Origin: Solibacillus sp. R5-41
Lineage (GTDB): Bacteria; Bacillota; Bacilli; Bacillales_A; Planococcaceae
Reading direction: 5' to 3'
Assembly (NCBI RefSeq): GCF_002736105.1
Contig: NZ_CP024123.1
Span: forward strand, 1,232,001 to 1,296,000
Length of the DNA: 64,000 nucleotides
The notes below the pieces were generated by a model. That model had not been told where the DNA came from. It saw nothing but the letters and a program-made list of their open reading frames with translations, and made no database searches. Positions 1 to 64,000 of the stretch are shown in pieces (the stretch's first letter is position 1; each line of letters starts with the position of its first letter). Both the position numbers and the translations under genes were made by a program.

Positions 1-386
1 AATTTTCGAACTTAATGACACACCCGAAATTCAAAATTGATAAAACGTATATTGCACGTGTAAAGGGTGTTCCAACGAAGCAAGGCTTAATGAAGCTACA
101 AGGTGGAATTAAATTAGAAGACGGAAAAACAGCACCAGCAAGAGTAAGTATGACAAGCTTTGATGAGTCAGCTGGAAAAGCAATTTGTGAAATTACGATT
201 CATGAAGGTCGTAATCGTCAAGTGCGCCGTATGTTTGAAGCAATTGGTACACCTGTTGTGAAGCTAAAACGTGAACGCTTTGCCTTTTTAGATTTATCAA
301 ACTTAATAGCTGGGGAATACCGAGAATTATCAAAGCATGAAGTAAAACAATTACGTGTTCTTGCTGAGACAGGCAAACTTGATTAA
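1..386 (+). CDS. rluB: 23S rRNA pseudouridine synthase RluB, C-terminal part (5' end outside window)
   Basis: This is the C-terminal ~128 residues of an RsuA/RluB-type pseudouridine synthase, which modifies a uridine in helix 89-93 of 23S rRNA. The frame is open to the first base of the window, so the ATG at 15 is internal. Family motifs are visible: a THPKFKIDKTY segment, and the strongly conserved HEGRNRQVRRMFEAIG near the middle, typical of the RsuA/RluB/E/F catalytic domain. It lies just upstream of resA, the same order as in B. subtilis (rluB-resA). The catalytic Asp region lies upstream and cannot be seen. Family assignment is firm; RluB rather than a paralogue rests on synteny. Confidence 0.9.
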   Translation, partial: FSNLMTHPKFKIDKTYIARVKGVPTKQGLMKLQGGIKLEDGKTAPARVSMTSFDESAGKAICEITIHEGRNRQVRRMFEAIGTPVVKLKRERFAFLDLSNLIAGEYRELSKHEVKQLRVLAETGKLD

Positions 387-453
387 CAACAAGAAAATAG
401 TGGAAACGTTCATAAATCATTCAAATTAAACAAACTAGAAGCGCCCATTTGTT

Positions 454-462
454 TGCTATAAT
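454..462 (+). promoter_or_regulatory. extended -10 promoter for resABC
   Basis: TGCTATAAT at 454-462 is a perfect extended -10 (TGn plus TATAAT at 457-462), about 40 bases before the resA start. No good -35 hexamer lies 17 bp upstream, as is usual for extended -10 promoters. An inverted repeat (TAGAAGTGCTTCTA, 473-486) follows it directly before the Shine-Dalgarno. Activity and any ResD dependence are inference. Confidence 0.5.
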
Positions 463-502
463 AGGCAATAAGTAGAAGTGCTTCTAGAAGGAGGTTTTTT
501 TG

Positions 503-1036
503 ATGGATAAGAAAAAAAGACGTTCAATCACCCGTGGAATTATTTTAGCTGTGCTTGCATTAGCAATTGGTTATACCGTATATGCAGCATGGGCAAAAGA
601 CAAAGTTGAAATTGTAAAAGAGGGCTCAAAAGCACCTGATTTTGAAGTGGTCGATTTAAACGGTGAAAAGCATCGATTAGCAGACTATTATGGTGAAGGC
701 GTCCTATTAAATTTCTGGGGTACTTGGTGTGCACCATGTGAGCGTGAATTCCCTGCAATGACAAGGCAATATGAAACGTACAAAGATTTAGGGGTACAAA
801 TTATTGCTGTGAACTTTGCACAATCAGACTTTGAAGTACAAAAATATGTCGATAATATGGGTATGAATTTCCCTGTTGCCATTGATAAAACGAAAAGTGT
901 TTTTACAGCCTATAATATTGATCCACTTCCAACATCTATTTTTATTAAGCCAGACGGAACAGTGGATCGCATTATCACGGGCGAAATGAGTGAAGCTCAA
1001 ATCGCAGCATATTTAGAATCGATAAAGCCGGAATAG
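503..1036 (+). CDS. resA: thiol-disulfide oxidoreductase ResA
   Basis: A membrane-anchored thioredoxin-like protein that keeps apocytochrome c haem-binding cysteines reduced on the outer face of the membrane before haem attachment. The 177 residues have a basic N-terminus, one transmembrane anchor (~11-29) and an AhpC/TSA-type thioredoxin fold with the active site WCAPC (Cys76, Cys79) and the following ERE, whose second Glu corresponds to the acid near the ResA active site. ATG 503 sits 8 bases after AAGGAGG; the TTG at 500 is too close to it. It is the first gene of resABC, with resB 13 bases downstream. The middle of the CxxC reads AP rather than the EP of B. subtilis. The partner CcdA is not in this window. 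Confidence 0.95.
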   Translation: MDKKKRRSITRGIILAVLALAIGYTVYAAWAKDKVEIVKEGSKAPDFEVVDLNGEKHRLADYYGEGVLLNFWGTWCAPCEREFPAMTRQYETYKDLGVQIIAVNFAQSDFEVQKYVDNMGMNFPVAIDKTKSVFTAYNIDPLPTSIFIKPDGTVDRIITGEMSEAQIAAYLESIKPE

Positions 1037-1049
1037 GAGTTTTTACGCG

Positions 1050-2696
1050 ATGAATAAATTACTATGTGAATGCGGCCATGAAAATCCAGAAGGCACAAAG
1101 CTCTGCCAAAAATGTGGTCGTCCGTTATCAGAAGAGGAAAAAGACAAAAAAATAGCAGACATGCGTTACGAGGGAACAGCCATTCGTTCAAAAACGTACA
1201 ATAAGTCGATTATTGATAAAGTTTGGAACTTTTTCTCGAGTGTAAAAGTTGGAATTGCCCTTATTATTATTAATTTAGTGGTAGCGTCTATTGGTACTAT
1301 TTTGCCGCAGGAATTTTACATAAGCGTTGCAACGGATGCAGAAAAAGAAGCGCATTATTCAGATGTGTATGGATGGTTTGGTGAAATTTATTATGCACTT
1401 GGATTATCAGATGTTTATTCGTCTATTTGGTTCCAAGTTCTGGTCTTAATGTTAGGTGTATCAATTATTATTGCAAGTATTGACCGTGGTTTTCCATTAC
1501 ATAAGTCGTTAAAAAATCAACGTGTAAAACGCCATGCAAGCTTTATGAAACGTCAACGTGTCATAGCGGAGGGGCAACCTGCTAAAAATGCCGATGAAAC
1601 ACTCGCATTAGTAGAGCAAAAATTAAAAGAACTCAACTATAATGTTCGCCGTGAAGATCAATCAATTTTAGCTGAACGAGGGCGTTTTTCTCGTTATGGT
1701 CCTTATGTGAATCATGTCGGCTTAATTGTGTTTCTTTTGGGCGTAATGTTACACCTCGTGCCTGGTTTTTATGTAGATGAATCGATGTGGCTACGTGAAG
1801 GTGAAACACGCGCGATTCCAGGGATGGAAGGTTATTTCTTAAAGAGTGATAAATTTATATTAGAAACATATGACAATGATCCGCAAGGCGAACAATTAAA
1901 ACAAGGTGTCAATGTTGTCGCTAAAAATTTCCAAACAGATGTAACGCTTTATCAGCAAAAGGAAGGCGCTGTTGCTGGGCAAGCGGATGATTTGGAAGTA
2001 ATTAAACAATACGAAATTCGAGTGAATCACCCTTTAAAGCATGAAGGTTATGCACTTTATCAAATGGACTATCGATTAAATGAACTTAAAAGTATGAAGT
2101 TTGATTTAACGCATAAAGAAACCGAAGAATCACTCGGACAATTGACGATTGATTTAACAAATCCGGAAGATGAATATGAGTTAAATAACGGGGCAAAAGT
2201 AAAATTACTTGCTTATTATCCTGATTTTTCGGGATTTAAAGATGGTGTACCGCAAACGGCGACCGCATCACCTAACAATCCTGCCTTCATCTTCAAAATG
2301 TTTACATCTGAAAAGCCAGAAGGGGAAACGAGTTTTGTTGCCATTCAACAAACTCTAGAACCGGACGGAGAAAACAATTATAAAATGAAATTTGTAAATG
2401 TAGAAACGCGAAATATGTCTGGTTTAACAATTCGTTATGACCGCACGCTACCAATTTTATTCGTTGGGGGCATTATCTTTATGATTGGTGTTGCCATGGG
2501 GTCTTATTGGAACCACCGCCGTATATGGGTTGAACAATTAGCGGATGGAACAGTGCATTTAGCGGCACATACGAATAAAAACTGGTTCAGCATGAAGAAA
2601 GATTTAGACAAACTAACGGATGCCGCCCATTTACCACAATACGTGGATCAACAAGAGTCAAAAATAGATGAGCAACAAGAACTTGAAGATAAGTAA
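1050..2696 (+). CDS. resB: cytochrome c biogenesis protein ResB
   Basis: ResB/Ccs1 is half of the system II cytochrome c synthase and works with ResC to move and attach haem. The 548-residue protein begins with a zinc-ribbon-like segment (Cys6, Cys8, Cys19, Cys22), as in Bacillus ResB. Transmembrane segments lie near residues 66-86, 125-143 and 218-238, followed by a large extracytoplasmic domain (~240-470) and a last segment near 472-492. His residues near the third segment (VNHVGL) and fourth (YWNHRR) fit known haem-handling positions. It is preceded by resA and followed 26 bases later by resC, with the SD GAAGGAAGG before resC. Length and order match the family. Confidence 0.94.
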   Translation: MNKLLCECGHENPEGTKLCQKCGRPLSEEEKDKKIADMRYEGTAIRSKTYNKSIIDKVWNFFSSVKVGIALIIINLVVASIGTILPQEFYISVATDAEKEAHYSDVYGWFGEIYYALGLSDVYSSIWFQVLVLMLGVSIIIASIDRGFPLHKSLKNQRVKRHASFMKRQRVIAEGQPAKNADETLALVEQKLKELNYNVRREDQSILAERGRFSRYGPYVNHVGLIVFLLGVMLHLVPGFYVDESMWLREGETRAIPGMEGYFLKSDKFILETYDNDPQGEQLKQGVNVVAKNFQTDVTLYQQKEGAVAGQADDLEVIKQYEIRVNHPLKHEGYALYQMDYRLNELKSMKFDLTHKETEESLGQLTIDLTNPEDEYELNNGAKVKLLAYYPDFSGFKDGVPQTATASPNNPAFIFKMFTSEKPEGETSFVAIQQTLEPDGENNYKMKFVNVETRNMSGLTIRYDRTLPILFVGGIIFMIGVAMGSYWNHRRIWVEQLADGTVHLAAHTNKNWFSMKKDLDKLTDAAHLPQYVDQQESKIDEQQELEDK

Positions 2697-2722
2697 GAAA
2701 CGGAGAAGGAAGGTAAAACTTT

Positions 2723-3907
2723 ATGAGTTTAATCGATATTAGTGGTAACTTACTATACATTGCATTCTTCTGTTATTTAATTGGTACATTTCTTTTTAGT
2801 GGTGCCATTAAAGAAAAAAATGATACTGCTGCAAGTCGTGCTGAGAAGTTCGGTAAAGTTGCCATTATCGTTACGATTATCGGCTTTATTTCACATGTAG
2901 CTTACTTTATTACGCGCTGGATTTACACAGGACATGCACCTGTAAGTAATATGTTTGAGTTTACAACAGCGTTTGGTATGTTTATTGTGTTATCATTTAT
3001 CGTTCTTTATTACATGTACAAAGTGGCTGCATTAGGTGTGGTGGCATTACCAATTGCATTACTAATTATTGCCTATGCTGCGATGTTCCCAACGGAAGTT
3101 AGCCCTCTTGTACCATCTTTACAAAGTCATTGGTTAACAATTCACGTTATTACTGCGGCACTTGGTCAATCAATTTTAGCGATTAGTTCTGTCGCTGGTT
3201 TAGTGTACTTATTAAAAAATGTGAATACAAAAGTAAGATCATTTGAAAGCATTGCGTTTGAGATGGTTATGTTCTTTGGTGTTCTTGTCATTGGTTTCGT
3301 TGTCGCAACGTCAACATTTAGCGCAATGAATTATGAAGCAAAATTTGAATACGTCGATACATTAGATAAAGTAAGTGAAGTTACGTATACGATGCCTGCC
3401 ATTTTTGGAATGAATGAATATAAAGAACTGTCAGAGGACAAAATGACACCAATTAAAGCAATGCCTGCATTAATAGATGCACGTAAATTAACGACTGTAT
3501 TTTGGTCAATCATATTTGGTTCTGCACTTTATTTATTAATTCGTCTTGTTTTCCGACGTTCAGTTTCATCGATGCTACAGCCATTAGTAAAGCGCGTAAA
3601 CTCGCAATTAATGGATGAAATCGCTTATCGATCAGTATTAATCGGTTTCCCTGTCTTCACGTTAGGCGCATTAATCTTCGCCATGATTTGGGCACAAGTC
3701 GCATGGAGTCGCTTCTGGGGCTGGGATCCAAAAGAAGTATGGGCATTAATTACATTTTTATACTATGCTGCATTTTTACATTTACGCTTATCAAAAGGGT
3801 GGGAAGGTAAAAAAACTGCATGGTTAACAGTAATCGGTTTTTTAATTATTATCTTTAACTTAGTCGTCGTAAATCTAGTAATCGCAGGTTTACACTCTTA
3901 TGCATAA
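2723..3907 (+). CDS. resC: cytochrome c biogenesis protein ResC
   Basis: ResC/CcsA is the multi-pass haem-handling partner of ResB. The 394 residues hold about eight hydrophobic segments and the tryptophan-rich haem-handling motif WSRFWGWDPKEVWA near residues 325-340. Conserved histidines lie at HVAYF and HLRLSKGW. The gene is the last of resABC: a strong hairpin terminator follows within 25 bases, so resDE has its own transcription start or depends on readthrough. ATG 2723 follows a good Shine-Dalgarno. Confidence 0.94.
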   Translation: MSLIDISGNLLYIAFFCYLIGTFLFSGAIKEKNDTAASRAEKFGKVAIIVTIIGFISHVAYFITRWIYTGHAPVSNMFEFTTAFGMFIVLSFIVLYYMYKVAALGVVALPIALLIIAYAAMFPTEVSPLVPSLQSHWLTIHVITAALGQSILAISSVAGLVYLLKNVNTKVRSFESIAFEMVMFFGVLVIGFVVATSTFSAMNYEAKFEYVDTLDKVSEVTYTMPAIFGMNEYKELSEDKMTPIKAMPALIDARKLTTVFWSIIFGSALYLLIRLVFRRSVSSMLQPLVKRVNSQLMDEIAYRSVLIGFPVFTLGALIFAMIWAQVAWSRFWGWDPKEVWALITFLYYAAFLHLRLSKGWEGKKTAWLTVIGFLIIIFNLVVVNLVIAGLHSYA

Positions 3908-3930
3908 TCGTAGAGAAATTGCATAATAGA

Positions 3931-3967
3931 AGAGAAGTTCCTCCATACTTGGTAGAACTTCTCTTTT
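3931..3967 (+). terminator. terminator between resC and resD
   Basis: Perfect 10-bp stem AGAGAAGTTC (3931-3940) / GAACTTCTCT (3955-3964) with a 14-base loop and a short T run. It separates resABC from resDE. Confidence 0.75.
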
Positions 3968-4029
3968 CAATTGTGGTTCTAAAAGGTACAATAGAGAAGA
4001 GAAATAGAGATTTGAAAGGGGCAACACCA

Positions 4030-4746
4030 GTGTCTGAAAATATTTCTGTATTAATCGTAGATGACGAGGACCGTATCCGTCGTTTATTAAAAATGTATTT
4101 AGAGCGTGAAGGTTATTTAGTAGATGAGGCTGAAAATGGTGAGCAAGCCATTGCTATGGCCTTCGAAAAGGACTATCACTGTATTTTATTAGATATTATG
4201 ATGCCTGAAAAAGATGGTTTAGAAGTATGTGCAGAAATACGTGAAAAGAAAACAACACCAATCATTTTATTAACTGCAAAAGGAGAAGAAGCGAACCGTG
4301 TGCAAGGTTTTGAATTAGGCGCGGATGATTATATCGTAAAGCCATTTAGCCCGCGTGAGGTCGTATTACGTGTGAAGGCGATTTTACGCCGATCAGCAGT
4401 CTTTTCACCAGTCACGAACACTTCTTCGTCAAAGGATTTAGTCGTGTTCCCGCATTTAACAATTGATCATGATGCACACCGCGTGACAGCGGACGGAACA
4501 GAAGTAAATTTAACGCCGAAAGAGTATGAATTATTATATTTCTTAGCAAAATCTCCAGATAAAGTGTTTGACCGTGAGCAATTATTAAAAGAAGTATGGC
4601 ATTACGATTTCTTTGGTGACCTACGTACGGTTGATACGCATGTGAAACGATTACGTGAAAAGTTAAACCGTGTTTCCGAAAATGCGGCAAAAATGATCGT
4701 AACCGTTTGGGGCGTTGGTTATAAATTTGAGGTAGTTAATGAATAG
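4030..4746 (+). CDS. resD: response regulator ResD
   Basis: OmpR/PhoB-type response regulator that controls respiration and oxygen-limitation genes with ResE. From GTG 4030 it has 238 residues: a receiver domain with acidic pair D11/D12, phosphoacceptor Asp55 (LLDIMMP) and KPFSPRE with its conserved Lys, then a winged-helix DNA-binding domain (FDREQLLKEVW, RTVDTHVKRLREKL, VWGVGYKFE). The open frame begins at 3919, but that 5' part overlaps the terminator hairpin and is not family-like; GTG 4030 follows GAAAGGGG by 8 bases and gives the normal ResD N-terminus. Its end overlaps resE by 8 bases, showing translational coupling. Confidence 0.95.
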   Translation: MSENISVLIVDDEDRIRRLLKMYLEREGYLVDEAENGEQAIAMAFEKDYHCILLDIMMPEKDGLEVCAEIREKKTTPIILLTAKGEEANRVQGFELGADDYIVKPFSPREVVLRVKAILRRSAVFSPVTNTSSSKDLVVFPHLTIDHDAHRVTADGTEVNLTPKEYELLYFLAKSPDKVFDREQLLKEVWHYDFFGDLRTVDTHVKRLREKLNRVSENAAKMIVTVWGVGYKFEVVNE

Positions 4747-6517
4747 AATATGGAATAGTATTGTCGGGAAGCTATGGGTAACCATTTTGCTTCTCGTTTC
4801 ATTTGTCCTTTTTATTTTCACGGTCTTTATGCTAGAGTTTCTTGGCAGTTATCATAAAGAGCAATCCGAACAGTCTTTACGTCAAACAGCTGCTGCGATT
4901 GCGAGTATCGTCGATGATGAAGCTTTGAATGAAAATAAATTAGCTATTATTTCAGAGCTTATGACGAATACGATGAGCGTGCTTGTTGCCAAAAGTTCAA
5001 ATGAAATTTTGTATGCAAAACAAGAAGGCGTGAATCAACAGCAAATCCAGCAAGAAATTATTTCCAATAGAGCATTTCAAGAAGTTTTTGAAATTACAGA
5101 GCCAATTGTAAAAGAATTAATCCTTCCTTCAAATACCGAAAAAGATAAAAAAAGTTCCTATATGGTCCTTGGATTCCCACTAAAAGGGGACGGGGAGTTA
5201 CATGGGGCCATTTTTATTTACAAAAATCCAGATGCTGTTTATCAAACGAGCAAAAATACGACAAAAATCGTTTTTTTTGCAGCAGCCGTGGCCTTTATAT
5301 TAACGACCGTTTTTGCTTTTTTCCTATCTTCTCGAATTACGTACCCATTAAGAAAAATGCGTGAACATGCATTTGAACTTTCAAAAGGACGCTTCGACTC
5401 AAAACTGGAAACGAAACAAAATGATGAAATTGGGCAGCTTGCTGTTGCTTTTAATCAAATGGGTCGCCAATTAAAGCATCATTTAGAAGTAATCAACCAA
5501 GAAAAAGAACAATTATCAAGTATTTTAACTTCTATGACGGATGCGGTAATTACGTTTAATCGGGATAAAACGATTTTAGTAAGCAATCCACCAGCCGAAC
5601 GTTTATTACAAAAATGGTTTGTTACAAAAGGGTTAGACAGTACACGTCCTATTCCTGAAGAACTTTATCATATGTTAGATCATGTTTTAAACTTCGAGGA
5701 TAAATTGGATGAAGAATTAGAGCTTGGAAAATCGTATTATAGCATTACATTTAGCCCGTTATATAGTGGCAATGCAATTCGTGGAGCAGTAGCGGTTATT
5801 CGTGATAAAACGGAGGAAACAAAATTAGAAAAGTTAAAATCGGATTTCATTGCCAATGTTTCGCATGAATTACGTACGCCGATTGCGATGCTGCAAGGCT
5901 ATTCAGAAGCGATTATCGATGGCGTTGTGACTTCAGAGGAAGAACAACAGGATATGATTCGTGTCATTTATGACGAATCACAACGAATGGGGCGTCTCGT
6001 AACGGATTTACTCGATTTAGCGCGCATGGAAGCAGGACATATGACTTTGTATAAGGAAACGGTCCCATTAGTGTCTGTAATCGAACGGATGACACAAAAA
6101 TTTGGTCAAGCAGCGAAAGAACATGAAGTACATTTACGTTTTGAATCTGAATTTACACCAGATTCGATGATTCACATTGATGAAGATCGTATTGAACAAG
6201 TATTAACGAATCTAATAGATAATGCGATTCGACATACTTCTGCAGATGGTTCCGTTACCGTTTCAATTTTAAAGGAGCAAACATTCGCGAAAATTCAAGT
6301 GAGTGATACAGGTCAAGGCATTCCTCAAGAAGATTTACCTTATGTATTTGAACGTTTTTACAAAGCGGATAAAGCGAGAACACGTTCTAAAGGTGGTACA
6401 GGACTTGGGCTAGCCATCACACGCAACATTATCGAGGCACATAAAGGCACGATTACAGTAGAAAGTGGCGAACACCAAGGCACGAAATTTACATTTTATT
6501 TACCGATGTCTGAATAA
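4739..6517 (+). CDS. resE: sensor histidine kinase ResE
   Basis: Membrane sensor kinase that phosphorylates ResD. The 592 residues show a first transmembrane helix (~11-33), an extracytoplasmic sensor region (~34-175), a second helix (~177-198), a HAMP domain (~198-250), a PAS domain (~255-365), a HisKA box NVSHELRTP with phosphoacceptor His376, and a HATPase_c domain (NLIDNAIRH N-box, DTGQGIP, FERFYK, GTGLGL). Length and layout match B. subtilis ResE. It overlaps the resD stop. A copy of the hairpin repeat follows before sigX. Confidence 0.95.
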   Translation: MNRIWNSIVGKLWVTILLLVSFVLFIFTVFMLEFLGSYHKEQSEQSLRQTAAAIASIVDDEALNENKLAIISELMTNTMSVLVAKSSNEILYAKQEGVNQQQIQQEIISNRAFQEVFEITEPIVKELILPSNTEKDKKSSYMVLGFPLKGDGELHGAIFIYKNPDAVYQTSKNTTKIVFFAAAVAFILTTVFAFFLSSRITYPLRKMREHAFELSKGRFDSKLETKQNDEIGQLAVAFNQMGRQLKHHLEVINQEKEQLSSILTSMTDAVITFNRDKTILVSNPPAERLLQKWFVTKGLDSTRPIPEELYHMLDHVLNFEDKLDEELELGKSYYSITFSPLYSGNAIRGAVAVIRDKTEETKLEKLKSDFIANVSHELRTPIAMLQGYSEAIIDGVVTSEEEQQDMIRVIYDESQRMGRLVTDLLDLARMEAGHMTLYKETVPLVSVIERMTQKFGQAAKEHEVHLRFESEFTPDSMIHIDEDRIEQVLTNLIDNAIRHTSADGSVTVSILKEQTFAKIQVSDTGQGIPQEDLPYVFERFYKADKARTRSKGGTGLGLAITRNIIEAHKGTITVESGEHQGTKFTFYLPMSE

Positions 6518-6529
6518 TGCGATGACAGG

Positions 6530-6704
6530 AATCAAATTAATTACGCCTCGGCTAATTCTTGTCCAGATTTTTTTAGCGCGCCCGAAAAAATCCTTTTCAA
6601 AATCTGTGACAGCCGCTGGGGTCTGAACTACAATTGAAATAAGTGCATACTTGTCATTCAATCCCACTTATAGAAGTAGGGAACTTCTGCTGAAGCAAGT
6701 TTAA
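6530..6704 (-). repeat. hairpin repeat family 1, copy A (reverse orientation)
   Basis: Reverse-orientation copy filling most of the resE-sigX gap. Read on the minus strand it begins AAACTTGCTTCAGCAGAAG, carries the CTTCTATAAGTGGG stretch, an eroded GGGCGCGC version of the central TTTCGAG hairpin, and ends with the GCGTAAT motif. It is close to the copies at 35550-35740 and 57050-57243. No gene is seen here. Confidence 0.8.
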
Positions 6705-6815
6705 CTAGAAAGGTGTGACTATTATTTTATAGCACACCTTTTTGATTATGGATAAACTTACCATGCAACTTTTTACGTTTAAAAACGACAAATTAGTAGA
6801 ACGGAGGTGGGATGG

Positions 6816-7346
6816 GTGCAAGAGTCCATTTTCCATCGATTATATGATACTTATCATCAAGATGTTTTCAATTTTTTAATATACTTAGTAAAAAACCGTA
6901 CAATTGCGGAGGATCTTTCGCATGAAGTATATGTGCGCGTCCTAAAATCCTACGAACGTTTTGAAGGGAAAAGTAGTGAAAAGACATGGTTATTTTCAAT
7001 CGCAAAAAATGTTGCTATTGATTATTTTCGTAAAAAGCAAATTCGAGATCGTCACTCTTTTACAACCTTTGATTGGGAAACCGAACAACTTGTTTCTCCC
7101 GTGCCAACGCCTGAGCAATTTATGGAATTAAGTGACCAGATGCGCCAATTACTAGCTGCATTAGAGGTGTGTACAGGGGATCAAAAAATGGTGATCATCA
7201 TGCGTTATATGCAAGAGTTAACGATTCAAGAAACAGCAGATGTCTTAGGTTGGACAGAGGGGAAAGTAAAAACAACACAGCACAGAGCATTAAAAAAGTT
7301 ACGGGAAATTTTACAGAAAAATGACGGAGAGGAGGCGAATGCATGA
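6816..7346 (+). CDS. sigX: ECF sigma factor SigX
   Basis: Extracytoplasmic-function sigma-70 factor; in B. subtilis SigX alters cell-envelope charge and lipid genes. The 176 residues contain region 2 (YHQDVFNFLIY, EDLSHEVYVRVL, SSEKTWLFSIAKNVAIDYFRKKQ) and region 4 (QKMVIIMRYMQELTIQETADVLGWTEGKVKTTQHRALKKLR). GTG 6816 gives the family N-terminus MQESIFHRLYDTYHQ and lies 8 bases after GGAGG; GTG 6807 overlaps that Shine-Dalgarno. It lies directly downstream of resE, as in B. subtilis, and overlaps rsiX by ATGA. SigX identity rests on similarity and synteny. Confidence 0.93.
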   Translation: MQESIFHRLYDTYHQDVFNFLIYLVKNRTIAEDLSHEVYVRVLKSYERFEGKSSEKTWLFSIAKNVAIDYFRKKQIRDRHSFTTFDWETEQLVSPVPTPEQFMELSDQMRQLLAALEVCTGDQKMVIIMRYMQELTIQETADVLGWTEGKVKTTQHRALKKLREILQKNDGEEANA

Positions 7347-8581
7347 TGAAAAAGGATTTTTGGGATGAAGATCAAATCGAACAGCTATTAAAGCAAACAC
7401 CGAAAATAACAGATGATCGATCAAAGGATGAAATTTTCCAACGATTAAAAGAAAGTGATGCTTTTGATTCTCATACTGAACAACAGCCTGTCATCGTGAA
7501 GAAAAAGATGCATTGGAGGCCTTTAATTGCATCGATTGCCTCGCTTTTTGTTCTTGTTTTTATTGCTTCCACATTCCTAGGAAACGCACCTGTTTTACAA
7601 CTGTCCTCAAGTGAAGATAAGGCAAATTCTGAAGATAGTTCACTCCATGAGCCATCCACAACGAGAATGATGGAAGGTTATTCAATGGACCAGGAAGAGA
7701 ATCCGATATCACAAAAAATGGCCGCCATGCCAATGCAAACGGCGGTTTATGAGCAACAATTACAAGGGTATACATTGTTCACGCTAGGATTGGCAGGGGA
7801 TGATGCGGAAAGTGTGCCTGCTAGTTTCTTGATTCCAATTGAAATCGTGGAACGTCAATTAGGTACGCAATCCCCAACGAAATTGCAGCTTTATAATGAA
7901 TTTGCACCGTTTATTGAGGAGCAAGCACTAGGCTTTAAAGAGTATCATCCTTTCAAAGGAAGCTTTACGGAAAATGAAAAGAATTTAGTTCACCAGCTTC
8001 CAAATGACCATAACTATGATGCAGGTTCAGCTGCTCTCTCGAATTATAGGGGAGCTTTAATTGATACATTTGGTGCAAGTTATGACCAAGTGCAATTGAA
8101 AAATGAAGAAGGCACACAAATGATGCTTGATCATATCGGGGAAGTATATAAACCGATTATGTTAACAGGGAAAACGACGAATTATAATTATTTTAGTTAT
8201 CAAATGCGTGACGGTTCAACTTATTTAAGTCCCAATTTTCGAATGAGCTTTAGCAATGTTGAAGATGCGTTACTAAATATGACGATGGAAGCAAATGATA
8301 TTTTTCAAACAGCTATTTTGCCCGATGTATCCTTCCGAGTGATAGAAAAGGGAAATACCGTAACTGTTATTTTTGATGAACTGCTCGATTTAGATAGATA
8401 TGATTCAGCTCAGGCGATGCGCATGATTGAAGGGATTCTTCTAACAGCGGCCAGCTTTAATAAACAAGTGAAATTTGAACAAATAAAACAGCAAGAATGG
8501 GGTGGTTTTGATTTTTCAAAGCCGTTACCAAAACCAGTTGCCGCGAATTTAATTAACTACGACTTTAACAATATTAAATAA
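7343..8581 (+). CDS. rsiX: anti-sigma-X factor RsiX
   Basis: Membrane anti-sigma factor expected to hold SigX. The 412 residues have a cytoplasmic N-terminus resembling RsiX (FWDEDQIEQLLKQTPKITDDRSKDEIFQRLK), one transmembrane helix (~55-74), a low-complexity linker and an extracytoplasmic domain of the RsiX/YlaD C-terminal type. The start overlaps the sigX stop (ATGA), indicating co-translation. A strong terminator begins within 10 bases of its stop. Sequence outside the first 50 residues is divergent; assignment leans on position and topology. Confidence 0.85.
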   Translation: MMKKDFWDEDQIEQLLKQTPKITDDRSKDEIFQRLKESDAFDSHTEQQPVIVKKKMHWRPLIASIASLFVLVFIASTFLGNAPVLQLSSSEDKANSEDSSLHEPSTTRMMEGYSMDQEENPISQKMAAMPMQTAVYEQQLQGYTLFTLGLAGDDAESVPASFLIPIEIVERQLGTQSPTKLQLYNEFAPFIEEQALGFKEYHPFKGSFTENEKNLVHQLPNDHNYDAGSAALSNYRGALIDTFGASYDQVQLKNEEGTQMMLDHIGEVYKPIMLTGKTTNYNYFSYQMRDGSTYLSPNFRMSFSNVEDALLNMTMEANDIFQTAILPDVSFRVIEKGNTVTVIFDELLDLDRYDSAQAMRMIEGILLTAASFNKQVKFEQIKQQEWGGFDFSKPLPKPVAANLINYDFNNIK

Positions 8582-8584
8582 TCG

Positions 8585-8627
8585 AATAAAAGAATTGTAA
8601 GCGAAAGACTTTACAATTCTTTTATTT
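8585..8627 (+). terminator. rsiX terminator, overlapping the next promoter
   Basis: Long stem (13 or more bp) with arms AAAAGAATTGTAA (8588-8600) and TTACAATTCTTTT (8611-8623) around a 10-base loop. Its right arm also supplies the -35 hexamer of the riboswitch promoter. Confidence 0.8.
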
Positions 8628-8637
8628 ACCTTATAAT
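8610..8637 (+). promoter_or_regulatory. promoter of the FMN riboswitch - ribU unit
   Basis: TTTACA (8610-8615), a 16-bp spacer and a consensus TATAAT (8632-8637), about 30 bases before the aptamer. The -35 lies inside the rsiX terminator stem. Confidence 0.7.
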
Positions 8638-8667
8638 GAACATGTAACAAAATTTAATATTGATTCA

Positions 8668-8836
8668 TCTTCGGGGCAGGGTGTAATTCCCGACCGGCGG
8701 TAATATAAAGTTGTAGCCTCTGACCATTTACTTGGAGGACGCTACAGTCAACTTTTCGAGCCCGCGAGCCACTTTTTTGTGTGCAGGATTTGGTGTGATT
8801 CCAAAGCCGACAGTATAGTCTGGATGGGAGAAGATG
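8668..8836 (+). promoter_or_regulatory. FMN riboswitch aptamer (RFN element)
   Basis: All the conserved RFN blocks are present in order: CTTCGGGGCAGGGTG, ATTCCCGACCGGCGGTA, GAGCCCGCGAGCC, GCAGGATTTGGTGTGATTCC, AAAGCCGACAGT and GTCTGGATGGGAGAAGATGG. It lies upstream of the riboflavin transporter gene ribU, so it should repress riboflavin uptake when FMN is abundant. Downstream (8842-9029) are two candidate terminator hairpins forming the expression platform: ACGG...CCGT followed by T6 (8842-8876), and the strong stem at 8996-9029. Confidence 0.97.
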
Positions 8837-8995
8837 GAGGTACGGTCGTCATTTCATGAAACTGCCGTGTTTTTTGGTAAACACAATTTTTGTTTTTCTA
8901 GTATTTAGAAAGGCTAACTTTCTTATACAAAGAAAAAGGATTGAGTTATGTTTTTAAAAACATGGAATAGACCTTTATTTAAGTGTGCCTATTCT

Positions 8996-9029
8996 CCCTT
9001 ATGCTTCTTTATTAGCATAAGGGTTTTTT
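8996..9029 (+). terminator. intrinsic terminator of the FMN riboswitch expression platform
   Basis: Perfect 10-bp stem CCCTTATGCT (8996-9005) / AGCATAAGGG (9014-9023) followed by TTTTTT, between the aptamer and ribU. In the FMN-bound state transcription would stop here. An adjacent GAATAG/CTATTC pairing (8965-8994) may be part of the alternative fold. Confidence 0.85.
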
Positions 9030-9095
9030 CATGGGATGATTTTGATTCGTCCTTTCTTCTTGCAAGAGTGAATCAGCAATGAGGAGAGATTTTTT

Positions 9096-9674
9096 ATGCG
9101 CAAGAAAAGTTTAAAGTTACGTTCATTCGTAACAATCGGTATGTTAAGTAGTATTTCATTTATTTTGATGTTACTTAACTTCCCATTACCATGGTTCCCA
9201 GTGTTTTTACAAATTGATTTTAGTGATATCCCTGCATTAATTGCAGCCATCACAATGGGACCTGTTGCAGGAATTTTAGTTGAGCTGATTAAAAACGTGT
9301 TAGATTGGATTTTTACAGGCGCACCAGAAGGTATTCCAGTAGGGCATATTGCCAACTTTGTAACAGGCATTTCGTTTGTGATCCCAGCTTATTATATTTA
9401 TAAAAGGTTCCCATCAGTAAAAGGACTTGTTGGTGGATTAGTGATTAGTACTTTCATCATGTCAATTGGCATGGCTGTATTAAATTACTTCGCGTTTTTA
9501 CCAATGTATACGTATCTATTAGGGATGCCTGAATTTAATATGTACGAAACGATTGTTTTAGGTATTTTACCGTTTAATATAATAAAAGGAATTATCTTAT
9601 TAGTCATTGCCACAATGATTTATCGCATCATGCGGGTATGGATTGAAAATCAACGTTCGCAGTTTTTAGCATAA
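9096..9674 (+). CDS. ribU: riboflavin ECF transporter S component RibU
   Basis: Substrate-binding membrane subunit of an energy-coupling-factor transporter that imports riboflavin using the shared EcfAAT module (not in this window). The 192 residues are almost wholly hydrophobic, with about six transmembrane segments and the RibU-type motifs LNFPLPWFPVFLQIDFSDIPALI and GPVAGILVELIKN in the N-terminal half. Control by an FMN riboswitch upstream confirms the substrate. A terminator follows (9681-9721). Single-gene transcription unit. Confidence 0.95.
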   Translation: MRKKSLKLRSFVTIGMLSSISFILMLLNFPLPWFPVFLQIDFSDIPALIAAITMGPVAGILVELIKNVLDWIFTGAPEGIPVGHIANFVTGISFVIPAYYIYKRFPSVKGLVGGLVISTFIMSIGMAVLNYFAFLPMYTYLLGMPEFNMYETIVLGILPFNIIKGIILLVIATMIYRIMRVWIENQRSQFLA

Positions 9675-9680
9675 TACGAG

Positions 9681-9721
9681 GAAAGCCAGCATGCCAATCA
9701 TTGGGTGCTGGCTTTCGTTTT
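9681..9721 (+). terminator. ribU terminator
   Basis: Stem GAAAGCCAGCA (9681-9691) / TGCTGGCTTTC (9706-9716), perfect, followed by GTTTT. Confidence 0.85.
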
Positions 9722-9849
9722 CTAATAATAAATATGCGTTTACTATTGTAATCAGATGCTGAGACTGGTATCATATTGTTCATTGTTGCGAAAAATCAAT
9801 CTATTTTGAGAATAGCAAACATTGAACTAACATCATAGGAGTGACATCA

Positions 9850-11193
9850 TTGGATAAAAAAATACCCTTTTCTACATATGCTGTCATCGGGACTATGTTA
9901 TTTGGCATGTTTTTTGGCGCAGGTAACTTAATTTTCCCGATTCAAATGGGACAGCTAGCAGGTACAAATTATTGGCCGGCACTTATCGGATTTTTAATAA
10001 CGGCGATTGGTTTGCCGTTTTTAGGGATATTAGCAATAGGACTTTCGGGAAGTAATGGTCTGAAGGATTTAGCAAGTCGCGTACATCCTGTTTTTGGCGT
10101 ATTATTCGCACTTGCATTGTATTTAACAATTGGTCCTTTCTTTGCGATTCCACGTACGGCTACGGTTCCGTTTGTTGTTGGATTTGAGCCGTTCATAGCA
10201 CCTGAGCAAGCTAAGTTCTGGTTAGCAATTTTTAGTTTTGTCTTTTTCGCGATTGTATTTTACTTTTCGTTGAATCCGGCAAAAGTAATGGATTATATCG
10301 GAAAATATTTAACACCAGCATTTTTAGTGTTTTTATTTATACTCATTGCAATTAGTATTTTCTCACCGATGGGCAATTTCTACGGTCCAACAAGTAGCTA
10401 TGTTAATGAAGCTTTTATGACAGGTTTCAAAGAAGGCTATAATACGATGGATGCTCTTGCTTCATTAGCATTTGGGATCATCGTCATTAATGCCATTAAG
10501 CGCGCTGGAATTACCGATAAAAAAGAAATTGCTAAAGCGACATGGAAATCAGGTATTTTTGCGATGGCGTTAATGATGCTTATTTACGGTTTAATTACGT
10601 ATATGGGCGCATCGAGTGTCGGAATGGTAGGGACATTTGATAATGGAGGCCAAATTTTCGCGGCCGTAGCAGAACATTATTTTGGTGCTTATGGCGCGAT
10701 ATTATTAGCAATCATTATCGTATTAGCGTGTTTAAAAACGAGTATCGGGCTAATCACAGCATGTAGTGAGTTTTTTCATGAAGTGTTCCCAAAAATTAGC
10801 TATAAATTATTTGTAGTTGCATTATGTTTAGTTTCGTTTACAATTGCAAATTTTGGTTTGACGAATATTATTACGTTTGCGGTACCAGTTTTAATGTTCT
10901 TATACCCTCTAGCAATTGTTCTAATTATACTTGGGCTCGCTTCATCGTACTTTAAAAATAAGCAGTCGGTATACGCAGGCGCTATTATTTTGACGTTCTT
11001 TATTAGTACGATTGATGGCTATAACGCGCTAATAGCGAACGTGCCATCATTTGAAGTGAATTTTTTAACAGCGATTTCAGCATTTTATGCGGATATATTG
11101 CCACTCTATTCGATTGGATTAGGTTGGGTTGTACCAGCGATAATAGGTGTGCTTATTGGTTTGATTATTCCTAAAAAGAGTGCCGTTGTTTAA
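9850..11193 (+). CDS. brnQ: branched-chain amino acid:cation symporter BrnQ
   Basis: LIVCS-family transporter for leucine, isoleucine and valine with a cation. The 447 residues form about twelve hydrophobic segments; the N-terminal signature GTMLFGMFFGAGNLIFP and IGPFFAIPRTATVPF are typical. Start chosen at TTG 9850, 7 bases after TAGGAG; GTG 9841 overlaps that Shine-Dalgarno. It is a single gene between terminators. A weak CodY-like site lies upstream (9802-9816), about 10 of 15 positions of the consensus. The paralogue (brnQ or braB type) cannot be decided from sequence alone. Confidence 0.9.
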   Translation: MDKKIPFSTYAVIGTMLFGMFFGAGNLIFPIQMGQLAGTNYWPALIGFLITAIGLPFLGILAIGLSGSNGLKDLASRVHPVFGVLFALALYLTIGPFFAIPRTATVPFVVGFEPFIAPEQAKFWLAIFSFVFFAIVFYFSLNPAKVMDYIGKYLTPAFLVFLFILIAISIFSPMGNFYGPTSSYVNEAFMTGFKEGYNTMDALASLAFGIIVINAIKRAGITDKKEIAKATWKSGIFAMALMMLIYGLITYMGASSVGMVGTFDNGGQIFAAVAEHYFGAYGAILLAIIIVLACLKTSIGLITACSEFFHEVFPKISYKLFVVALCLVSFTIANFGLTNIITFAVPVLMFLYPLAIVLIILGLASSYFKNKQSVYAGAIILTFFISTIDGYNALIANVPSFEVNFLTAISAFYADILPLYSIGLGWVVPAIIGVLIGLIIPKKSAVV

Positions 11194-11237
11194 AGTAAAG
11201 CTTCAATCTGTTTGCGAATATAAGATAAATAAAAAAT

Positions 11238-11267
11238 GACATTTCGACTCGTTCGAGGTGTCTTTTT
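11238..11267 (+). terminator. brnQ terminator
   Basis: Ten-bp stem GACATTTCGA / TCGAGGTGTC (two G-U pairs) with a 5-base loop, then TTTTT. Confidence 0.75.
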
Positions 11268-11424
11268 GCTATTTTTTACGGAAGTTTAAAAAAATATGGC
11301 TTTTAAATATGCTTAATTGACGCTTTTAGTTTTCAAATGGGTAGTAAATAAGGAATAATAGTAATTGGAAATAAATCATTACAGATTGATAAATTTATTT
11401 TACAATTTAACAAGAGGTGTTTGA

Positions 11425-12303
11425 ATGCCACAACAACAAATTAGTAAAAAGAGTAGGGCGCTCGATCTTACTCGTCGTATTGTCATGATCGCCATTGGTG
11501 CAGTCATGACGGCCTACGCATTAGAGGCAGTATTAATTCCGAATGCAGTAATTGATGGTGGAGTAACGGGTGTAAGTATTATGGGGAATTATTTATTTGA
11601 TGTTCCGCTAGGTGTTTTACTATTCGTATTAAACATTCCATTCGTTTATTTAGGTTACAAACAAGTCGGGAAAACATTTGCGATATTGAGCATGACAGGT
11701 ATTGCATTACTTTCGCTCTCGACAACTTTACTTCATCAAATTGATCCGATTTTAAGTTCAAATGACCCATTGTTAATCGTGTTATCTGGTGGCGTCATGC
11801 TAGGTGTCGGTATTGGTATCGTCCTGCGTAATGGTGGAGCACTTGATGGTTCGGAAGTGCTAGCCGTACTTATATCACGTAAAGTTCCATTTTCTGTAGG
11901 AGACATCATATTATTTATTAATGCCTTCATTTTCACGGGAGCGGGCTTTATTTACGGTCTGGAAGGTGCCTTATACTCAGCGACGACGTACTACATTGCA
12001 AAAGTAGTGATCGATGTGGTGCAAGTCGGTTTAGAAAAATCGAAATCCGTTAAAATTGTTAGTAAACATTCAGAAGAAATTGGTTCGACGATACAAGACC
12101 GTTTAGGACGCGGCGTTACGTATTCTGAGGGACGCGGTGGATTTTCGAATGAAAAAATGGATATTGTAACATGTGTCATTACAAGAATGGAAGAAAATAA
12201 AATTATTACGGTTATTAAAGAAATAGATCCAACTGCGTTTGTTGTTATAACAGATGTTGCAGAAGTACGTGGTGGCAACTTTAAAAAGCGCGACATCCAC
12301 TAA
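11425..12303 (+). CDS. YitT-family membrane protein (first of two in window)
   Basis: Protein of the YitT family (DUF161 membrane domain plus DUF2179 C-terminal domain); its molecular role is not established. The 292 residues begin with a basic tail, then about six transmembrane segments with the family signature PNAVIDGGVTGVSIM and LRNGGALDGSEVLA, and end with a soluble domain (~205-290) in which the motif RGVTYSEGRGGFSNEKMDIVTCVITRMEE is followed by VVITDVAEVRGGNF. ATG 11425 follows AAGAGGTG. Single gene closed by a very strong bidirectional hairpin. A more distant homologue lies at 54712-55578. Confidence 0.88.
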   Translation: MPQQQISKKSRALDLTRRIVMIAIGAVMTAYALEAVLIPNAVIDGGVTGVSIMGNYLFDVPLGVLLFVLNIPFVYLGYKQVGKTFAILSMTGIALLSLSTTLLHQIDPILSSNDPLLIVLSGGVMLGVGIGIVLRNGGALDGSEVLAVLISRKVPFSVGDIILFINAFIFTGAGFIYGLEGALYSATTYYIAKVVIDVVQVGLEKSKSVKIVSKHSEEIGSTIQDRLGRGVTYSEGRGGFSNEKMDIVTCVITRMEENKIITVIKEIDPTAFVVITDVAEVRGGNFKKRDIH

Positions 12304-12358
12304 AAAAAATCACTTAACCAATATGTTCTGTAACATACTGGTTAAGTGATTTTTTTTC
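12302..12358. terminator. strong bidirectional terminator
   Basis: Stem of more than 20 bp (left arm about 12303-12327, right arm about 12331-12357) with A and T runs on opposite sides. It starts at the stop codon of the YitT gene. Confidence 0.85.
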
Positions 12359-12404
12359 GGTTAAAATTGTTGTATATACTTAAGAAATTTGAAGGTGGGT
12401 AAAT

Positions 12405-13664
12405 ATGGAAGGTCGAAATACGATACAAAATGAAAAATGGAAGCGGGATATTACACTTTTTTTAAGTAGCCAAACGATTTCTTTATTTGGTTCGTCGCTC
12501 GTTCAGTATGCGATGATGTGGTATATTACGTTGTCTACGCAATCTGGAATGATGATGACGATTTATATTATTTGTGGATTTATTCCGACATTTTTATTGT
12601 CGCCAGTTGCTGGGGTCTGGGCAGATCGCTTTAATCGGAAAAAGTTAATTATTATTGCAGATGGTATGATTGCATTTGCTACGCTTATTTTAGCAATTGT
12701 TTTTATGCTTGGTTATGATTCGATTTGGTTATTATTCGTTATGGCGGCTATTCGTGCGGTAGGGGCGGGTATTCAAACGCCTGCTGTCGGTGCGATATTG
12801 CCTCAAATTGTACCAGAACAGCATTTAATGCGTGTGAATGGTATTAATGGTACGATTCAAGCAGTCATTATGTTCGTATCACCAATGGTAAGTGCTGCGT
12901 TATTATCGTTAACTACGATGAAGGTGATTTTCTTTATCGATGTTATTACCGCTGTAATCGCGATTATGGTGCTCGTAACATTACTAAAAATACCGTTACA
13001 TGCAAAAGCAGCACAGCAACAAGAAGTAAGTTATTTAGGTGATTTCAAATTAGGAATCCAGTATATTAAACAACATGATTTTTTGAAAAGTTTTTTTGTA
13101 TTTTTTGCGGCGCTGTTTGTATTAATGGCTCCCGTTGCATTTTTAACTCCATTACAAGTAGCAAGAAGCTTTGGAGAGGATATTTGGCGACTCACTGCGA
13201 CTGAAATTACCTTTTCTGTTGGGATGATGATAGGTGGTATTATAATTGCTTCGTGGGGTGGTTTCCGAAATCGAGTTTATACGATGATGTTTGCAGGGGT
13301 TATCATGGCCGTCTGTACGATTTTGTTAGGCATTCTTCCAATCTTTTCACTTTATTTAATAGTGATGGCACTATTTGGGCTAGCTATGCCGATTTTTAAC
13401 ACGCCGACGATGACGATTATTCAAGAAAAGGTAGATACAGATTATTTAGGGCGAGTTTTCGGGGTATTTGGAATGATTTCTACTTCCATGATGCCACTAG
13501 GAATGTTAATTTTCGGCCCATTAGCAGACGTTATTTCGGTGGAAAAGTTATTAATTGGGACAGGGATTTTCATGTTAATTGTAACATTACTAATTAATAC
13601 GAGTAATTCTTTAATACAAGCGGGTGAGCCGGTACCGAAAGAAATGGAAAAGACTGTATCGTAA
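12405..13664 (+). CDS. MFS transporter (drug/siderophore-efflux type)
   Basis: A major facilitator superfamily protein with 419 residues and about twelve transmembrane segments. The N-terminal FLSSQTISLFGSSLVQYAMMWYIT and the loop 2-3 motif GVWADRFNRKKLIIIAD are typical of the MFS_3 (EntS-like) group, mostly efflux carriers. Substrate cannot be told from the sequence, and neighbours give no clue: it stands alone between two terminators. ATG 12405 follows GAAGGTGG. Family is secure; direction of transport is inference. Confidence 0.85.
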   Translation: MEGRNTIQNEKWKRDITLFLSSQTISLFGSSLVQYAMMWYITLSTQSGMMMTIYIICGFIPTFLLSPVAGVWADRFNRKKLIIIADGMIAFATLILAIVFMLGYDSIWLLFVMAAIRAVGAGIQTPAVGAILPQIVPEQHLMRVNGINGTIQAVIMFVSPMVSAALLSLTTMKVIFFIDVITAVIAIMVLVTLLKIPLHAKAAQQQEVSYLGDFKLGIQYIKQHDFLKSFFVFFAALFVLMAPVAFLTPLQVARSFGEDIWRLTATEITFSVGMMIGGIIIASWGGFRNRVYTMMFAGVIMAVCTILLGILPIFSLYLIVMALFGLAMPIFNTPTMTIIQEKVDTDYLGRVFGVFGMISTSMMPLGMLIFGPLADVISVEKLLIGTGIFMLIVTLLINTSNSLIQAGEPVPKEMEKTVS

Positions 13665-13669
13665 TAATG

Positions 13670-13707
13670 AAAGAGCATTTTGATTAATAATCAAAATGCT
13701 CTTTTTT
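13670..13707 (+). terminator. MFS gene terminator
   Basis: Near-perfect 17-bp stem AAAGAGCATTTTGATTA (13670-13686) with the complementary arm from 13688, ending in T6. Confidence 0.85.
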
Positions 13708-13845
13708 GCATAAAATTTAATTTTAATTATTGTTGAATGCTCAGAATAAAAAACCTTCCAAATTGCATTTGCCTTCTAACACGAATAGATCCTGGCATCT
13801 CGCAAATACTACAGAAATGAATCAAGAATTTGGAGGTGCAAAGGC

Positions 13846-14607
13846 TTGAATTTTAAATTGTTAATTACGATATTTGTCTGTATTGGTGCAACATTTTTAC
13901 TATTTGCGAGCTATAGTTATTCTTCTGATAAAGGCAGAAAGTATTATGAAGAATCTGGACAAATGGTATGGGAAGTAGATACAGATCAAAAAATCGTAGC
14001 GTTAACCTTTGATGATGGACCTCATAAAAAGTATACACCTGAAATATTAAGTTTATTAAATAAGCATCAAGCAAAGGCAACTTTCTTTATTGTTGGTAAA
14101 AATGCAGAAAAACATCCAGAAATCATTTCTAGTATGCACGAAGAGGGTCATGAAATTGCCAATCATACGTACTCTCATCCGAAAAAAATTAAGACGGAAG
14201 ATTTGATGGATGAAATACAAGTGACGAGTGATATATTGTTTAGTATTACTGGGGAAATACCGAAATTATTTCGACCTGTGGAAGGGCAGTACACAGATGA
14301 AATGATTAATGCCGTGACAGAAAAAGGCTATAAAATAGTGATGTGGTCTTGGCATCTAGATACAGAAGATTGGAGAGATCCAGGAGTAAATAAAATTGCT
14401 CAAAAGGTAATAGATGGCGTTGGAAATGGAAATGTTGTGCTATTTCATGATGGCGGTGCAAATCGAACTCAAACGGTGCAAGCATTGGAACAAATATTAG
14501 CAAATCTAGAAACACAAGGTTATCAATTTGTTACGATTAGTGAATTACTTGCGGTGAAAAGTAAAGATGAACATAACAAACAAAATCTTGAAAATACACC
14601 TAGATAG
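13846..14607 (+). CDS. polysaccharide deacetylase family protein
   Basis: NodB-homology carbohydrate esterase family 4 protein, probably acting on peptidoglycan or another N-acetylated polysaccharide outside the cell. The 253 residues start with an uncleaved signal/anchor (~4-22). The CE4 motifs are TFDDGPH (catalytic Asp and metal Asp), HTYSHP (metal His pair), a variant FRPVEGQ, WSWHLDTEDW, and VVLFHDGG (catalytic His). The third motif normally reads R-P-P-x-G; here the second Pro is Val. TTG 13846 lies 7 bases after GGAGGTG. The convergent terminator at 14743 separates it from fabI. Confidence 0.88.
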   Translation: MNFKLLITIFVCIGATFLLFASYSYSSDKGRKYYEESGQMVWEVDTDQKIVALTFDDGPHKKYTPEILSLLNKHQAKATFFIVGKNAEKHPEIISSMHEEGHEIANHTYSHPKKIKTEDLMDEIQVTSDILFSITGEIPKLFRPVEGQYTDEMINAVTEKGYKIVMWSWHLDTEDWRDPGVNKIAQKVIDGVGNGNVVLFHDGGANRTQTVQALEQILANLETQGYQFVTISELLAVKSKDEHNKQNLENTPR

Positions 14608-14742
14608 CAGTATTTACCTAGTGTTAAACAAATAACCTGTTTCAATTGTTGGACGGAAGTACGATTAATTGCAACTTCATTATAAGTCCAATAAATTGGG
14701 AACATTGTCATTTAGTTTAAAGGTGTTATGCTTGCAAACAGG

Positions 14743-14785
14743 AATAAGCAGAAATGTATTTCAAACATTTCTGCTTATTTTATTT
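14743..14785. terminator. convergent terminator between the deacetylase gene and fabI
   Basis: Perfect 15-bp stem AATAAGCAGAAATGT (14743-14757) / ACATTTCTGCTTATT (14765-14779), T-rich after it on the plus strand. It can serve both converging genes. Confidence 0.8.
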
Positions 14786-14817
14786 CTCGGAAATTACGTT
14801 AAATATTTGTTTGGAAA

Positions 14818-15594
14818 TTACCCCATAATATTGTAGCCGCAATCGATATAAATTGTTTCGCCCGTCACGCCTCGAGAAAGGTGACTTAGCATAACAATCG
14901 TCATATCAGCAACTTCAGCTTGATTCGTATTACGTTTTAAAGGAGCAGTTTCTTCAATCTTATGCAAAATTTCATTGAAACTTGGCACACCTTTTGCGGC
15001 TAATGTACGAATAGCCCCAGCTGAAATTGCGTTGACACGAATATTTTCTGCTCCTAAATCAGCTGCTAAGTAACGCATAGATGCTTCTAGTGCGGCTTTT
15101 GCCACACCCATCACATTATAACCATCAAGAACGCGTTCTGCGCCTAAATAAGACATCGTTACGATGGAACCACCTTCAGTCATAAATGGCTTGGCAGCTT
15201 TACTTACAGCGATTAAGGAGTATGCGCTCGTATCTTGCGCAAAAGCATAGCCGTCACGTGTCGTTTCAACAAAACGGTTTTTTAAATCTTCTGCATGTGC
15301 GAAAGCGACAGAGTGTACGATGCCATGAATTACCTGGAACTTTTCCCCGATAGATTGAAATGCCTGTGCGATACTTTCATCACTGTTTACATCACATTCA
15401 ATAATGGCAGAATTTTGTTGATCAAATTTTTCGAGCATTTTTTCAATCTTTCCTTTTGAACGCTCTTTTCTATATGTGAAAATGACATTTGCTCCGACTT
15501 CGAATAACTGCTTAGCAATTCCCCATGCAATACTACGCTCATTGGCAACACCCATTACGACGATGTTTTTCCCTTGTAATTGTAATAAATCCAT
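14818..15594 (-). CDS. fabI: enoyl-ACP reductase FabI
   Basis: NAD(P)H-dependent enoyl-acyl-carrier-protein reductase, the last step of each fatty-acid elongation cycle. The 258-residue short-chain dehydrogenase has the FabI-type cofactor site GVANERSIAWGIA, SVAFAH, and the catalytic Tyr159-x6-Lys166 pair with an upstream Tyr149 (MSYLG), which marks FabI rather than FabG. ATG at 15594 follows AGGGGTG on the minus strand. A FapR-like palindrome lies over the promoter, consistent with lipid-feedback control. Triclosan target family. Confidence 0.96.
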   Translation of the reverse strand: MDLLQLQGKNIVVMGVANERSIAWGIAKQLFEVGANVIFTYRKERSKGKIEKMLEKFDQQNSAIIECDVNSDESIAQAFQSIGEKFQVIHGIVHSVAFAHAEDLKNRFVETTRDGYAFAQDTSAYSLIAVSKAAKPFMTEGGSIVTMSYLGAERVLDGYNVMGVAKAALEASMRYLAADLGAENIRVNAISAGAIRTLAAKGVPSFNEILHKIEETAPLKRNTNQAEVADMTIVMLSHLSRGVTGETIYIDCGYNIMG

Positions 15595-15615
15595 TTTAAC
15601 ACCCCTATGAATAAT

Positions 15616-15650
15616 TAGTTATTATTAGTACCTACTACTAATAATAACTA
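15616..15650. promoter_or_regulatory. FapR-type operator, 35-bp perfect palindrome
   Basis: Two perfect 15-bp arms (15616-15630 and 15636-15650) around CCTAC. The centre, TTAGTACCTACTACTAA (15625-15641), matches the known FapR operator pattern TTAGTA-n5-TACTAA. It abuts the -10 of the fabI promoter, where FapR would block initiation unless relieved by malonyl-CoA. Operator recognition is from family knowledge; the extended arms are seen directly. Confidence 0.85.
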
Positions 15651-15675
15651 TAACATCATGAAATTTGTATCGCAA
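15647..15675 (-). promoter_or_regulatory. fabI promoter
   Basis: On the minus strand TTGCGA (15675-15670), a 17-bp spacer and TATAGT (15652-15647), overlapping the edge of the FapR palindrome. Confidence 0.7.
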
Positions 15676-15720
15676 TAGGGAGTGAGAAAATAATGTTTGT
15701 TACTTGAATGAAAATCAAGT

Positions 15721-15762
15721 CAAAAAAACATCCCCTCGCACGTTTTGGCGGGTGGGATGTGC
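15721..15762 (-). terminator. ferredoxin gene terminator
   Basis: On the minus strand, ACATCCC pairs with GGGATGT around an inner stem, followed by seven T. It ends fer transcription before the fabI promoter. Confidence 0.75.
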
Positions 15763-15777
15763 TTTTGAAATAAAATA

Positions 15778-16068
<291 letters not shown>

Positions 16069-16128
16069 TTATTCTAATTGTGTTTCAAATACTTTTCAAC
16101 CTAATACTACGAAAATGAGGGATTTGAT

Positions 16129-17163
16129 TTGCTAATTCAACAAATTCTTTTAAAAATACTTACTACATTTCAAAATGAACGCACATTGTCAGCAGCATTT
16201 CATTTACTAAAGGGAAAACGTTCAGGGCAGACGATACACGATGTTGGTTTGTTTCAATTACATGCATTTTTTGGACTGTTACCAAAACTTTCGAGGGGAC
16301 AATTTGATGAGCAAGTCGATTTATTATTTGCAAAAAATTATATTATTATTGAAGAAAACGGTTATTATCAGATGACTGAAATCGGTGTGAAACAGGCAAG
16401 TGAAGCATTGGCATTTCGTTTCGATGGTTGGCATTATCGAGGGAATGAGCATATCTTTTTTGCGCGGCTATCTTTAGTAATCCAAAGTTTATCGCATCAA
16501 GCGGTGGGGGTAAAATCATTTATTGCGATTGAAAAAGATGAAGATGTTCAAAGTAAGGTACGCGAATTTTTAGTGAAAAACCAATTTCAACAGCGTCCAT
16601 TGCAATCGAAAGTTTATTTTGAAATCGAACAAAGTTTGGACAAGATTCAAATAGATGAACAAGTGAAAACTATGATTGTTTACCGTTTATCTGGTTTTCA
16701 AGAACCGGGATTAACATGGCAGCAAATGGCGTTTGGTTTTCATTTGTCAGAGATGGATATTCGGCTTATGTATTGTAGTGGACTGCATCAATGGTTAAAT
16801 GAAATCTTGGAACATGCGCAGAACTATCCCTATTTATTTGATCTTGCACAAGGGATTCGCGTCGATCTCATGCTCACCAGCTCAGCAAATGTAACGGCGA
16901 ATCTGTATAAAAAAGGGCATTCACTTGAGCAAATAAGTTTGATGCGCAGGTTGAAACTGAATACAATTGAAGACCATATCGTTGAGCTCGCGATGAATGA
17001 TGTGAATTTTGACATTGAACCGTTTATCAACAATGCGGATCAACAAAAAATTGTCAATGCGTCAGAAGATTATCAAACAAAAAAATTAAAAGTTTTACGA
17101 GAAATTATTCCACATGTTAGTTATTTTCAGCTACGTTTAGCATTGGCAAAGGAGGCGAATCAT
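16129..17163 (+). CDS. ypbB: YpbB, helix-turn-helix protein coupled to RecQ
   Basis: Protein of about 344 residues encoded directly before recQ. The C-terminal third (about residue 245 on: LAQGIRVDLMLTSSANVTANLYKKGHSLEQISLMRRL then IEDHIVELAMN) is the HTH_40 domain that in many bacteria is fused to the C-terminus of RecQ; here it is a separate gene, as in B. subtilis. Function is unknown; an accessory DNA-binding role for the helicase is a reasonable inference. TTG 16129 lies a few bases after a GAGGGAT Shine-Dalgarno. Its TGA stop (17164-17166) overlaps the recQ start, which suggests translational coupling and equal amounts. Confidence 0.82.
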
Positions 17164-17165
17164 TG

Positions 17166-18611
17166 ATGCAATTGGAACAGTATTTACAACAATATTTTGG
17201 CTATGAAAATTTCCGTCCAGGACAAAAAGAGGTACTCGAACAATTGATTGCAGGCAAAGATGTGATTGCCTTATTGCCAACGGGAATGGGGAAATCCCTT
17301 TGTTATCAGCTACCTGGCTATGTATTTGATAAGTCTGTATTAATTATTTCACCGTTGTTATCTTTAATGCAAGATCAAGTCGACCAGTTAAAGCAAATGG
17401 GTGAAAAACGTGTCATTGCACTTAATTCTTTTTTAACGCCTGCGCAAAAAAACTATGCCTTACATTTTTTGCATGAGTATCGCTTTATTTTTATTTCACC
17501 AGAAATGCTGTTGCAGCCGCAAGTAAAAGCAAGGTTAGCAAGCTTGGAACTGTCATTAATCGTCGCGGATGAAGCGCATTGTATTTCACAATGGGGCTAT
17601 GATTTTCGTCCAGACTATTTACGAATTGGTGAAGTCATTCAGGTAACGAATCGCCCACCTGTACTAGCGTTATCTGCTACAGCGACAACGAAAGTATTAC
17701 ACGATATTGACCATTATTTAGAAATGGAAAGTCCTTTTATTTATGTCCATTCTGTTGATCGGCCAAACATTCACCTTGTAAAAAAGCCATTTGCCATTAA
17801 GGAAGATAAATTGACCTGGATTTTAGAGCATGTTGAAAAGACAACAGGACCAGGCATTATTTATACGCAGTCAAGGGAAAAAACAGAAAGAATTAGTTTA
17901 TTGTTATTGCAGCGTGGCATTTCAGCGGCAGCTTATCATGCAGGGAAAGAAATGCAGGATCGCCAGTTTATCCAGCATCAGTTTTTATCTGGGCAACTGG
18001 ATTGGATTGTGGCAACGAATGCATTTGGTATGGGGATACATAAAAATAATGTGAGGCAAATTATCCATGAATCTATGCCGTCAACGGTCGCGAATTACAT
18101 GCAAGAAATCGGACGTGCTGGTCGTGATGGTAAAGATGCCGTTGCTTTTTTATTGTATTGCGAAGGCGACGAGCAATATGCAAAGTTTATCGTATCTGAA
18201 GACTTGCCAAAGGAATTCCATGTAGACCGTTATACGCGTTATGTAGCAAACGGTGAACAGCCTAGTGTCATGTTTTCAAATGGCGAAATTTCAGAAGTAT
18301 CGTTTCGAGTTTTAAATTATTGGATGGAACGGGAAGATGTTGAACAAGTGAAAAAGAGACTGGTTAACATGCAAATGGCAAAGTTTGAAGAAGTGATGGC
18401 AATGATGAAAATTGTCGAAACTAATGCATGTATGCGGGAACTTTTAATAAACTATTTCGGTCAACAAGTAGAAGAAAAGCATGAAAACTGTTGTAGTAAT
18501 TGTGGTGTTGAGCTTTCAGTGTTATTACAAGAACGTGTGGAGCCGAAAAGTCAAAATCAAATGACTGATTGGAAAGGGCGACTTCAACAGATTTTGCTGC
18601 GAAACTTGTAA
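17166..18611 (+). CDS. recQ: ATP-dependent DNA helicase RecQ/RecS
   Basis: 3'-5' superfamily 2 DNA helicase for repair and fork restart. About 481 residues: Q-motif region FRPGQKEVL, Walker A LPTGMGKSLCYQLP, SPLLSLMQDQV, Walker B DEAHCISQWGYDFRPDY, SATAT, and motif VI QEIGRAGRDG. A zinc-binding C-terminus is visible (CMRELLINYF, CCSNCG). No HRDC domain is present, which matches the short RecS form of B. subtilis; the HTH_40 domain is the separate upstream gene. ATG 17166 is chosen, with TTG 17163 also possible. A repeat copy follows the stop. Confidence 0.94.
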   Translation: MQLEQYLQQYFGYENFRPGQKEVLEQLIAGKDVIALLPTGMGKSLCYQLPGYVFDKSVLIISPLLSLMQDQVDQLKQMGEKRVIALNSFLTPAQKNYALHFLHEYRFIFISPEMLLQPQVKARLASLELSLIVADEAHCISQWGYDFRPDYLRIGEVIQVTNRPPVLALSATATTKVLHDIDHYLEMESPFIYVHSVDRPNIHLVKKPFAIKEDKLTWILEHVEKTTGPGIIYTQSREKTERISLLLLQRGISAAAYHAGKEMQDRQFIQHQFLSGQLDWIVATNAFGMGIHKNNVRQIIHESMPSTVANYMQEIGRAGRDGKDAVAFLLYCEGDEQYAKFIVSEDLPKEFHVDRYTRYVANGEQPSVMFSNGEISEVSFRVLNYWMEREDVEQVKKRLVNMQMAKFEEVMAMMKIVETNACMRELLINYFGQQVEEKHENCCSNCGVELSVLLQERVEPKSQNQMTDWKGRLQQILLRNL

Positions 18612-18615
18612 ACTG

Positions 18616-18644
18616 TTGATGAACCGTTTACTTTATAGTAAAAT
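18616..18644 (+). promoter_or_regulatory. candidate promoter upstream of repeat copy B and ypbE
   Basis: TTGATG (18616-18621), 17-bp spacer, TAAAAT (18639-18644), 25 bases before the repeat. If active, the repeat would be part of the ypbE 5' leader. Confidence 0.4.
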
Positions 18645-18666
18645 TTCGTCATAATATGATTATTAG

Positions 18667-18806
18667 CTTTAACTTGATTCAGTTGGGGTTCAAACCCCGA
18701 CTGAATTAAGTTAATGCCCCGGCGGATGTCACAGATTTTTAAGGGGAGTTTTTCGAGCTAGCTCGAAAAAAAATCTGGACAAGAGTTAGCCGAGGCGTAA
18801 TTGATA
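18667..18806 (+). repeat. hairpin repeat family 1, copy B
   Basis: Clean compact copy with three stem-loops. The first (about 18671-18708) pairs CTTGATTCAG with CTGAATTAAG over an inner GGGGTT/AACCCC. The second is centred on TTTCGAGCTAGCTCGAAA. The third is TTAGCCGAGGCGTAA at the 3' end. The copy ends 7 bases before the ypbE Shine-Dalgarno. Confidence 0.85.
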
Positions 18807-18826
18807 TGATTTGGAGGATTGCAACC

Positions 18827-19489
18827 GTGTCAAATGAAGATTACCGTGAAAAGGTAGAAGAGCATCGTCAAGAAATCGATTTACAAAATGGGGAAACAGC
18901 CAAAGTATCTCGTGTAAAACGACATCGAAAACCAGGTACAAAAAAACAAAAAAATCCGATCATGACAGCATTGGTTGTCATCTTTATTTTGTTTCCATTA
19001 AGTATTTTAGGATACGTTTGGTTATTTTATGAGCCGGAAGCAAAGGCTCCAGATAAAGATGTTGTGAAAGACGATACGAATCAAGTCGTGATTCTAAAAA
19101 ATGATCCTGAAAAAACGCCAAATGTTGATTTAGATGAAACGAATGAAAATGATGAGGCTAAAAAGCAAGAAGAAGCAGATTTAACGAAAGTAGAGCAAGA
19201 AAAGCAACGATTAGAAGCGGAAGAAGCAAAAAAAGCTGAACAAAAAAAATCAGCTGATGATAAGGCCGCAGCTCAAAAAGAGAAAGCACAAGAAGAAAAG
19301 AAAAAAGCGGAAGAGCAAGCAAATGCGCAACGAAAAACACATACAGTAAGTTCCACGGATAATTTATATCAAATCGCAATTAAATATTATGGTAGTGGAA
19401 GTCCAGCCAATATCGAAAAAATTAAACAAGCAAATAATTTATCCTCAGATAGTATTTCTGCGGGACAAGTATTGGTTATTGCACCATAA
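18827..19489 (+). CDS. ypbE: LysM-domain membrane protein YpbE
   Basis: A bitopic protein with a C-terminal LysM peptidoglycan-binding domain. From GTG 18827 (9 bases after GGAGG) it has 220 residues: a basic cytoplasmic tail (~1-43), one transmembrane helix (~45-67), a highly charged Lys/Glu/Ala coiled-coil-like linker (~105-170), and LysM (~172-220: HTVSSTDNLYQIAIKYYG ... IKQANNL). The earlier in-frame ATG at 18806 lies upstream of the Shine-Dalgarno and inside the repeat. Position after recQ matches B. subtilis ypbE. Role unknown; probably envelope. Confidence 0.85.
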   Translation: MSNEDYREKVEEHRQEIDLQNGETAKVSRVKRHRKPGTKKQKNPIMTALVVIFILFPLSILGYVWLFYEPEAKAPDKDVVKDDTNQVVILKNDPEKTPNVDLDETNENDEAKKQEEADLTKVEQEKQRLEAEEAKKAEQKKSADDKAAAQKEKAQEEKKKAEEQANAQRKTHTVSSTDNLYQIAIKYYGSGSPANIEKIKQANNLSSDSISAGQVLVIAP

Positions 19490-19517
19490 GGTCGAATGTT
19501 TTGTATAATAACTATAG

Positions 19518-19552
19518 AAAAGACGAATCCGAACAAGGCATCGTCTTTTTCT
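19518..19552 (+). terminator. ypbE terminator
   Basis: Nine-bp stem AAAAGACGA (19518-19526) / TCGTCTTTT (19541-19549) with a 14-base loop, continuing into T and TC. Confidence 0.6.
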
Positions 19553-19572
19553 TTTGAATTGGGGGAACGTAT

Positions 19573-20316
19573 ATGACCATTATTGCGATAATGATAGCTC
19601 TGTGCTTGTGTGTCTTTGTGTATATGTTCAAACTAGCACATGAAAATAACGTACGTAAGCACACAATCAGTGTTGCTGGAAAGGACGAAACTCTTCGTCT
19701 GTTTTTTATTTCAGATACACATGAGCGGAAAATTAATGAACAAATGATTTCGTCGATTATCGAGCCAATAGATCTTGTCATCATTGGTGGAGATTTTGTC
19801 GATAAAAGAACATCAAAACACATAATACATGAAAATATTCAACTTTTGAAAACATTGGGACCAGTTTATTTCGTATGGGGAAATAATGACCGAGAACAAG
19901 GGGAAAATGCACTCCGCCAATTGTTTGAAGAGCACGGAGTAACGATTATTGAAAACCAATCCATTGCAATCAAAAGTAAAAATAATGTAAAGATAAGCGC
20001 AGTCGATTTTCAATTTGCTTCAAGTAGTGTTGAGAAGGTGTTTAAAAATTGTGAACAGCAATCGACCATTTTCATTGCCCATAATCCCCAAGTGTTCCCG
20101 AAAATTCATTCGAAATTTAAACCTTTGCTAAGCATTGGGGCACATTTACATGGTGGTCAAATTCGCTTAGGAAAATTCGGTATACAACCACACGGCTATT
20201 TTGCGAAAAAAGACGGTTATTATGAGCTCGTGAGCAACGGGTATGGGACGACATTAGTGCCACTTAGGCTCGGTGCAAAACCGGAATGTCACCTAATCGA
20301 AATTAGATTTAGCTAG
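19573..20316 (+). CDS. ypbG: membrane-anchored metallophosphoesterase YpbG
   Basis: Calcineurin-like phosphoesterase with an N-terminal membrane segment (~2-20). The 247 residues carry the metal-binding motifs FISDTH (Asp48, His50), GGDFVD (Asp74), a variant GNND (Asn104 onwards), an AHNP His, and GAHLHGGQ. The family motif is normally GNH-D/E; here the His is Asn. Substrate is unknown; UDP-2,3-diacylglucosamine hydrolase-like enzymes share the fold. Position matches ypbG of B. subtilis. ATG 19573 follows GGGGGAACG. Confidence 0.85.
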   Translation: MTIIAIMIALCLCVFVYMFKLAHENNVRKHTISVAGKDETLRLFFISDTHERKINEQMISSIIEPIDLVIIGGDFVDKRTSKHIIHENIQLLKTLGPVYFVWGNNDREQGENALRQLFEEHGVTIIENQSIAIKSKNNVKISAVDFQFASSSVEKVFKNCEQQSTIFIAHNPQVFPKIHSKFKPLLSIGAHLHGGQIRLGKFGIQPHGYFAKKDGYYELVSNGYGTTLVPLRLGAKPECHLIEIRFS

Positions 20317-20413
20317 AATGTAAACAAATAATGACAATTCGCAGTATAATGGGAATATTAGGTCTAACTTCTATAAGTAGAAGTCTCCCAAATAGATTGA
20401 AGGAGATGTTTTT

Positions 20414-21379
20414 ATGCAAAAGGTAGATGCAATCATTGTTGGTGGTGGCCCTTGTGGCTTATCAGCAGCGATTGAACTACAAAATATCGGTTTATCCCCG
20501 ATTGTTATTGAAAAAGGAAATGTTGTGAACGCTATTTACAATTATCCTACACACCAAACCTTTTTTAGCACAAGTGAAAAATTAGCGATTGGTGATGTAC
20601 CGTTTATTATAGAAGAACGAAAACCGAAGCGAAATCAAGCGTTAGTATATTATCGGGAAGTAGTCAAAGCGAAAAAAATTCAAGTGAATCGTTTTGAGAA
20701 AGTGCAAAAAGTAGAAAAAATAGAAGCTCAATTTGTCGTTGAAACAGATAAAGCGGTTTATGAAACACCATATGTAATCATTGCGACGGGCTATTATGAC
20801 CATCCTAATTATTTGAATATCCCAGGTGAGAAGTTACCGAAAGTACATCATTATTTTAAAGAGGCACATCCTTATTTTGATACTGATGTGCTCATCATTG
20901 GCGGGAAAAACTCTGCGATTGATGCCGCACTGGAATTAAATAAAGCTGGAGCGCGCGTGACGGTTGTCTATCGGGGGAGTGACTATTCACCAAGCATTAA
21001 GCCGTGGGTGCTCCCGGAATTTGTAGGGCTTGTGCGTGATGGTGAATTGACGATACATTTTAATGCGACTGTAAATGAAATCTATGACAAAAAGGTCGTA
21101 ATTACAGTTGATAGTGATGTGCAATCTATATCAAATGATTTTATTTTTGCTATGACTGGTTACCATCCAGATCATAATTTTCTTCGTGCAATGCATGTCA
21201 AAATCGATGCAGAAACGGGTAGACCCTATTATGATGATGTGACAATGGAAACGAATATAGAAAATTTATTTATCGCGGGAGTCATTGCTGCTGGAAATAA
21301 TGCAAACGAAATTTTTATTGAAAATGGTCGCTTCCATGGCGGTCAAATCGCACAAAAAATTGCAAACAAGCGAAAATAA
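20414..21379 (+). CDS. ypdA: bacillithiol disulfide reductase Bdr (YpdA)
   Basis: FAD- and NADPH-dependent reductase that regenerates bacillithiol (BSH) from its disulfide, in the cytoplasm. The 321 residues show the FAD-binding GGGPCGLSAAIEL with the family-specific Cys14 just after the glycine motif, a second nucleotide site VLIIGGKNSAIDAALEL, the FAMTGYHPDH motif and a terminal IAGVIAAGNNANEIFIENGR. ATG 20414 follows AAGGAG. ansA follows within 12 bases and is probably co-transcribed. The BSH synthesis gene bshA is at 57270, consistent with a bacillithiol-using cell. Confidence 0.93.
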   Translation: MQKVDAIIVGGGPCGLSAAIELQNIGLSPIVIEKGNVVNAIYNYPTHQTFFSTSEKLAIGDVPFIIEERKPKRNQALVYYREVVKAKKIQVNRFEKVQKVEKIEAQFVVETDKAVYETPYVIIATGYYDHPNYLNIPGEKLPKVHHYFKEAHPYFDTDVLIIGGKNSAIDAALELNKAGARVTVVYRGSDYSPSIKPWVLPEFVGLVRDGELTIHFNATVNEIYDKKVVITVDSDVQSISNDFIFAMTGYHPDHNFLRAMHVKIDAETGRPYYDDVTMETNIENLFIAGVIAAGNNANEIFIENGRFHGGQIAQKIANKRK

Positions 21380-21391
21380 GAGGTGAACTGC

Positions 21392-22357
21392 GTGAAGAAG
21401 AAAGTCGTTTTAATTACTACGGGTGGTACAATTGCGAGTACAAGAAATGATAAAAATAAACTGGAATCGGGTAAGTTAAATGGCAATGCGATCTTATCTA
21501 TGTGTCAGTTGGAAAATGAAATGGACATTGAGTTAATCGACCTTTACCAAATTCCATCGATGCACATGTCGTTCGAACATTTGAATTTATTAAATACGAC
21601 AGTTCATCAAGTGTTTGAAGATGCATCGGTTAGCGGAATCGTTATTACCCATGGAACCGATAGCTTAGAGGAAACAGCCTATTTTCTAGAGCTTACAGTG
21701 AATGATGAACGTCCGATTATCGTAACAGGCTCTCAAAAATCGCCTGAAGATATTGGCACGGATGTGTATTCGAATTTACGTAACTCTCTTTTAGTTGCTA
21801 CAAGTGAACAAGGGAAAAACATTGGCACATGTGTTGTGTTTAACGAGCAAATACTCCACTCGAAATATGTGAAGAAAATCCATTCTTCAAGTATTAATGG
21901 ATTTGGTGCGATTGGTTATGGCATGCTTGGCTATATTGATAATGATGAAGTCGTTATTTATCAAAAGCCTACGCAAAGAGAATTTTATTCGATTCAGCCA
22001 AGCTACCCGAATGTAGAAATCATCTATGCTTACTTAGGGGCGAGCTCGATTTTATTGAATGCTTTATGCGAAGCAAAGGTGGACGGTGTTGTGTTAATCG
22101 GTGCGGGGCGTGGTCAAGTAGTCCCAGCAATGACCGATCCGATTGAACGATTATGCAGTATTGGGACGAAAGTTGTTTTAACGACGTCAACGGAAGAAGG
22201 GCGCGTATTCCCAACGTATGATTATCCTAGTAGTGCAAATAATTTAAAGGACATTGGTGTTGTAATGGGTGGCGATTTTGATCCAAAAAAGGCACGTCTT
22301 AAATTAATGCTTATGCTTGCAAATGGCGCAACAAATTTTGATTCTTTTATGCATTAG
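21392..22357 (+). CDS. ansA: type I L-asparaginase
   Basis: Hydrolyses L-asparagine to aspartate and ammonia. The 321 residues carry both active-site threonine blocks: VLITTGGTIAST near the N-terminus and ITHGTDSLEET around residue 90. The region GSQKSPEDIGTDVYSNLRNSL replaces the MRP...SADG seen in E. coli enzymes but is like Bacillus AnsA. GTG 21392 is 6 bases after AAGAGGTG; the GTG at 21383 overlaps that Shine-Dalgarno. It follows ypdA closely and ends at a hairpin terminator. AnsZ-type exported enzyme is unlikely since no signal peptide is present. Confidence 0.9.
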   Translation: MKKKVVLITTGGTIASTRNDKNKLESGKLNGNAILSMCQLENEMDIELIDLYQIPSMHMSFEHLNLLNTTVHQVFEDASVSGIVITHGTDSLEETAYFLELTVNDERPIIVTGSQKSPEDIGTDVYSNLRNSLLVATSEQGKNIGTCVVFNEQILHSKYVKKIHSSSINGFGAIGYGMLGYIDNDEVVIYQKPTQREFYSIQPSYPNVEIIYAYLGASSILLNALCEAKVDGVVLIGAGRGQVVPAMTDPIERLCSIGTKVVLTTSTEEGRVFPTYDYPSSANNLKDIGVVMGGDFDPKKARLKLMLMLANGATNFDSFMH

Positions 22358-22371
22358 ATAAATATTTCTTC

Positions 22372-22401
22372 AACTCGGCTGGAATTATGCCGAGTTTTTA
22401 T
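22372..22401 (+). terminator. ansA terminator
   Basis: Eight-bp GC-containing stem AACTCGGC (22372-22379) / GCCGAGTT (22389-22396) followed by TTTATGTTTTT. Confidence 0.75.
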
Positions 22402-22438
22402 GTTTTTGGTAACCGCTTACTTATAACCAAAACAAACA

Positions 22439-22447
22439 TGGTATACT
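22439..22447 (+). promoter_or_regulatory. extended -10 promoter ahead of repeat copy C and prsW
   Basis: TGGTATACT (22439-22447) is an extended -10 after the ansA terminator. If used, the whole 268-bp repeat copy C is in the prsW leader. Confidence 0.45.
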
Positions 22448-22454
22448 ATGAGTA

Positions 22455-22722
22455 ATTCATTTATTCTCATTGAGTCGGCGGCAAAACCCCGACTCAATGA
22501 GAACTCTGGCTAAGAACACCGCGTCCTGTGGTAACGCAAGAGTGGCCTACGTCATGTTGGCCCAATGCCCCAGGCGGACGTCAAGGATTTTGAAAGGTGA
22601 ATGTAAGGATGTTAACCTAGGGTCGTCGAATCCTTGCAACAACGGCTAACTGACCTGCATCATGCTGGCCTATGCACAATTCAAAACCCTGACACAGTTA
22701 CGCCAAGGTGTAATTGATTTGT
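22455..22722 (+). repeat. hairpin repeat family 1, composite copy C
   Basis: The longest copy. It starts with a stem-loop pairing TCTCATTGAGTCGG with CCGACTCAATGAGA. Next comes the core module with GCGTCCTGTGG and ATGTTGGCC, then a second module with GGATGTTAACC, GGCTAACTGACCTGC and ATGCTGGCC. It ends with ACGCCAAGGTGTAATTGATT, 5 bases before the prsW Shine-Dalgarno. The two modules occur separately in other copies, so this looks like a fusion of two subtypes. Confidence 0.8.
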
Positions 22723-22739
22723 AGAGAGGAGCCGGCAAA

Positions 22740-23420
22740 ATGTTCATCTTATTATTATCCGCAGCAATTGCGCCGGGGTTAGCCCTTTTAAGTTATTTTT
22801 ACTTAAGAAATCAAATGGATACTGAGCCACGAAGAACGCTTCTCAATTCATTTATATTTGGTGCGATTATTACGTTTCCAATTCTTTTCATCCAATTCAT
22901 ATTAAAGGAAGAGCAAACTTTTTCGAGTGTCTTTTTTTCAAATGTTATTTTTACGAGTATCATTGAAGAATTTTTTAAATGGCTCGTCATCTTTGCTGCT
23001 ATTTTAAGAAATGTTGAGTTTGATGATCCATATGATGGGGTTTTATATGGGGTAGCCGTTTCATTAGGGTTTGCTACGGTTGAAAACGTAATTTATTTAA
23101 TATCCTTTGGGATTGATCAAGCCTTTATGCGTGCAATTTTACCTGTATCCAGCCATGCATTATTTGGTGTTGTGATGGGCTATTATTATGGAAAAGGGAA
23201 GTTTTCAGCGGATCACCAGAAGAAAATTATCTTTTTGGCATTGATAGCACCAGTAGTCTTGCATATTACATATAACTCTATTTTAATGATGGAGGAATAC
23301 TTTATGTATGTTATGCTGCCTTTCATGTTCTTTTTATGGTGGTTTGCATTAAGGAAAGTGAAGCAGGCACACGAACATTTAGTCGAGCATTTATCACGTA
23401 TTAACGGGCCCATGAGTTAA
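22740..23420 (+). CDS. prsW: intramembrane protease PrsW
   Basis: Polytopic metalloprotease that makes the first cut in an anti-sigma factor (RsiW in B. subtilis), releasing an envelope-stress ECF sigma factor. The 226 residues are mostly hydrophobic with about six to eight membrane segments. The four PrsW motifs are present: IIEEFFKW (Glu76-Glu77), FATVEN (Glu115), SSHALFG (His139) and VLHITYN (His near 183). ATG 22740 follows AGAGGAG. Its normal substrate RsiW is not in this window; rsiX at 7343 is a different type of anti-sigma factor. Confidence 0.93.
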   Translation: MFILLLSAAIAPGLALLSYFYLRNQMDTEPRRTLLNSFIFGAIITFPILFIQFILKEEQTFSSVFFSNVIFTSIIEEFFKWLVIFAAILRNVEFDDPYDGVLYGVAVSLGFATVENVIYLISFGIDQAFMRAILPVSSHALFGVVMGYYYGKGKFSADHQKKIIFLALIAPVVLHITYNSILMMEEYFMYVMLPFMFFLWWFALRKVKQAHEHLVEHLSRINGPMS

Positions 23421-23438
23421 TACTTAACTAAATCAATT

Positions 23439-23479
23439 ACGCGTACGATTGAAACTTTCAGTCGCATGCGTTTTTTTAT
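23439..23479 (+). terminator. prsW terminator
   Basis: Inner stem CGATTGAAA / TTTCAGTCG and outer ACGC / GCGT with a small internal loop, followed by seven T. Confidence 0.7.
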
Positions 23480-23562
23480 ATCAATTTTTTAGGGAAATAT
23501 ATCTTTTTACGTATAATAATCGCATAATTTTACATCCTATTAGAAAAGGGAGTGAAAGAGCT

Positions 23563-24333
23563 TTGAAAAAAATTGTATATTTATTGGCTATTCTTTCGTT
23601 AAGTCTTTCAATTAATGCATCCGCTTTTTCAAATCAGGATATTCAGCGAGGTGCATTTGGAGACGATGTTGTAGAATTACAGGCTCGTTTGCAGTATATA
23701 AGTTTTTATCACGGTAAAATTGACGGTAAATTTGGCTACGGAACGTATTGGGCGTTAAGAGAATTCCAAGAAAAATACGGCTTACCGGTAGATGGTATTG
23801 CAGGAAAAGCAACGAAGGATAAATTAGCGAATAACTCAGATTTCGACAAAGCGTATGTAGACAAGCAAATTAAATTAGGGAATCGCTTTACTTATTATGG
23901 GGGGAAGCCATTAGATCAGCAAGTGAAAAAAGGAGGGGGCTCAAATTCGACTTCCTCAATGCAACTACCAGCGAAATATAGTGAGCAAGATGTACAACTG
24001 ATGGCAAATGCCGTTTATGGAGAGGCGCGCGGGGAGGTTTATGAAGGACAAGTCGCAGTTGCGGCAGTTATTTTAAACCGTTTGGAATCAGATGAATTCC
24101 CGGATACAATCTCAGAAATTATCTTCCAACCAAGGGCATTTACAGCGGTTGCTGACGGTCAAATTTGGCTTACACCAAATGAACGAGCGAAACAAGCGGT
24201 ATTGGATGCCATCAATGGCTGGGATCCATCTGAAAATGCACTTTATTATTTCAATCCAGTGACAGCGACAAGTGAATGGATTTGGACGAGACCACAAATT
24301 AAACAAATAGGAGAGCATATTTTTTGCTTATAA
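23563..24333 (+). CDS. sleB: spore cortex-lytic enzyme SleB
   Basis: Germination-specific lytic transglycosylase that degrades the spore cortex. From TTG 23563 it has 256 residues with a signal peptide (1-21, probable cut at ASA/F), a PG_binding_1 domain (~27-88: GDDVVELQARLQYISFY, VDGIAGKATKDKL), a linker, and a cell-wall hydrolase domain (~146-256) with the conserved NAVYGEARGE containing the catalytic Glu. The longer open frame from 23449 lacks a proper signal peptide and runs through the upstream hairpin. ypeB follows after 12 bases, as in other spore formers. Confidence 0.94.
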   Translation: MKKIVYLLAILSLSLSINASAFSNQDIQRGAFGDDVVELQARLQYISFYHGKIDGKFGYGTYWALREFQEKYGLPVDGIAGKATKDKLANNSDFDKAYVDKQIKLGNRFTYYGGKPLDQQVKKGGGSNSTSSMQLPAKYSEQDVQLMANAVYGEARGEVYEGQVAVAAVILNRLESDEFPDTISEIIFQPRAFTAVADGQIWLTPNERAKQAVLDAINGWDPSENALYYFNPVTATSEWIWTRPQIKQIGEHIFCL

Positions 24334-24345
24334 AAGGGTGAGAAC

Positions 24346-25629
24346 ATGAGAAACTTTTCGTATTTATTAGGTTTGTTCGTTGTCATACTCGCATTTGTTG
24401 CATATGATCTTTACGACAAAAATAAGCAGCTTGAACGGAGCGTGCACGCAGCTTATACGAATGATTTATCCACTGCAACGGAAAAATTGTCTTTACTTCA
24501 CCGCTCTGTTTCTCAGTCTTTACTGTACCAAGATGAGCAGGCATTAACAACAGAGCTTGACAATATATGGCGAATTAGTAGTGAATTAAGAAAATCAGTC
24601 GCCAATTTACCGTTACAAGATGAGGTCCAAACAGAATGGATGCGTTATTTAGGGAGGATTGGAAACTCTGCGAAAATGGCAGCAGATTCTGGTGATTTTA
24701 CAGAGTGGCAATCTAAAATGGGTACCGTTTCATCCAATTTAAACGCATTTGCCGAAGAGTGGAATGTTGCAACCGTATCATTTTATGAAAATGACGGTGA
24801 TTTTAGAAAATGGTCAGCCAATAAAGCGATGGCAATTAAAGATTCACCATTTTTAGGGGCGTCAAAGCAACTCAAATCGTATAACGAAACTGATTTCCCT
24901 TTAACGGCAAGTGAGTCCGATTTCGAAAAGAAACGTGATTTAGAGCATTTATCCGATCAACCGATTACAAAAAAACAAGCGATTGAACATTTTAAAAAAT
25001 ATTTCCCGGAAATTTCAGATGCAGCAATTACTGTAACAAAGAGTAAGGATGATGCCCCGTATCCCTTTTATCATATCCAATTCATTCGAGGAACGAGAAT
25101 TGGCTATGCGGATATTACGGAAAAAGGGGGACATTTATTATCATTCCTAATGGAAAGACCCGTTGCAAAAAGTGCATTGTCACATGAGGAAATACTCGGT
25201 ACTGCAAAAGACTTTATGAAAAAAGTGGGCTATGAAGATGTTGTAATATCTGAAACACGAGAAAATCATGAGGCATGGCATATAGTATTTACACGCGTAT
25301 ATGGTGCAGATAACGCGCTCGTCTATCCAGACAGTATTCAACTAAAAATCGCAAAAGATAATGCAGAAATATTAGGTATTAATGCGATGGAATACGTTCA
25401 AGAAGAAAAGATTCCACAGCAAGCAACCCTACCAATTAATTGGGAAACTTTCTTTGCTGACAATGTTCAAGTGGAGGAAGTAAAAAATATTTACACAGCG
25501 GACAATACGTTTACATTACGTAAATGCTACGAGGTCATTGCACGTATCAATAATGAATATCAAGATACATTCCGAATTGTAATTGATGCTGAAACACATA
25601 AAGTTGTAAAAAATGAAAAATTAAAGTAA
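24346..25629 (+). CDS. ypeB: SleB-dependence protein YpeB
   Basis: YpeB and SleB stabilise each other in the dormant spore and are both needed for cortex lysis. The 427 residues have an N-terminal membrane segment (~5-22), a helical region (~30-190) and C-terminal PepSY-like repeats (e.g. KKQAIEHFKKYFPEISDAAITVTK and HEEILGTAKDFMKKVGYEDVV), the known YpeB layout. ATG 24346 is 12 bases after sleB with a TAAAAGGGTG Shine-Dalgarno, so the pair forms an operon. A forespore sigma-G promoter is expected from family knowledge but I could not define one. Confidence 0.94.
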   Translation: MRNFSYLLGLFVVILAFVAYDLYDKNKQLERSVHAAYTNDLSTATEKLSLLHRSVSQSLLYQDEQALTTELDNIWRISSELRKSVANLPLQDEVQTEWMRYLGRIGNSAKMAADSGDFTEWQSKMGTVSSNLNAFAEEWNVATVSFYENDGDFRKWSANKAMAIKDSPFLGASKQLKSYNETDFPLTASESDFEKKRDLEHLSDQPITKKQAIEHFKKYFPEISDAAITVTKSKDDAPYPFYHIQFIRGTRIGYADITEKGGHLLSFLMERPVAKSALSHEEILGTAKDFMKKVGYEDVVISETRENHEAWHIVFTRVYGADNALVYPDSIQLKIAKDNAEILGINAMEYVQEEKIPQQATLPINWETFFADNVQVEEVKNIYTADNTFTLRKCYEVIARINNEYQDTFRIVIDAETHKVVKNEKLK

Positions 25630-25721
25630 TTTCTCTGGAAACAATATAAGGATTTGGTAGCTAATTTTTCCGTACCATGCGATAATAAGGCTATTAATCT
25701 TTATTGTACGAGGAGAAACAG

Positions 25722-26375
25722 ATGGAACTAAAAATGGGGACTCAATTGACATTAGAACCAATCTATACAGAGCGTGTAGAGAAATTTCGTTGTCGGATTG
25801 TTGAGCAACAAAATAATATTATTTTTATTGATTATCCTGTTAATGTACTAACGAAAAAAGTTGCTTTTTTAGTAGATGGTGCGCAATTTCGAGTAACCTT
25901 TAGTACAAACTCGAAAGAAAATTATGCATTTAACACGGAAGTCCTTGGTCGTAGAGGTGGCAATGTCCAAATGATTATGTTATTGTGCCCACCCAAAGAG
26001 GAATTTCTTAAAATTCAACGAAGAGAATATGTCCGCATAGAAACACCGGTAGATGTAGCTATTGAATTTAATAATCAATTTTATCAATTCGTAGCAGAAG
26101 ATATTAGTGCAGGTGGTACTGCAATCCATATTAAATCACCCGTTGAATTTAAAGACGGTGATAGAGTAAAGATAGTCGTCGTCCTGCCATTTTCAAATGG
26201 TGATGTGAGTTATGTAGAAACAGATGCCGTCATTGTTCGTATATTTGAAAGAGACGATATTCAAATCGCTTCTGTTCAGTTTACGGATACAGATGATCTG
26301 GACAAGCAACATATTGTACGTTTTTGTTTTGAACGCCAGTTACTATTCCGAAAAAAAGAAATGAATGAAATATAA
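25722..26375 (+). CDS. ypfA: PilZ-domain cyclic-di-GMP receptor (YpfA/MotI-like)
   Basis: YcgR-type protein: an N-terminal flagellar-brake domain and a C-terminal PilZ domain. In B. subtilis this protein (YpfA, also DgrA/MotI) binds cyclic-di-GMP and acts as a clutch on the MotA stator. From ATG 25722 it has 217 residues; the PilZ signature is complete, with RREYVR (Arg101 and Arg105 of RxxxR) and DISAGG (D-x-S-x-x-G at 127-132). ATG 25722 is 6 bases after AGGAG; the open frame starting at 25704 lies upstream of it. Order ypeB-ypfA-cmk matches B. subtilis. Confidence 0.92.
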   Translation: MELKMGTQLTLEPIYTERVEKFRCRIVEQQNNIIFIDYPVNVLTKKVAFLVDGAQFRVTFSTNSKENYAFNTEVLGRRGGNVQMIMLLCPPKEEFLKIQRREYVRIETPVDVAIEFNNQFYQFVAEDISAGGTAIHIKSPVEFKDGDRVKIVVVLPFSNGDVSYVETDAVIVRIFERDDIQIASVQFTDTDDLDKQHIVRFCFERQLLFRKKEMNEI

Positions 26376-26452
26376 AGTGTACCCGTCGTTAATATAAAAT
26401 GGCGGGTTTTTTAATGTTGTACGTTGGAATAAATCTTACGTTAAACATGAAA

Positions 26453-26648
26453 ATTCAATTACGCCTTGGTCTGATGGCGTCCAGATTTTGAATTGGCTTA
26501 GTCCGGCACGATGTAAGTCAGTTAGCGGTTGTCGCATGAATACGACGAACTTAGGCTAACATTCTAATATTGACTACTTTCAAAATCTATGTAATCCTCC
26601 GGAGGATTTATCTTCAATTAATGGGTGTTTGAACATCCATTGAATGAA
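26453..26648 (-). repeat. hairpin repeat family 1, copy D (reverse orientation)
   Basis: Fills the ypfA-cmk gap (the ypfB position). On the minus strand it reads from CTTCATTCAATGGATG to ATGTTAGCC, GACAACCGCTAACTGAC and ends GACCAAGGCGTAATTGAA, sharing the second module of copies C and H. It has an unusual AATCCTCCGGAGGATT palindrome (26594-26609) not seen in the others. Confidence 0.75.
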
Positions 26649-26663
26649 GAAAAAAAGTGATTA

Positions 26664-26672
26664 TGATACAAT
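26664..26672 (+). promoter_or_regulatory. extended -10 promoter of cmk
   Basis: TGATACAAT (26664-26672) 25 bases before the cmk ATG. It lies downstream of repeat copy D, so that repeat would not be in the cmk transcript. Confidence 0.5.
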
Positions 26673-26696
26673 AAAGACGGAAAGTAGGGATTATTT

Positions 26697-27371
26697 ATGA
26701 TGAAAAAAATTCAAATTGCAATCGATGGCCCAGCTGGTGCGGGTAAGAGCACAATCGCCAAAATCGTCGCTGAAGCATTAAACTTTACTTATATCGACAC
26801 AGGGGCAATGTACCGCGCAGTTACGTATAAAGGGATAAATGAAAACATACAATTACATGACGCAGTAGCTCTTGAAAAAATGCTGCGTACGACAACGATT
26901 ACATTAAAGCCTTCAGAACTAGGACAACTCGTATTTGTTGATGGCGAAAATGTTTCTGAAGCAATTCGTTCAAATGAAGTCACATCCAATGTTTCACAAG
27001 TTGCAGCTCATGCTAATATTCGTGAAATTTTAGTAGACATGCAACAGCAACTCGCTGCAAGTGGTGGTGTTGTAATGGATGGTCGCGATATTGCAACACA
27101 TGTTTTGAAGGAGGCGGAGTTAAAAATATTTATGTCTGCAACCGTTGAAGAACGTGCACGTCGCCGTTATTTGGACAATGAACGCCGTGGTATTTCATCA
27201 ACAATTGAATCTTTACAAGAAGAAATTGCACTACGAGACAAATTAGATAGTGAACGTGAAGCATCGCCGTTAATTCAAGCTAAAGATGCCTTATTTTTAG
27301 ATACAACGAATTTAACTATTGATGAAGCAGCACAAGAAATCTTAAAGTTGGCACATGAAAAAACGCTTTAG
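26697..27371 (+). CDS. cmk: cytidylate kinase
   Basis: Phosphorylates CMP and dCMP to the diphosphates with ATP. The 224 residues contain the P-loop GPAGAGKST near the N-terminus, the YIDTGAMYRAVT block, the MDGRDIATHVLKEAELKIF segment, and the lid region VEERARRRYLDNERRG. Length is normal. Two adjacent ATG codons (26697, 26700) are both possible; the Shine-Dalgarno is weak. It precedes the S1-domain gene, as in many bacteria where cmk and rpsA are neighbours. Confidence 0.96.
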   Translation: MMKKIQIAIDGPAGAGKSTIAKIVAEALNFTYIDTGAMYRAVTYKGINENIQLHDAVALEKMLRTTTITLKPSELGQLVFVDGENVSEAIRSNEVTSNVSQVAAHANIREILVDMQQQLAASGGVVMDGRDIATHVLKEAELKIFMSATVEERARRRYLDNERRGISSTIESLQEEIALRDKLDSEREASPLIQAKDALFLDTTNLTIDEAAQEILKLAHEKTL

Positions 27372-27509
27372 AAATAAATCCCAAGTCACGGTGATGAACC
27401 TTTACTTTTCCCTACATGTAAAAAATTTCTAAAAATAAAGGGATATTTTTTGTTTTTGTTGAACATTTCTAATAAACTAATAAGTGGAATATGCGAAGGA
27501 GGGTTACAT

Positions 27510-28649
27510 ATGTCTGAAGAAATGAATTTAGGGTTAGACCAAGAATTTCATGAAGGAGATATTGTGAAAGGGGTTGCTGAACAAGTTGAGGATAAGTCAG
27601 TAACAGTTTCAATAAAGGGTGCACCTTTTAATGGAATTATACCGATTAGCGAACTTTCAAGCTTACACATTGAAAAAGCTTCCGATGTGGTATCTGTAGG
27701 AGATACTCTCGAGCTTATAATTACGAAGGTTGAAGAAAGCAATTTTGTTTTATCGAAACGCAAAGTAGATGCACTACAAGCGTGGGATCAATTAGAAGCA
27801 AAACTTGCTTCTGGTGAAGTTTTCGAAGCAGAAGTAAAAGATGTGGTGAAAGGCGGACTTGTCGTAGATTTAGGTGTGCGCGGCTTCGTACCAGCTTCAT
27901 TAGTGGAAGATCATTTTGTTGAAAATTTTGATGATTACAAAGGTCGAACAATGAGCTTTAAAATTACTGAATTAGATAAAGAAAAAGGGCGATTAATTTT
28001 ATCGCACCGAGCTGTTTTAGAAGAGCAAAAATCTTCTAAGAAAAAACAAATAATTAATTCGATTCAAGATGGCGATATTTTAACGGGGAAAGTTCAGCGT
28101 TTAGCGAGCTTTGGCGCATTTATCGACCTTGGTGGTATCGATGGCTTAGTGCATATATCTCAAGTAGCACATGAGCATGTGGATGATGTATCAGCCATCT
28201 TACATGAAGGGCAAGAAGTGAAAGTAAAGGTGCTTTCTGTTGATCCGCTAAATGAGCGCGTTTCATTATCGATTAAAGATACGTTAGCTGGGCCTTGGGT
28301 TAATATCGAAGCTAATGCTGCAAAGGGCTACGTATTGAATGGTGTTGTAAAGCGTTTAGTAACGTTTGGTGCCTTTGTTGAAGTGTTCCCAGGGGTTGAA
28401 GGGCTTGTGCATATTTCGCAAATCGCTCATAAACACATTAATACACCACATGAAGTGCTAAAAGAGGGACAAGAAGTAGAAGTCAAAGTGCTTGAAGTGA
28501 ACGAACAAGAAAAACGTTTAGCATTAAGCATTAAGGCGTTACAAGATAGTCCGGAAAAAGAAGAAGAATTCGAATATGAATTACCGGTAGAAACAACAGG
28601 CTTCTCATTTGGTGATTTCATTGGAGATAAATTAAAGGGATTTAAATAA
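27510..28649 (+). CDS. rpsA: S1-domain RNA-binding protein (ribosomal protein S1 homologue, YpfD type)
   Basis: Four S1 RNA-binding domains occupy nearly all of the 379 residues: about 16-85, 100-170, 188-256 and 270-345. The last two are the most canonical (GAFIDLGGIDGLVHISQVAHEHV and GAFVEVFPGVEGLVHISQIAHKHI). This is the short Firmicute form, with fewer domains than the six of E. coli S1; in B. subtilis YpfD is dispensable and not a firm ribosomal subunit. ATG 27510 lies 6 bases after AAGGAGGG; the in-frame start at 27450 is upstream of it. A strong terminator follows. Confidence 0.93.
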   Translation: MSEEMNLGLDQEFHEGDIVKGVAEQVEDKSVTVSIKGAPFNGIIPISELSSLHIEKASDVVSVGDTLELIITKVEESNFVLSKRKVDALQAWDQLEAKLASGEVFEAEVKDVVKGGLVVDLGVRGFVPASLVEDHFVENFDDYKGRTMSFKITELDKEKGRLILSHRAVLEEQKSSKKKQIINSIQDGDILTGKVQRLASFGAFIDLGGIDGLVHISQVAHEHVDDVSAILHEGQEVKVKVLSVDPLNERVSLSIKDTLAGPWVNIEANAAKGYVLNGVVKRLVTFGAFVEVFPGVEGLVHISQIAHKHINTPHEVLKEGQEVEVKVLEVNEQEKRLALSIKALQDSPEKEEEFEYELPVETTGFSFGDFIGDKLKGFK

Positions 28650-28659
28650 ACAATAATCC

Positions 28660-28704
28660 AAAACGAATTTAGGGAGAGTAACCTGTCCTAAATTCGTTTT
28701 TTTA
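28660..28704 (+). terminator. terminator after the S1-domain gene
   Basis: Perfect 14-bp stem AAAACGAATTTAGG (28660-28673) / CCTAAATTCGTTTT (28687-28700), then TTT. Confidence 0.85.
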
Positions 28705-28787
28705 TTAGAATGTTGTGAAAAAATGATATAACAGGCAAATTCGTGTATAATACATAAAAGATAAGTGTTTGGAAGGATGAAGTACAG

Positions 28788-30098
28788 ATGACAAAACCAG
28801 TAATCGCCATCGTAGGACGTCCGAACGTAGGTAAATCAACAATTTTTAATCGTATTGTTGGAGAGCGTGTATCGATCGTGGAAGATATCCCTGGAGTTAC
28901 ACGTGACCGTATTTATAGTTCGGCTGATTGGCTAGCACATGAATTTAATATCATTGATACAGGTGGTATTGAAATAGGTGACGAACCATTTTTAGAGCAA
29001 ATTCGTCAGCAAGCAGAAATCGCAATTGAAGAAGCAGATGTTATTATTTTCCTGGCTAATGGTCGTGAAGGTGTGACAGCAGCGGATGAACAAGTTGCAA
29101 AAATTTTATATAAAACGAAGAAACCAGTTATTTTAGGGGTCAATAAAATTGATAACCCGGATATGCGTCATATGATTTATGATTTCTATTCTTTAGGTTT
29201 CGGAGAGCCTTGGCCAATTTCTGGTTCACACGGCTTAGGGTTAGGGGACCTACTTGATGAATGTGCGAAACATTTCCCGCAACAAGATGAAGAACAATAT
29301 GGTGAGGAAACAATTAAATTCTCATTAATTGGACGTCCAAATGTAGGTAAATCTTCATTAGTGAACGCATTTTTAGGACAAGATCGTGTTATTGTAAGTG
29401 ATATTCAAGGGACGACACGTGATGCAATTGACTCACCATATACGCATGATGATCAAGATTATGTCATCATTGATACAGCAGGTATGCGTAAAAAAGGGAA
29501 AGTGTATGAATCAACAGAGAAATATTCTGTTTTACGTGCATTACGAGCGATTGAACGTTCGGATGTTGTCTTAGTTATTTTAAACGCAGACGAAGGTATT
29601 CAAGAACAGGATAAAAAAATTGCTGGTTATGCCCATGAGGCTGGAAAAGCGGTTATTATCGTTGTTAATAAATGGGATGCCATTGAAAAAGATGAAAAAA
29701 CAATGAATTTTTATACGGAGCAAATTCGTGAGCATTTCTTATTTTTAGATTATGCACCGATTGTCTTTGTATCAGCTAAAACAAAACAACGTGTATTAAC
29801 GATTTTACCAATTATTCAACGCGTTAGTGAAAATCATGCGATGCGTATTCAATCTTCTATCTTGAATGAAGTGATTGAAGATGCAGTTGCACGTAATCCG
29901 GCTCCAACAGATAAAGGACGCCGTTTACGTATTTACTATGCAACACAAGTGGCAATTAAGCCGCCGACATTTGTTGTCTTTGTAAATGAACCAGAGTTAA
30001 TGCACTTCTCTTATGTGCGTTTCTTAGAAAACCGTATACGTGATACGTTTGATTTCGAAGGTACACCTTTACGTTTAATTACGCGTGCTCGTGACTAA
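28788..30098 (+). CDS. der: ribosome biogenesis GTPase Der (EngA)
   Basis: Tandem GTPase needed for 50S subunit maturation. The 436 residues carry two complete G domains: GRPNVGKST at ~10, DTGG at ~57, NKID at ~118, then GRPNVGKSS at ~180, [10 protein letters not shown] at ~231 and NKWD at ~294, followed by the KH-like C-terminal domain ([11 protein letters not shown] ... [26 protein letters not shown]). ATG 28788 follows GGAAGGATG. gpsA follows, the usual Bacillus order. Confidence 0.97.
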
Positions 30099-30173
30099 TT
30101 AATCGGATTTATTAGGCGGAACGCGCACTTGATTAGATTCTTTTAAAAAAATACTTTCCTTTTCACAGCAGAG

Positions 30174-30206
30174 GCGCTAGTTTATTTCGATGAACTAGCG
30201 TTTTTG
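30174..30206 (+). terminator. der terminator
   Basis: Stem CGCTAGTTT / AACTAGCG around ATTTCGATG, followed by TTTTTG, in the der-gpsA gap. Confidence 0.75.
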
Positions 30207-30276
30207 TACAACAAAGGAACGTACACGAAAATTGTCTATTACCTCTCTAAACTTTGGAGGATGACGGAGGATAATT

Positions 30277-31290
30277 ATGATGGAAAATGTAGTAGTTTTA
30301 GGTGCTGGCTCATGGGGGACTGCGTTAGCAATTGTATTGGCTGAAAACGGCCATAATACATTAATTTGGTCTCACCGCGAGGATCAAGCAAACGAAATAA
30401 ATGAACAACATACAAATAAAAAATATTTGCCAAATACAAGTTTACCTGTAAATTTGGTCGCGACACATGATTTGGAAAAAGCGGCAAAACATGCTTCAAC
30501 AATTGTCATGGCGGTTCCTACAAAAGGAATTCGTGAAGTTTGCGCAAATATATCACAATTTTTAAATGAAAAAACATTATTTACTCATGTATCTAAAGGG
30601 ATTGAACCTGATTCATTAATGTGTATTTCTGAAATAATGAAGGAAAGCTTAAATCCTGAAATTCTTGAAGACATTGTTGTGCTATCAGGGCCATCCCATG
30701 CGGAAGAAGTTGTATTGCAGCATCCTACGACAATTGCAGCAACGTGTGCAAACTTGGAAGCAGCAGAGAAAGTGCAGGATTTATTTATGAATCACTATCT
30801 CCGCGTGTATACAAATGATGATGTCATCGGTGTTGAAATTGGTGGCGCATTAAAAAATGTTATTGCGTTAGCTGCGGGAATTACGGATGGCCTGCAATAT
30901 GGTGATAATGCAAAAGCCGCGCTCATAACACGTGGTTTAGCTGAAATTACAAGATTAGGTGTAAAAATGGGCGGTAATCCATTTACGTTTGCTGGTTTGA
31001 CGGGTATGGGTGACTTAATTGTTACTTGTACAAGTGTTCACTCTAGGAACTGGCGCGCAGGAAATATGCTTGGTAAAGGGATGAAATTGCCGCAAGTGCT
31101 AGAAGAAATGGGCATGGTTGTAGAAGGTGTTCGAACAACGAAAGCCGCCCACCAATTAGCCCAAAAATATAATGTTACGATGCCAATCACATCCGCTTTA
31201 TATGAAGTGCTCTTTAATAATATGGAGCCAAAAGAAGCAGTTGATCAATTAATGATTCGGATGAAAAAACGAGAAATCGATGAAATGTAG
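30277..31290 (+). CDS. gpsA: NAD(P)H-dependent glycerol-3-phosphate dehydrogenase
   Basis: Reduces dihydroxyacetone phosphate to sn-glycerol-3-phosphate for phospholipid synthesis. The 337 residues begin with a Rossmann fold, [14 protein letters not shown], and include the family-specific [13 protein letters not shown], the catalytic-Lys segment [22 protein letters not shown], and [16 protein letters not shown]. Two ATG codons in tandem (30277, 30280) follow GGAGG. It directly precedes yphE-yphF-spoIVA, as in B. subtilis. Confidence 0.96.
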
Positions 31291-31369
31291 TAGCATAAAA
31301 CGAAAAGATTAGCCCCTCTTTCCGTGTGTGTTTGAACAAGCACTGAAAGATGATAAATTGTCACATTTA

Positions 31370-31400
31370 AGGAGGTATGCGCGCATACCTCCTATTCTTT
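31370..31400 (+). terminator. gpsA terminator, perfect 24-bp palindrome
   Basis: The palindrome at 31370-31393 has arms AGGAGGTATGCG and CGCATACCTCCT, with a T-rich tail. It contains a perfect Shine-Dalgarno-like AAGGAGGT, but no usable start codon follows at normal spacing, so a terminator is the better reading. Confidence 0.6.
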
Positions 31401-31466
31401 TGGTAGTGAAAACGTTATAATTATTAGCGGAATGGAAGTAACTAGTTATGAAGGGCGGTTTTATCG

Positions 31467-31733
31467 TTGCAACACATCTTGCAAAGTATGGATCCTACAT
31501 ATTTATTGCTCGCATCAGCTCGTGGACCTTTAGATACTATGAGTGCACTTGATGTCATGTGGGTTTCGTTTTATTCAATTGGCTTACTATTATTTTCCGT
31601 AATTGTGATTTCTGCTGTACGTAAATGGGTACATAATACTTTCTTATCATTTATTTTTCGGTTGATTGCGTTCGGGATGTTTTTAGTAGGGTCAATACTG
31701 ATGGTGCTCGTAATCTTTACGTGGCCAAATTAA
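31467..31733 (+). CDS. yphE: DUF2768 small membrane protein YphE
   Basis: A small protein of 88 residues with two transmembrane segments (~28-49 and ~60-83) joined by a basic loop (RKWVHNTF). It matches the DUF2768 family by position (between gpsA and yphF) and topology; B. subtilis YphE is shorter (about 67 residues), so the true start could be ATG 31488. TTG 31467 is preferred because AGGGCGG lies 8 bases upstream. Function is unknown; synteny with spoIVA suggests possible sporulation relevance, which is inference. Confidence 0.72.
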   Translation: MQHILQSMDPTYLLLASARGPLDTMSALDVMWVSFYSIGLLLFSVIVISAVRKWVHNTFLSFIFRLIAFGMFLVGSILMVLVIFTWPN

Positions 31734-31750
31734 TGATGGGGGAAGAAAAT

Positions 31751-32473
31751 ATGAAATGGTCTAAACTATTGCTAATTTTTTCACTCGCGACAATTGTCTT
31801 AGCTGGCTGTGGTTCGCCTACTAATTTTGATCAGTCGAGCTTGCGTCCGGATGTTGATATGTTAGCAAGCGTCCAAAGAGCAGTGGATGAATACCAAAAA
31901 GATACGGGTGTTTTACCAATCAAAACACGAGATCAAGATACGGATATTTTTATTAAGTATTTAATTGATTTCGACAAGCTTGTTCCAAAATACATAGGTT
32001 CATCGCCAGCTAATGCGTATGAAAAGGGTGGCATTTTCCAATATATGATTTGGGATCCAGAAGAAAATCCGACTGTAAAACTGGTCGATTTACGTGCCCC
32101 TGAACGTATGCGCGAAGTAAATATTCGTTTCTCTGCATCGAAATATCCACAGTTCAAAGAAAAAATAGTTGAACATGTGTATACAATTAATTTTGAAAAT
32201 ATTGGTTACAAAGAAGATGTTACGGTTCCAAGTCCGTATTCAAATAATGAATTGCCGATTTTAGTCACTTCAGAAGGTAATTTGTATGTGGATTATTCAA
32301 TCGACTTATACCAATACATGCAGGACAATAACATTACGGCGACACCAGGCGAGGACATTCGAGAGCTGTTAGTGGATGCCTATTCGGTCGTCCCAGCGTA
32401 TTCTTTACCTTACACAGTCGATGAAAATAATGAACCGGTCATTATGTATGATCCATTGAAAAAAGAAAAATAA
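31751..32473 (+). CDS. yphF: lipoprotein YphF
   Basis: Predicted lipoprotein of 240 residues. From ATG 31751 the N-terminus is a lipoprotein signal peptide (MKWSKLLLIFSLATIVLAGC) with lipobox LAGC and lipid-modified Cys20. The mature part is hydrophilic, with recurring YPQF, DLYQYMQ and PYT segments and no enzyme motif I recognise. GGGGGAAG precedes the ATG; the in-frame start at 31721 would overlap yphE and disrupt the signal peptide. Order gpsA-yphE-yphF-spoIVA is the same as in B. subtilis, where its role is also unclear. Confidence 0.82.
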   Translation: MKWSKLLLIFSLATIVLAGCGSPTNFDQSSLRPDVDMLASVQRAVDEYQKDTGVLPIKTRDQDTDIFIKYLIDFDKLVPKYIGSSPANAYEKGGIFQYMIWDPEENPTVKLVDLRAPERMREVNIRFSASKYPQFKEKIVEHVYTINFENIGYKEDVTVPSPYSNNELPILVTSEGNLYVDYSIDLYQYMQDNNITATPGEDIRELLVDAYSVVPAYSLPYTVDENNEPVIMYDPLKKEK

Positions 32474-32478
32474 TGCTT

Positions 32479-32513
32479 AAAAGTCTCGTACATCTGATGT
32501 GCGGGACTTTTTC
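32479..32513 (+). terminator. yphF terminator
   Basis: Thirteen-bp stem (AAAGTCTCGTACA / TGTGCGGGACTTT with G-U pairs) and a 5-base loop, then TT. It ends inside the -35 of the spoIVA promoter. Confidence 0.75.
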
Positions 32514-32540
32514 ATATTTAGAAAAAAGAAAACATATAGT
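32512..32540 (+). promoter_or_regulatory. sigma-E-type promoter of spoIVA
   Basis: TCATATT (32512-32518), a 14-bp spacer and CATATAGT (32533-32540). This fits the mother-cell sigma-E consensus (K-M-ATATT, 14-15 bp, CATACAnT) with one mismatch in the -10. SpoIVA is a known sigma-E gene product, which supports the call. Confidence 0.7.
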
Positions 32541-32639
32541 ATTGTTGAGAGTGCTTCAAATTTGGACATCAAACAGGTTAAGTTAATGCATCTCGATGTT
32601 CATGTAGATTGTGAAGTTTTGTAAAAGGGAGGAACTGCA

Positions 32640-34118
32640 ATTAGCGATCAAATTTTTCAGCAACTCGCGGAACGAACAAATGGCGATATTTATATTGGGG
32701 TAGTGGGTCCGGTTCGAGTAGGGAAGTCAACATTTGTTAAAAAGGTCATGGAAGGCGTTATTTTACCGAATATTACAAATGCGGAAGATCGTATGCGTGC
32801 GATGGACGAGTTACCACAAAGCTCTCCTGGACCCGTTATTATGACCTCTGAACCAAAATTTGTTCCGGCTCAGGGGACAACGGTTACAATAGGAGAAAGT
32901 GAAATGCCATTCCGCATTCGACTCGTCGATTGTGTTGGATATGTCATTGATGGTGCAAAGGGTTACCAGGATGAATCTGGACCGAAATACGTTCATACGC
33001 CATGGCATAATGAACCGATTGCATTCCAAGAAGCAGCGAAAATGGGTACCGATAAAGTCATTCGAGATCATGCGAATCTTGGGATTGTCGTGACAACGGA
33101 TGGTTCAGTAAATGGCATGAGTCGAGCAGCTGCACAAGTAGCCGAAGAGAAAATTATTGAGCAATTGACAGACATTGGCAAGCCTTTTGTTTTAGTTTTA
33201 AATAGCTCAATGCCAACCTCGAATGAAACGATCAATCTGCGCAATGCCCTAATTGAACGCTATGATGTGCCTGTAATTGCGATTTCAGTCGATAAGTTAC
33301 AACCATCAGATGTGGCGTATATTTTACAAGAAGCGTTATTTGAGTTCCCAGTAAGTCAAATCGAGGTTGAGAAGCCGGATTGGCTAGAAATATTAGATGA
33401 TCATCATGAATTAAATGAAACTTTATCATTTGCAGTGGAGCAATTGCAAGATGGATTAATGAAAATTAGAGATGTTGATTCAGCTAGTGCCATTTTACAG
33501 CAAATTGATTTTGTAGAAAAATGCAATGTCGAAAGAATGGACCCAGGAACAGGTATCGCTACGTTAAGAGTGGCGGTTGATGGGGAAACGTATAAAAGGG
33601 TTTGCCAGCAATGGTTAGAAAAGCCGGTAGACACGAAAAAAGATTGGTTATTATTTATAAAAGAAGCTGCCGAGGCAAAACAAGCTCAGAAAAGATTCCG
33701 TGAAGCGATTCAAGATGCGCGAGAGGACGGTTACGGTGTGACACTGCCAGCTATGGATGAATTTATCCCTAGTGAACCGGAATTAATTAAACAAAATAAC
33801 TTTTTCGGCGTACGTATGAAGGCAACCGCGCCATCGTATCATATTATTCGTATCGATATGGAAGCGGAATTTTCACCGCTAATTGGCTCTGAATTCCATA
33901 GCCAACATTTACTGAAGGATTTACAACATGCGTATGATCATGACCGTCAGGCTTTGTGGGAAACACAATTATTCGGTACGCCATTACATGAAGTGTTAAC
34001 AGAAAGCATTCGCTATAAAATGCAAGTTGTACCAACTAGTGCAAAAAATCGTATGCGCTTAATGATGGAACGAATGGTGAATGAAGGGGAAAAAGGTCTA
34101 ATTACGTTCATTATTTAA
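32640..34118 (+). CDS. spoIVA: stage IV sporulation protein A, apparent ATT start
   Basis: ATPase that polymerises on the forespore outer membrane as the base of the coat. Read from ATT 32640 the protein has 492 residues, the length of B. subtilis SpoIVA, and its N-terminus SDQIFQQLAERTNGDIYIGVVG aligns without gaps to the known family start. It has Walker A GPVRVGKST, LVDCVGY, the TPWHNEPIAFQEAA block and a conserved C-terminus (EGEKGLITFII). No ATG, GTG or TTG exists in frame between the stop at 32622 and GTG 32703; that GTG would delete the first beta strand. GGAGG at 32628-32632 lies 7 bases before the ATT. A sequencing error at this codon is the main alternative. Confidence 0.93.
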   Translation: MSDQIFQQLAERTNGDIYIGVVGPVRVGKSTFVKKVMEGVILPNITNAEDRMRAMDELPQSSPGPVIMTSEPKFVPAQGTTVTIGESEMPFRIRLVDCVGYVIDGAKGYQDESGPKYVHTPWHNEPIAFQEAAKMGTDKVIRDHANLGIVVTTDGSVNGMSRAAAQVAEEKIIEQLTDIGKPFVLVLNSSMPTSNETINLRNALIERYDVPVIAISVDKLQPSDVAYILQEALFEFPVSQIEVEKPDWLEILDDHHELNETLSFAVEQLQDGLMKIRDVDSASAILQQIDFVEKCNVERMDPGTGIATLRVAVDGETYKRVCQQWLEKPVDTKKDWLLFIKEAAEAKQAQKRFREAIQDAREDGYGVTLPAMDEFIPSEPELIKQNNFFGVRMKATAPSYHIIRIDMEAEFSPLIGSEFHSQHLLKDLQHAYDHDRQALWETQLFGTPLHEVLTESIRYKMQVVPTSAKNRMRLMMERMVNEGEKGLITFII

Positions 34119-34123
34119 AGGAA

Positions 34124-34200
34124 GTCACAGGATTTTTTTAGGGATTTTATCGAGCATGCTCGATAAAATCTGGACTCAATTACGCCAAGTTGTAATTAAT
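34124..34200 (+). repeat. hairpin repeat family 1, short copy E
   Basis: Only the 3' half is present: GTCACAG, the stem-loop GATTTTATCGAGCATGCTCGATAAAATC split over 34143-34170, then TGGACTCAATTACGCC and TGTAATTAAT. The stem differs from other copies by paired changes (ATCGAG/CTCGAT instead of TTCGAG/CTCGAA). Confidence 0.8.
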
Positions 34201-34218
34201 AGTAATCGACAAAAAATG

Positions 34219-34265
34219 TACAGGACAGTTCACTTTATGGGTGAAATGTCCTGTAATTTGTGTTT
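34219..34265 (+). terminator. spoIVA terminator
   Basis: Stem TACAGGACA plus TTCAC paired with GTGAA plus TGTCCTGTA (34219-34254), followed by a T-rich tail. Confidence 0.7.
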
Positions 34266-34386
34266 TTGCACAAAAAATACTAAGTTTTAGGCAAAACATA
34301 CATGAATACAGTTGCGCCGCGGTTTTCTGTGTGTTACTCTTTTTACAGGATTTAGATTCATGACCCTTTGAGAGGAGGTGAATGGT

Positions 34387-34659
34387 GTGAATAAAACAGA
34401 ATTAGTAAACGCTGTTGCTGAAGCGGCAGGTCTTTCTAAAAAAGATGCTTCCAAAGCGGTTGAAGCTGTATTTGATACAATTCAAGATGCTCTTGCAAAG
34501 GGTGATAAAGTACAATTAATCGGTTTTGGTAACTTTGAAGTTCGTGAACGTGCGGCTCGTAAAGGTCGTAACCCACAAACTGGTATGGAAATCGAAATTG
34601 CTGCGAGCAAAGTGCCTGCTTTCAAACCAGGTAAAGCGCTTAAAGACGCTGTAAAATAA
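34387..34659 (+). CDS. hbs: DNA-binding protein HU (HBsu)
   Basis: Small histone-like protein that compacts and bends DNA. From GTG 34387 it has 90 residues, beginning [25 protein letters not shown], almost the same as B. subtilis HBsu, with the DNA-binding arm [21 protein letters not shown] and the end [15 protein letters not shown] 34387 lies 8 bases after GGAGG; the upstream in-frame GTG 34378 overlaps it. A strong GC-rich terminator follows. Neighbours spoIVA and folE match B. subtilis. Confidence 0.97.
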
Positions 34660-34681
34660 TTTTCACCGTCTAGCGTTACAT

Positions 34682-34721
34682 AGAGCAGCCTTCAGAATTT
34701 CTGAAGGCTGCTCTTTTTAGC
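34682..34721 (+). terminator. hbs terminator
   Basis: Fourteen-bp GC-rich stem AGAGCAGCCTTCAG / CTGAAGGCTGCTCT with a short loop, then TTTTTAG. Confidence 0.9.
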
Positions 34722-34832
34722 AATAAGAACGACATTATTTTGTATTACTATTATAGAAATAAGGAACGACATTTGAATACATATGAGTTTTCACCTAGTT
34801 GAAATGCATTTGTCGAATTAAGTAGACAGTTT

Positions 34833-34861
34833 TTGAACTTATCGACGAGATATGCTACGAT
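34833..34861 (+). promoter_or_regulatory. candidate folE promoter
   Basis: TTGAAC (34833-34838), 17-bp spacer, TACGAT (34856-34861). The rest of the 34722-34981 gap shows no gene or repeat. Confidence 0.5.
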
Positions 34862-34981
34862 TCACTTGGTGAAATGTAAACGAAAAACGATTTACATAGA
34901 TAGAACAGAACATTTATTAAACGAAAAATAATAGAAAAACTTAATGATTCCGTTTTGGGTAATTTAGGAGGAAATAGTTTC

Positions 34982-35551
34982 ATGACGAATGTCGATTTAA
35001 AGAAAATTGAAGAAGCAGTAAAAATGATATTAGAAGCGGTTGGTGAAGACGTTGAACGAGAAGGTTTGCTCGATACACCAAAGCGCGTTTCGAAAATGTA
35101 TGCAGAAATGTTTAGCGGCTTAAAAGAAGATCCACGTGAATACTTTAATACCGTTTTCCATGAGGACCATGAAGAATTAGTTTTAGTTAAAGATATCCCG
35201 TTCTTTTCGATGTGTGAGCATCACTTAGTACCTTTTTATGGGAAAGCGCATATTGCATATATTCCAAAAGACGGGAAAGTGGCGGGGCTTAGCAAATTAG
35301 GGCGCTGCTTAGAATCGGTTGCACGTCGACCTCAATTACAAGAGCGTATTACATCCACAGTAGCTGATACAATTATGGAAATGCTGGATCCAAAAGGTGT
35401 TTATGTCATTATCGAAGCAGAACATATGTGTATGACAATGCGCGGATTAAAAAAACCTGGTGCAAAAACAATTACATCGGTTGCGCGTGGCATTTATGAG
35501 CAAGATGATGTCAAACGAAATGAAGTTATTACATTTGTGCAAATGTCTTAA
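34982..35551 (+). CDS. folE: GTP cyclohydrolase I
   Basis: Converts GTP to dihydroneopterin triphosphate, first step of folate synthesis. The 189-residue protein has the zinc-binding and catalytic set [21 protein letters not shown] with Cys and two His, [21 protein letters not shown], and [14 protein letters not shown] with the second Cys. ATG 34982 is 5-7 bases after AGGAGGAAA. In B. subtilis it is mtrA, in an operon with mtrB; here repeat copy F separates the two genes and begins at the folE stop codon. Confidence 0.97.
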
Positions 35552-35740
35552 CTTGATTCAGCAGAAGTCCCCTACTTCTATAGATTGGGAATGAATGCTA
35601 AATATGCAACTTTATTGAGTGAGATTTTAAACCCTAGCTGAATAAAGTTAATGTCCGGCGGATGGCATCGATTTTTAAGGTGAGCTTTTCGAGCGAGTTC
35701 AAAAAAATCTGGACGCAATTACGCCGAGGCGTAATTGATT
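35550..35740 (+). repeat. hairpin repeat family 1, full copy F
   Basis: Begins at the TAA stop of folE with TAACTTGATTCAGCAG, continues with the CTTCTATAG stretch, a second half-palindrome CTAGCTGAATAAAG, GGCGGATGGCATCGATTTTT, an imperfect TTTCGAGCGAGTTC hairpin, and the perfect palindrome AATTACGCCGAGGCGTAATT (35718-35737). Splits folE from mtrB. Confidence 0.85.
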
Positions 35741-35797
35741 TAACGTAATTTATGTTATGATATACAAAGGAATTATGATGGTGAGGAGAAACAAACA

Positions 35798-36016
35798 ATG
35801 GCACAAGATTATATTATCATTGAAGCAGAAGAAGATGGCGTTCACGTTATTGGATTGACACGTGGAACGGATACGAAATTTCACCATTCTGAAAAATTAG
35901 ATGCTGGGGAAGTAATGATTGCACAATTTACAGATCATACATCTGCTATGAAAATTCGTGGAAAAGCAAAAATTCATTCGCAACACGGCATTGTTCAAAG
36001 TAACGGGAAGAAATAA
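35798..36016 (+). CDS. mtrB: trp RNA-binding attenuation protein TRAP
   Basis: TRAP forms an 11-subunit ring that binds GAG/UAG repeats in RNA when loaded with tryptophan and controls trp genes. The 72 residues match B. subtilis TRAP very closely, including [19 protein letters not shown] with the tryptophan- and RNA-contacting residues and the [14 protein letters not shown] strand. A good GTGAGGAG precedes the ATG. The trp operon it normally controls is not between aroH and hisC in this window. Repeats flank the gene on both sides (F and G). Confidence 0.95.
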
Positions 36017-36024
36017 TATTTATT

Positions 36025-36171
36025 TTCATTCAGTTGGCTCCAAACGCCAACTGAACAATGGATATCTGGCTGAGAATATCACGTCCTGCGACAACTTCTA
36101 ACTGACCTGTTACGTGCAGGCCTGAGCACAATTCAAAATCCCGACGCAATTACGCCGAGTCGTAATTGATT
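36025..36171 (+). repeat. hairpin repeat family 1, copy G
   Basis: The first stem-loop is TTCAGTTGGC / GCCAACTGAA. The middle carries CACGTCCTGCGACAAC, CTAACTGACCTG and GCAGGCC, ending with CAATTACGCCGAGTCGTAAT. It lacks the TTTCGAG hairpin. It ends about 16 bases before the hepS Shine-Dalgarno, splitting mtrB from hepS. Confidence 0.8.
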
Positions 36172-36199
36172 GAATCAACACTGAAATGGAGTAATTTCT

Positions 36200-36940
36200 A
36201 TGAGTGCAACATACATTACACAATCTATTCAGCAATTAAAATCAAATATTTTCATGCATGTTCGTCATAGAGCGTTACTACAAAATGTCGGAGAACCAAT
36301 TTTGGATAAGGAACAGTTGTTTTTTATTCAATTGCCGTTTTTAGATGGAAACTCGATTGATGATGAGCGTAAAATGAGCGCAATAACGGTTGGGATTGTT
36401 CATGCATCCCTTCTAGAACATGAAAAAATTAAAGAGCAAAACGCGACAAGCAAACAGCAACAATTAACAGTGCTTGCGGGTGATTACTATAGTGGTCGTT
36501 ATTATCAATTATTAGCACAGTCAAGAAATATTCATCTCATTCAAAAATTGTCTAAAGGAATTGTCAATCGCTGTGAACAACAGATTAAAATATACGAACC
36601 TGTGACGAGACCACTTTCGGAGTGGATTGAGAGTATGAGTATTATTGAATGTGAATTAATTGAACAATATTATGAAGTATATCAATTTACACAATATAAA
36701 GATTTAATGAAAAAAACGTTAACTTTTTTACGATTGAAAGAGGAGCTTTCATTCGTTGAAAATGGTGAGAAAAGCTTTTTTAATAAGCAATTACATATTG
36801 ACACGTTAAGCTCACCAACCATTCAAAATGCATTGCAAGAAGAGCTTATGAAGAGACAGGATGAATTGCATGGGATTGTGAAGCACATACCAATACAACC
36901 CGAATTAAAACAATACATTGAGCAATTGATCACTTCATAA
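36200..36940 (+). CDS. hepS: heptaprenyl diphosphate synthase component I
   Basis: Non-catalytic small subunit of the two-part heptaprenyl diphosphate synthase that makes the menaquinone-7 side chain with HepT. The 246 residues match the HEPPP_synt_1 family (ERKMSAITVGIVHASLLEHEKI, LAGDYYSGRYYQLLAQSRN, LSKGIVNRCEQQIKIYE). ATG 36200 follows a weak GGAG. menG begins within the next bases, so the three genes hepS-menG-hepT form one operon, as in B. subtilis (gerC locus). Confidence 0.92.
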   Translation: MSATYITQSIQQLKSNIFMHVRHRALLQNVGEPILDKEQLFFIQLPFLDGNSIDDERKMSAITVGIVHASLLEHEKIKEQNATSKQQQLTVLAGDYYSGRYYQLLAQSRNIHLIQKLSKGIVNRCEQQIKIYEPVTRPLSEWIESMSIIECELIEQYYEVYQFTQYKDLMKKTLTFLRLKEELSFVENGEKSFFNKQLHIDTLSSPTIQNALQEELMKRQDELHGIVKHIPIQPELKQYIEQLITS

Positions 36941-36964
36941 GTGAATAAGAAAGGTTTTGAAAAC

Positions 36965-37666
36965 ATGACAAAATCGAAAGAACAACATGTTCATGAAGTA
37001 TTTGAGAACATTTCAGAAAGCTACGATAAAATGAACTCTGTCATTAGTTTCCAACAACATATCAAATGGCGAAATGATACGATGAAGCGAATGGCAGTTA
37101 AAAAAGGTTCGAAATGCTTAGATGTTTGTTGTGGTACAGCAGATTGGACAATCGCATTAGCACAAGCTGCGGGTGAAGAGGGCGTTGTTAAAGGATTAGA
37201 CTTTAGTCAAAACATGTTGAAAGTTGGGCAACAAAAAACGGCGGCTATACCACAAGTTGAGTTGATTCATGGGAATGCGATGGAATTGCCATTTGAAGAT
37301 AACACGTTTGACTTTGTAACAATTGGATTTGGTTTGCGTAACGTCCCTGATTATTTGCAAGTGTTACGTGAAATGCACCGCGTCGTAAAGCCTGGTGGAA
37401 TGGTCGTATGTTTAGAAACATCACAATCTGAAATCCCTGGTTACCGCCAACTATTCCGCTTCTATTTCAAATATATTATGCCGATATTCGGAAAGCTTTT
37501 TGCGAAAAGTTATAAAGAATATTCTTGGTTACAGGAATCTGCAAATGATTTTCCAGGTATGAAAAAATTAGCGCAAATGTTTACGGATGCGGGATTAAAA
37601 AATGTAACATATAAAGCATACAGTGGTGGGGCAGCCGCTGTGCATATGGGCTTTAAAAAAGAATAA
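36965..37666 (+). CDS. menG: demethylmenaquinone methyltransferase
   Basis: Class I SAM methyltransferase performing the last step of menaquinone synthesis (UbiE/MenG family). From ATG 36965 it has 233 residues with [21 protein letters not shown], the SAM-binding [27 protein letters not shown], and the family signature [27 protein letters not shown] 36965 is placed after GAAAGG; the open frame begins at GTG 36941 directly at the hepS stop. Between hepS and hepT in one operon. Confidence 0.95.
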
Positions 37667-37688
37667 TGGTGAGAGTGGGTTTTGACGC

Positions 37689-38663
37689 GTGGAAAAGATG
37701 AAGCTAAAAATACTATATACTGATATTAAATCAGATATAGAAATCATCGAAAAAGAATTAGAAAAAGCGCTAAGTTCATCTTCTCACTTATTGAATGATG
37801 CCTCACTTCATTTATTGCAAGCAGGTGGAAAACGGATTCGACCGGTATTTGCGTTACTAAGTGCTAAATTTGGTGACTATAATATCGAGCGAATGAAAAA
37901 TATCGCTGTTCCATTAGAATTAATCCACATGGCATCGTTAGTTCATGATGATGTGATTGATGATTCGGATATGCGTAGAGGCAGACTCACGGTGAAAGCA
38001 CAGTGGAATAATCGTGTTGCGATGTATACAGGGGATTTTATTTTTGCAAGAGCATTAGAATATGTCACAATTATTGAAAATCCTCAAGCCCATCAAATTT
38101 TAGCGAGAACAATGGTTGAACTTTGTAATGGTGAAGTCATTCAAATTGAAGATAAGTTTCGTTTAAATCAAAATATTAAAGATTATTTCCGTCGTATTAA
38201 GCGTAAAACAGCACTCTTAATTGAATCGAGCTGTGAACTAGGAGCTGTCGTTAGTGGGGCAGATAAAAAAACCGTTCGTCATTTAAAACGCTATGGTTAT
38301 TTTGTTGGGATGAGCTTCCAAATTATTGATGATATATTAGATTTCACGGCTACGGACAAGCAACTAGGGAAACCGGCAGGAAGCGATTTCATTCAAGGGA
38401 ATATCACATTACCGATTTTATTGATGAAAGAAGATCCTCAATTAATACCGTATTTAGAGAAAGTTTCCACCGGTGAGCTATTAGAGGAAGAACGTCAAGC
38501 AATGCTGCAACTTGTACGTAAATCAAATGCGATAAAAGAAGCGACTAAAATAAGTAATTTGTATTTAAAAAAAGCTTTAGCCGAAGTAGAAAAATTACCA
38601 AATCATCCTACGAAGAAAAAACTGCGCGATATTGCCTTGGTCATGGGTAAGAGAAAATTCTAA
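37689..38663 (+). CDS. hepT: heptaprenyl diphosphate synthase component II
   Basis: Catalytic prenyltransferase subunit; adds isopentenyl diphosphates to make the C35 chain. The 324 residues have the first Asp-rich motif HDDVIDD with LQAGGKRIRP before it, and the second IIDDILDF with GKPAGSDFIQGNITLP. The C-terminus MGKRKF is typical. GTG 37689 is 9 bases after GAGAGTGGG; ATG 37698 is an alternative. Together with hepS and menG it supplies menaquinone for the respiratory genes elsewhere in the window. Confidence 0.95.
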   Translation: MEKMKLKILYTDIKSDIEIIEKELEKALSSSSHLLNDASLHLLQAGGKRIRPVFALLSAKFGDYNIERMKNIAVPLELIHMASLVHDDVIDDSDMRRGRLTVKAQWNNRVAMYTGDFIFARALEYVTIIENPQAHQILARTMVELCNGEVIQIEDKFRLNQNIKDYFRRIKRKTALLIESSCELGAVVSGADKKTVRHLKRYGYFVGMSFQIIDDILDFTATDKQLGKPAGSDFIQGNITLPILLMKEDPQLIPYLEKVSTGELLEEERQAMLQLVRKSNAIKEATKISNLYLKKALAEVEKLPNHPTKKKLRDIALVMGKRKF

Positions 38664-38779
38664 AAATGCTAGCATTATAAAGGTTTATGCTAATATTTGT
38701 TGCAGTTTATGCGTGTCTTTGGTAATATTTATCGGTAGGTGTAAAACCTTTTACCCAAATTTAAGGAGTGTATAATAAC

Positions 38780-39199
38780 ATGGCAATCGAAAAAACATTT
38801 TTAATGGTTAAACCTGATGGCGTAGAACGTCAAGTAATCGGTGATATCGTTGACCGCTTTGAACGTCGCGGTTTCGTATTACGTGGAGCAAAATTAATGA
38901 CTGCTTCTCGTGAATTAGCTGAAAATCACTATGCAGAACACGCTGAGCGTCCATTCTTCGGTGAATTAGTAGACTTCATCACTTCTGGCCCAGTATTTGG
39001 TATGGTTTGGGAAGGCGAAAACGTTATCCAATTAGCTCGTATCATGATGGGTGCTACTAAACCAGAAGATTCAGCTCCTGGTACAATCCGCGGAGACTAC
39101 GCTGTAACTTTATCTCACAACGTAATCCACGGTTCTGATTCTTTAGCTTCTGCTGAGCGCGAAATAAACTTATGGTTCGGCGAAGGTTTAGCTGAGTAA
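38780..39199 (+). CDS. ndk: nucleoside diphosphate kinase
   Basis: Transfers the gamma phosphate between nucleoside tri- and diphosphates through a phospho-histidine. The 139-residue protein starts [15 protein letters not shown] and has the active-site [16 protein letters not shown] with the catalytic His. ATG 38780 is used because it gives the conserved N-terminus; GTG 38768 overlaps AAGGAG. Codon use is visibly more biased than its neighbours (frequent TTA, GGT, GAA), as for a highly expressed gene. A strong terminator follows. Confidence 0.97.
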
Positions 39200-39221
39200 T
39201 TAATCTTGGTTTAACATGAAT

Positions 39222-39258
39222 AAATAGTGTTCACTTTCAAAGTGGACACTATTTTTTT
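39222..39258 (+). terminator. ndk terminator
   Basis: Sixteen-bp stem AAATAGTGTTCACTTT (39222-39237) / AAAGTGGACACTATTT with one G-U pair, then T4 or more. Confidence 0.88.
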
Positions 39259-39389
39259 ACATAAATATATATCTGAATAATGAAACTATAATGGTGGGGT
39301 AAACGTATAGTATATAACTTGAATATATTGACCCTTCATTATGAATGGGAACACCGACAAGTTTAGCTGGCAACACTTTATAAAGATGC

Positions 39390-39637
39390 AAGTTGATTGG
39401 AATGAAGGGGAGGCGACTCTAGCGGGAACAGCACCTTAGGAACGAAGGTTAAAACCGTCACGTCCTGTGACAATGCCTTCATGACCAACATCGTGTTGGC
39501 CTGAAAATCTACTTTTTTCGAGATATATCTCGAAAAAAGTTAGTTGGAGCCGTGCCCGCGGAAAGCGTTCGGACCAGAATGGAAATCAATCCGTCCTGTT
39601 TTGGCAATTTAAAAGAAGGTATTTTTTAATTCAACTT
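39390..39637 (+). repeat. GTTGATT element, copy 1 (family 2)
   Basis: An element with GTTGATTGGAATGAAGG at the left, AGAATGGAAATCAAT at 39576-39590, and a further conserved tail ending TTCAACTTAT; AAGTTGA (39390-39396) and TCAACTT (39631-39637) form terminal inverted repeats. Inside are GCGGGAACAGCAC, CACGTCCTGTGACAA, CCAACATCGTGTTGG and the palindrome TTTTTTCGAGATATATCTCG, then GTTGGAGCCGTGCCCGCGG. GCGGG..CAC near the left can pair with GTGCCCGC near the right. It separates ndk from cheR together with the small gene that follows. Confidence 0.8.
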
Positions 39638-39661
39638 ATATAACTAAAAGGAGAGGTTAGG

Positions 39662-39874
39662 ATGGTTTTTTGGACTGCGATTGTTATTATTGTTGTAATG
39701 GGAATATTGACAGACACATATACGAAAAATAAAAAAATAGAGTTGAAGAGATTAGACAAGGAGATTGAATTAGAACGTCTAAAATTAGAAAACTATGATA
39801 AAGAGACAGAAAAAATGCGCTTAGAATTAGAACGTTCGAAGCAACAGCTGTTAGAAACTAGGAATCCTTCATAA
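39662..39874 (+). CDS. small membrane-anchored coiled-coil protein
   Basis: A 70-residue protein with one N-terminal transmembrane segment (~2-17) and a strongly charged helical tail (~22-66) rich in Lys, Glu and Leu with heptad-like spacing (KKIELKRLDKEIELERLKLENYDKE... in segments). A good AAAGGAGAGG lies 5 bases before the ATG, and the reading frame is clean, so it is probably real. I do not recognise a named family. It sits between a GTTGATT element and cheR, a position with no counterpart in B. subtilis. Confidence 0.65.
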   Translation: MVFWTAIVIIVVMGILTDTYTKNKKIELKRLDKEIELERLKLENYDKETEKMRLELERSKQQLLETRNPS

Positions 39875-39878
39875 TTAA

Positions 39879-40721
<843 letters not shown>

Positions 40722-40785
40722 TGGCAAAAAAAATGCGCAGTATGTGTGTTGCGAAAGTTTGGAGAAGGATCCACTTTTCTAACGA

Positions 40786-40828
40786 ATAAAAAACGCTTTT
40801 CGTACAATTTGCGAATAGGCGTTTTTTT
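40786..40828 (+). terminator. cheR terminator
   Basis: Stem AAAAAACGC / GCGTTTTTTT with an internal TTCG / CGAA pairing, between cheR and aroC. Confidence 0.7.
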
Positions 40829-40985
40829 GTTCAATTTTGCTCATACATGCACGGTATTTTACCTTGAATGTTCAGAATGTTCTAAAATAGCGAATTATCC
40901 GAATGAAAATGGTACTGATATTTATCTTGAAATATGTTATAGTGAAAAATACATACTTTAGCGAGTTGAAGGGAGAAAGTGTTTA

Positions 40986-42167
40986 ATGCGTTATTTAACA
41001 GCAGGTGAGTCACACGGACCACAATTAACTACAATTATTGAGGGGTTACCGTCACAATTGCCGGTGACAGCAGAAAAAATAAATTATGACTTAAAACGAC
41101 GACAAGGTGGACATGGCCGAGGACGTCGTATGCAAATCGAAACAGATACAGTCGAAATCGTTTCGGGCGTCCGACACGGGAAAACATTAGGCTCTCCAGT
41201 AGCACTTGTCGTAACAAATGATGACTGGAAGCATTGGACTAAAATTATGGGAGCGGCAGAATTACCAGAAGATATTGACCCAACTGAAATGAAGCGTCAA
41301 ATTTCCCGTCCACGCCCAGGACATGCAGATTTAGTTGGTGGGATGAAATATGGTCACCGCGATTTACGCAATGTTTTAGAGCGTTCAAGTGCCCGTGAAA
41401 CAACGGTGCGTGTGGCAGTTGGCTCTGTTGCAAAGGCGTTATTAAATGAGCTCGGAATTTCAATTGTTGCACATGTGACGGAAATCATTGGAATTAAAGC
41501 CGATACAGCGCTAGTTGAGGGGAAATCAGCAGATGAGATACGCGCGATTGTAGAAGAAGACCCTTGCTATTGTGTTGATTCAGAAGCATCGGCAAAAATG
41601 GTCGAAGCGATTGATGATGCTAAAAAAGCAGGCGATTCAATTGGTGGGATTGTCGAAGTGATTATTGAAGGATTACCAGCTGGCATTGGTTCATATGTTC
41701 ATTATGATCGTAAATTAGACGCGAAATTGGCTGCAGCAATGTTAAGCATCAATGCATTCAAAGGTGTTGAATTCGGCATCGGTTTTGAAATGGCCCGTAA
41801 AAAAGGTTCAGAAGTACATGACGAAATTACTTGGGATGAGGAAAATGGTTATACACGTACGACAAACCGTCTAGGTGGTTTAGAAGGTGGTATGTCTACA
41901 GGTATGCCTATCATTGTACGTGGTGTCATGAAGCCAATTCCAACGTTATATAAACCATTACAAAGCGTGGATATTGAAACGAAGGAACCGTTTAAAGCGA
42001 GTGTCGAGCGTTCAGATAGCTGTGCAGTACCGGCAGCATCGATCGTGGCAGAACATGTTATTGCTTGGGAAATAGCGAGTGTCATTGTGGATCAATTCCA
42101 CAGCGATCAATTCCCTCAATTGAAAGCACAAATTGATGCGATGCGTCAGTACACAAAGGAGTACTAA
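40986..42167 (+). CDS. aroC: chorismate synthase
   Basis: Converts EPSP to chorismate with reduced FMN. The 393 residues start [22 protein letters not shown] (GESHG signature, split here for brevity) and include [40 protein letters not shown], and [15 protein letters not shown] near the end. ATG 40986 follows GAAGGGAGA. This is aroF in B. subtilis naming. aroB begins 2 bases after the stop, so aroC-aroB-aroH form a tight operon. Confidence 0.97.
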
Positions 42168-42168
42168 T

Positions 42169-43260
42169 ATGAAAATTCCAGTTCGTGCTGCATCTCATTC
42201 GTATGTTGTGACGATTGGGAATGGCATTTTACATGATGTAGTTCAATCACATAAAGCACTGTTTGAAAAGGCAGATAAAATAATTGTATTAACGGATGAA
42301 TTAGTTTGGGCGGCACAAAGGGAATATTTTGAAGCGAACTTCTCCTATACCTTTGACGTGCTCGTGATGCCAGCAGGAGAGCAATGTAAAAGCTTTGAAA
42401 ATTATCAGGTGACACAAACATTTTTACTAGAAAAGAAATGTACGCGTAAATCATTAGTTATCGCATTTGGTGGGGGTGCTGTAGGAGATTTAGCGGGATT
42501 TGTTGCCGCGACCTATATGCGTGGAATCCCGTTTATTCAAGTGCCAACGACGATTTTAGCACATGACTCAGCAGTTGGTGGAAAGACAGCGATTAATCAT
42601 CCGCAAGGTAAAAATATGATTGGTGCCTTTTATCAGCCACAAGCGGTTATTTATGATACGAAATTTTTAAGAAGTTTAAGTGAAAAAGAAGTTCGATCAG
42701 GAATGGCTGAAGTCGTAAAGCATGCCCTCATTTCCGACGCTGAATGGGTGGAAGAATTAGTAGAAGCCAATTCAATAACGAATTTACCAGAACAACTGCT
42801 AGGGGATTATTTAGCACAAGGTATTCAAGTGAAGGCTGACATCGTGGAACAAGATGAGACAGAGCAATCTGTGCGTAAGTATTTAAATTTAGGTCACACG
42901 TACGGCCACGCCATCGAAGCAGCTGCAGGCTATGGAAAAGTCGCACATGGTGAAGCAGTCATGATTGGTCTCATTTATTGTTTATTATTAAGTGAACGTT
43001 ACGGAAAAATCGATCATGCATTTACGGAGCGATTTTTACAATTTGCAATCGACAGTGGCTATCCGTTTGAAGCGGTTTATCAATTTACATTCGAACAGCT
43101 CACGGAATATTTATTAAAAGATAAAAAGGCGGACTATGGCATATTGCAATTTGTTTTATTGGAAACGGTCGGAAAGCCATTTGTACAAAAAATTGAATTA
43201 GATGAATGTAGAGAAATTGATAATCAGCTAAGACAATTACTGTTGGAGGTGGAAGCGTGA
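42169..43260 (+). CDS. aroB: 3-dehydroquinate synthase
   Basis: Second step of the shikimate pathway, NAD- and metal-dependent. From ATG 42169 it has 363 residues with PAGEQCKSFENY, the nucleotide-binding FGGGAVGDLAGFVAATYMRGI, PTTILAHDSAVGGKTAINH, the metal-binding Glu in GMAEVVKHA and the His in NLGHTYGHAIE. The open frame runs upstream into aroC, but AAAGGAG at 42156-42162 selects ATG 42169. Its stop overlaps the aroH start. Confidence 0.97.
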   Translation: MKIPVRAASHSYVVTIGNGILHDVVQSHKALFEKADKIIVLTDELVWAAQREYFEANFSYTFDVLVMPAGEQCKSFENYQVTQTFLLEKKCTRKSLVIAFGGGAVGDLAGFVAATYMRGIPFIQVPTTILAHDSAVGGKTAINHPQGKNMIGAFYQPQAVIYDTKFLRSLSEKEVRSGMAEVVKHALISDAEWVEELVEANSITNLPEQLLGDYLAQGIQVKADIVEQDETEQSVRKYLNLGHTYGHAIEAAAGYGKVAHGEAVMIGLIYCLLLSERYGKIDHAFTERFLQFAIDSGYPFEAVYQFTFEQLTEYLLKDKKADYGILQFVLLETVGKPFVQKIELDECREIDNQLRQLLLEVEA

Positions 43261-43619
43261 TTCGAGGAATACGTGGAGCAATTACGATTGATGAAGATAG
43301 AGCGGAGTTAGTGTGGGAAGAGACAGCTAAGCTTGTGCAAGAAGTAGTGAAACAAAATAAAGTGGATCCATCAGATATAGCTTCTGTTACAATTTCGACT
43401 ACACCAGATATTCGCTCAGCATTTCCTGCGAAGTCTGTTCGTTCAATGGAAGATTGGCAATATGTTCCGATTATGTGTATGCATGAAATGGATGTACCAG
43501 GTGCACTTCCGCTTTGTATCCGTGTGTTATTACATGTCAACACACATACACCACAGCATGAAATTCATCATATTTACTTAAAAGATGCCGTTAAATTACG
43601 ACCAGATTTAGTGAAATAA
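43257..43619 (+). CDS. aroH: chorismate mutase, AroH type
   Basis: Monofunctional trimeric chorismate mutase converting chorismate to prephenate. The 120 residues begin MIRGIRGAITI, with the active-site Arg7, the DIASVTISTTPDIRSAFPAKSVR segment, and MDVPGALPLCIRVLLHVNT with the catalytic Arg90-equivalent. GTG 43257 overlaps the aroB stop. In B. subtilis trpEDCFBA lies between aroH and hisC; here only 27 bases separate aroH from hisC. Confidence 0.96.
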   Translation: MIRGIRGAITIDEDRAELVWEETAKLVQEVVKQNKVDPSDIASVTISTTPDIRSAFPAKSVRSMEDWQYVPIMCMHEMDVPGALPLCIRVLLHVNTHTPQHEIHHIYLKDAVKLRPDLVK

Positions 43620-43646
43620 CAGCAAATTAAGAGGAGACGGTCAACG

Positions 43647-44747
43647 ATGAAATGGAAACAACAATTACATGGGATGAAAGCTTACCAACCAGGTAAACCA
43701 ATGGAAGAAGTAAAGAAACAGTATGGATTAGATGAAGTCGTGAAATTAGCATCAAATGAAAATCCATTCGGTAGCTCACCACAAGTAAAAGCATTTTTAC
43801 AATCAGATGCGTCCAATCACGCGGTTTATCCGGATGGATATGCACAAAACTTACGCACAAGCCTCGCAAATTTTTATGGGGTAGAAGAAGGAGAGTTAAT
43901 TATCGGAAATGGCTCCGATGATTTAATCGCCATTATTACTCGTGCGTTATTATATCCAGGAGTGAATACGGTCATGGCCGATCCATCGTTTTCACAATAC
44001 TGGCATAATGCGGAAATTGAAGGTGCAGAAGTACGTAAAATCCCTCTCAAAGATGGCGTGCATAATTTGGATGCAATGCTTGAAGCAATTGATGAAAATA
44101 CATCCGTTGTGTGGGTTTGTAATCCAAATAATCCAACTGGAACAATTGTTTCGGATGAAGCATTGCGTGCATTTTTAGCGGCAGTACCAAATGATGTTTT
44201 CGTCGTATTAGATGAGGCGTACATAGAGTATGTCAATGACCCAAAATACCAAGACACATTGCATTTTTTCAGAGAGTATTCTAATTTAATTTTATTACGC
44301 ACATTTTCAAAAGCGTATGGCTTAGCATCATTCCGCGTAGGATATGGCATTGCTCAAGGGGAAGTAATTGCGAAGCTTGACCCTGTTCGTGCACCATTTA
44401 ACAATACAATTTTAAGTCAAAAAGTAGCCCAAGTAGCACTTGGCGACCAAGAATATATCGCAAGTTGCAGTGAAGCGAATGAAAAGGGCAAGAAGCAATT
44501 TGTTGCGTTTTGTGAAGCACAAGGGCTAAACTATTTCCCTTCTCAAACAAACTTCATCATGTTTGAAGTGAAGATGAGCAGTCAAATTGTATTTGAAGAG
44601 ATGATGAAGCGTGGATTTATTATTCGTAGTGGCGCGGCACTTGGTCTAGAAGGATTTATTCGTGTAACAATTGGGACCGAGCAGCAAAATGAAAAATTCC
44701 TACAATTGCTGGCAGAAGTTTTGAAAGAGCAAGGGGTTTTTGCATGA
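43647..44747 (+). CDS. hisC: histidinol-phosphate / aromatic aminotransferase
   Basis: Class I/II PLP-dependent aminotransferase. In Bacillus this enzyme serves both histidine synthesis and tyrosine/phenylalanine synthesis, which fits its place in the aro operon. The 366 residues contain the LASNENPFGSSPQV N-terminal region, ELIIGNGSDDLI, VVWVCNPNNPTGT, DEAYIEYV, the PLP-lysine segment LRTFSKAYGLASFRVGYGI, and RSGAALGLEGFIRVTIGT. AAGAGGAGA precedes the ATG. Its end overlaps tyrA by 4 bases. Confidence 0.95.
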   Translation: MKWKQQLHGMKAYQPGKPMEEVKKQYGLDEVVKLASNENPFGSSPQVKAFLQSDASNHAVYPDGYAQNLRTSLANFYGVEEGELIIGNGSDDLIAIITRALLYPGVNTVMADPSFSQYWHNAEIEGAEVRKIPLKDGVHNLDAMLEAIDENTSVVWVCNPNNPTGTIVSDEALRAFLAAVPNDVFVVLDEAYIEYVNDPKYQDTLHFFREYSNLILLRTFSKAYGLASFRVGYGIAQGEVIAKLDPVRAPFNNTILSQKVAQVALGDQEYIASCSEANEKGKKQFVAFCEAQGLNYFPSQTNFIMFEVKMSSQIVFEEMMKRGFIIRSGAALGLEGFIRVTIGTEQQNEKFLQLLAEVLKEQGVFA

Positions 44748-45841
44748 CAAGGAATGTTCTCGTAATAGGACTGGGGTTAATTGGTGGTTCTGTTGCATTA
44801 GCTTTACAAAAGGCTCCGCATACGAAAGTGTTTGGTTACGACGCACATGAGCAAACAAGAGAATTAGCGTGCACATTAAATGTTGTAAATGAAGTGGTTG
44901 AAGATCCTGCACAATTTGCTGAGCAAGCAGATGTTATTATATTTGGAACACCTGTCAATATAACACTCGACTTGATGGAACAGCTAAAAAATTGGAATTT
45001 AAAGCGCAATGTTATTATTACTGATACCGGTAGTACGAAAGCCCGTATTATGGAAAAAGCACTTGAATTAAGAGAATTAGGCATTACCTTTATTGGTGGC
45101 CACCCAATGGCAGGTTCACATAAAAGTGGTATTACGGCTGCTAAACCGTATTTATTGGAAAATGCCTATTATATGCTGACACCAACTGAAGGCGAAGAAA
45201 TTGAAAAAATCGCTGCACTCGACGATTTATTAAAATTTACGCTCGGGAAAATGGTCGTAGTAGACGCCAAGGCACATGATCATATGACAGCTGTTGTCAG
45301 CCATTTCCCCCATATTGTTGCGGCCTCATTAGTCCATCAATTGAACTTTGAGAAAAAAGCATTCCCGATGACTTCCTCTTTAGCGGCTGGGGGGTTCCGT
45401 GATATAACACGTATTGCTTCCTCCAATCCGACATTGTGGCGAGATATTACGCTGCAAAATCAAAAAGAGTTAGTTGGTCAATTGGATATATGGTTAGATG
45501 AAATGGGACGGATAAGGCAGTTGCTAGAGCAAGGTGATGCGGAGGAAATTGAGCGTTATTTTGCCGATGCGAGGGATGTTCGCGACAAGTTGCCAGTTGC
45601 AAATGGGGCATTGTACATGCCATATGACTTGTATGTTGATATTCCAGACTATCCAGGGGTTATTTCTGAAGTGACCGGCTACTTGGCAAATGAAAATATT
45701 AGCATCATTAATATTCGAATTGTTGAAACGCGTGTCGATGTATTTGGTATTTTAGTGATCAGTTTCCAAACAAATGAAGACCGTGAGCGAGCTGCAAAGT
45801 GCATCATACAAAAAGCAAATTATGATACACATATATCTTAA
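44744..45841 (+). CDS. tyrA: prephenate dehydrogenase
   Basis: Oxidatively decarboxylates prephenate to 4-hydroxyphenylpyruvate for tyrosine. The 365 residues start with the Rossmann motif VIGLGLIGGSVALAL, then TDTGSTKARIM, GGHPMAGSHKSG (catalytic His), HDHMTAVVSHFPH, and a C-terminal ACT domain (~297-365: LYVDIPDYPGVISEVTGYLANE) that probably gives feedback control. ATG overlaps the hisC stop (ATGA). Followed by a terminator before aroA. Confidence 0.96.
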   Translation: MTRNVLVIGLGLIGGSVALALQKAPHTKVFGYDAHEQTRELACTLNVVNEVVEDPAQFAEQADVIIFGTPVNITLDLMEQLKNWNLKRNVIITDTGSTKARIMEKALELRELGITFIGGHPMAGSHKSGITAAKPYLLENAYYMLTPTEGEEIEKIAALDDLLKFTLGKMVVVDAKAHDHMTAVVSHFPHIVAASLVHQLNFEKKAFPMTSSLAAGGFRDITRIASSNPTLWRDITLQNQKELVGQLDIWLDEMGRIRQLLEQGDAEEIERYFADARDVRDKLPVANGALYMPYDLYVDIPDYPGVISEVTGYLANENISIINIRIVETRVDVFGILVISFQTNEDRERAAKCIIQKANYDTHIS

Positions 45842-45849
45842 TGAACATC

Positions 45850-45886
45850 ACATCTCGCTAAATTAACTTGCGAGATGTATTTTTTC
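45850..45886 (+). terminator. tyrA terminator
   Basis: Nine-bp stem ACATCTCGC (45850-45858) / GCGAGATGT (45870-45878), then ATTTTTT. aroA starts 16 bases later, so it may need readthrough or its own start. Confidence 0.75.
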
Positions 45887-45901
45887 TAGGGAGGGATTGT
45901 C

Positions 45902-47194
45902 ATGAGTTCAAAAGTAATGAGATACAACAAGCCGGCACTTCAAGGGGAAATAACGGTACCAGGAGACAAATCGATTTCCCACAGATCCGTCATGTTTGGT
46001 TCAATCGCGCAAGGTAAGACAACCGTTTCTGGCTTTTTACTTGGGGAAGATTGTTTAAGTACAATTGACTGTTTCCAAAAACTCGGTGTCGACATACAAG
46101 TAGATGGAACGAATGTTAAGATTGAAAGTCCGGGAATGGATGATTGGAAAGAGCCGAGTGAAGTGTTATATACAGGTAATTCAGGTACAACTACTCGCCT
46201 CATGGTAGGAATTTTAGCGGGTACAAACGTGCATACTGTGATGACAGGTGATGCATCAATTGGTAAGCGTCCAATGCGTCGTGTAACGGATCCATTACGT
46301 CAAATGGGTGCACAAATTTCTGGCCGGGAAAATGGCCAATTTACACCGCTAGCAATACAGGGAACCGCTTTGCAAGCGATTGATTACACGATGCCTGTAG
46401 CAAGTGCACAAGTGAAATCGGCTGTTTTATTAGCTGGCTTACGCGCACAAGGAACAACGATTGTGCGAGAAAGTGAAGTGTCACGTGATCACACGGAACG
46501 CATGCTACGTCAATTTGGCGCGGCGATTACAGTTGAGCAAGGTGTCGTATCATTTGAAGGCGGACAGCAGCTCACAGGCACGCATGTTAACGTTCCAGGG
46601 GATATCTCTTCTGCCGCCTTCTTTTTAGTTGCAGGGGCAATTGCTAAAAATAGTCGTGTCATCTTGAAAAACGTCGGGGTGAATGAAACACGAAATGGCA
46701 TCCTAGAGATACTCCAAAATATGGGTGCGAAAATGGAAATCGAAGTAGATGATGAACATGCAGCTGAACCAACAGCGACGATAACAATGACAACATCTAC
46801 TTTAAAAGGAACGACCATTGAAGGGGCAATTATTCCTCGATTAATTGATGAAATACCGATTTTAGCACTATTAGCAACACAGGCAACTGGAAAAACGATT
46901 ATAAAAGATGCAGAAGAATTAAAGGTAAAAGAAACGAATCGTATTGATGCAGTCGTAGCGGAATTAAAAAAACTAGGCGCACAAATTGAAGCGACGAGTG
47001 ATGGCATGATTATTGAAGGACCTACAAAATTACATGGTGCAAGTTTGAAATCATATGGTGATCATCGAATCGGCATGATGGCGGCAGTTGCAGCATTAGT
47101 AACAGACGGAGCTATCGAGCTAGATGACGCACAATGCATCGCCGTATCATACCCAACGTTTTTTGAACATGTAAACGAATTGATTAACGAGTAA
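45902..47194 (+). CDS. aroA: 5-enolpyruvylshikimate-3-phosphate synthase
   Basis: Joins shikimate-3-phosphate and PEP; target of glyphosate. The 430 residues include [19 protein letters not shown] near the start, the PEP-site loop [57 protein letters not shown] and [16 protein letters not shown]. In the NAGTATR-like loop the sequence is GNSGTTTR; the GNSGTT form is usual for class II bacterial enzymes, which tend to be glyphosate tolerant. ATG 45902 follows AGGGAGG. Named aroE in B. subtilis. Confidence 0.97.
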
Positions 47195-47204
47195 GCTAGA
47201 TCAT

Positions 47205-47446
47205 TTATACCTCGGCGTAATTGCATCCAGATTTTGAATTGTGCTTAGGCCTGCATGTTGCAGATCAGTTAGCCATTGTTGCTTGGATGCGACAACCGCT
47301 AACATCCTAATATTTATTCCCATAAAAATCTGTGACACCAGCCGGGGCTTAATTTTATTCAGTAAGAGTTTAAACACCCACTGATAAATCCTAAACTTGC
47401 ATTTTTGACACTGCTTATAGAAGAGGGAGTTTTCTACTGAATGAAA
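47205..47446 (-). repeat. hairpin repeat family 1, copy H (reverse orientation)
   Basis: Reverse copy in the aroA-ypiA gap. The minus-strand reading starts TTCATTCAGTAGAAAACTCCC, and includes CTTCTATAAG, a GGGTGTTTAAACTC half-stem, CGGCTGGTGTCACAGATTTT, the GGATGTTAGCGG / CCATTGTTG module and CTGCAACATGCAGG, ending with ATTACGCCGAGGTAT. It shares modules with copies C and D (middle) and F and K (5' part). Confidence 0.75.
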
Positions 47447-47448
47447 AT

Positions 47449-47484
47449 AAAAAGTCATTTTGATGAAGATCAGGATGGCTTTTT
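47449..47484 (+). terminator. possible aroA terminator
   Basis: Ten-bp stem AAAAAGTCAT / ATGGCTTTTT with a 16-base loop and one G-U pair; the T run is inside the stem. The remaining 47485-47650 holds no other feature that I can support. Confidence 0.4.
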
Positions 47485-47656
47485 GCGCTACATAAATTTG
47501 GGCCTACCAATAGGGAATTATGCCAAGAATCACCGTGCCTTGAGTCATAAGTCGTTCAAATTTATATATTTGCGATAAAATCAGTTCTTTTTCTTGTGAA
47601 GCAAGAGAAGGTCATGTAGCATTATAATGAAAAAGTAGGAAAAGGTGAATGACAAG

Positions 47657-48901
47657 ATGAATGAATTATTACAAGCAATACAAGAAGGAAACGTACAACA
47701 AATAGACCTTCTCCTAGAATCATTTTTAATAAATAGTGAACCTTCCGAGCAATATGAGATTGCGGAAGCATTGATGCATTTTGGTTTTTTAAATGAAGCA
47801 AATCGTGTTTTTGAACATTTACAATTTTTATTCCCTGAAGAAGCTCAAATTGCGATAGATAAAGCCTCAGTCCTGATTGAAATGGGCGAAGAAGACGAGG
47901 CACTTAATTTATTAATGGGGATAAGCGATGAAACACCCGAATATCCACAAGCATTATTAGTTCTTGCGGATTATTATCAAATGCAAGGGTTATTTGAAGT
48001 GGCGGAACAGCGTATTAATGAAGCGCTGCAATTAATACCGACAGAACCGCTGTTACAATTTGCGAAAGCAGAACTCCTTTTTGAAACAGGACGTTTTTCT
48101 GAAGCGGCTCGAATTTATGAAGAGCTTTATACGATTGACAAAAAATTTGCTGGAGTAGTGTTGGCGCAAAGATTGGCGGAAGTGTATCGAGCAGGTGCAG
48201 GCTACGAAACGGCGCTTGAATATTATATGGAAGCACTTGAAGAAGACGTAACACCTGATTTACTATTTGGTTCGGGTTATGCCGCATTCCAAACTCAAAA
48301 ATATGAATTAGCGATCAAACAGCTCGAAGATTTAAAAGAACTAGATCCTGATTATTTTTCAGCATATTTATTGTTAGCGGATAGTTATGCCATGCAAGAG
48401 GACAATGTACGAGCACTTGAGGTAATAAAAGAAGGAATAAAACGTGATGAATATGAAAAGTCCTTCTTTTTATTTGCCGGCAAAATGGCGTTGAAAAATA
48501 GTCAACCAGATGAGGCTATCGGTTATTTAACGGAAGCGATTGCACTTGACCCTGAGTACATGGAAGCGATTTTAGTGCTGATGTCTGCCTATAGCTCGCA
48601 GGAAAGATTTGAAGATGTGCTCGATTTATTTGAACAGCTACAACAAAATGAATTTGAGTGGGTTTCACTATATCCATTTGTTGCGCATGCGTATAATATA
48701 AATGAACAGTTCGAAAAAGCATATGAAATTTACAAACTTGCATATATTGAATTCAAAGACGACGTGGAATTTTTAGAGAAATATTGCTTATTCTTATTGG
48801 AAGATGGAAAGCAAGAGGAAGCAAGGCTCGTTGCGCAACAGCTCGTTGAATTACAGCCAACTGAACAGCAATGGATTGATTTATTAGATCGCTTTGAGTA
48901 G
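47657..48901 (+). CDS. ypiA: TPR-repeat protein YpiA
   Basis: A soluble protein made almost wholly of tetratricopeptide repeats; 414 residues from ATG 47657. At least eight TPR-like units are visible, for example PEYPQALLVLADYYQMQGLFEVAEQRINEALQL in two parts, PDEAIGYLTEAIALDP, and EQFEKAYEIYKLAYIEF. No enzymatic domain. TPR proteins act as scaffolds; the partner is unknown. The GTG at 47645 lies on the AAAGGTG Shine-Dalgarno, so ATG 47657 is preferred. Downstream ypiB is 12 bases away, as in B. subtilis. Confidence 0.88.
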   Translation: MNELLQAIQEGNVQQIDLLLESFLINSEPSEQYEIAEALMHFGFLNEANRVFEHLQFLFPEEAQIAIDKASVLIEMGEEDEALNLLMGISDETPEYPQALLVLADYYQMQGLFEVAEQRINEALQLIPTEPLLQFAKAELLFETGRFSEAARIYEELYTIDKKFAGVVLAQRLAEVYRAGAGYETALEYYMEALEEDVTPDLLFGSGYAAFQTQKYELAIKQLEDLKELDPDYFSAYLLLADSYAMQEDNVRALEVIKEGIKRDEYEKSFFLFAGKMALKNSQPDEAIGYLTEAIALDPEYMEAILVLMSAYSSQERFEDVLDLFEQLQQNEFEWVSLYPFVAHAYNINEQFEKAYEIYKLAYIEFKDDVEFLEKYCLFLLEDGKQEEARLVAQQLVELQPTEQQWIDLLDRFE

Positions 48902-48913
48902 AAGGAGGATATA

Positions 48914-49468
48914 ATGGTGACTTACTCCGTACCACTAAATGATAAGAAAGTATTCATTAAATGGTTTTTGAAAAATTTTCAATTAAAGCGTAGGGAAGGG
49001 GTATGGATTTTGAATTATTTGCTTAGCAACGATGAATTGCTAACAAATATTCATTTTGTTGAAGATGCACATTATTGTCCAAGGGCCATTGTCATGTCGA
49101 CTGTGGATACGACCGCTATTCCATTTCGATTTTATAAAAAAAATATTATGACGTCAGATGCGGAAAAATCGTTTCATGATTTGCGGTTAAATCCTCAAGA
49201 ATTAATGTATGTTCAATTAAATTTCCCAAATGTTCCACCGAACCCAGTTTATTTAGCTGTGTTGGAAGAAAATCCATACATGCCTAAAGATTTAGTCATC
49301 CATGAAAAGGATCGCTTAGCTGCCCAACGATTACTTGAGAATAGTGTCATGGCGTTCCAGGAACAACAACTTTTACGGGAGATTGATGAAGCATTGGATG
49401 CAGGGGATAAAGAGCGGTTTTTTGAGCTATCAAATTTATTGCAAGCATTAAAGATTCTTAATAAATAG
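48914..49468 (+). CDS. ypiB: UPF0302 / IDEAL-domain protein YpiB
   Basis: Protein of 184 residues of the UPF0302 family. The N-terminal domain (~1-125) has FIKWFLKNFQLKRREGVWILNYLL and LNPQELMYVQLNFPNVPPNPVYLAVLEENPY; the C-terminus (~145-184) is an IDEAL domain, REIDEALDAGDKERFFELSNLL, named for this short motif. Function is not established here; in B. subtilis ypiB lies between ypiA and ypiF-qcrABC. AAGGAGG lies 5 bases before ATG 48914 (GTG 48917 is possible). A terminator follows and the next gene is over 800 bases away. Confidence 0.88.
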   Translation: MVTYSVPLNDKKVFIKWFLKNFQLKRREGVWILNYLLSNDELLTNIHFVEDAHYCPRAIVMSTVDTTAIPFRFYKKNIMTSDAEKSFHDLRLNPQELMYVQLNFPNVPPNPVYLAVLEENPYMPKDLVIHEKDRLAAQRLLENSVMAFQEQQLLREIDEALDAGDKERFFELSNLLQALKILNK

Positions 49469-49516
49469 TTTTTTTCTAGCGTGAGAGAAATATAAAATTT
49501 AAGGGAATCCAAAATT

Positions 49517-49562
49517 AAAGGACATTACCTTACAGATTTCAAGTGAGGGATGTCCTTTTTAT
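49517..49562 (+). terminator. ypiB terminator
   Basis: Eight-bp AAGGACAT / ATGTCCTT stem (49518-49525, 49550-49557) with a long loop, followed by TTT. Confidence 0.65.
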
Positions 49563-50050
49563 CTATGTAAATTAAATGGATTTTATATCCTTTTGATGTA
49601 AATTTTATGTTATATATTCTGATAATTTGCGTGCTTATTTGGCTGGCTAAGCACATGAGCCACCCAGCATTGTTGTCACAAATTTGTACGACTCATCTTT
49701 GTGCTTTATGCAAGGTTAGCCTATGTAAATTTTTTCCTCTTGGTCTTTCTGCACTTATTGCGCCGCTACCGTGGGAAGCGACGTCATCCTAATAAGATTT
49801 TTATTCCAGTAGGAAAAACTATCCTATATTTAGGGATTATTGAGGAGAAGAAATAATACAACATATGTGAGTGAACCTTTTAGTGAAAAAACATGCTGCA
49901 AAAATAGGGTCAGACAGCAAATGTTGCAAGCTAGACTGTATTCCAAAAACAAATTTTAGTGTGGCACTAGTATTTCAATATATTATACTTACCTTATATC
50001 TAGGAAGAAAATGATTAGAAGTCAGGTTGGTAGAAATTTTAACAGGGGAT
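49563..50050. other. unexplained 490-bp gap between ypiB and the second GTTGATT element
   Basis: No convincing gene. Visible structure: a GTGCTTA / TAAGCAC stem-loop (about 49631-49654), then a C- and T-rich stretch ending ACCGTGGGAAGCGACGTC. A short frame (49607-49792, 61 codons) has no Shine-Dalgarno and an unlikely composition. A second short frame around 49870-49960 is also unsupported. This could be a decayed gene or repeat; the sequence alone does not settle it. Confidence 0.4.
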
Positions 50051-50286
50051 GTTGATTGGAATGAAGGGAAGGCGACCCCTGCGGGAACAGCAGCTTAGGA
50101 ACGAAGGCTAAAACCGTCGAAAACGCATTCGTGACCAACATCGTGTTGACCAGAAAATCCACTTGTTTCGAGATGCATCTCGAAACAAGTTAGTTGGAGC
50201 CGTGCCCGCGTAAAGCGTCCGGACCGGAATGGAAATCAACTTACCCTTTTTTGGTGAGTTTTTAAAAGAAGGATTCTTAGATCAAC
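50051..50286 (+). repeat. GTTGATT element, copy 2 (family 2)
   Basis: Second copy, closely like 39390-39637. It runs from GTTGATTGGAATGAAGGG to GGAATGGAAATCAAC (50226-50240), with a further conserved tail TTTAAAAGAAGGATTCTTAG and ATCAACTT near 50281. Inside are CTGCGGGAACAGCAG, CCAACATCGTGTTG, and the hairpin ACTTGTTTCGAGATG / CATCTCGAAACAAGT (perfect 15-bp arms). It is the last thing before the ypiF Shine-Dalgarno. Confidence 0.8.
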
Positions 50287-50304
50287 TTAAATAGGAGGAA
50301 AAAA

Positions 50305-50748
50305 ATGATTTTCAATGTAAAAGATATCGAACAATTTCAAACACAAAAACCATTTATTGATACAGCGATTGTGCCATTAGTACGATTAAATTTATTAGAG
50401 GAGGGTATGAAACAGAGCAGTTCTGCCGTAGACTATTTGATGACATTGACAATGTTTATCGAACAGCAATTTAGAGGTAGAGTAATGTTAATGCCACCAT
50501 TTTCATATACAGACCGAACAAAAAATGAATTATTACCAATGCAGTTGCAAGAGGAACTACATAATACAGGTTTTAAATCTGTCATTTTTATTACATGTGA
50601 CCATTCTTGGACCAAGAGAAATGAAGATTTGGACATATTATGGCTACCAGCAATTCCATTGGAATCCATGGATAAAACAGTAAAACAGCGCATTTTAGAG
50701 GATCAATTAAATCAGATTATTCCTGTTTTAACAGAAGCCTGGGCTTAA
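50305..50748 (+). CDS. ypiF: DUF2487 protein YpiF
   Basis: A 147-residue protein of the DUF2487 family by sequence and position: in B. subtilis ypiF lies just before qcrA. Recognisable segments are MIFNVKDIEQF, AIVPLVRLNLLEEGMKQSSSAVDYLMTL, QFRGRVMLMPPFSY and VIFITCDHSW. No transmembrane segment and no catalytic motif. Function unknown; placement hints at a link with the bc complex. AGGAGG lies 7 bases before ATG 50305. Confidence 0.87.
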   Translation: MIFNVKDIEQFQTQKPFIDTAIVPLVRLNLLEEGMKQSSSAVDYLMTLTMFIEQQFRGRVMLMPPFSYTDRTKNELLPMQLQEELHNTGFKSVIFITCDHSWTKRNEDLDILWLPAIPLESMDKTVKQRILEDQLNQIIPVLTEAWA

Positions 50749-50806
50749 TATGAGTCCATAGTTTCATTAAATGTTCACAAAGTCGCCAAATGAAATGAAA
50801 GCGTTA

Positions 50807-50835
50807 TTGACCAACCTATTTTCTTGATATATCAT
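50807..50835 (+). promoter_or_regulatory. qcrABC promoter
   Basis: TTGACC (50807-50812), exactly 17-bp spacer, TATCAT (50830-50835), about 75 bases before qcrA. Confidence 0.65.
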
Positions 50836-50910
50836 AGATATGTCCTAGTTATTTACTATTTATGAAAGTATGTCCGTTGGACTGACCTTTTAGTAAGAGG
50901 GGGGAAAAGA

Positions 50911-51414
50911 ATGAGTAATAATCGAGTTACGCGACGTCAATTTTTAACTTACACAATTACTGGTGTAGGTGGATTTATGGCGGCTGGTATGCTAATGCCG
51001 ATGGTTCGTTTTGCAATTGACCCAGTTCTTCAGACGAAGGAGGAAGGAAATCTTGTATTAACAAGCCAAAAAATTGCTGAAATTACAGATGTACCTGTAA
51101 GGGTTGACTTTACGTTCGAACAAACGGACGGATGGTATAAATCAGATGTAACAGAAGCAGCATGGGTATATCATGACGGAAATGAAATCGTAGCATTATC
51201 ACCTGTATGTAAACATTTAGGCTGTACTGTAAACTGGGAAGGTGACCCAGCACATGCAAATCAATTCTTCTGCGCATGTCATGCAGGACGTTACGAGAAA
51301 AATGGTGTAAACGTAAAAGGTACACCTCCACTTGGGCCGCTTGATCAATATGAAGTGGCAGAAAAAGATGGTTACTTAATGCTTGGGAAAAAAATCGCAA
51401 ACACTTTCAGTTAA
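50911..51414 (+). CDS. qcrA: menaquinol:cytochrome c reductase Rieske subunit QcrA
   Basis: Rieske [2Fe-2S] protein of the Bacillus bc-type complex. The 167 residues start with a twin-arginine motif and membrane anchor (VTRRQFL then TGVGGFMAAGMLMP), as expected for a Tat substrate. The cluster ligands are in CKHLGCTV and CACHAGRY with the normal two Cys and two His. GAGGGGGG precedes the ATG. It is the first gene of qcrABC and receives electrons from menaquinol. Confidence 0.96.
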   Translation: MSNNRVTRRQFLTYTITGVGGFMAAGMLMPMVRFAIDPVLQTKEEGNLVLTSQKIAEITDVPVRVDFTFEQTDGWYKSDVTEAAWVYHDGNEIVALSPVCKHLGCTVNWEGDPAHANQFFCACHAGRYEKNGVNVKGTPPLGPLDQYEVAEKDGYLMLGKKIANTFS

Positions 51415-51435
51415 TAAGTTAGGGGGTACGACACA

Positions 51436-52110
51436 GTGCTAAATAAAATTTATGATTGGGTCGATGAACGTTTAGATATTACTCCTATTTGGCGTGATAT
51501 TGCCGACCACGAAGTGCCAGAGCACGTTAACCCTGCACATCACTTTTCAGCATTCGTTTACTGTTTCGGAGGATTAACATTCTTCATTACAGTAATACAA
51601 ATTCTATCAGGTATGTTCTTAACAATGTATTATGTACCAGACGTAGAAAATGCTTGGAAATCAGTTTACTATTTACAAAACGAAGTAGCATTTGGTGAAA
51701 TCGTTCGTGGTATGCACCACTGGGGGGCTTCATTAGTAATCGTAATGATGTTCTTACATACGCTTCGTGTATTCTTCACTGGTTCATATAAAAAACCTCG
51801 TGAGTTAAACTGGTTAGTAGGTGTAGGTATCTTTGCAGTAATGTTAGGACTAGGTTTCACAGGGTATTTATTACCTTGGGATATGAAAGCGTTATTTGCA
51901 ACGAAAGTAGGTATTGAAATTGCCGCTTCGATGCCATTTATTGGTGGAATGATTAAAACATTACTTGCAGGGGATGCAACAATCCTTGGTGCACAAACTT
52001 TAACTCGTTTCTTTGCAATTCACGTATTCTTCTTACCAGCAGCATTATTTGCATTATTGGCAGTTCACTTTATTATGATCCGCCGTCAAGGTATTTCAGG
52101 TCCACTTTGA
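51436..52110 (+). CDS. qcrB: menaquinol:cytochrome c reductase cytochrome b subunit QcrB
   Basis: Cytochrome b6-type subunit with four transmembrane helices carrying two b haems. The 224 residues, same length as B. subtilis QcrB, have the helix-B histidines in MHHWGASLVIVMMFLHTLRVFF and the helix-D histidines in RFFAIHVFFLPAALFALLAVHFIMI. Residues GLGFTGYLLPWDMKA form the quinol-site loop. GTG 51436 follows GGGGGTACG. The most conserved protein in the window. Confidence 0.97.
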   Translation: MLNKIYDWVDERLDITPIWRDIADHEVPEHVNPAHHFSAFVYCFGGLTFFITVIQILSGMFLTMYYVPDVENAWKSVYYLQNEVAFGEIVRGMHHWGASLVIVMMFLHTLRVFFTGSYKKPRELNWLVGVGIFAVMLGLGFTGYLLPWDMKALFATKVGIEIAASMPFIGGMIKTLLAGDATILGAQTLTRFFAIHVFFLPAALFALLAVHFIMIRRQGISGPL

Positions 52111-52150
52111 TCTGAGTCCAACAGTATGATTTACTAAAGGAGGGGACACT

Positions 52151-52942
52151 ATGCAACGCGGAAAAGGTATGAAGTTCGTAGGCGATTCACGTGTAAAAGC
52201 GAATAATCGTATGCCGAACAAACCAAAAGATTATTCCGAGTATCCAGGTAAAACAGAAGCTTTCTGGCCAGACTTTTTATTAAAAGAATGGATGGTTGGT
52301 GCGGTTTTCTTAATTGGATATTTACTATTAACTGTCGCTCACCCTTCACCACTTGAAGGCCCGGCAGACCCAACAAATGCATCATATATTCCGTTACCGG
52401 ACTGGTACTTCTTATCAATGTACCAATTATTAAAATACTCTTTTGCATCAGGTCCATATAACCTTATCGGGGCAGCAATTATTCCAGGTATTGCATTTGG
52501 AGCTTTAGCATTAGTACCATTTTTAGATACAACGCCAGAGCGTCGTCCATCTAAACGTCCATTACCAACAGCATTCATGTTATTAGCAATCGCTGCAATT
52601 ATATATACAACTTGGGAATCTGTTGCAGCAACGAACTGGGAAGCTGTTGAAGCGCAAGGTGTTATTACAGACAAACATTTAGGTTTATTACCGGATGTTG
52701 AAGTTGATGAAACTTCTGAAGGTTATGAAATATTCCAAGCACAAGCTTCTTGTATCGGATGTCACGGGGGCGATTTAGCTGGTGTGTCTGGTCCAATGTT
52801 ATTAGGTAATGAATTAACAGCTGAAGAAGTATCTGAAGTCATCACAAATGGTCGTGGTGGTATGCCAGCAGGAACATTTACAGGTACTGAAGAAGAACTT
52901 CAAGTATTAGCTGAATTCATTGCAGGTTTAAAAGAAAAATAA
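52151..52942 (+). CDS. qcrC: menaquinol:cytochrome c reductase subunit QcrC (subunit IV / cytochrome c fusion)
   Basis: Bacillus-specific fusion of cytochrome b subunit IV with a C-terminal cytochrome c domain. The 263 residues contain the PDWYFLSMYQLLKY subunit IV motif, three transmembrane segments (~45-65, ~95-120, ~140-160), and a c-type haem site CIGCH near residue 200 with a Met ligand region GGMPAGTF. The haem is attached outside the cell, which needs ResABC from the start of this window. A terminator follows immediately. Confidence 0.96.
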   Translation: MQRGKGMKFVGDSRVKANNRMPNKPKDYSEYPGKTEAFWPDFLLKEWMVGAVFLIGYLLLTVAHPSPLEGPADPTNASYIPLPDWYFLSMYQLLKYSFASGPYNLIGAAIIPGIAFGALALVPFLDTTPERRPSKRPLPTAFMLLAIAAIIYTTWESVAATNWEAVEAQGVITDKHLGLLPDVEVDETSEGYEIFQAQASCIGCHGGDLAGVSGPMLLGNELTAEEVSEVITNGRGGMPAGTFTGTEEELQVLAEFIAGLKEK

Positions 52943-52951
52943 GCATTACGC

Positions 52952-52980
52952 GAGGGCCAGAGTTTTGGCTCTCTTTTTTT
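52952..52980 (+). terminator. qcrC terminator
   Basis: Eight-bp stem GAGGGCCA / TGGCTCTC (one G-U pair) with a short loop and a T8 tail. Confidence 0.88.
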
Positions 52981-53137
52981 GATTGCTCAGTATATAATTA
53001 ATGACGAAGTGCATGATAAAAAGTTGCGCAATGTACATAATAAATTCATACATGAATCGATGATGGCATTTTCCACTAATGCACATTAAAATGAAACCTT
53101 TTGAAATCTTTTTCGTATAAAGTAAGGGAGACAATAA

Positions 53138-53737
53138 ATGAGAGCTTATATGACGCAATGGTGGTACTTAATCAATCACCGAGCTTTTTTACTATTACTT
53201 TTAGTCATTAATATTTTCGGGACAGTTTATGGATATTATTGGTATGGTAGTCAACTTGCTAATACCGAACCTATTTTTTATATTTTTGTACCCGATTCTC
53301 CAACCGCCAGCCTCTTTTTTTGTCTAGTAATTGTTGGTTGGTTACTTGGCAAGCACTTTAAATTAATGGAAGTTTTAGCTTTAATCACATTAATTAAGTA
53401 TGGGCTTTGGGCAGTCGTGATGAATTTACTTACACTAGCTGAAACAGGCGAATTAGATAGGATGGGATGGATGCTCGTTGCATCACATTTTATGATGGCA
53501 GTGCAAGCAGTTCTTTATTTACCGAAATACCGATTTGAATTGTGGCATGTGATGGTGGCCGCTGTTTGGACGCTTCACAATGATATCATTGACTACTTAT
53601 TTGGTCAGATGCCCATTTATCGCGTCATCCATCAATATCCGAGTGAAATTGGTTATTTTACATTTTGGCTATCTATTGCATGTATAATGCTCGCTTTTTT
53701 CGAAAGTCGCAAGCGTGAATATTTGCAACGACTATAA
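53138..53737 (+). CDS. ypjA: DUF1405 membrane protein YpjA
   Basis: A 199-residue polytopic protein of the DUF1405 family, with about six transmembrane segments. Family-like segments are FGTVYGYYWYGSQL, FIFVPDSPTASLFF (as YIFVPDSPTAS), and a C-terminal HNDIIDYLFGQMP. It follows qcrABC, as ypjA does in B. subtilis. Function unknown; synteny suggests a respiratory or membrane role, which is inference. AAGGGAG precedes ATG 53138. Confidence 0.87.
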   Translation: MRAYMTQWWYLINHRAFLLLLLVINIFGTVYGYYWYGSQLANTEPIFYIFVPDSPTASLFFCLVIVGWLLGKHFKLMEVLALITLIKYGLWAVVMNLLTLAETGELDRMGWMLVASHFMMAVQAVLYLPKYRFELWHVMVAAVWTLHNDIIDYLFGQMPIYRVIHQYPSEIGYFTFWLSIACIMLAFFESRKREYLQRL

Positions 53738-53790
53738 AAACTATTTAAAATTGATAGTGAAATGTAAGAAATAGAAGGGAAGTTCAAAAA

Positions 53791-54474
53791 ATGGGAATGT
53801 ATATTGTTTACTTTGCGATTATTATGTTGCTACCTTTATACGCTCAAATGAAAGTTAAGAGTACGTATAAAAAGTTCGCTAAAGTACCAGCAGAAAAAGG
53901 AATGACTGGAGCACAGGTAGCACGTCATATTTTAGATCAACACGGTTTATCAGATGTTCGTGTCGTACCTACACAAGGGATTTTAGCGGATCATTACAAT
54001 CCGGCTACGAAGACGGTCGCACTATCTGAAGATAATTACTATAACTCTTCTATCGCAGGTATAGCTGTTGCTGCACACGAAGTCGGTCACGCGCTTCAAC
54101 ATGCGGAAGCTTACTCGTTTTTAACATTGCGTGCAAAATTAGTACCTGTAGCAAATATTTCTTCTAACCTGTCTTGGGTTTTTGTTATGATTGGTATTTT
54201 TTCTTCTATGTCAGGAATGCTTTTATTAGGTATTGCTTTATTAGCAGCTGGCGTAGTATTCCAAATCGTTACATTGCCTGTCGAATTTGATGCGTCAAAG
54301 CGTGCAATGAATGAAGTTGTTTCTTTAGGGATTATCGGAAATAACGAAGAACGTGCAGCACGTAAAGTATTAAATGCGGCAGCAATGACGTATGTAGCTG
54401 CGGCTGCAGTAGCTGTTCTTGAGTTAGTGCGTTTAATTTTAATCTACACAGGCATGAATAACTCGGATGATTAA
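53791..54474 (+). CDS. neutral zinc metallopeptidase, YugP family
   Basis: Membrane zinc peptidase of 227 residues. The HEVGH motif (about residue 96-100: AAHEVGHALQHAEAY) gives two zinc His ligands and the catalytic Glu. Transmembrane segments lie near 2-18, 125-165 and 190-220; the loop LPVEFDASKRAMNEV is typical of the YugP/DUF family and supplies the third acidic ligand. Substrate unknown. The ypjB gene expected here in B. subtilis is absent. A repeat copy starts at its stop codon. Confidence 0.88.
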   Translation: MGMYIVYFAIIMLLPLYAQMKVKSTYKKFAKVPAEKGMTGAQVARHILDQHGLSDVRVVPTQGILADHYNPATKTVALSEDNYYNSSIAGIAVAAHEVGHALQHAEAYSFLTLRAKLVPVANISSNLSWVFVMIGIFSSMSGMLLLGIALLAAGVVFQIVTLPVEFDASKRAMNEVVSLGIIGNNEERAARKVLNAAAMTYVAAAAVAVLELVRLILIYTGMNNSDD

Positions 54475-54667
54475 CTTGCTTCAGCATGGGGTCGAAACCT
54501 AGCTGAAATAGGGGAACTTAGGCTAAAAAAGCCGCATCGTGTGGCAACGCCTGAGTGACCAACATCTTGTTGGCCCAAAGCCCCCGGGGGATGTCACAGA
54601 TTTTCAGTGGAATTTTTCGAGCAAGCCCGAAAAATTCTGGAATCAAATACGCAGAGACGTATTTGAT
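54472..54667 (+). repeat. hairpin repeat family 1, copy I
   Basis: Begins exactly at the TAA stop of the peptidase gene with TAACTTGCTTCAGCATGGGG, followed by CTTAGGCTAAAAAAGCC, CGTGTGGCAACGCC, CCAACATCTTGTTGGCCC, GGGGGATGTCACAGATTTTCAG, a TTTCGAGCAAGCCCGAAA hairpin (one mismatch) and AATACGCAGAGACGTATTTGATT, where the terminal palindrome has changed on both arms (ATACG / CGTAT). Confidence 0.85.
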
Positions 54668-54668
54668 T

Positions 54669-54711
54669 AAAAAGGGTGTTAGGCAATTAATAAAAGCCTA
54701 ACACCTTTTTT
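54669..54711. terminator. convergent terminator between the peptidase gene and ypjC
   Basis: Fifteen-bp stem AAAGGGTGTTAGGC / GCCTAACACCTTT with A and T tracts on both sides. Confidence 0.85.
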
Positions 54712-55578
54712 CTATTGAATCGGTTGTTTATTACCATCTAGCGTAAAGCCTTCACCTGCAACATCTCGTACTTCTATGATGGAAACAAAGGCATGTGGAT
54801 CAATGGTGTGAATAATGGTTTTTAATCGGACTAGCTCATTTCGGGAAACGACACAATAAATGACTTCACGATGTTCTTTTGTAAAATGACCGTGCCCATC
54901 AAAAATCGTGACACCACGCTCCATTTTATCAGAAATTGAGTTTGCGATGTCATTTGATTTCGTGGAAATAATAAAGGCGCCCTTGGCTGAATATGCCCCG
55001 TCCTGTACGAAATCTATTACTCTACCACCAATATAGACCGCCACTAATGTGTACATCATGGAACGTGCATCTAAAAAAGTCATCCATGATAATAAAATGA
55101 CAATGAAGTCAAAGCCAAACATTGTTTTCCCCATACTCCACCCAAAATATTTATTCGCAAGGCGAGCGAGAATATCAACGCCGCCTGTAGTACCTCCGTA
55201 ACGAAAGACGATACCTAATCCAATCCCGATAAATACACCAGCAAATAAGGATACGAGCAGTAAGTCATCCTGTAAATTCATGTCAAACTCATATATCTGG
55301 AAAATTTTAAGGAAAACCGATACGGCAAGTGTACCAATTAGTGTATAAATAAATGATTTCCGCCCAAGTAGACGCCAGCCTAAAATAAACATCGGTATAT
55401 TTAAAAGTAAATTCATTAATGCTGGGTCCCAATTTAGTGTAAAATATAAAATAAGTGTGATCCCGCTAAATCCACCTTCACCGAGTTGATTTTGCATATT
55501 AAAATGAACAAAGCCAAAACTGAAAAGAGCTGCACCAAATAGAATACCGATTATATTTTTAATTTTTATCCCTTGCAT
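54712..55578 (-). CDS. ypjC: YitT-family membrane protein YpjC
   Basis: Second YitT-family protein (DUF161 plus DUF2179), 288 residues on the minus strand, as ypjC is oriented in B. subtilis. About six transmembrane segments come first (family signature FNMQNQLGEGGFSGITLIL and FRYGGTTGGVDILARL), then a soluble domain (~195-285) with MERGVTIFDGHGHFTKEHREVIYCVVSRNEL and VSIIEVRDVAGEGF. AGGGAGG precedes the ATG at 55578. Function unknown. It is only distantly similar to the homologue at 11425. Confidence 0.87.
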   Translation of the reverse strand: MQGIKIKNIIGILFGAALFSFGFVHFNMQNQLGEGGFSGITLILYFTLNWDPALMNLLLNIPMFILGWRLLGRKSFIYTLIGTLAVSVFLKIFQIYEFDMNLQDDLLLVSLFAGVFIGIGLGIVFRYGGTTGGVDILARLANKYFGWSMGKTMFGFDFIVILLSWMTFLDARSMMYTLVAVYIGGRVIDFVQDGAYSAKGAFIISTKSNDIANSISDKMERGVTIFDGHGHFTKEHREVIYCVVSRNELVRLKTIIHTIDPHAFVSIIEVRDVAGEGFTLDGNKQPIQ

Positions 55579-55721
55579 TGAATACCTCCCTAAAAGCAGG
55601 CGAAATGTAAGAAAACCTGCGTTTTATTACGAAAAATGCTTCACGCCTTATTATGTTTCATTTTTCGTGTTTTGACAACAAGTAATGAAATCGATACGAT
55701 GAAAATTAGTATTATTATCCT

Positions 55722-55774
55722 CATTCGTGTTGGCCGAAAGCCTCTGGACGCAATCACTCCAAGGCTTAATTAAA
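55722..55774 (+). repeat. hairpin repeat family 1, remnant J
   Basis: Only GTGTTGGCCGAAAGCC, TCTGGACGCAAT and a decayed CACTCCAAGGCTTAATTA terminal palindrome remain, upstream of dapB. Confidence 0.55.
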
Positions 55775-55820
55775 ATTAATAGTGAAAAATTTTATACATA
55801 GCTGAAAAGGAGTTTTTTTC

Positions 55821-56618
55821 ATGAAAATCAAAGTAGCAATTGCTGGTGCAAGAGGAAAAATGGGAATAGAAGCCGTTCATACAATAATGAAGCGAGACGG
55901 CATGGAGTTAGTTGCTGTATTAGATTATAAAAATGGCGCGGCAACACTAGCGGGATTAGACTTATTCCCGAATCATTATACGGTTCCCATTTATACTAAT
56001 TTTGAGCAGTTAGTTGCAGAAACAAATCCGGATGTATTTTTGGATTTAACGAGTCCCGAATCCGTATATGAGCATACGAAACAAGCGTTAAAATTTAATG
56101 TTCGTCCCGTTGTTGGTACGACAGGTTTTACAGAGGAACAACTTGCGGAATTAACGGCATTAGCAAATGAAAAGAAATTGGGCTGTATTATTGCACCAAA
56201 TTTCGCAATTGGAGCCATTTTAATGATGAAATTTGCAAAAGAGGCTGCGAAATATTTCCCAGATGTTGAGATTATTGAAATGCATCATGACAAAAAGCTC
56301 GATGCGCCATCCGGGACAGGCATTAAAACGGCACAAATGATCAGTGAAGTTCGTGTAGAAAAACAGCAAGGCCACCCGAATGAAAAAGAAACACATACAG
56401 GTGCAAGAGGAGCCAATTATGATGGAATGCATATCCATTCTGTACGTTTACCAGGTTTAGTTGCCCATCAGCAAGTATTGTTTGGTGGAAATGGTGAATT
56501 ACTAACAATTCGACATGATTCATTAAATCGTGAAAGTTTCATGGGTGGAATTGCACTTTGTGTAGAAGAAGTTATGCAAAGAGATACATTAATTTACGGT
56601 TTAGAAAATATTATTTAA
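55821..56618 (+). CDS. dapB: 4-hydroxy-tetrahydrodipicolinate reductase
   Basis: NAD(P)H-dependent step of the lysine and diaminopimelate pathway, also feeding dipicolinate for spores. The 265 residues start with [15 protein letters not shown], then [27 protein letters not shown], and the catalytic [15 protein letters not shown] with the His and Lys. AAAGGAG precedes the ATG. mgsA follows after 17 bases; the ypjD (MazG-like) gene between them in B. subtilis is absent. Confidence 0.96.
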
Positions 56619-56635
56619 GGAATGGAATGAATCCT

Positions 56636-57040
56636 ATGAAAATAGCATTAATTGCACATGACCGAAAAAAAGATAATTTAATTCAATTTGCGATCGCTTA
56701 TCGTGACATTTTAGCACAACATGAGTTATATGCAACGGGTACGACAGGTACAATGATTAATACGGAAACTGAATTGCCAATCACGCTATTTCGCTCGGGG
56801 CCTCTAGGTGGGGATCAACAAATAGGGGCAATGATTGCAAATAATGATATGGACATGGTTTTTTTCTTCCGTGACCCTTTAACTGCACAGCCACACGAAC
56901 CAGATGTGATGGCGCTTGTTCGATTATGTGACCTTTACCACATTCCATTAGCAACCAATATGGGAACAGCAGAAATTATACTGAAAGGTTTACAAGAAGG
57001 ATTTGTTGATTGGAGAAAACTGCAAGAGCGCAGACAATAA
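56636..57040 (+). CDS. mgsA: methylglyoxal synthase
   Basis: Converts dihydroxyacetone phosphate to methylglyoxal, a glycolytic bypass. From ATG 56636 it has 134 residues with [18 protein letters not shown], the phosphate-binding [15 protein letters not shown], the catalytic-Asp region [15 protein letters not shown] and [14 protein letters not shown] 56627 (MNPMK...) is possible but less canonical; the longer frame from 56558 overlaps dapB. bshB1 would normally follow; instead repeat copy K fills the gap before bshA. Methylglyoxal is detoxified partly through bacillithiol, so this neighbourhood is functionally sensible. Confidence 0.95.
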
Positions 57041-57049
57041 GCACAACAA

Positions 57050-57243
57050 TTCAACTTGCTTCAGCAGAATTCCCCCCCTTCTATAAGTGGGGGATGAATG
57101 CCAAGTATGACCTTAATTCAGTGTGGGTTCAAACCCCAGCTGAATCAAGTCATGCCCCCGGCGGATGTCACAGATTTTCAGTGGAATTTTTCGAGCATGC
57201 TCGAAAAAAATCTGGACGCAATTACGCCGAGGCGTAATTGATT
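57050..57243 (+). repeat. hairpin repeat family 1, full copy K
   Basis: Well-preserved copy: CAACTTGCTTCAGCAG, CTTCTATAAGTGGGGG, a stem-loop with TGGGTTCAAACCCCA, GCGGATGTCACAGATTTTCAG, the perfect TTTTTCGAGCATGCTCG hairpin and the perfect AATTACGCCGAGGCGTAATT palindrome (57221-57240), then GATT. It lies exactly where bshB1 sits in B. subtilis, between mgsA and bshA. Confidence 0.88.
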
Positions 57244-57269
57244 GGTCTTTAGAAAGGAAGAAGAGGCGA

Positions 57270-58403
57270 ATGAAAAAATTAAAAATTGGTATTACATGCT
57301 ATCCCACGGTTGGTGGTTCAGGAGTCATTGCTACCGAACTGGGCAAAATGTTAGCTGAACGAGGTCATGAAATTCATTTCATTACATCGAGCGTACCATT
57401 TCGATTGAATAAAATTTATCCAAACGTCTTTTTTCATGAAGTGGAAGTAAATAATTACTCGGTTTTTCAATATCCTCCATATGATATCGCCCTAGCTAGT
57501 AAAATGGCTAATGTCATTAAGGATGAGCAACTTGATATTTTACATGTACATTACGCCATTCCGCATGCAGTTTGCGCGGTTTTGGCACGAGATATGAGCG
57601 GCGAAAATATTGGCATTGTGACAACACTTCACGGAACGGATATTTCTGTTTTAGGTGAGGATTCAACACTTGCCCCAGCGATAAAATACGGAATTGATAA
57701 ATCAGATGCGGTAACAGCAGTTTCGAATTCATTAAAACAACAAACATATGAATTAATTGATACAAATGTGCCGATTGAAGCAATTTATAATTTTGTGGAT
57801 GGCAATGTGTTTCGTCCAGTGGATGCAGGCAATTTAAAAGAACAATTTGGCATCCGCAAAGAGGAACGTGTCCTTATTCATATATCGAACTTTAGGAAAT
57901 TAAAAAATTTACCCGATGTTGTGGAATCATTTTTAAAAATTCGTGAGGCAATGCCTGCTAAATTATTATTAGTTGGAGATGGACCTGAAAAACAACGCGT
58001 ATTGGAAATTGTTAAGGAATCCCCATATGAGTGTGATATTTTATTTTTAGGAAAGCAAGAAAATATTACAGAATTATTTGCTATTAGTGATTTGAAATTA
58101 CTACTGTCAGAAAAGGAATCATTTGGATTAGTTTTACTGGAGGCAATGGCTTGTGGTGTTCCGGGCATTGGAACGGCAATAGGAGGAATTCCAGAAGTGA
58201 TTGAACATGGGGTGAATGGCTATTTAGTGGAGCTTGGTGACACAGACGCCGTAGCAAGCTATGCCATTGAATTATTAAAGGACGAACAAAAATTAGCCTC
58301 ATTCCGTCAATCTGCACTCGATGCAGTCCAAAATAAATTTAATCAAGATTCAATTATTGAACAGTATGAACAAATTTATGAACGATTGGCGGCAGTAAAA
58401 TGA
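57270..58403 (+). CDS. bshA: N-acetyl-alpha-D-glucosaminyl L-malate synthase BshA
   Basis: GT4 glycosyltransferase that starts bacillithiol synthesis by joining UDP-GlcNAc and L-malate. The 377 residues have ITCYPTVGGSGVIATELGKML, VHYAIPHAVCA, TLHGTDISVLG, the donor-binding DGPEKQRVLE, LLSEKESFGLVLLEAMACGVP and GGIPEVIEHGVNGYLVE. ATG 57270 lies after GGAAGAAGAGG; the longer frame from 57165 runs through the repeat. It overlaps cca by ATGA. The deacetylase gene bshB1 is absent next to it. Confidence 0.94.
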   Translation: MKKLKIGITCYPTVGGSGVIATELGKMLAERGHEIHFITSSVPFRLNKIYPNVFFHEVEVNNYSVFQYPPYDIALASKMANVIKDEQLDILHVHYAIPHAVCAVLARDMSGENIGIVTTLHGTDISVLGEDSTLAPAIKYGIDKSDAVTAVSNSLKQQTYELIDTNVPIEAIYNFVDGNVFRPVDAGNLKEQFGIRKEERVLIHISNFRKLKNLPDVVESFLKIREAMPAKLLLVGDGPEKQRVLEIVKESPYECDILFLGKQENITELFAISDLKLLLSEKESFGLVLLEAMACGVPGIGTAIGGIPEVIEHGVNGYLVELGDTDAVASYAIELLKDEQKLASFRQSALDAVQNKFNQDSIIEQYEQIYERLAAVK

Positions 58404-59575
58404 AGTTTCCAAAACAATGGCAATCCGCAGTTGACGTCATTGCGAAAATAGAAAATGCGGGTTATGAAGCATTTATCGTTGGTGGCGCAGTTCGAGATTA
58501 TTATTTACAAAAGGACAGCGCGGATGTAGATGTAGCTACTAGCGCTTTACCACATGAGGTGCAAGCCATTTTTTCACAAACGGTAGATGTCGGAATTGAT
58601 CATGGAACGGTTTTAGTGCTGGATTGTGGAGAACCGATTGAAGTTACAACGTACCGCACAGAATCTACATATAGTGATCATCGTAGACCGGATGAAGTGA
58701 ATTTCGTAAGGGATTTGCCAGAAGATTTAAAGCGTAGGGACTTTACAATGAATGCGATGGCGCTTCACAATTCAGGACAATTCGTCGATTTATTTAATGG
58801 TCGCCAAGATATTGATGCCAAGGTCATCCGAGCAGTAGGGGATGCTGCGGAGCGTTTTCAGGAAGATGCATTGCGTATGCTAAGGGCCATTCGGTTTAGT
58901 GCACAAATGGATTTTTCCATTGAAGAAAACACATTAAAAGCGATACAAGAACATGTGAAGTCGATCAAATTCATTGCGATGGAACGGATTCAGGTAGAAA
59001 TTTCAAAAATTTGGACATCACCAAATCCAGTGCGAGCCATTCATTACATCCAATGGGCAAAGTTAGATGACTATTTACCAGGTGAATTTGACGCAATCGA
59101 ATGGGAACAGGTTCAAACTGCAAACCGACAAGTAGGCTGGGCTTATTTTTGTTTAGTAAACGCGCATGATGTGTCTTTATTATCTGTATATCGTTGCTCG
59201 AATAAAGATAAACAATTTGTTAAACAGGTGCTTCATGCGTATGAAAAGCTACAAAATGAGGGCTGGCAACGTATAGATTACTTACAATTTGAATTGGATA
59301 TTTTGCAAACGGCACATCTGTTTGCGACGTGGCAATATATCACGCCGACGATTCCCTTTGAACAAATTGAAAAAATGAAGCACGCATTGCCAATCCAACA
59401 TAAAAATGAACTAGAAATAAGTGGAAATGACCTGTTGCAATGGACGCCCAAAAAAGCGGGACCATGGTTGCAAGTCGCACTACAAGCTGCTTTGCTAGCG
59501 GTTGTCAATGGGCAAATATCAAATGATAAAGAACAGTTAAAGGAATGGTTTCATGCATTTAACAATGAAGGATGA
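58400..59575 (+). CDS. cca: CCA tRNA nucleotidyltransferase
   Basis: Adds or repairs the 3' CCA of tRNA. The 391 residues contain the class II nucleotidyltransferase head: FIVGGAVRDYYL, DSADVDVATSA with the metal Asp pair (42 and 44), GTVLV, RRPDEVNFVRDLPEDLKRRDFTMNAMAL and EDALRMLRAIRFSAQM. The C-terminal body and tail are less conserved. The start overlaps bshA by ATGA and the end overlaps birA by 23 bases, so bshA-cca-birA are translationally coupled, as in B. subtilis (papS). Confidence 0.95.
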   Translation: MKFPKQWQSAVDVIAKIENAGYEAFIVGGAVRDYYLQKDSADVDVATSALPHEVQAIFSQTVDVGIDHGTVLVLDCGEPIEVTTYRTESTYSDHRRPDEVNFVRDLPEDLKRRDFTMNAMALHNSGQFVDLFNGRQDIDAKVIRAVGDAAERFQEDALRMLRAIRFSAQMDFSIEENTLKAIQEHVKSIKFIAMERIQVEISKIWTSPNPVRAIHYIQWAKLDDYLPGEFDAIEWEQVQTANRQVGWAYFCLVNAHDVSLLSVYRCSNKDKQFVKQVLHAYEKLQNEGWQRIDYLQFELDILQTAHLFATWQYITPTIPFEQIEKMKHALPIQHKNELEISGNDLLQWTPKKAGPWLQVALQAALLAVVNGQISNDKEQLKEWFHAFNNEG

Positions 59576-60542
59576 AATATTACAACGTTTTTTAAAGGCA
59601 AATGGTGAGCCAATATCAGGGCAGCAGCTCGCGGATGATTTTCAAGTTTCGCGTACTGCAATTTGGAAACATATGCAAACGCTCCAACAGGAAGGTTACG
59701 AATTTGAAACGATTAAAAAACGGGGATATCAATTATTGAATATTCCCGATAAGGTTGATGTAGGTCAATTAAAGCAATTATTACAAACAGAGCGTTACGG
59801 TCAAACGATTCATTACTTCGACACGGTGGATTCGACTCAGCTCGTTGCCCATGAGCTAGTGCGTGCAGGGGCAAAAGACGGCACTATCGTTATTGCAGAA
59901 CATCAAACGGCAGGTCGTGGTCGTATGTTGCGTGAGTGGGAGACGACGAAAGGGAAAGGAATTTGGATGACGATTATTATTCGTCCAACGATTCCACCAC
60001 ATCAAGCACCGCAATTTACACTCGTAGCAGCTGTTGCTATTGTGAATGCGATGAAAGCGATGTTCAAAAATTTTACGCCTGAAATTAAATGGCCAAATGA
60101 TATTTTGATTAATGGGAAAAAATCGACAGGAATTTTAACGGAAATGATTGCAGAAGCAGATCGTGTGCAAGCATTATTAATTGGCATTGGCATTAATGTC
60201 AATCAGCAAATGTCGGATTTTCCTGAGGAGCTTCAGTCTATTGCGACGTCTGTTTCAATCGGTGAAGGCGAACAAATTGACCGTGTTCAACTCGTAGCGA
60301 ATGTGTTAGGGTTTTTGGAGAATTATAGCGACCATTATATGAAACATGGTTTTCAATTCATTAAAGAGTTGTGGGAACAGTCATCTGGAACACTCGGTAA
60401 ACAAGTAAAGGCAACCAGTTTACGCGAAGTAGTTGAAGGTGAGGCAATCCGAATAACGGAAAATGGCGTCCTTGAAATTCGTCAAGCAAACGGTGAAATA
60501 AAAGGCGTTTATTCAGCTGACATTGAAATTTTAGGTGAATAA
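59553..60542 (+). CDS. birA: biotin operon repressor / biotin-protein ligase BirA
   Basis: Bifunctional: attaches biotin to carboxylases and represses biotin genes. The 329 residues have an N-terminal winged HTH (~5-60: PISGQQLADDFQVSRTAIWKHMQTLQQEGYEF) and the ligase domain with TVDSTQ, TAGRGRMLREW (biotinyl-AMP loop), KWPNDILINGKKSTGILTEM and GIGINVNQ. ATG 59553 is 8 bases after AAAGGA inside the cca end. A repeat fragment follows. Confidence 0.95.
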   Translation: MHLTMKDEILQRFLKANGEPISGQQLADDFQVSRTAIWKHMQTLQQEGYEFETIKKRGYQLLNIPDKVDVGQLKQLLQTERYGQTIHYFDTVDSTQLVAHELVRAGAKDGTIVIAEHQTAGRGRMLREWETTKGKGIWMTIIIRPTIPPHQAPQFTLVAAVAIVNAMKAMFKNFTPEIKWPNDILINGKKSTGILTEMIAEADRVQALLIGIGINVNQQMSDFPEELQSIATSVSIGEGEQIDRVQLVANVLGFLENYSDHYMKHGFQFIKELWEQSSGTLGKQVKATSLREVVEGEAIRITENGVLEIRQANGEIKGVYSADIEILGE

Positions 60543-60547
60543 TCCAT

Positions 60548-60664
60548 TATCCCTCGGCATAATTGTGTGACAAATTTTGAAAGAATTTTAGTGCTGTACG
60601 TTTTCTTCCAAACTTGTTATAGTGAATTTAGGACAATATCTAATTTGTGGAGGCGTAATTGATA
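60548..60664. repeat. hairpin repeat family 1, remnant L with two facing ends
   Basis: The left edge reads CCTCGGCATAATTG like the reverse orientation end of copy H, and the right edge GGAGGCGTAATTGAT like the forward end. The interior is unrelated, with a possible TTGTTATAGT promoter-like sequence. Decayed or rearranged copies. Confidence 0.5.
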
Positions 60665-60689
60665 AAATTCACTAGAATTGTACCTATTT

Positions 60690-60823
60690 AGCAAGACAAG
60701 TAATAGTTAATAAAATATCTGCCTTGATCTGTATGGACAGGGACGGAAGAAAACACGCGTTTAAAATATTTTTTCACGTAAGACGCTACCCTTCTGTCTA
60801 ATTTTAGATAGAAGGGTATTTTT
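60690..60823 (+). promoter_or_regulatory. panB leader with candidate regulatory hairpin and terminator
   Basis: The leader holds a small stem-loop (CTGTATGGACAG near 60729-60740, within CTGCC...GGACGG) and then a strong terminator-like stem TACCCTTCTGTCTA (60787-60800) / TAGATAGAAGGGTA (60805-60818) with T5, 30 bases before panB. Small structured leaders occur upstream of panB in Firmicutes (the pan motif), and this may be one; I cannot confirm it by eye. It may also simply be the birA terminator. Confidence 0.45.
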
Positions 60824-60853
60824 GTTTTCTTCCTTATAAAAAGGAGGAGTAAC

Positions 60854-61693
60854 ATGAAGTCAACAACACAATTTATCAAAATGAAAGAACAGGGCAAAAA
60901 AATTGTCATGATTACAGCATATGACTTTCCTGCGGCGAAATTTGCAGAAGCAGCGGATGTCGATATGATTTTAGTAGGAGATTCTTTAGGGATGGTCGTA
61001 CTAGGCTATGATTCCACAATGCCTGTCACAGTGGACGATATGATTCACCATAGTAAAGCCGTTCGTCGTGGCGCGCAAAATACATTTATTGTCGTTGATA
61101 TGCCGTTTGGTACGTATCATGGCGATCCCAATGATGCGTTAAAAACGGCTGTTCGCATCATGCAGGAGACGAATGCGAATGCCGTAAAAGTTGAGGGTGC
61201 TGGGGAAGTCCTAAAAGTGATCGAAAGGCTGACGCAAGCAGGAATTCCTGTCGTGGCACATTTAGGTTTACTTCCACAATCAGCAGGCGTACTAGGTGGC
61301 TATAAAGTGCAAGGGAAAACTGCGGAGCAAGCAGAAAAGTTACTGCAAGATGCTCGTGCAGTTGAGCAGGCAGGTGCTTGTGCGGTTGTATTAGAATGCA
61401 TTCCTCACCAACTAACAGAAGCTGTATCAAACATTTTAACGATTCCTACAATTGGGATTGGTGCAGGAAAAGAAGCAGACGGACAGGTGCTTGTATACCA
61501 TGATTTATTGCAATATGGAAAGCACCATATTCCAAAATTTGTTGGAGCATTTGCCCAAGTTGGGGACGAGATTGAGCGCGGTATAATGGATTATACAAAT
61601 GCGGTAAGGGAAGCGATTTTCCCTACTTTAGCACATAGCTTCACGATGAATGAAGAAGAATTAACACAGTTGTATGGAGGCGTAATTAAATGA
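60854..61693 (+). CDS. panB: 3-methyl-2-oxobutanoate hydroxymethyltransferase
   Basis: First committed step of pantothenate synthesis, making ketopantoate. The 279 residues include [30 protein letters not shown] in two parts, the metal-binding Asp residues of VGDSLG and [30 protein letters not shown], and [24 protein letters not shown] precedes the ATG. The end overlaps panC by ATGA. Confidence 0.97.
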
Positions 61694-62553
61694 ATGTGAT
61701 CCATACAATTGATGCATTAAGAAGAATTATTTTTGAAAACAAGCAAAAAGGTAAGCGTATTGGACTTGTGCCTACAATGGGTTTTTTACACGAAGGGCAT
61801 TTAACACTTGCCACACAGGCACGTGCAGAAAATGATGTCGTTATTATGAGTATTTTTGTCAATCCAACACAGTTTGGTCCGAATGAAGACTTTGAATCAT
61901 ACCCGCGCAATTTAGAGCGAGATACAATGTTGGCAGCATCCGTAGGGGTAGATTTTATTTTTGCTCCTACTGTTGAGGAAATGTATCCACATGATGGCGG
62001 TATCTTCATTCGCGCAGGTCATCAAGCGACATTACTTTGTGGTGCAAGCCGTCCGGGTCATTTTGATGGTGTGCTACAAGTCGTTGCAAAATTATTTAAT
62101 CTCATTCAGCCAAACTATGCGTATTTTGGTCAAAAGGATGCACAACAAGTGGCGATTATTCAAACGATGGTACGCGATTACAATATTCCAGTAGAACTTC
62201 GAATTGTACCGGTTGTACGTGAAAATGACGGACTTGCAAAATCGAGCCGCAATGTGTATTTAACCGCAACTGAGCGATCTCAGGCACCAGCCATTCAGCA
62301 AGCTTTGCAATTAGCGAAACGCGAATTTATTGAGTCGGGAAATGTTGATAAGAGCATCCAACTAGCAGTAAAAATCATTGAAGCGAATATGGATGGGAGC
62401 ATCGATTATTTAACGATCTTGTCATATCCAGATTTAACGGAAGTGACATCTGAAACCGAGCAGGTACTACTTGCAGTGGCTGTATATATTGGCAAAACAC
62501 GTTTAATTGATAATTTAATCTTTTCATTAAAAGGGGAACCAGCTCATGTTTAG
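61690..62553 (+). CDS. panC: pantoate-beta-alanine ligase
   Basis: ATP-dependent joining of pantoate and beta-alanine to pantothenate. The 287 residues contain [15 protein letters not shown] with the HIGH-like motif, [48 protein letters not shown], and [14 protein letters not shown] with the KSSRN ATP-binding segment. ATG overlaps the panB stop; the end overlaps panD by 8 bases, so the three genes are translationally linked. Confidence 0.97.
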
Positions 62554-62929
62554 AATGATGATGAATAGTAAAATTCACCGTGCTCAAGTTACACAGGCAG
62601 ATTTAAATTATGTAGGCTCTATTACAATTGATCAAGACATCTTGGATGCGGTTGGGATGCTTCCAAACGAGAAAGTGCATATTGTAAACAATAATAATGG
62701 CGCACGATTTGAAACGTATATTATTGCAGGTGCGCGCGGTTCAGGTGTAATTTGCGTGAATGGAGCCGCAGCACGACTTGTTCAAAAAGGTGATATTGTC
62801 ATTATTATTTCGTATGTGTATGTGGATAATAAAGAAGTAGCTGAACACCATCCAACTGTGGCGATTATGGGTGACAATAATGTGATTGAGCAAATGATTG
62901 ATTACGAGCCGGAAGCAACAGTGATGTAA
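62546..62929 (+). CDS. panD: aspartate 1-decarboxylase
   Basis: Pyruvoyl-dependent enzyme making beta-alanine. The 127 residues self-cleave between Gly24 and Ser25 in [10 protein letters not shown], giving the pyruvoyl group on the new alpha chain. Other motifs are [26 protein letters not shown] and [19 protein letters not shown]. It is the last gene of panBCD. A bidirectional terminator follows; dinG, next to panD in B. subtilis, is not here. Confidence 0.97.
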
Positions 62930-62945
62930 TTATAATAAATAGATC

Positions 62946-62982
62946 AAATCCACCATTTAGACAATTAAATGGTGGATTTTTG
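62946..62982. terminator. convergent terminator between panD and the regulator
   Basis: Fourteen-bp perfect stem AAATCCACCATTTA (62946-62959) / TAAATGGTGGATTT (62966-62979) with a 6-base loop. Confidence 0.85.
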
Positions 62983-63001
62983 ATGTTTAGAGCAAACCTA
63001 T

Positions 63002-64000
63002 TTATGAAAGATACCCCTTTTGATAGGCCATTTTCACAAGATGTGTTCGATTAGTCGCATCTAGTTTTGCTAAAAGCTTTTGAACATAATCGCGGACCGT
63101 AAACTCACTTAAGAATAAAATTTCAGCAATTTCTTTATTGCTTTTGCCATCTGAAATTATATATAAAATTGTCTGTTCTTTATCATTTAATCCTTTATCC
63201 TGATTGGATTGCTGGCTTGCAGGTTTCCGATTTAACATTAAAGCTAATCGTTCTCCGACAACTCTCAGCGTATCAAGCTGTTGTTTATTATAGGGAAATT
63301 CAATGCCTATTTGATCGAGCTCAAGCCATCCAAATAATTGGTCGGAATGTCGAACTGGGATAAAAATCATTGATGAAAGCTTAAAATCTTGTATCATCCA
63401 TTCATCGATATATTTTTGAGGATGTTTTAAATAAATCGGATTGGAACTATTAAAAAAAGGTAAAGTAGAAGACCGTCTTCCCTTAATACTTTGAACAGTT
63501 TTTAAATTTTCACCAAATAATCCTCGGAATTCATTTGACCACGGAATATATTCATAAAAAACACAGCGCTTAAAATGAAATAGATTTTTGATTTGTTCAA
63601 TAAGCCAGGGCAATTCATCCGGTCCTGAACTATGAATTAATAATTCACTAAATGATTGAAGTGCCTGAACATCTTGAGGAGGCTCTTCAGATGGCTTCTT
63701 TCGATTGCAATAGTATTGCGATAAAAATAAATGCATCCTATTGGATACAAATAAAAAAATTTGCTCTGTTTTTGGATGTTTTTGATGAAATAGCAAACGA
63801 ATGGTTGCTTGTTCAAAAATCATTCGAAAATCATTCATCAATTCATCGGACAGATCATGGAATTGCATTTGTAAAAATAAGTCCATTTGAACCTGAAGTG
63901 CTTCATCGGATTGAACATCATGCTGCTTAATAATGAAAAGTAAAAACTCGTCGACAAATTGTGTCAACGTCAATTTTTGTTCAGTTGAAAAATCGTTGTT
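63002..64000 (-). CDS. GAF-domain LuxR-type transcriptional regulator (5' end may lie outside window)
   Basis: The minus-strand frame has a TTG at 63973 but stays open to the window edge, so the true start may lie beyond it. From the TTG it has 323 residues: a helical N-terminal region (~1-100), a GAF-like sensor domain (~105-250: LLIHSSGPDELPWLIEQI, FKRCVFYEYIPW, SSMIFIPVRHSDQLFGWLELD), and a LuxR/GerE helix-turn-helix (~262-323: LNDKEQTILYIISDGKSNKEIAEILFLSEFTVRDYVQKLL in parts). The signal and targets are unknown. It converges on panD. Confidence 0.82.
   Translation of the reverse strand, partial: NNDFSTEQKLTLTQFVDEFLLFIIKQHDVQSDEALQVQMDLFLQMQFHDLSDELMNDFRMIFEQATIRLLFHQKHPKTEQIFLFVSNRMHLFLSQYYCNRKKPSEEPPQDVQALQSFSELLIHSSGPDELPWLIEQIKNLFHFKRCVFYEYIPWSNEFRGLFGENLKTVQSIKGRRSSTLPFFNSSNPIYLKHPQKYIDEWMIQDFKLSSMIFIPVRHSDQLFGWLELDQIGIEFPYNKQQLDTLRVVGERLALMLNRKPASQQSNQDKGLNDKEQTILYIISDGKSNKEIAEILFLSEFTVRDYVQKLLAKLDATNRTHLVKMAYQKGYLS

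Follow-up and report, generated by a model that had tools for sequence, protein, structure and literature searches.

A very probable ATT start codon at spoIVA of Solibacillus sp. R5-41 and its retention as ATT or ATA in related genera

The spoIVA gene of Solibacillus sp. R5-41 very probably begins at the ATT codon at position 32640, which appears to be its sole workable start. Translation from this codon likely pairs a strong ribosome-binding site with a weak start, by which the amount of SpoIVA would be throttled. ATT or ATA is kept at the same place in several genera, which suggests that these cells may deliberately limit SpoIVA. Few start codons are rarer in bacteria than AUU and AUA. In PMC5622118, two AUU switches are given among 68,906 reconstructed ancestral starts from 36 genome triplets. 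Genes started by AUU or AUA are already known and spoIVA seems to be new among them as far as the literature was searched; no prior report of a non-canonical spoIVA start was found in the open-licence literature searched.

The window, i.e. the whole stretch of DNA that was analysed, comprises 64,000 nucleotides of the Solibacillus sp. R5-41 genome (handle G000), a single contig of 4.28 Mb. Positions refer to the window unless stated otherwise. The following features were assigned around spoIVA:

32480..32512, plus strand: terminator-like hairpin with T run at the end of the upstream gene, taken from the sequence by eye
32511..32518, plus strand: sigma-E-like -35 element TTCATATT, 7/8 to the consensus
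32533..32540, plus strand: sigma-E-like -10 element CATATAGT, 7/8 to the consensus, 99 bases before ATT
32622..32624, plus strand: in-frame TAA closing the spoIVA frame, with 5 codons between TAA and ATT
32627..32632, plus strand: Shine-Dalgarno sequence GGGAGG, with 7 bases between it and ATT
32640..32642, plus strand: predicted spoIVA start codon ATT, the sole fitting in-frame start, kept as ATT/ATA in relatives
32640..34118, plus strand: spoIVA coding sequence of 492 residues and TAA, with three Pfam SpoIVA domains over cut-offs
32703..32705, plus strand: GTG, the earliest canonical codon in frame, not accepted as start; residue 22, within the strand ahead of Walker A

In the spoIVA frame the window reads TAA (32622-32624) AAG GGA GGA ACT GCA ATT (32640-32642) AGC GAT CAA ATT TTT CAG. 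Following the TAA, no ATG, GTG or TTG occurs in this frame until the GTG at 32703. An ATT start had been proposed in a sequence-only reading of the window, and it is borne out by the frame, the TAA, the Shine-Dalgarno sequence and the lack of a canonical codon before that GTG. The same reading had placed GGAGG 7 bases upstream; the Shine-Dalgarno sequence is present, and the wording needs adjustment in that 7 is the number of bases lying between GGAGG and ATT. Counted from ATT, SpoIVA has 492 residues, the length which that reading had given for the B. subtilis protein, and this length was found in 19/19 family orthologues measured. The protein matched PF09547, PF20438 and PF20439 over cut-offs (E 1.4e-93, 9.9e-45 and 2.1e-16), corresponding to SpoIVA_ATPase, SpoIVA_middle and SpoIVA_C in Pfam. 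The Walker A motif GPVRVGKST is intact at residues 23-31.

The two sigma-E-like elements at 32511-32540, TTCATATT and CATATAGT, are separated by a 14-base spacer and form a putative promoter. The leader also holds a 12-codon ATG...TAA frame (32586-32624) in the same frame as spoIVA, its end lying 15 bases ahead of ATT; both the ATG and the TAA of this frame are absent from G003, the nearest relative. No conserved leader hairpin was found at spoIVA in 27 sequences inspected by eye, the folds varying among genomes. A short GCGNAGA-like motif was often seen by eye 5' of the spoIVA Shine-Dalgarno sequence (L022, L023, L025, L026, L028, L030 and others). Its carriers were Lysinibacillus, Sporosarcina, Bhargavaea and Viridibacillus types, and by eye it was seen in none of the Solibacillus.

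The start codon was read in 113 of the 197 family genomes with a SpoIVA match and, besides, in 55 named records. Alignments beginning past query residue 3 were to be excluded and row L144 was left out. The 168 loci kept were reduced to 132 distinct ones by the upstream 40 bases plus protein, copies from the same genome being merged only if identical. Among the 113 genomes, ATG was read in 56, TTG in 22, ATT in 20 and ATA in 15; the named records added TTG 28, ATG 16, ATT 9 and ATA 2. The 132 distinct rows comprised 60 ATG, 36 TTG and 36 ATT/ATA. A 7-base spacing after the last G of the Shine-Dalgarno sequence was found in all 36 distinct ATT/ATA genes, in 34/36 by script and in Solibacillus sp. 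R5-41 and G003 if GGGAGG is taken. The exact sequence AAAGGAGG occurred in 27 of these 36 genes.

Within Solibacillus (g1), 16 genomes gave ATT 14, ATA 1 (G010) and ATG 1 (G011). The nearest genome, G003, encodes a SpoIVA that is 96% identical and starts at ATT. Outside this genus, ATA was read in 13/13 Ureibacillus-type genomes (g11; 25 with a match) and in the sole genome of genus g15, and ATT in 4/4 Metasolibacillus-type (g18; 5 with a match) and 2/2 Viridibacillus-type genomes (g6; 3 with a match). Three named Viridibacillus records also have ATT, one of them apparently duplicating a g6 genome. The spoIVA of L101 starts with ATT too. TTG starts were found in Lysinibacillus and Bhargavaea types, and ATG starts in Sporosarcina types (the sole TTG among them being named record L078), Psychrobacillus, g12, Rummeliibacillus (g17) and g19. 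The non-canonical start is thus conserved in relatives, with G011 and genus g19 (ATG in its three genomes) as exceptions. For the codon check in sister strains that the sequence-only reading had proposed, most gave ATT/ATA; G011 has the ATG that was to count against the claim, and canonical codons stand in other genera. We read these as probable branches around a conserved ATT/ATA state and not as a correction of it.

A quick SpoIVA tree was built using IQ-TREE from 105 rows (101 family, 4 outgroup), rows more than 98.5% identical with the same start codon being merged. This tree requires no fewer than four switches from ATT/ATA to canonical codons or back, and 13 when all codon states are counted, the direction of change not being given by the method. 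The main ATT/ATA clade contains 30 rows (support 99), including four ATG rows: the three of g19, of which L070 is a long branch of unsure placement, and G011. Viridibacillus stands apart from this clade, grouping with ATG rows of Rummeliibacillus (support 92). ATT and ATA are exchanged inside the main clade, L037 lying beside L041 and L151 beside Solibacillus.

Constraint on the codon was estimated against synonymous change elsewhere in the gene. In the 13 distinct Ureibacillus-type genes, where pairs differ at fourfold sites by 0.585 on average, the start is ATA in 13/13, yet the same codon is kept in just 1/35 all-Ile columns and the third base in 7/127 conserved fourfold columns. In Solibacillus the codon is kept in 4/23 all-Ile columns and the third base in 1/112 conserved fourfold columns. 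Since the Ureibacillus-type ATA does not vary amid such change, the codon appears to be held, and held weak. By sequence comparison, the spoIVA start is shown to have been held at ATT/ATA through much synonymous change on these lineages.

SpoIVA is an ATPase that polymerises into the basement layer of the coat. ATP hydrolysis, polymerisation and SpoVM-dependent localisation are its known traits. Under the proposed throttle, the ribosome would be held by the strong Shine-Dalgarno sequence at 7-base spacing, pairing in the P site between AUU and the usual CAU initiator tRNA would be poor, and IF3 would reject many of the AUU complexes, so that SpoIVA would reach only a small fraction of the yield expected with AUG. 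The weak codon would in this way act as a set throttle on SpoIVA, and self-assembly into the basement layer may be the reason for limiting it. Such a throttle is what we infer, as we would any control of spoIVA by IF3 or rRNA methylation. Several observations count against it, i.e. the ATG in 56/113 family genomes, weak starts at the HU gene and cotE (below) and the lack of a conserved leader structure. ATG in G011 and the three g19 genomes further indicates that the weak codon is not essential.

Alternatively, ATT/ATA could be the real start without any regulatory role, having drifted in because the strong Shine-Dalgarno sequence makes the codon nearly neutral. The well-placed Shine-Dalgarno sequence in all 36 genes fits this explanation, as does the ATG of G011 and g19, which comes without visible cost. 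A change from ATA to ATG takes one transition, however, and should recur under drift, yet ATA is fixed in the 13 distinct Ureibacillus-type genes; moreover, most other Bacilli read also avoid ATG at spoIVA. We therefore regard neutral drift as unlikely.

For Bacilli outside the family, 85 spoIVA loci were chosen to cover genera from 147 class genomes with a match. The start was GTG in 61, TTG in 15, ATG in 8 and CTT in 1, i.e. GTG or TTG in 76/85; the CTT row is L300, where a TTG lies three codons earlier. Across Bacilli, spoIVA thus appears to bear differing weak codons: mostly GTG/TTG outside the family, and within it TTG in Lysinibacillus and Bhargavaea types or ATT/ATA in the genes described here.

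Genes other than spoIVA were read as controls. An HU gene adjoining spoIVA was found in 37/45 loci outside the family and started with ATG in 26, GTG in 6 and TTG in 5. In Solibacillus, the HU gene downstream of spoIVA (start 34387-34389 in the window) has GTG in 16/16. For cotE in 15 genomes outside the family, 13 of which have a non-ATG spoIVA, ATG 11, TTG 2 and GTG 2 were obtained by script, and ATG 13, ATG or GTG 1 (L415) and GTG 1 (L431) by eye; the difference arose because the nearest-codon rule of the script chose inner codons. In 15 family genomes the script gave GTG 6, TTG 5, ATG 1 and none 3, and reading by eye gave GTG 6, TTG 4, CTG 4 and ATG 1. The family loci read by eye, which avoid ATG in all but one case, were:

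L418-L424, L426-L428, L430 and L432-L435: cotE loci of the family

Since HU has GTG in Solibacillus and family cotE avoids ATG, having a weak start does not by itself distinguish spoIVA in these genomes. Two other genes were not used as controls. The SpoVID profile was over its cut-off in just 2/30 genomes. SpoIIIAA (TIGR02858) was over its cut-off in 15/15 non-family Bacilli and in 0/15 family genomes, which makes it unfit; its loss in Planococcaceae has been reported before (PMC7924749).

That the true start lies elsewhere, at GTG 32703 or at an upstream or out-of-frame codon with frameshifting, is very unlikely. GTG 32703 was rejected because a protein begun there would lack one helix, the greater part of a strand and seven invariant columns (R12, T13, G15, D16, Y18, G20 and V21; columns invariant before residue 22 in 23 sequences). 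The helix (2-13) and the strand (17-24, just ahead of the Walker A loop) were taken from an AlphaFold model of moderate confidence only (mean pLDDT 75.3, pTM 0.57). SpoIVA_ATPase starts at residue 4 counted from ATT, and with GTG 32703 as start its match would lack the first 22 of the 237 profile positions. The claim that the conserved SpoIVA N-terminus is encoded 5' of this GTG thereby holds. Gene callers limited to ATG/GTG/TTG would clip SpoIVA at GTG 32703, with loss of part of the ATPase fold.

An upstream in-frame start was rejected as well. In some relatives an in-frame TTG lies upstream with no intervening stop, which would favour it, but such frames are unconserved and in the window the frame is closed by TAA 32622. 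Frameshifting from an out-of-frame start gains some credit from a MerR gene of the same genome with an out-of-frame start codon (below); against it, no conserved candidate was found among the 36 distinct ATT/ATA genes. In 30/36, the stretch from the Shine-Dalgarno sequence to the codon after the start is free of ATG, GTG, TTG and CTG in every frame. Over this stretch, an out-of-frame CTG is present in L041 and as the only such codon in Solibacillus sp. R5-41, and an out-of-frame GTG in L040 and L042. An in-frame GTG directly precedes the ATT/ATA codon in L037 and in L043, the latter also with an out-of-frame ATG. In genomes G010 (ATA) and G013 (ATT, also with an out-of-frame ATG), such a GTG, 4 bases from the Shine-Dalgarno sequence, could be the start. 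ATT is thus the sole usable start in the window, and the case of G010 and G013 is ambiguous.

A changed initiation machinery, i.e. a variant IF3 or initiator tRNA that makes AUU/AUA ordinary in these genera, is highly improbable. It would agree with infC also starting at ATT; infC, however, starts at ATT in 30/30 genomes examined, including those where spoIVA has ATG or TTG (two Bhargavaea-type genomes were read by eye from the flank). In Solibacillus sp. R5-41 both infC and spoIVA begin with ATT AGC, and the likeness to infC drawn in the sequence-only reading is apt. IF3 was present in 30/30 genomes, and no change tracking the spoIVA codon was seen in its alignment by eye, G011 (ATG) and G013 (ATT) being alike. 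Of 18 full-length matches to initiator-type tRNAs in seven genomes, seven were scanned and all carried the anticodon CAT (three in G000, two in G025 and one each in G020 and G032).

The reach of such starts was estimated by a scan of 400 kb of G000 against 400 kb of the sister genome G014, which left 241 gene pairs once shadow frames were removed. The scan covers about 9% of the genome and is blind to non-canonical starts with a canonical codon soon after, as in infC with ATG at codon 5. In 28/241 pairs, six or more aligned residues lay ahead of the first canonical start in each of the two genomes. Just two exceeded 20 residues, namely spoIVA (26) and the MerR gene (32), which argues against altered initiation in general and places the spoIVA case above chance. 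The next value was 14, and many of the remaining 26 pairs (all at most 14) look by eye like a conserved Shine-Dalgarno sequence and leader in frame.

A sequencing error or strain mutation from ATG to ATT in this one genome, which had been put forward earlier and would accord with the expected rarity of AUG to AUU changes (1 of 61,358 ancestral AUG starts in PMC5622118), is ruled out for practical purposes by ATT in 13 further Solibacillus genomes, the nearest being G003, and by ATT/ATA in four further genera.

The throttle reading was compared with known systems. In infC, IF3 judges its own start codon, which results in autoregulation. Like spoIVA, infC has an AUU start behind a strong Shine-Dalgarno sequence in the same genome; unlike spoIVA, it encodes the codon-judging factor, whereas SpoIVA, a structural ATPase of sporulation, has no such means of feedback. 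The E. coli chromosomal gene pcnB is reportedly limited in translation by an AUU start, and differs from spoIVA in lineage and function. S. aureus ccpN (AUA) and cvfC1 (AUU) resemble spoIVA in a conserved non-canonical start with an extended Shine-Dalgarno sequence, as described in PMC13009471. There, output from the AUU/AUA starts of cvfC1, ccpN and citZ was about 10% of that from AUG in poor medium, rising for ccpN to as much as 30% in rich medium. ccpN is a repressor of gluconeogenesis and cvfC1 a small protein, whereas spoIVA is a mother-cell developmental gene with a codon that differs between genera. B. subtilis sigG (GTG) is, like spoIVA, a sporulation gene with a weak start as partial damper; it is non-ATG in 11/15 representative Bacilli, and its change to ATG raised expression just 1.3-fold (PMC5942855). 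It differs as a forespore sigma factor that uses GTG/TTG only and has a hairpin over the ribosome-binding site. With the AUU/AUA-limited genes spoIVA shares the sole usable start, the strong and well-spaced Shine-Dalgarno sequence and the conservation in relatives. What sets spoIVA apart is its structural role in development, the spread of the start over five genera and the recurrent switching of its weak codon. One locus thereby offers a natural codon series of GTG, TTG, ATG, ATT and ATA in which start strength may be related to dose in a self-assembling shell.

A bolder extension, which we consider improbable, is that AUU/AUA makes spoIVA a developmental sensor. Its output would be set by IF3, itself made from an AUU start, and by RsmH/RsmI methylation of 16S C1402, coupling coat nucleation to the state of the mother-cell ribosome, with cotE and others in the same weak-start set; cotE has GTG, TTG or CTG in 14/15 family genomes (CTG in 4, by eye). 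A readout of ribosome methylation by the AUU of spoIVA is speculation. According to PMC13317604, E. coli without RsmH or RsmI shows more AUU mis-initiation and impaired GUG/UUG initiation (cited there), and deletion of mraW (rsmH) in B. subtilis suppresses several spoIVA mutants via CmpA. This suppression makes start-codon sensitivity of spoIVA of interest. Loss of RsmH was rejected since the protein is present in 30/30 genomes; in G017 it is split into two pieces, and one of these contains an inner TGA. In 30 genomes (29 of the family), rsmH starts with ATG in 22, TTG in 5, GTG in 1 and ATT in 1, and is unreadable in 1. The ATT at the rsmH start position was read in L272 (G211, Sporosarcina type).

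The second gene that stood out in the scan and the loci surveyed for it were as follows:

G000:C1:1217962-1218360, minus strand: MerR-family regulator gene, about 14 kb before the window
L355-L371, L377-L382 and L384-L405: MerR loci surveyed

A literature search yielded nothing plainly on an off-frame MerR start. The MerR frame may be reached by a programmed -1 shift or by re-initiation at an AUA/AUU codon. The 45 genes surveyed comprise 16 from Solibacillus and 29 from elsewhere in the class, and 44/45 have an NTG, with GG after it, shifted by one base from the MerR frame. In 26/44 no in-frame ATG, GTG or TTG occurs within 13 codons before the RIGEL motif. The off-frame NTG opens a mini-ORF of 3-13 codons in 39/44, often with an SD-like sequence ahead of it as seen by eye.
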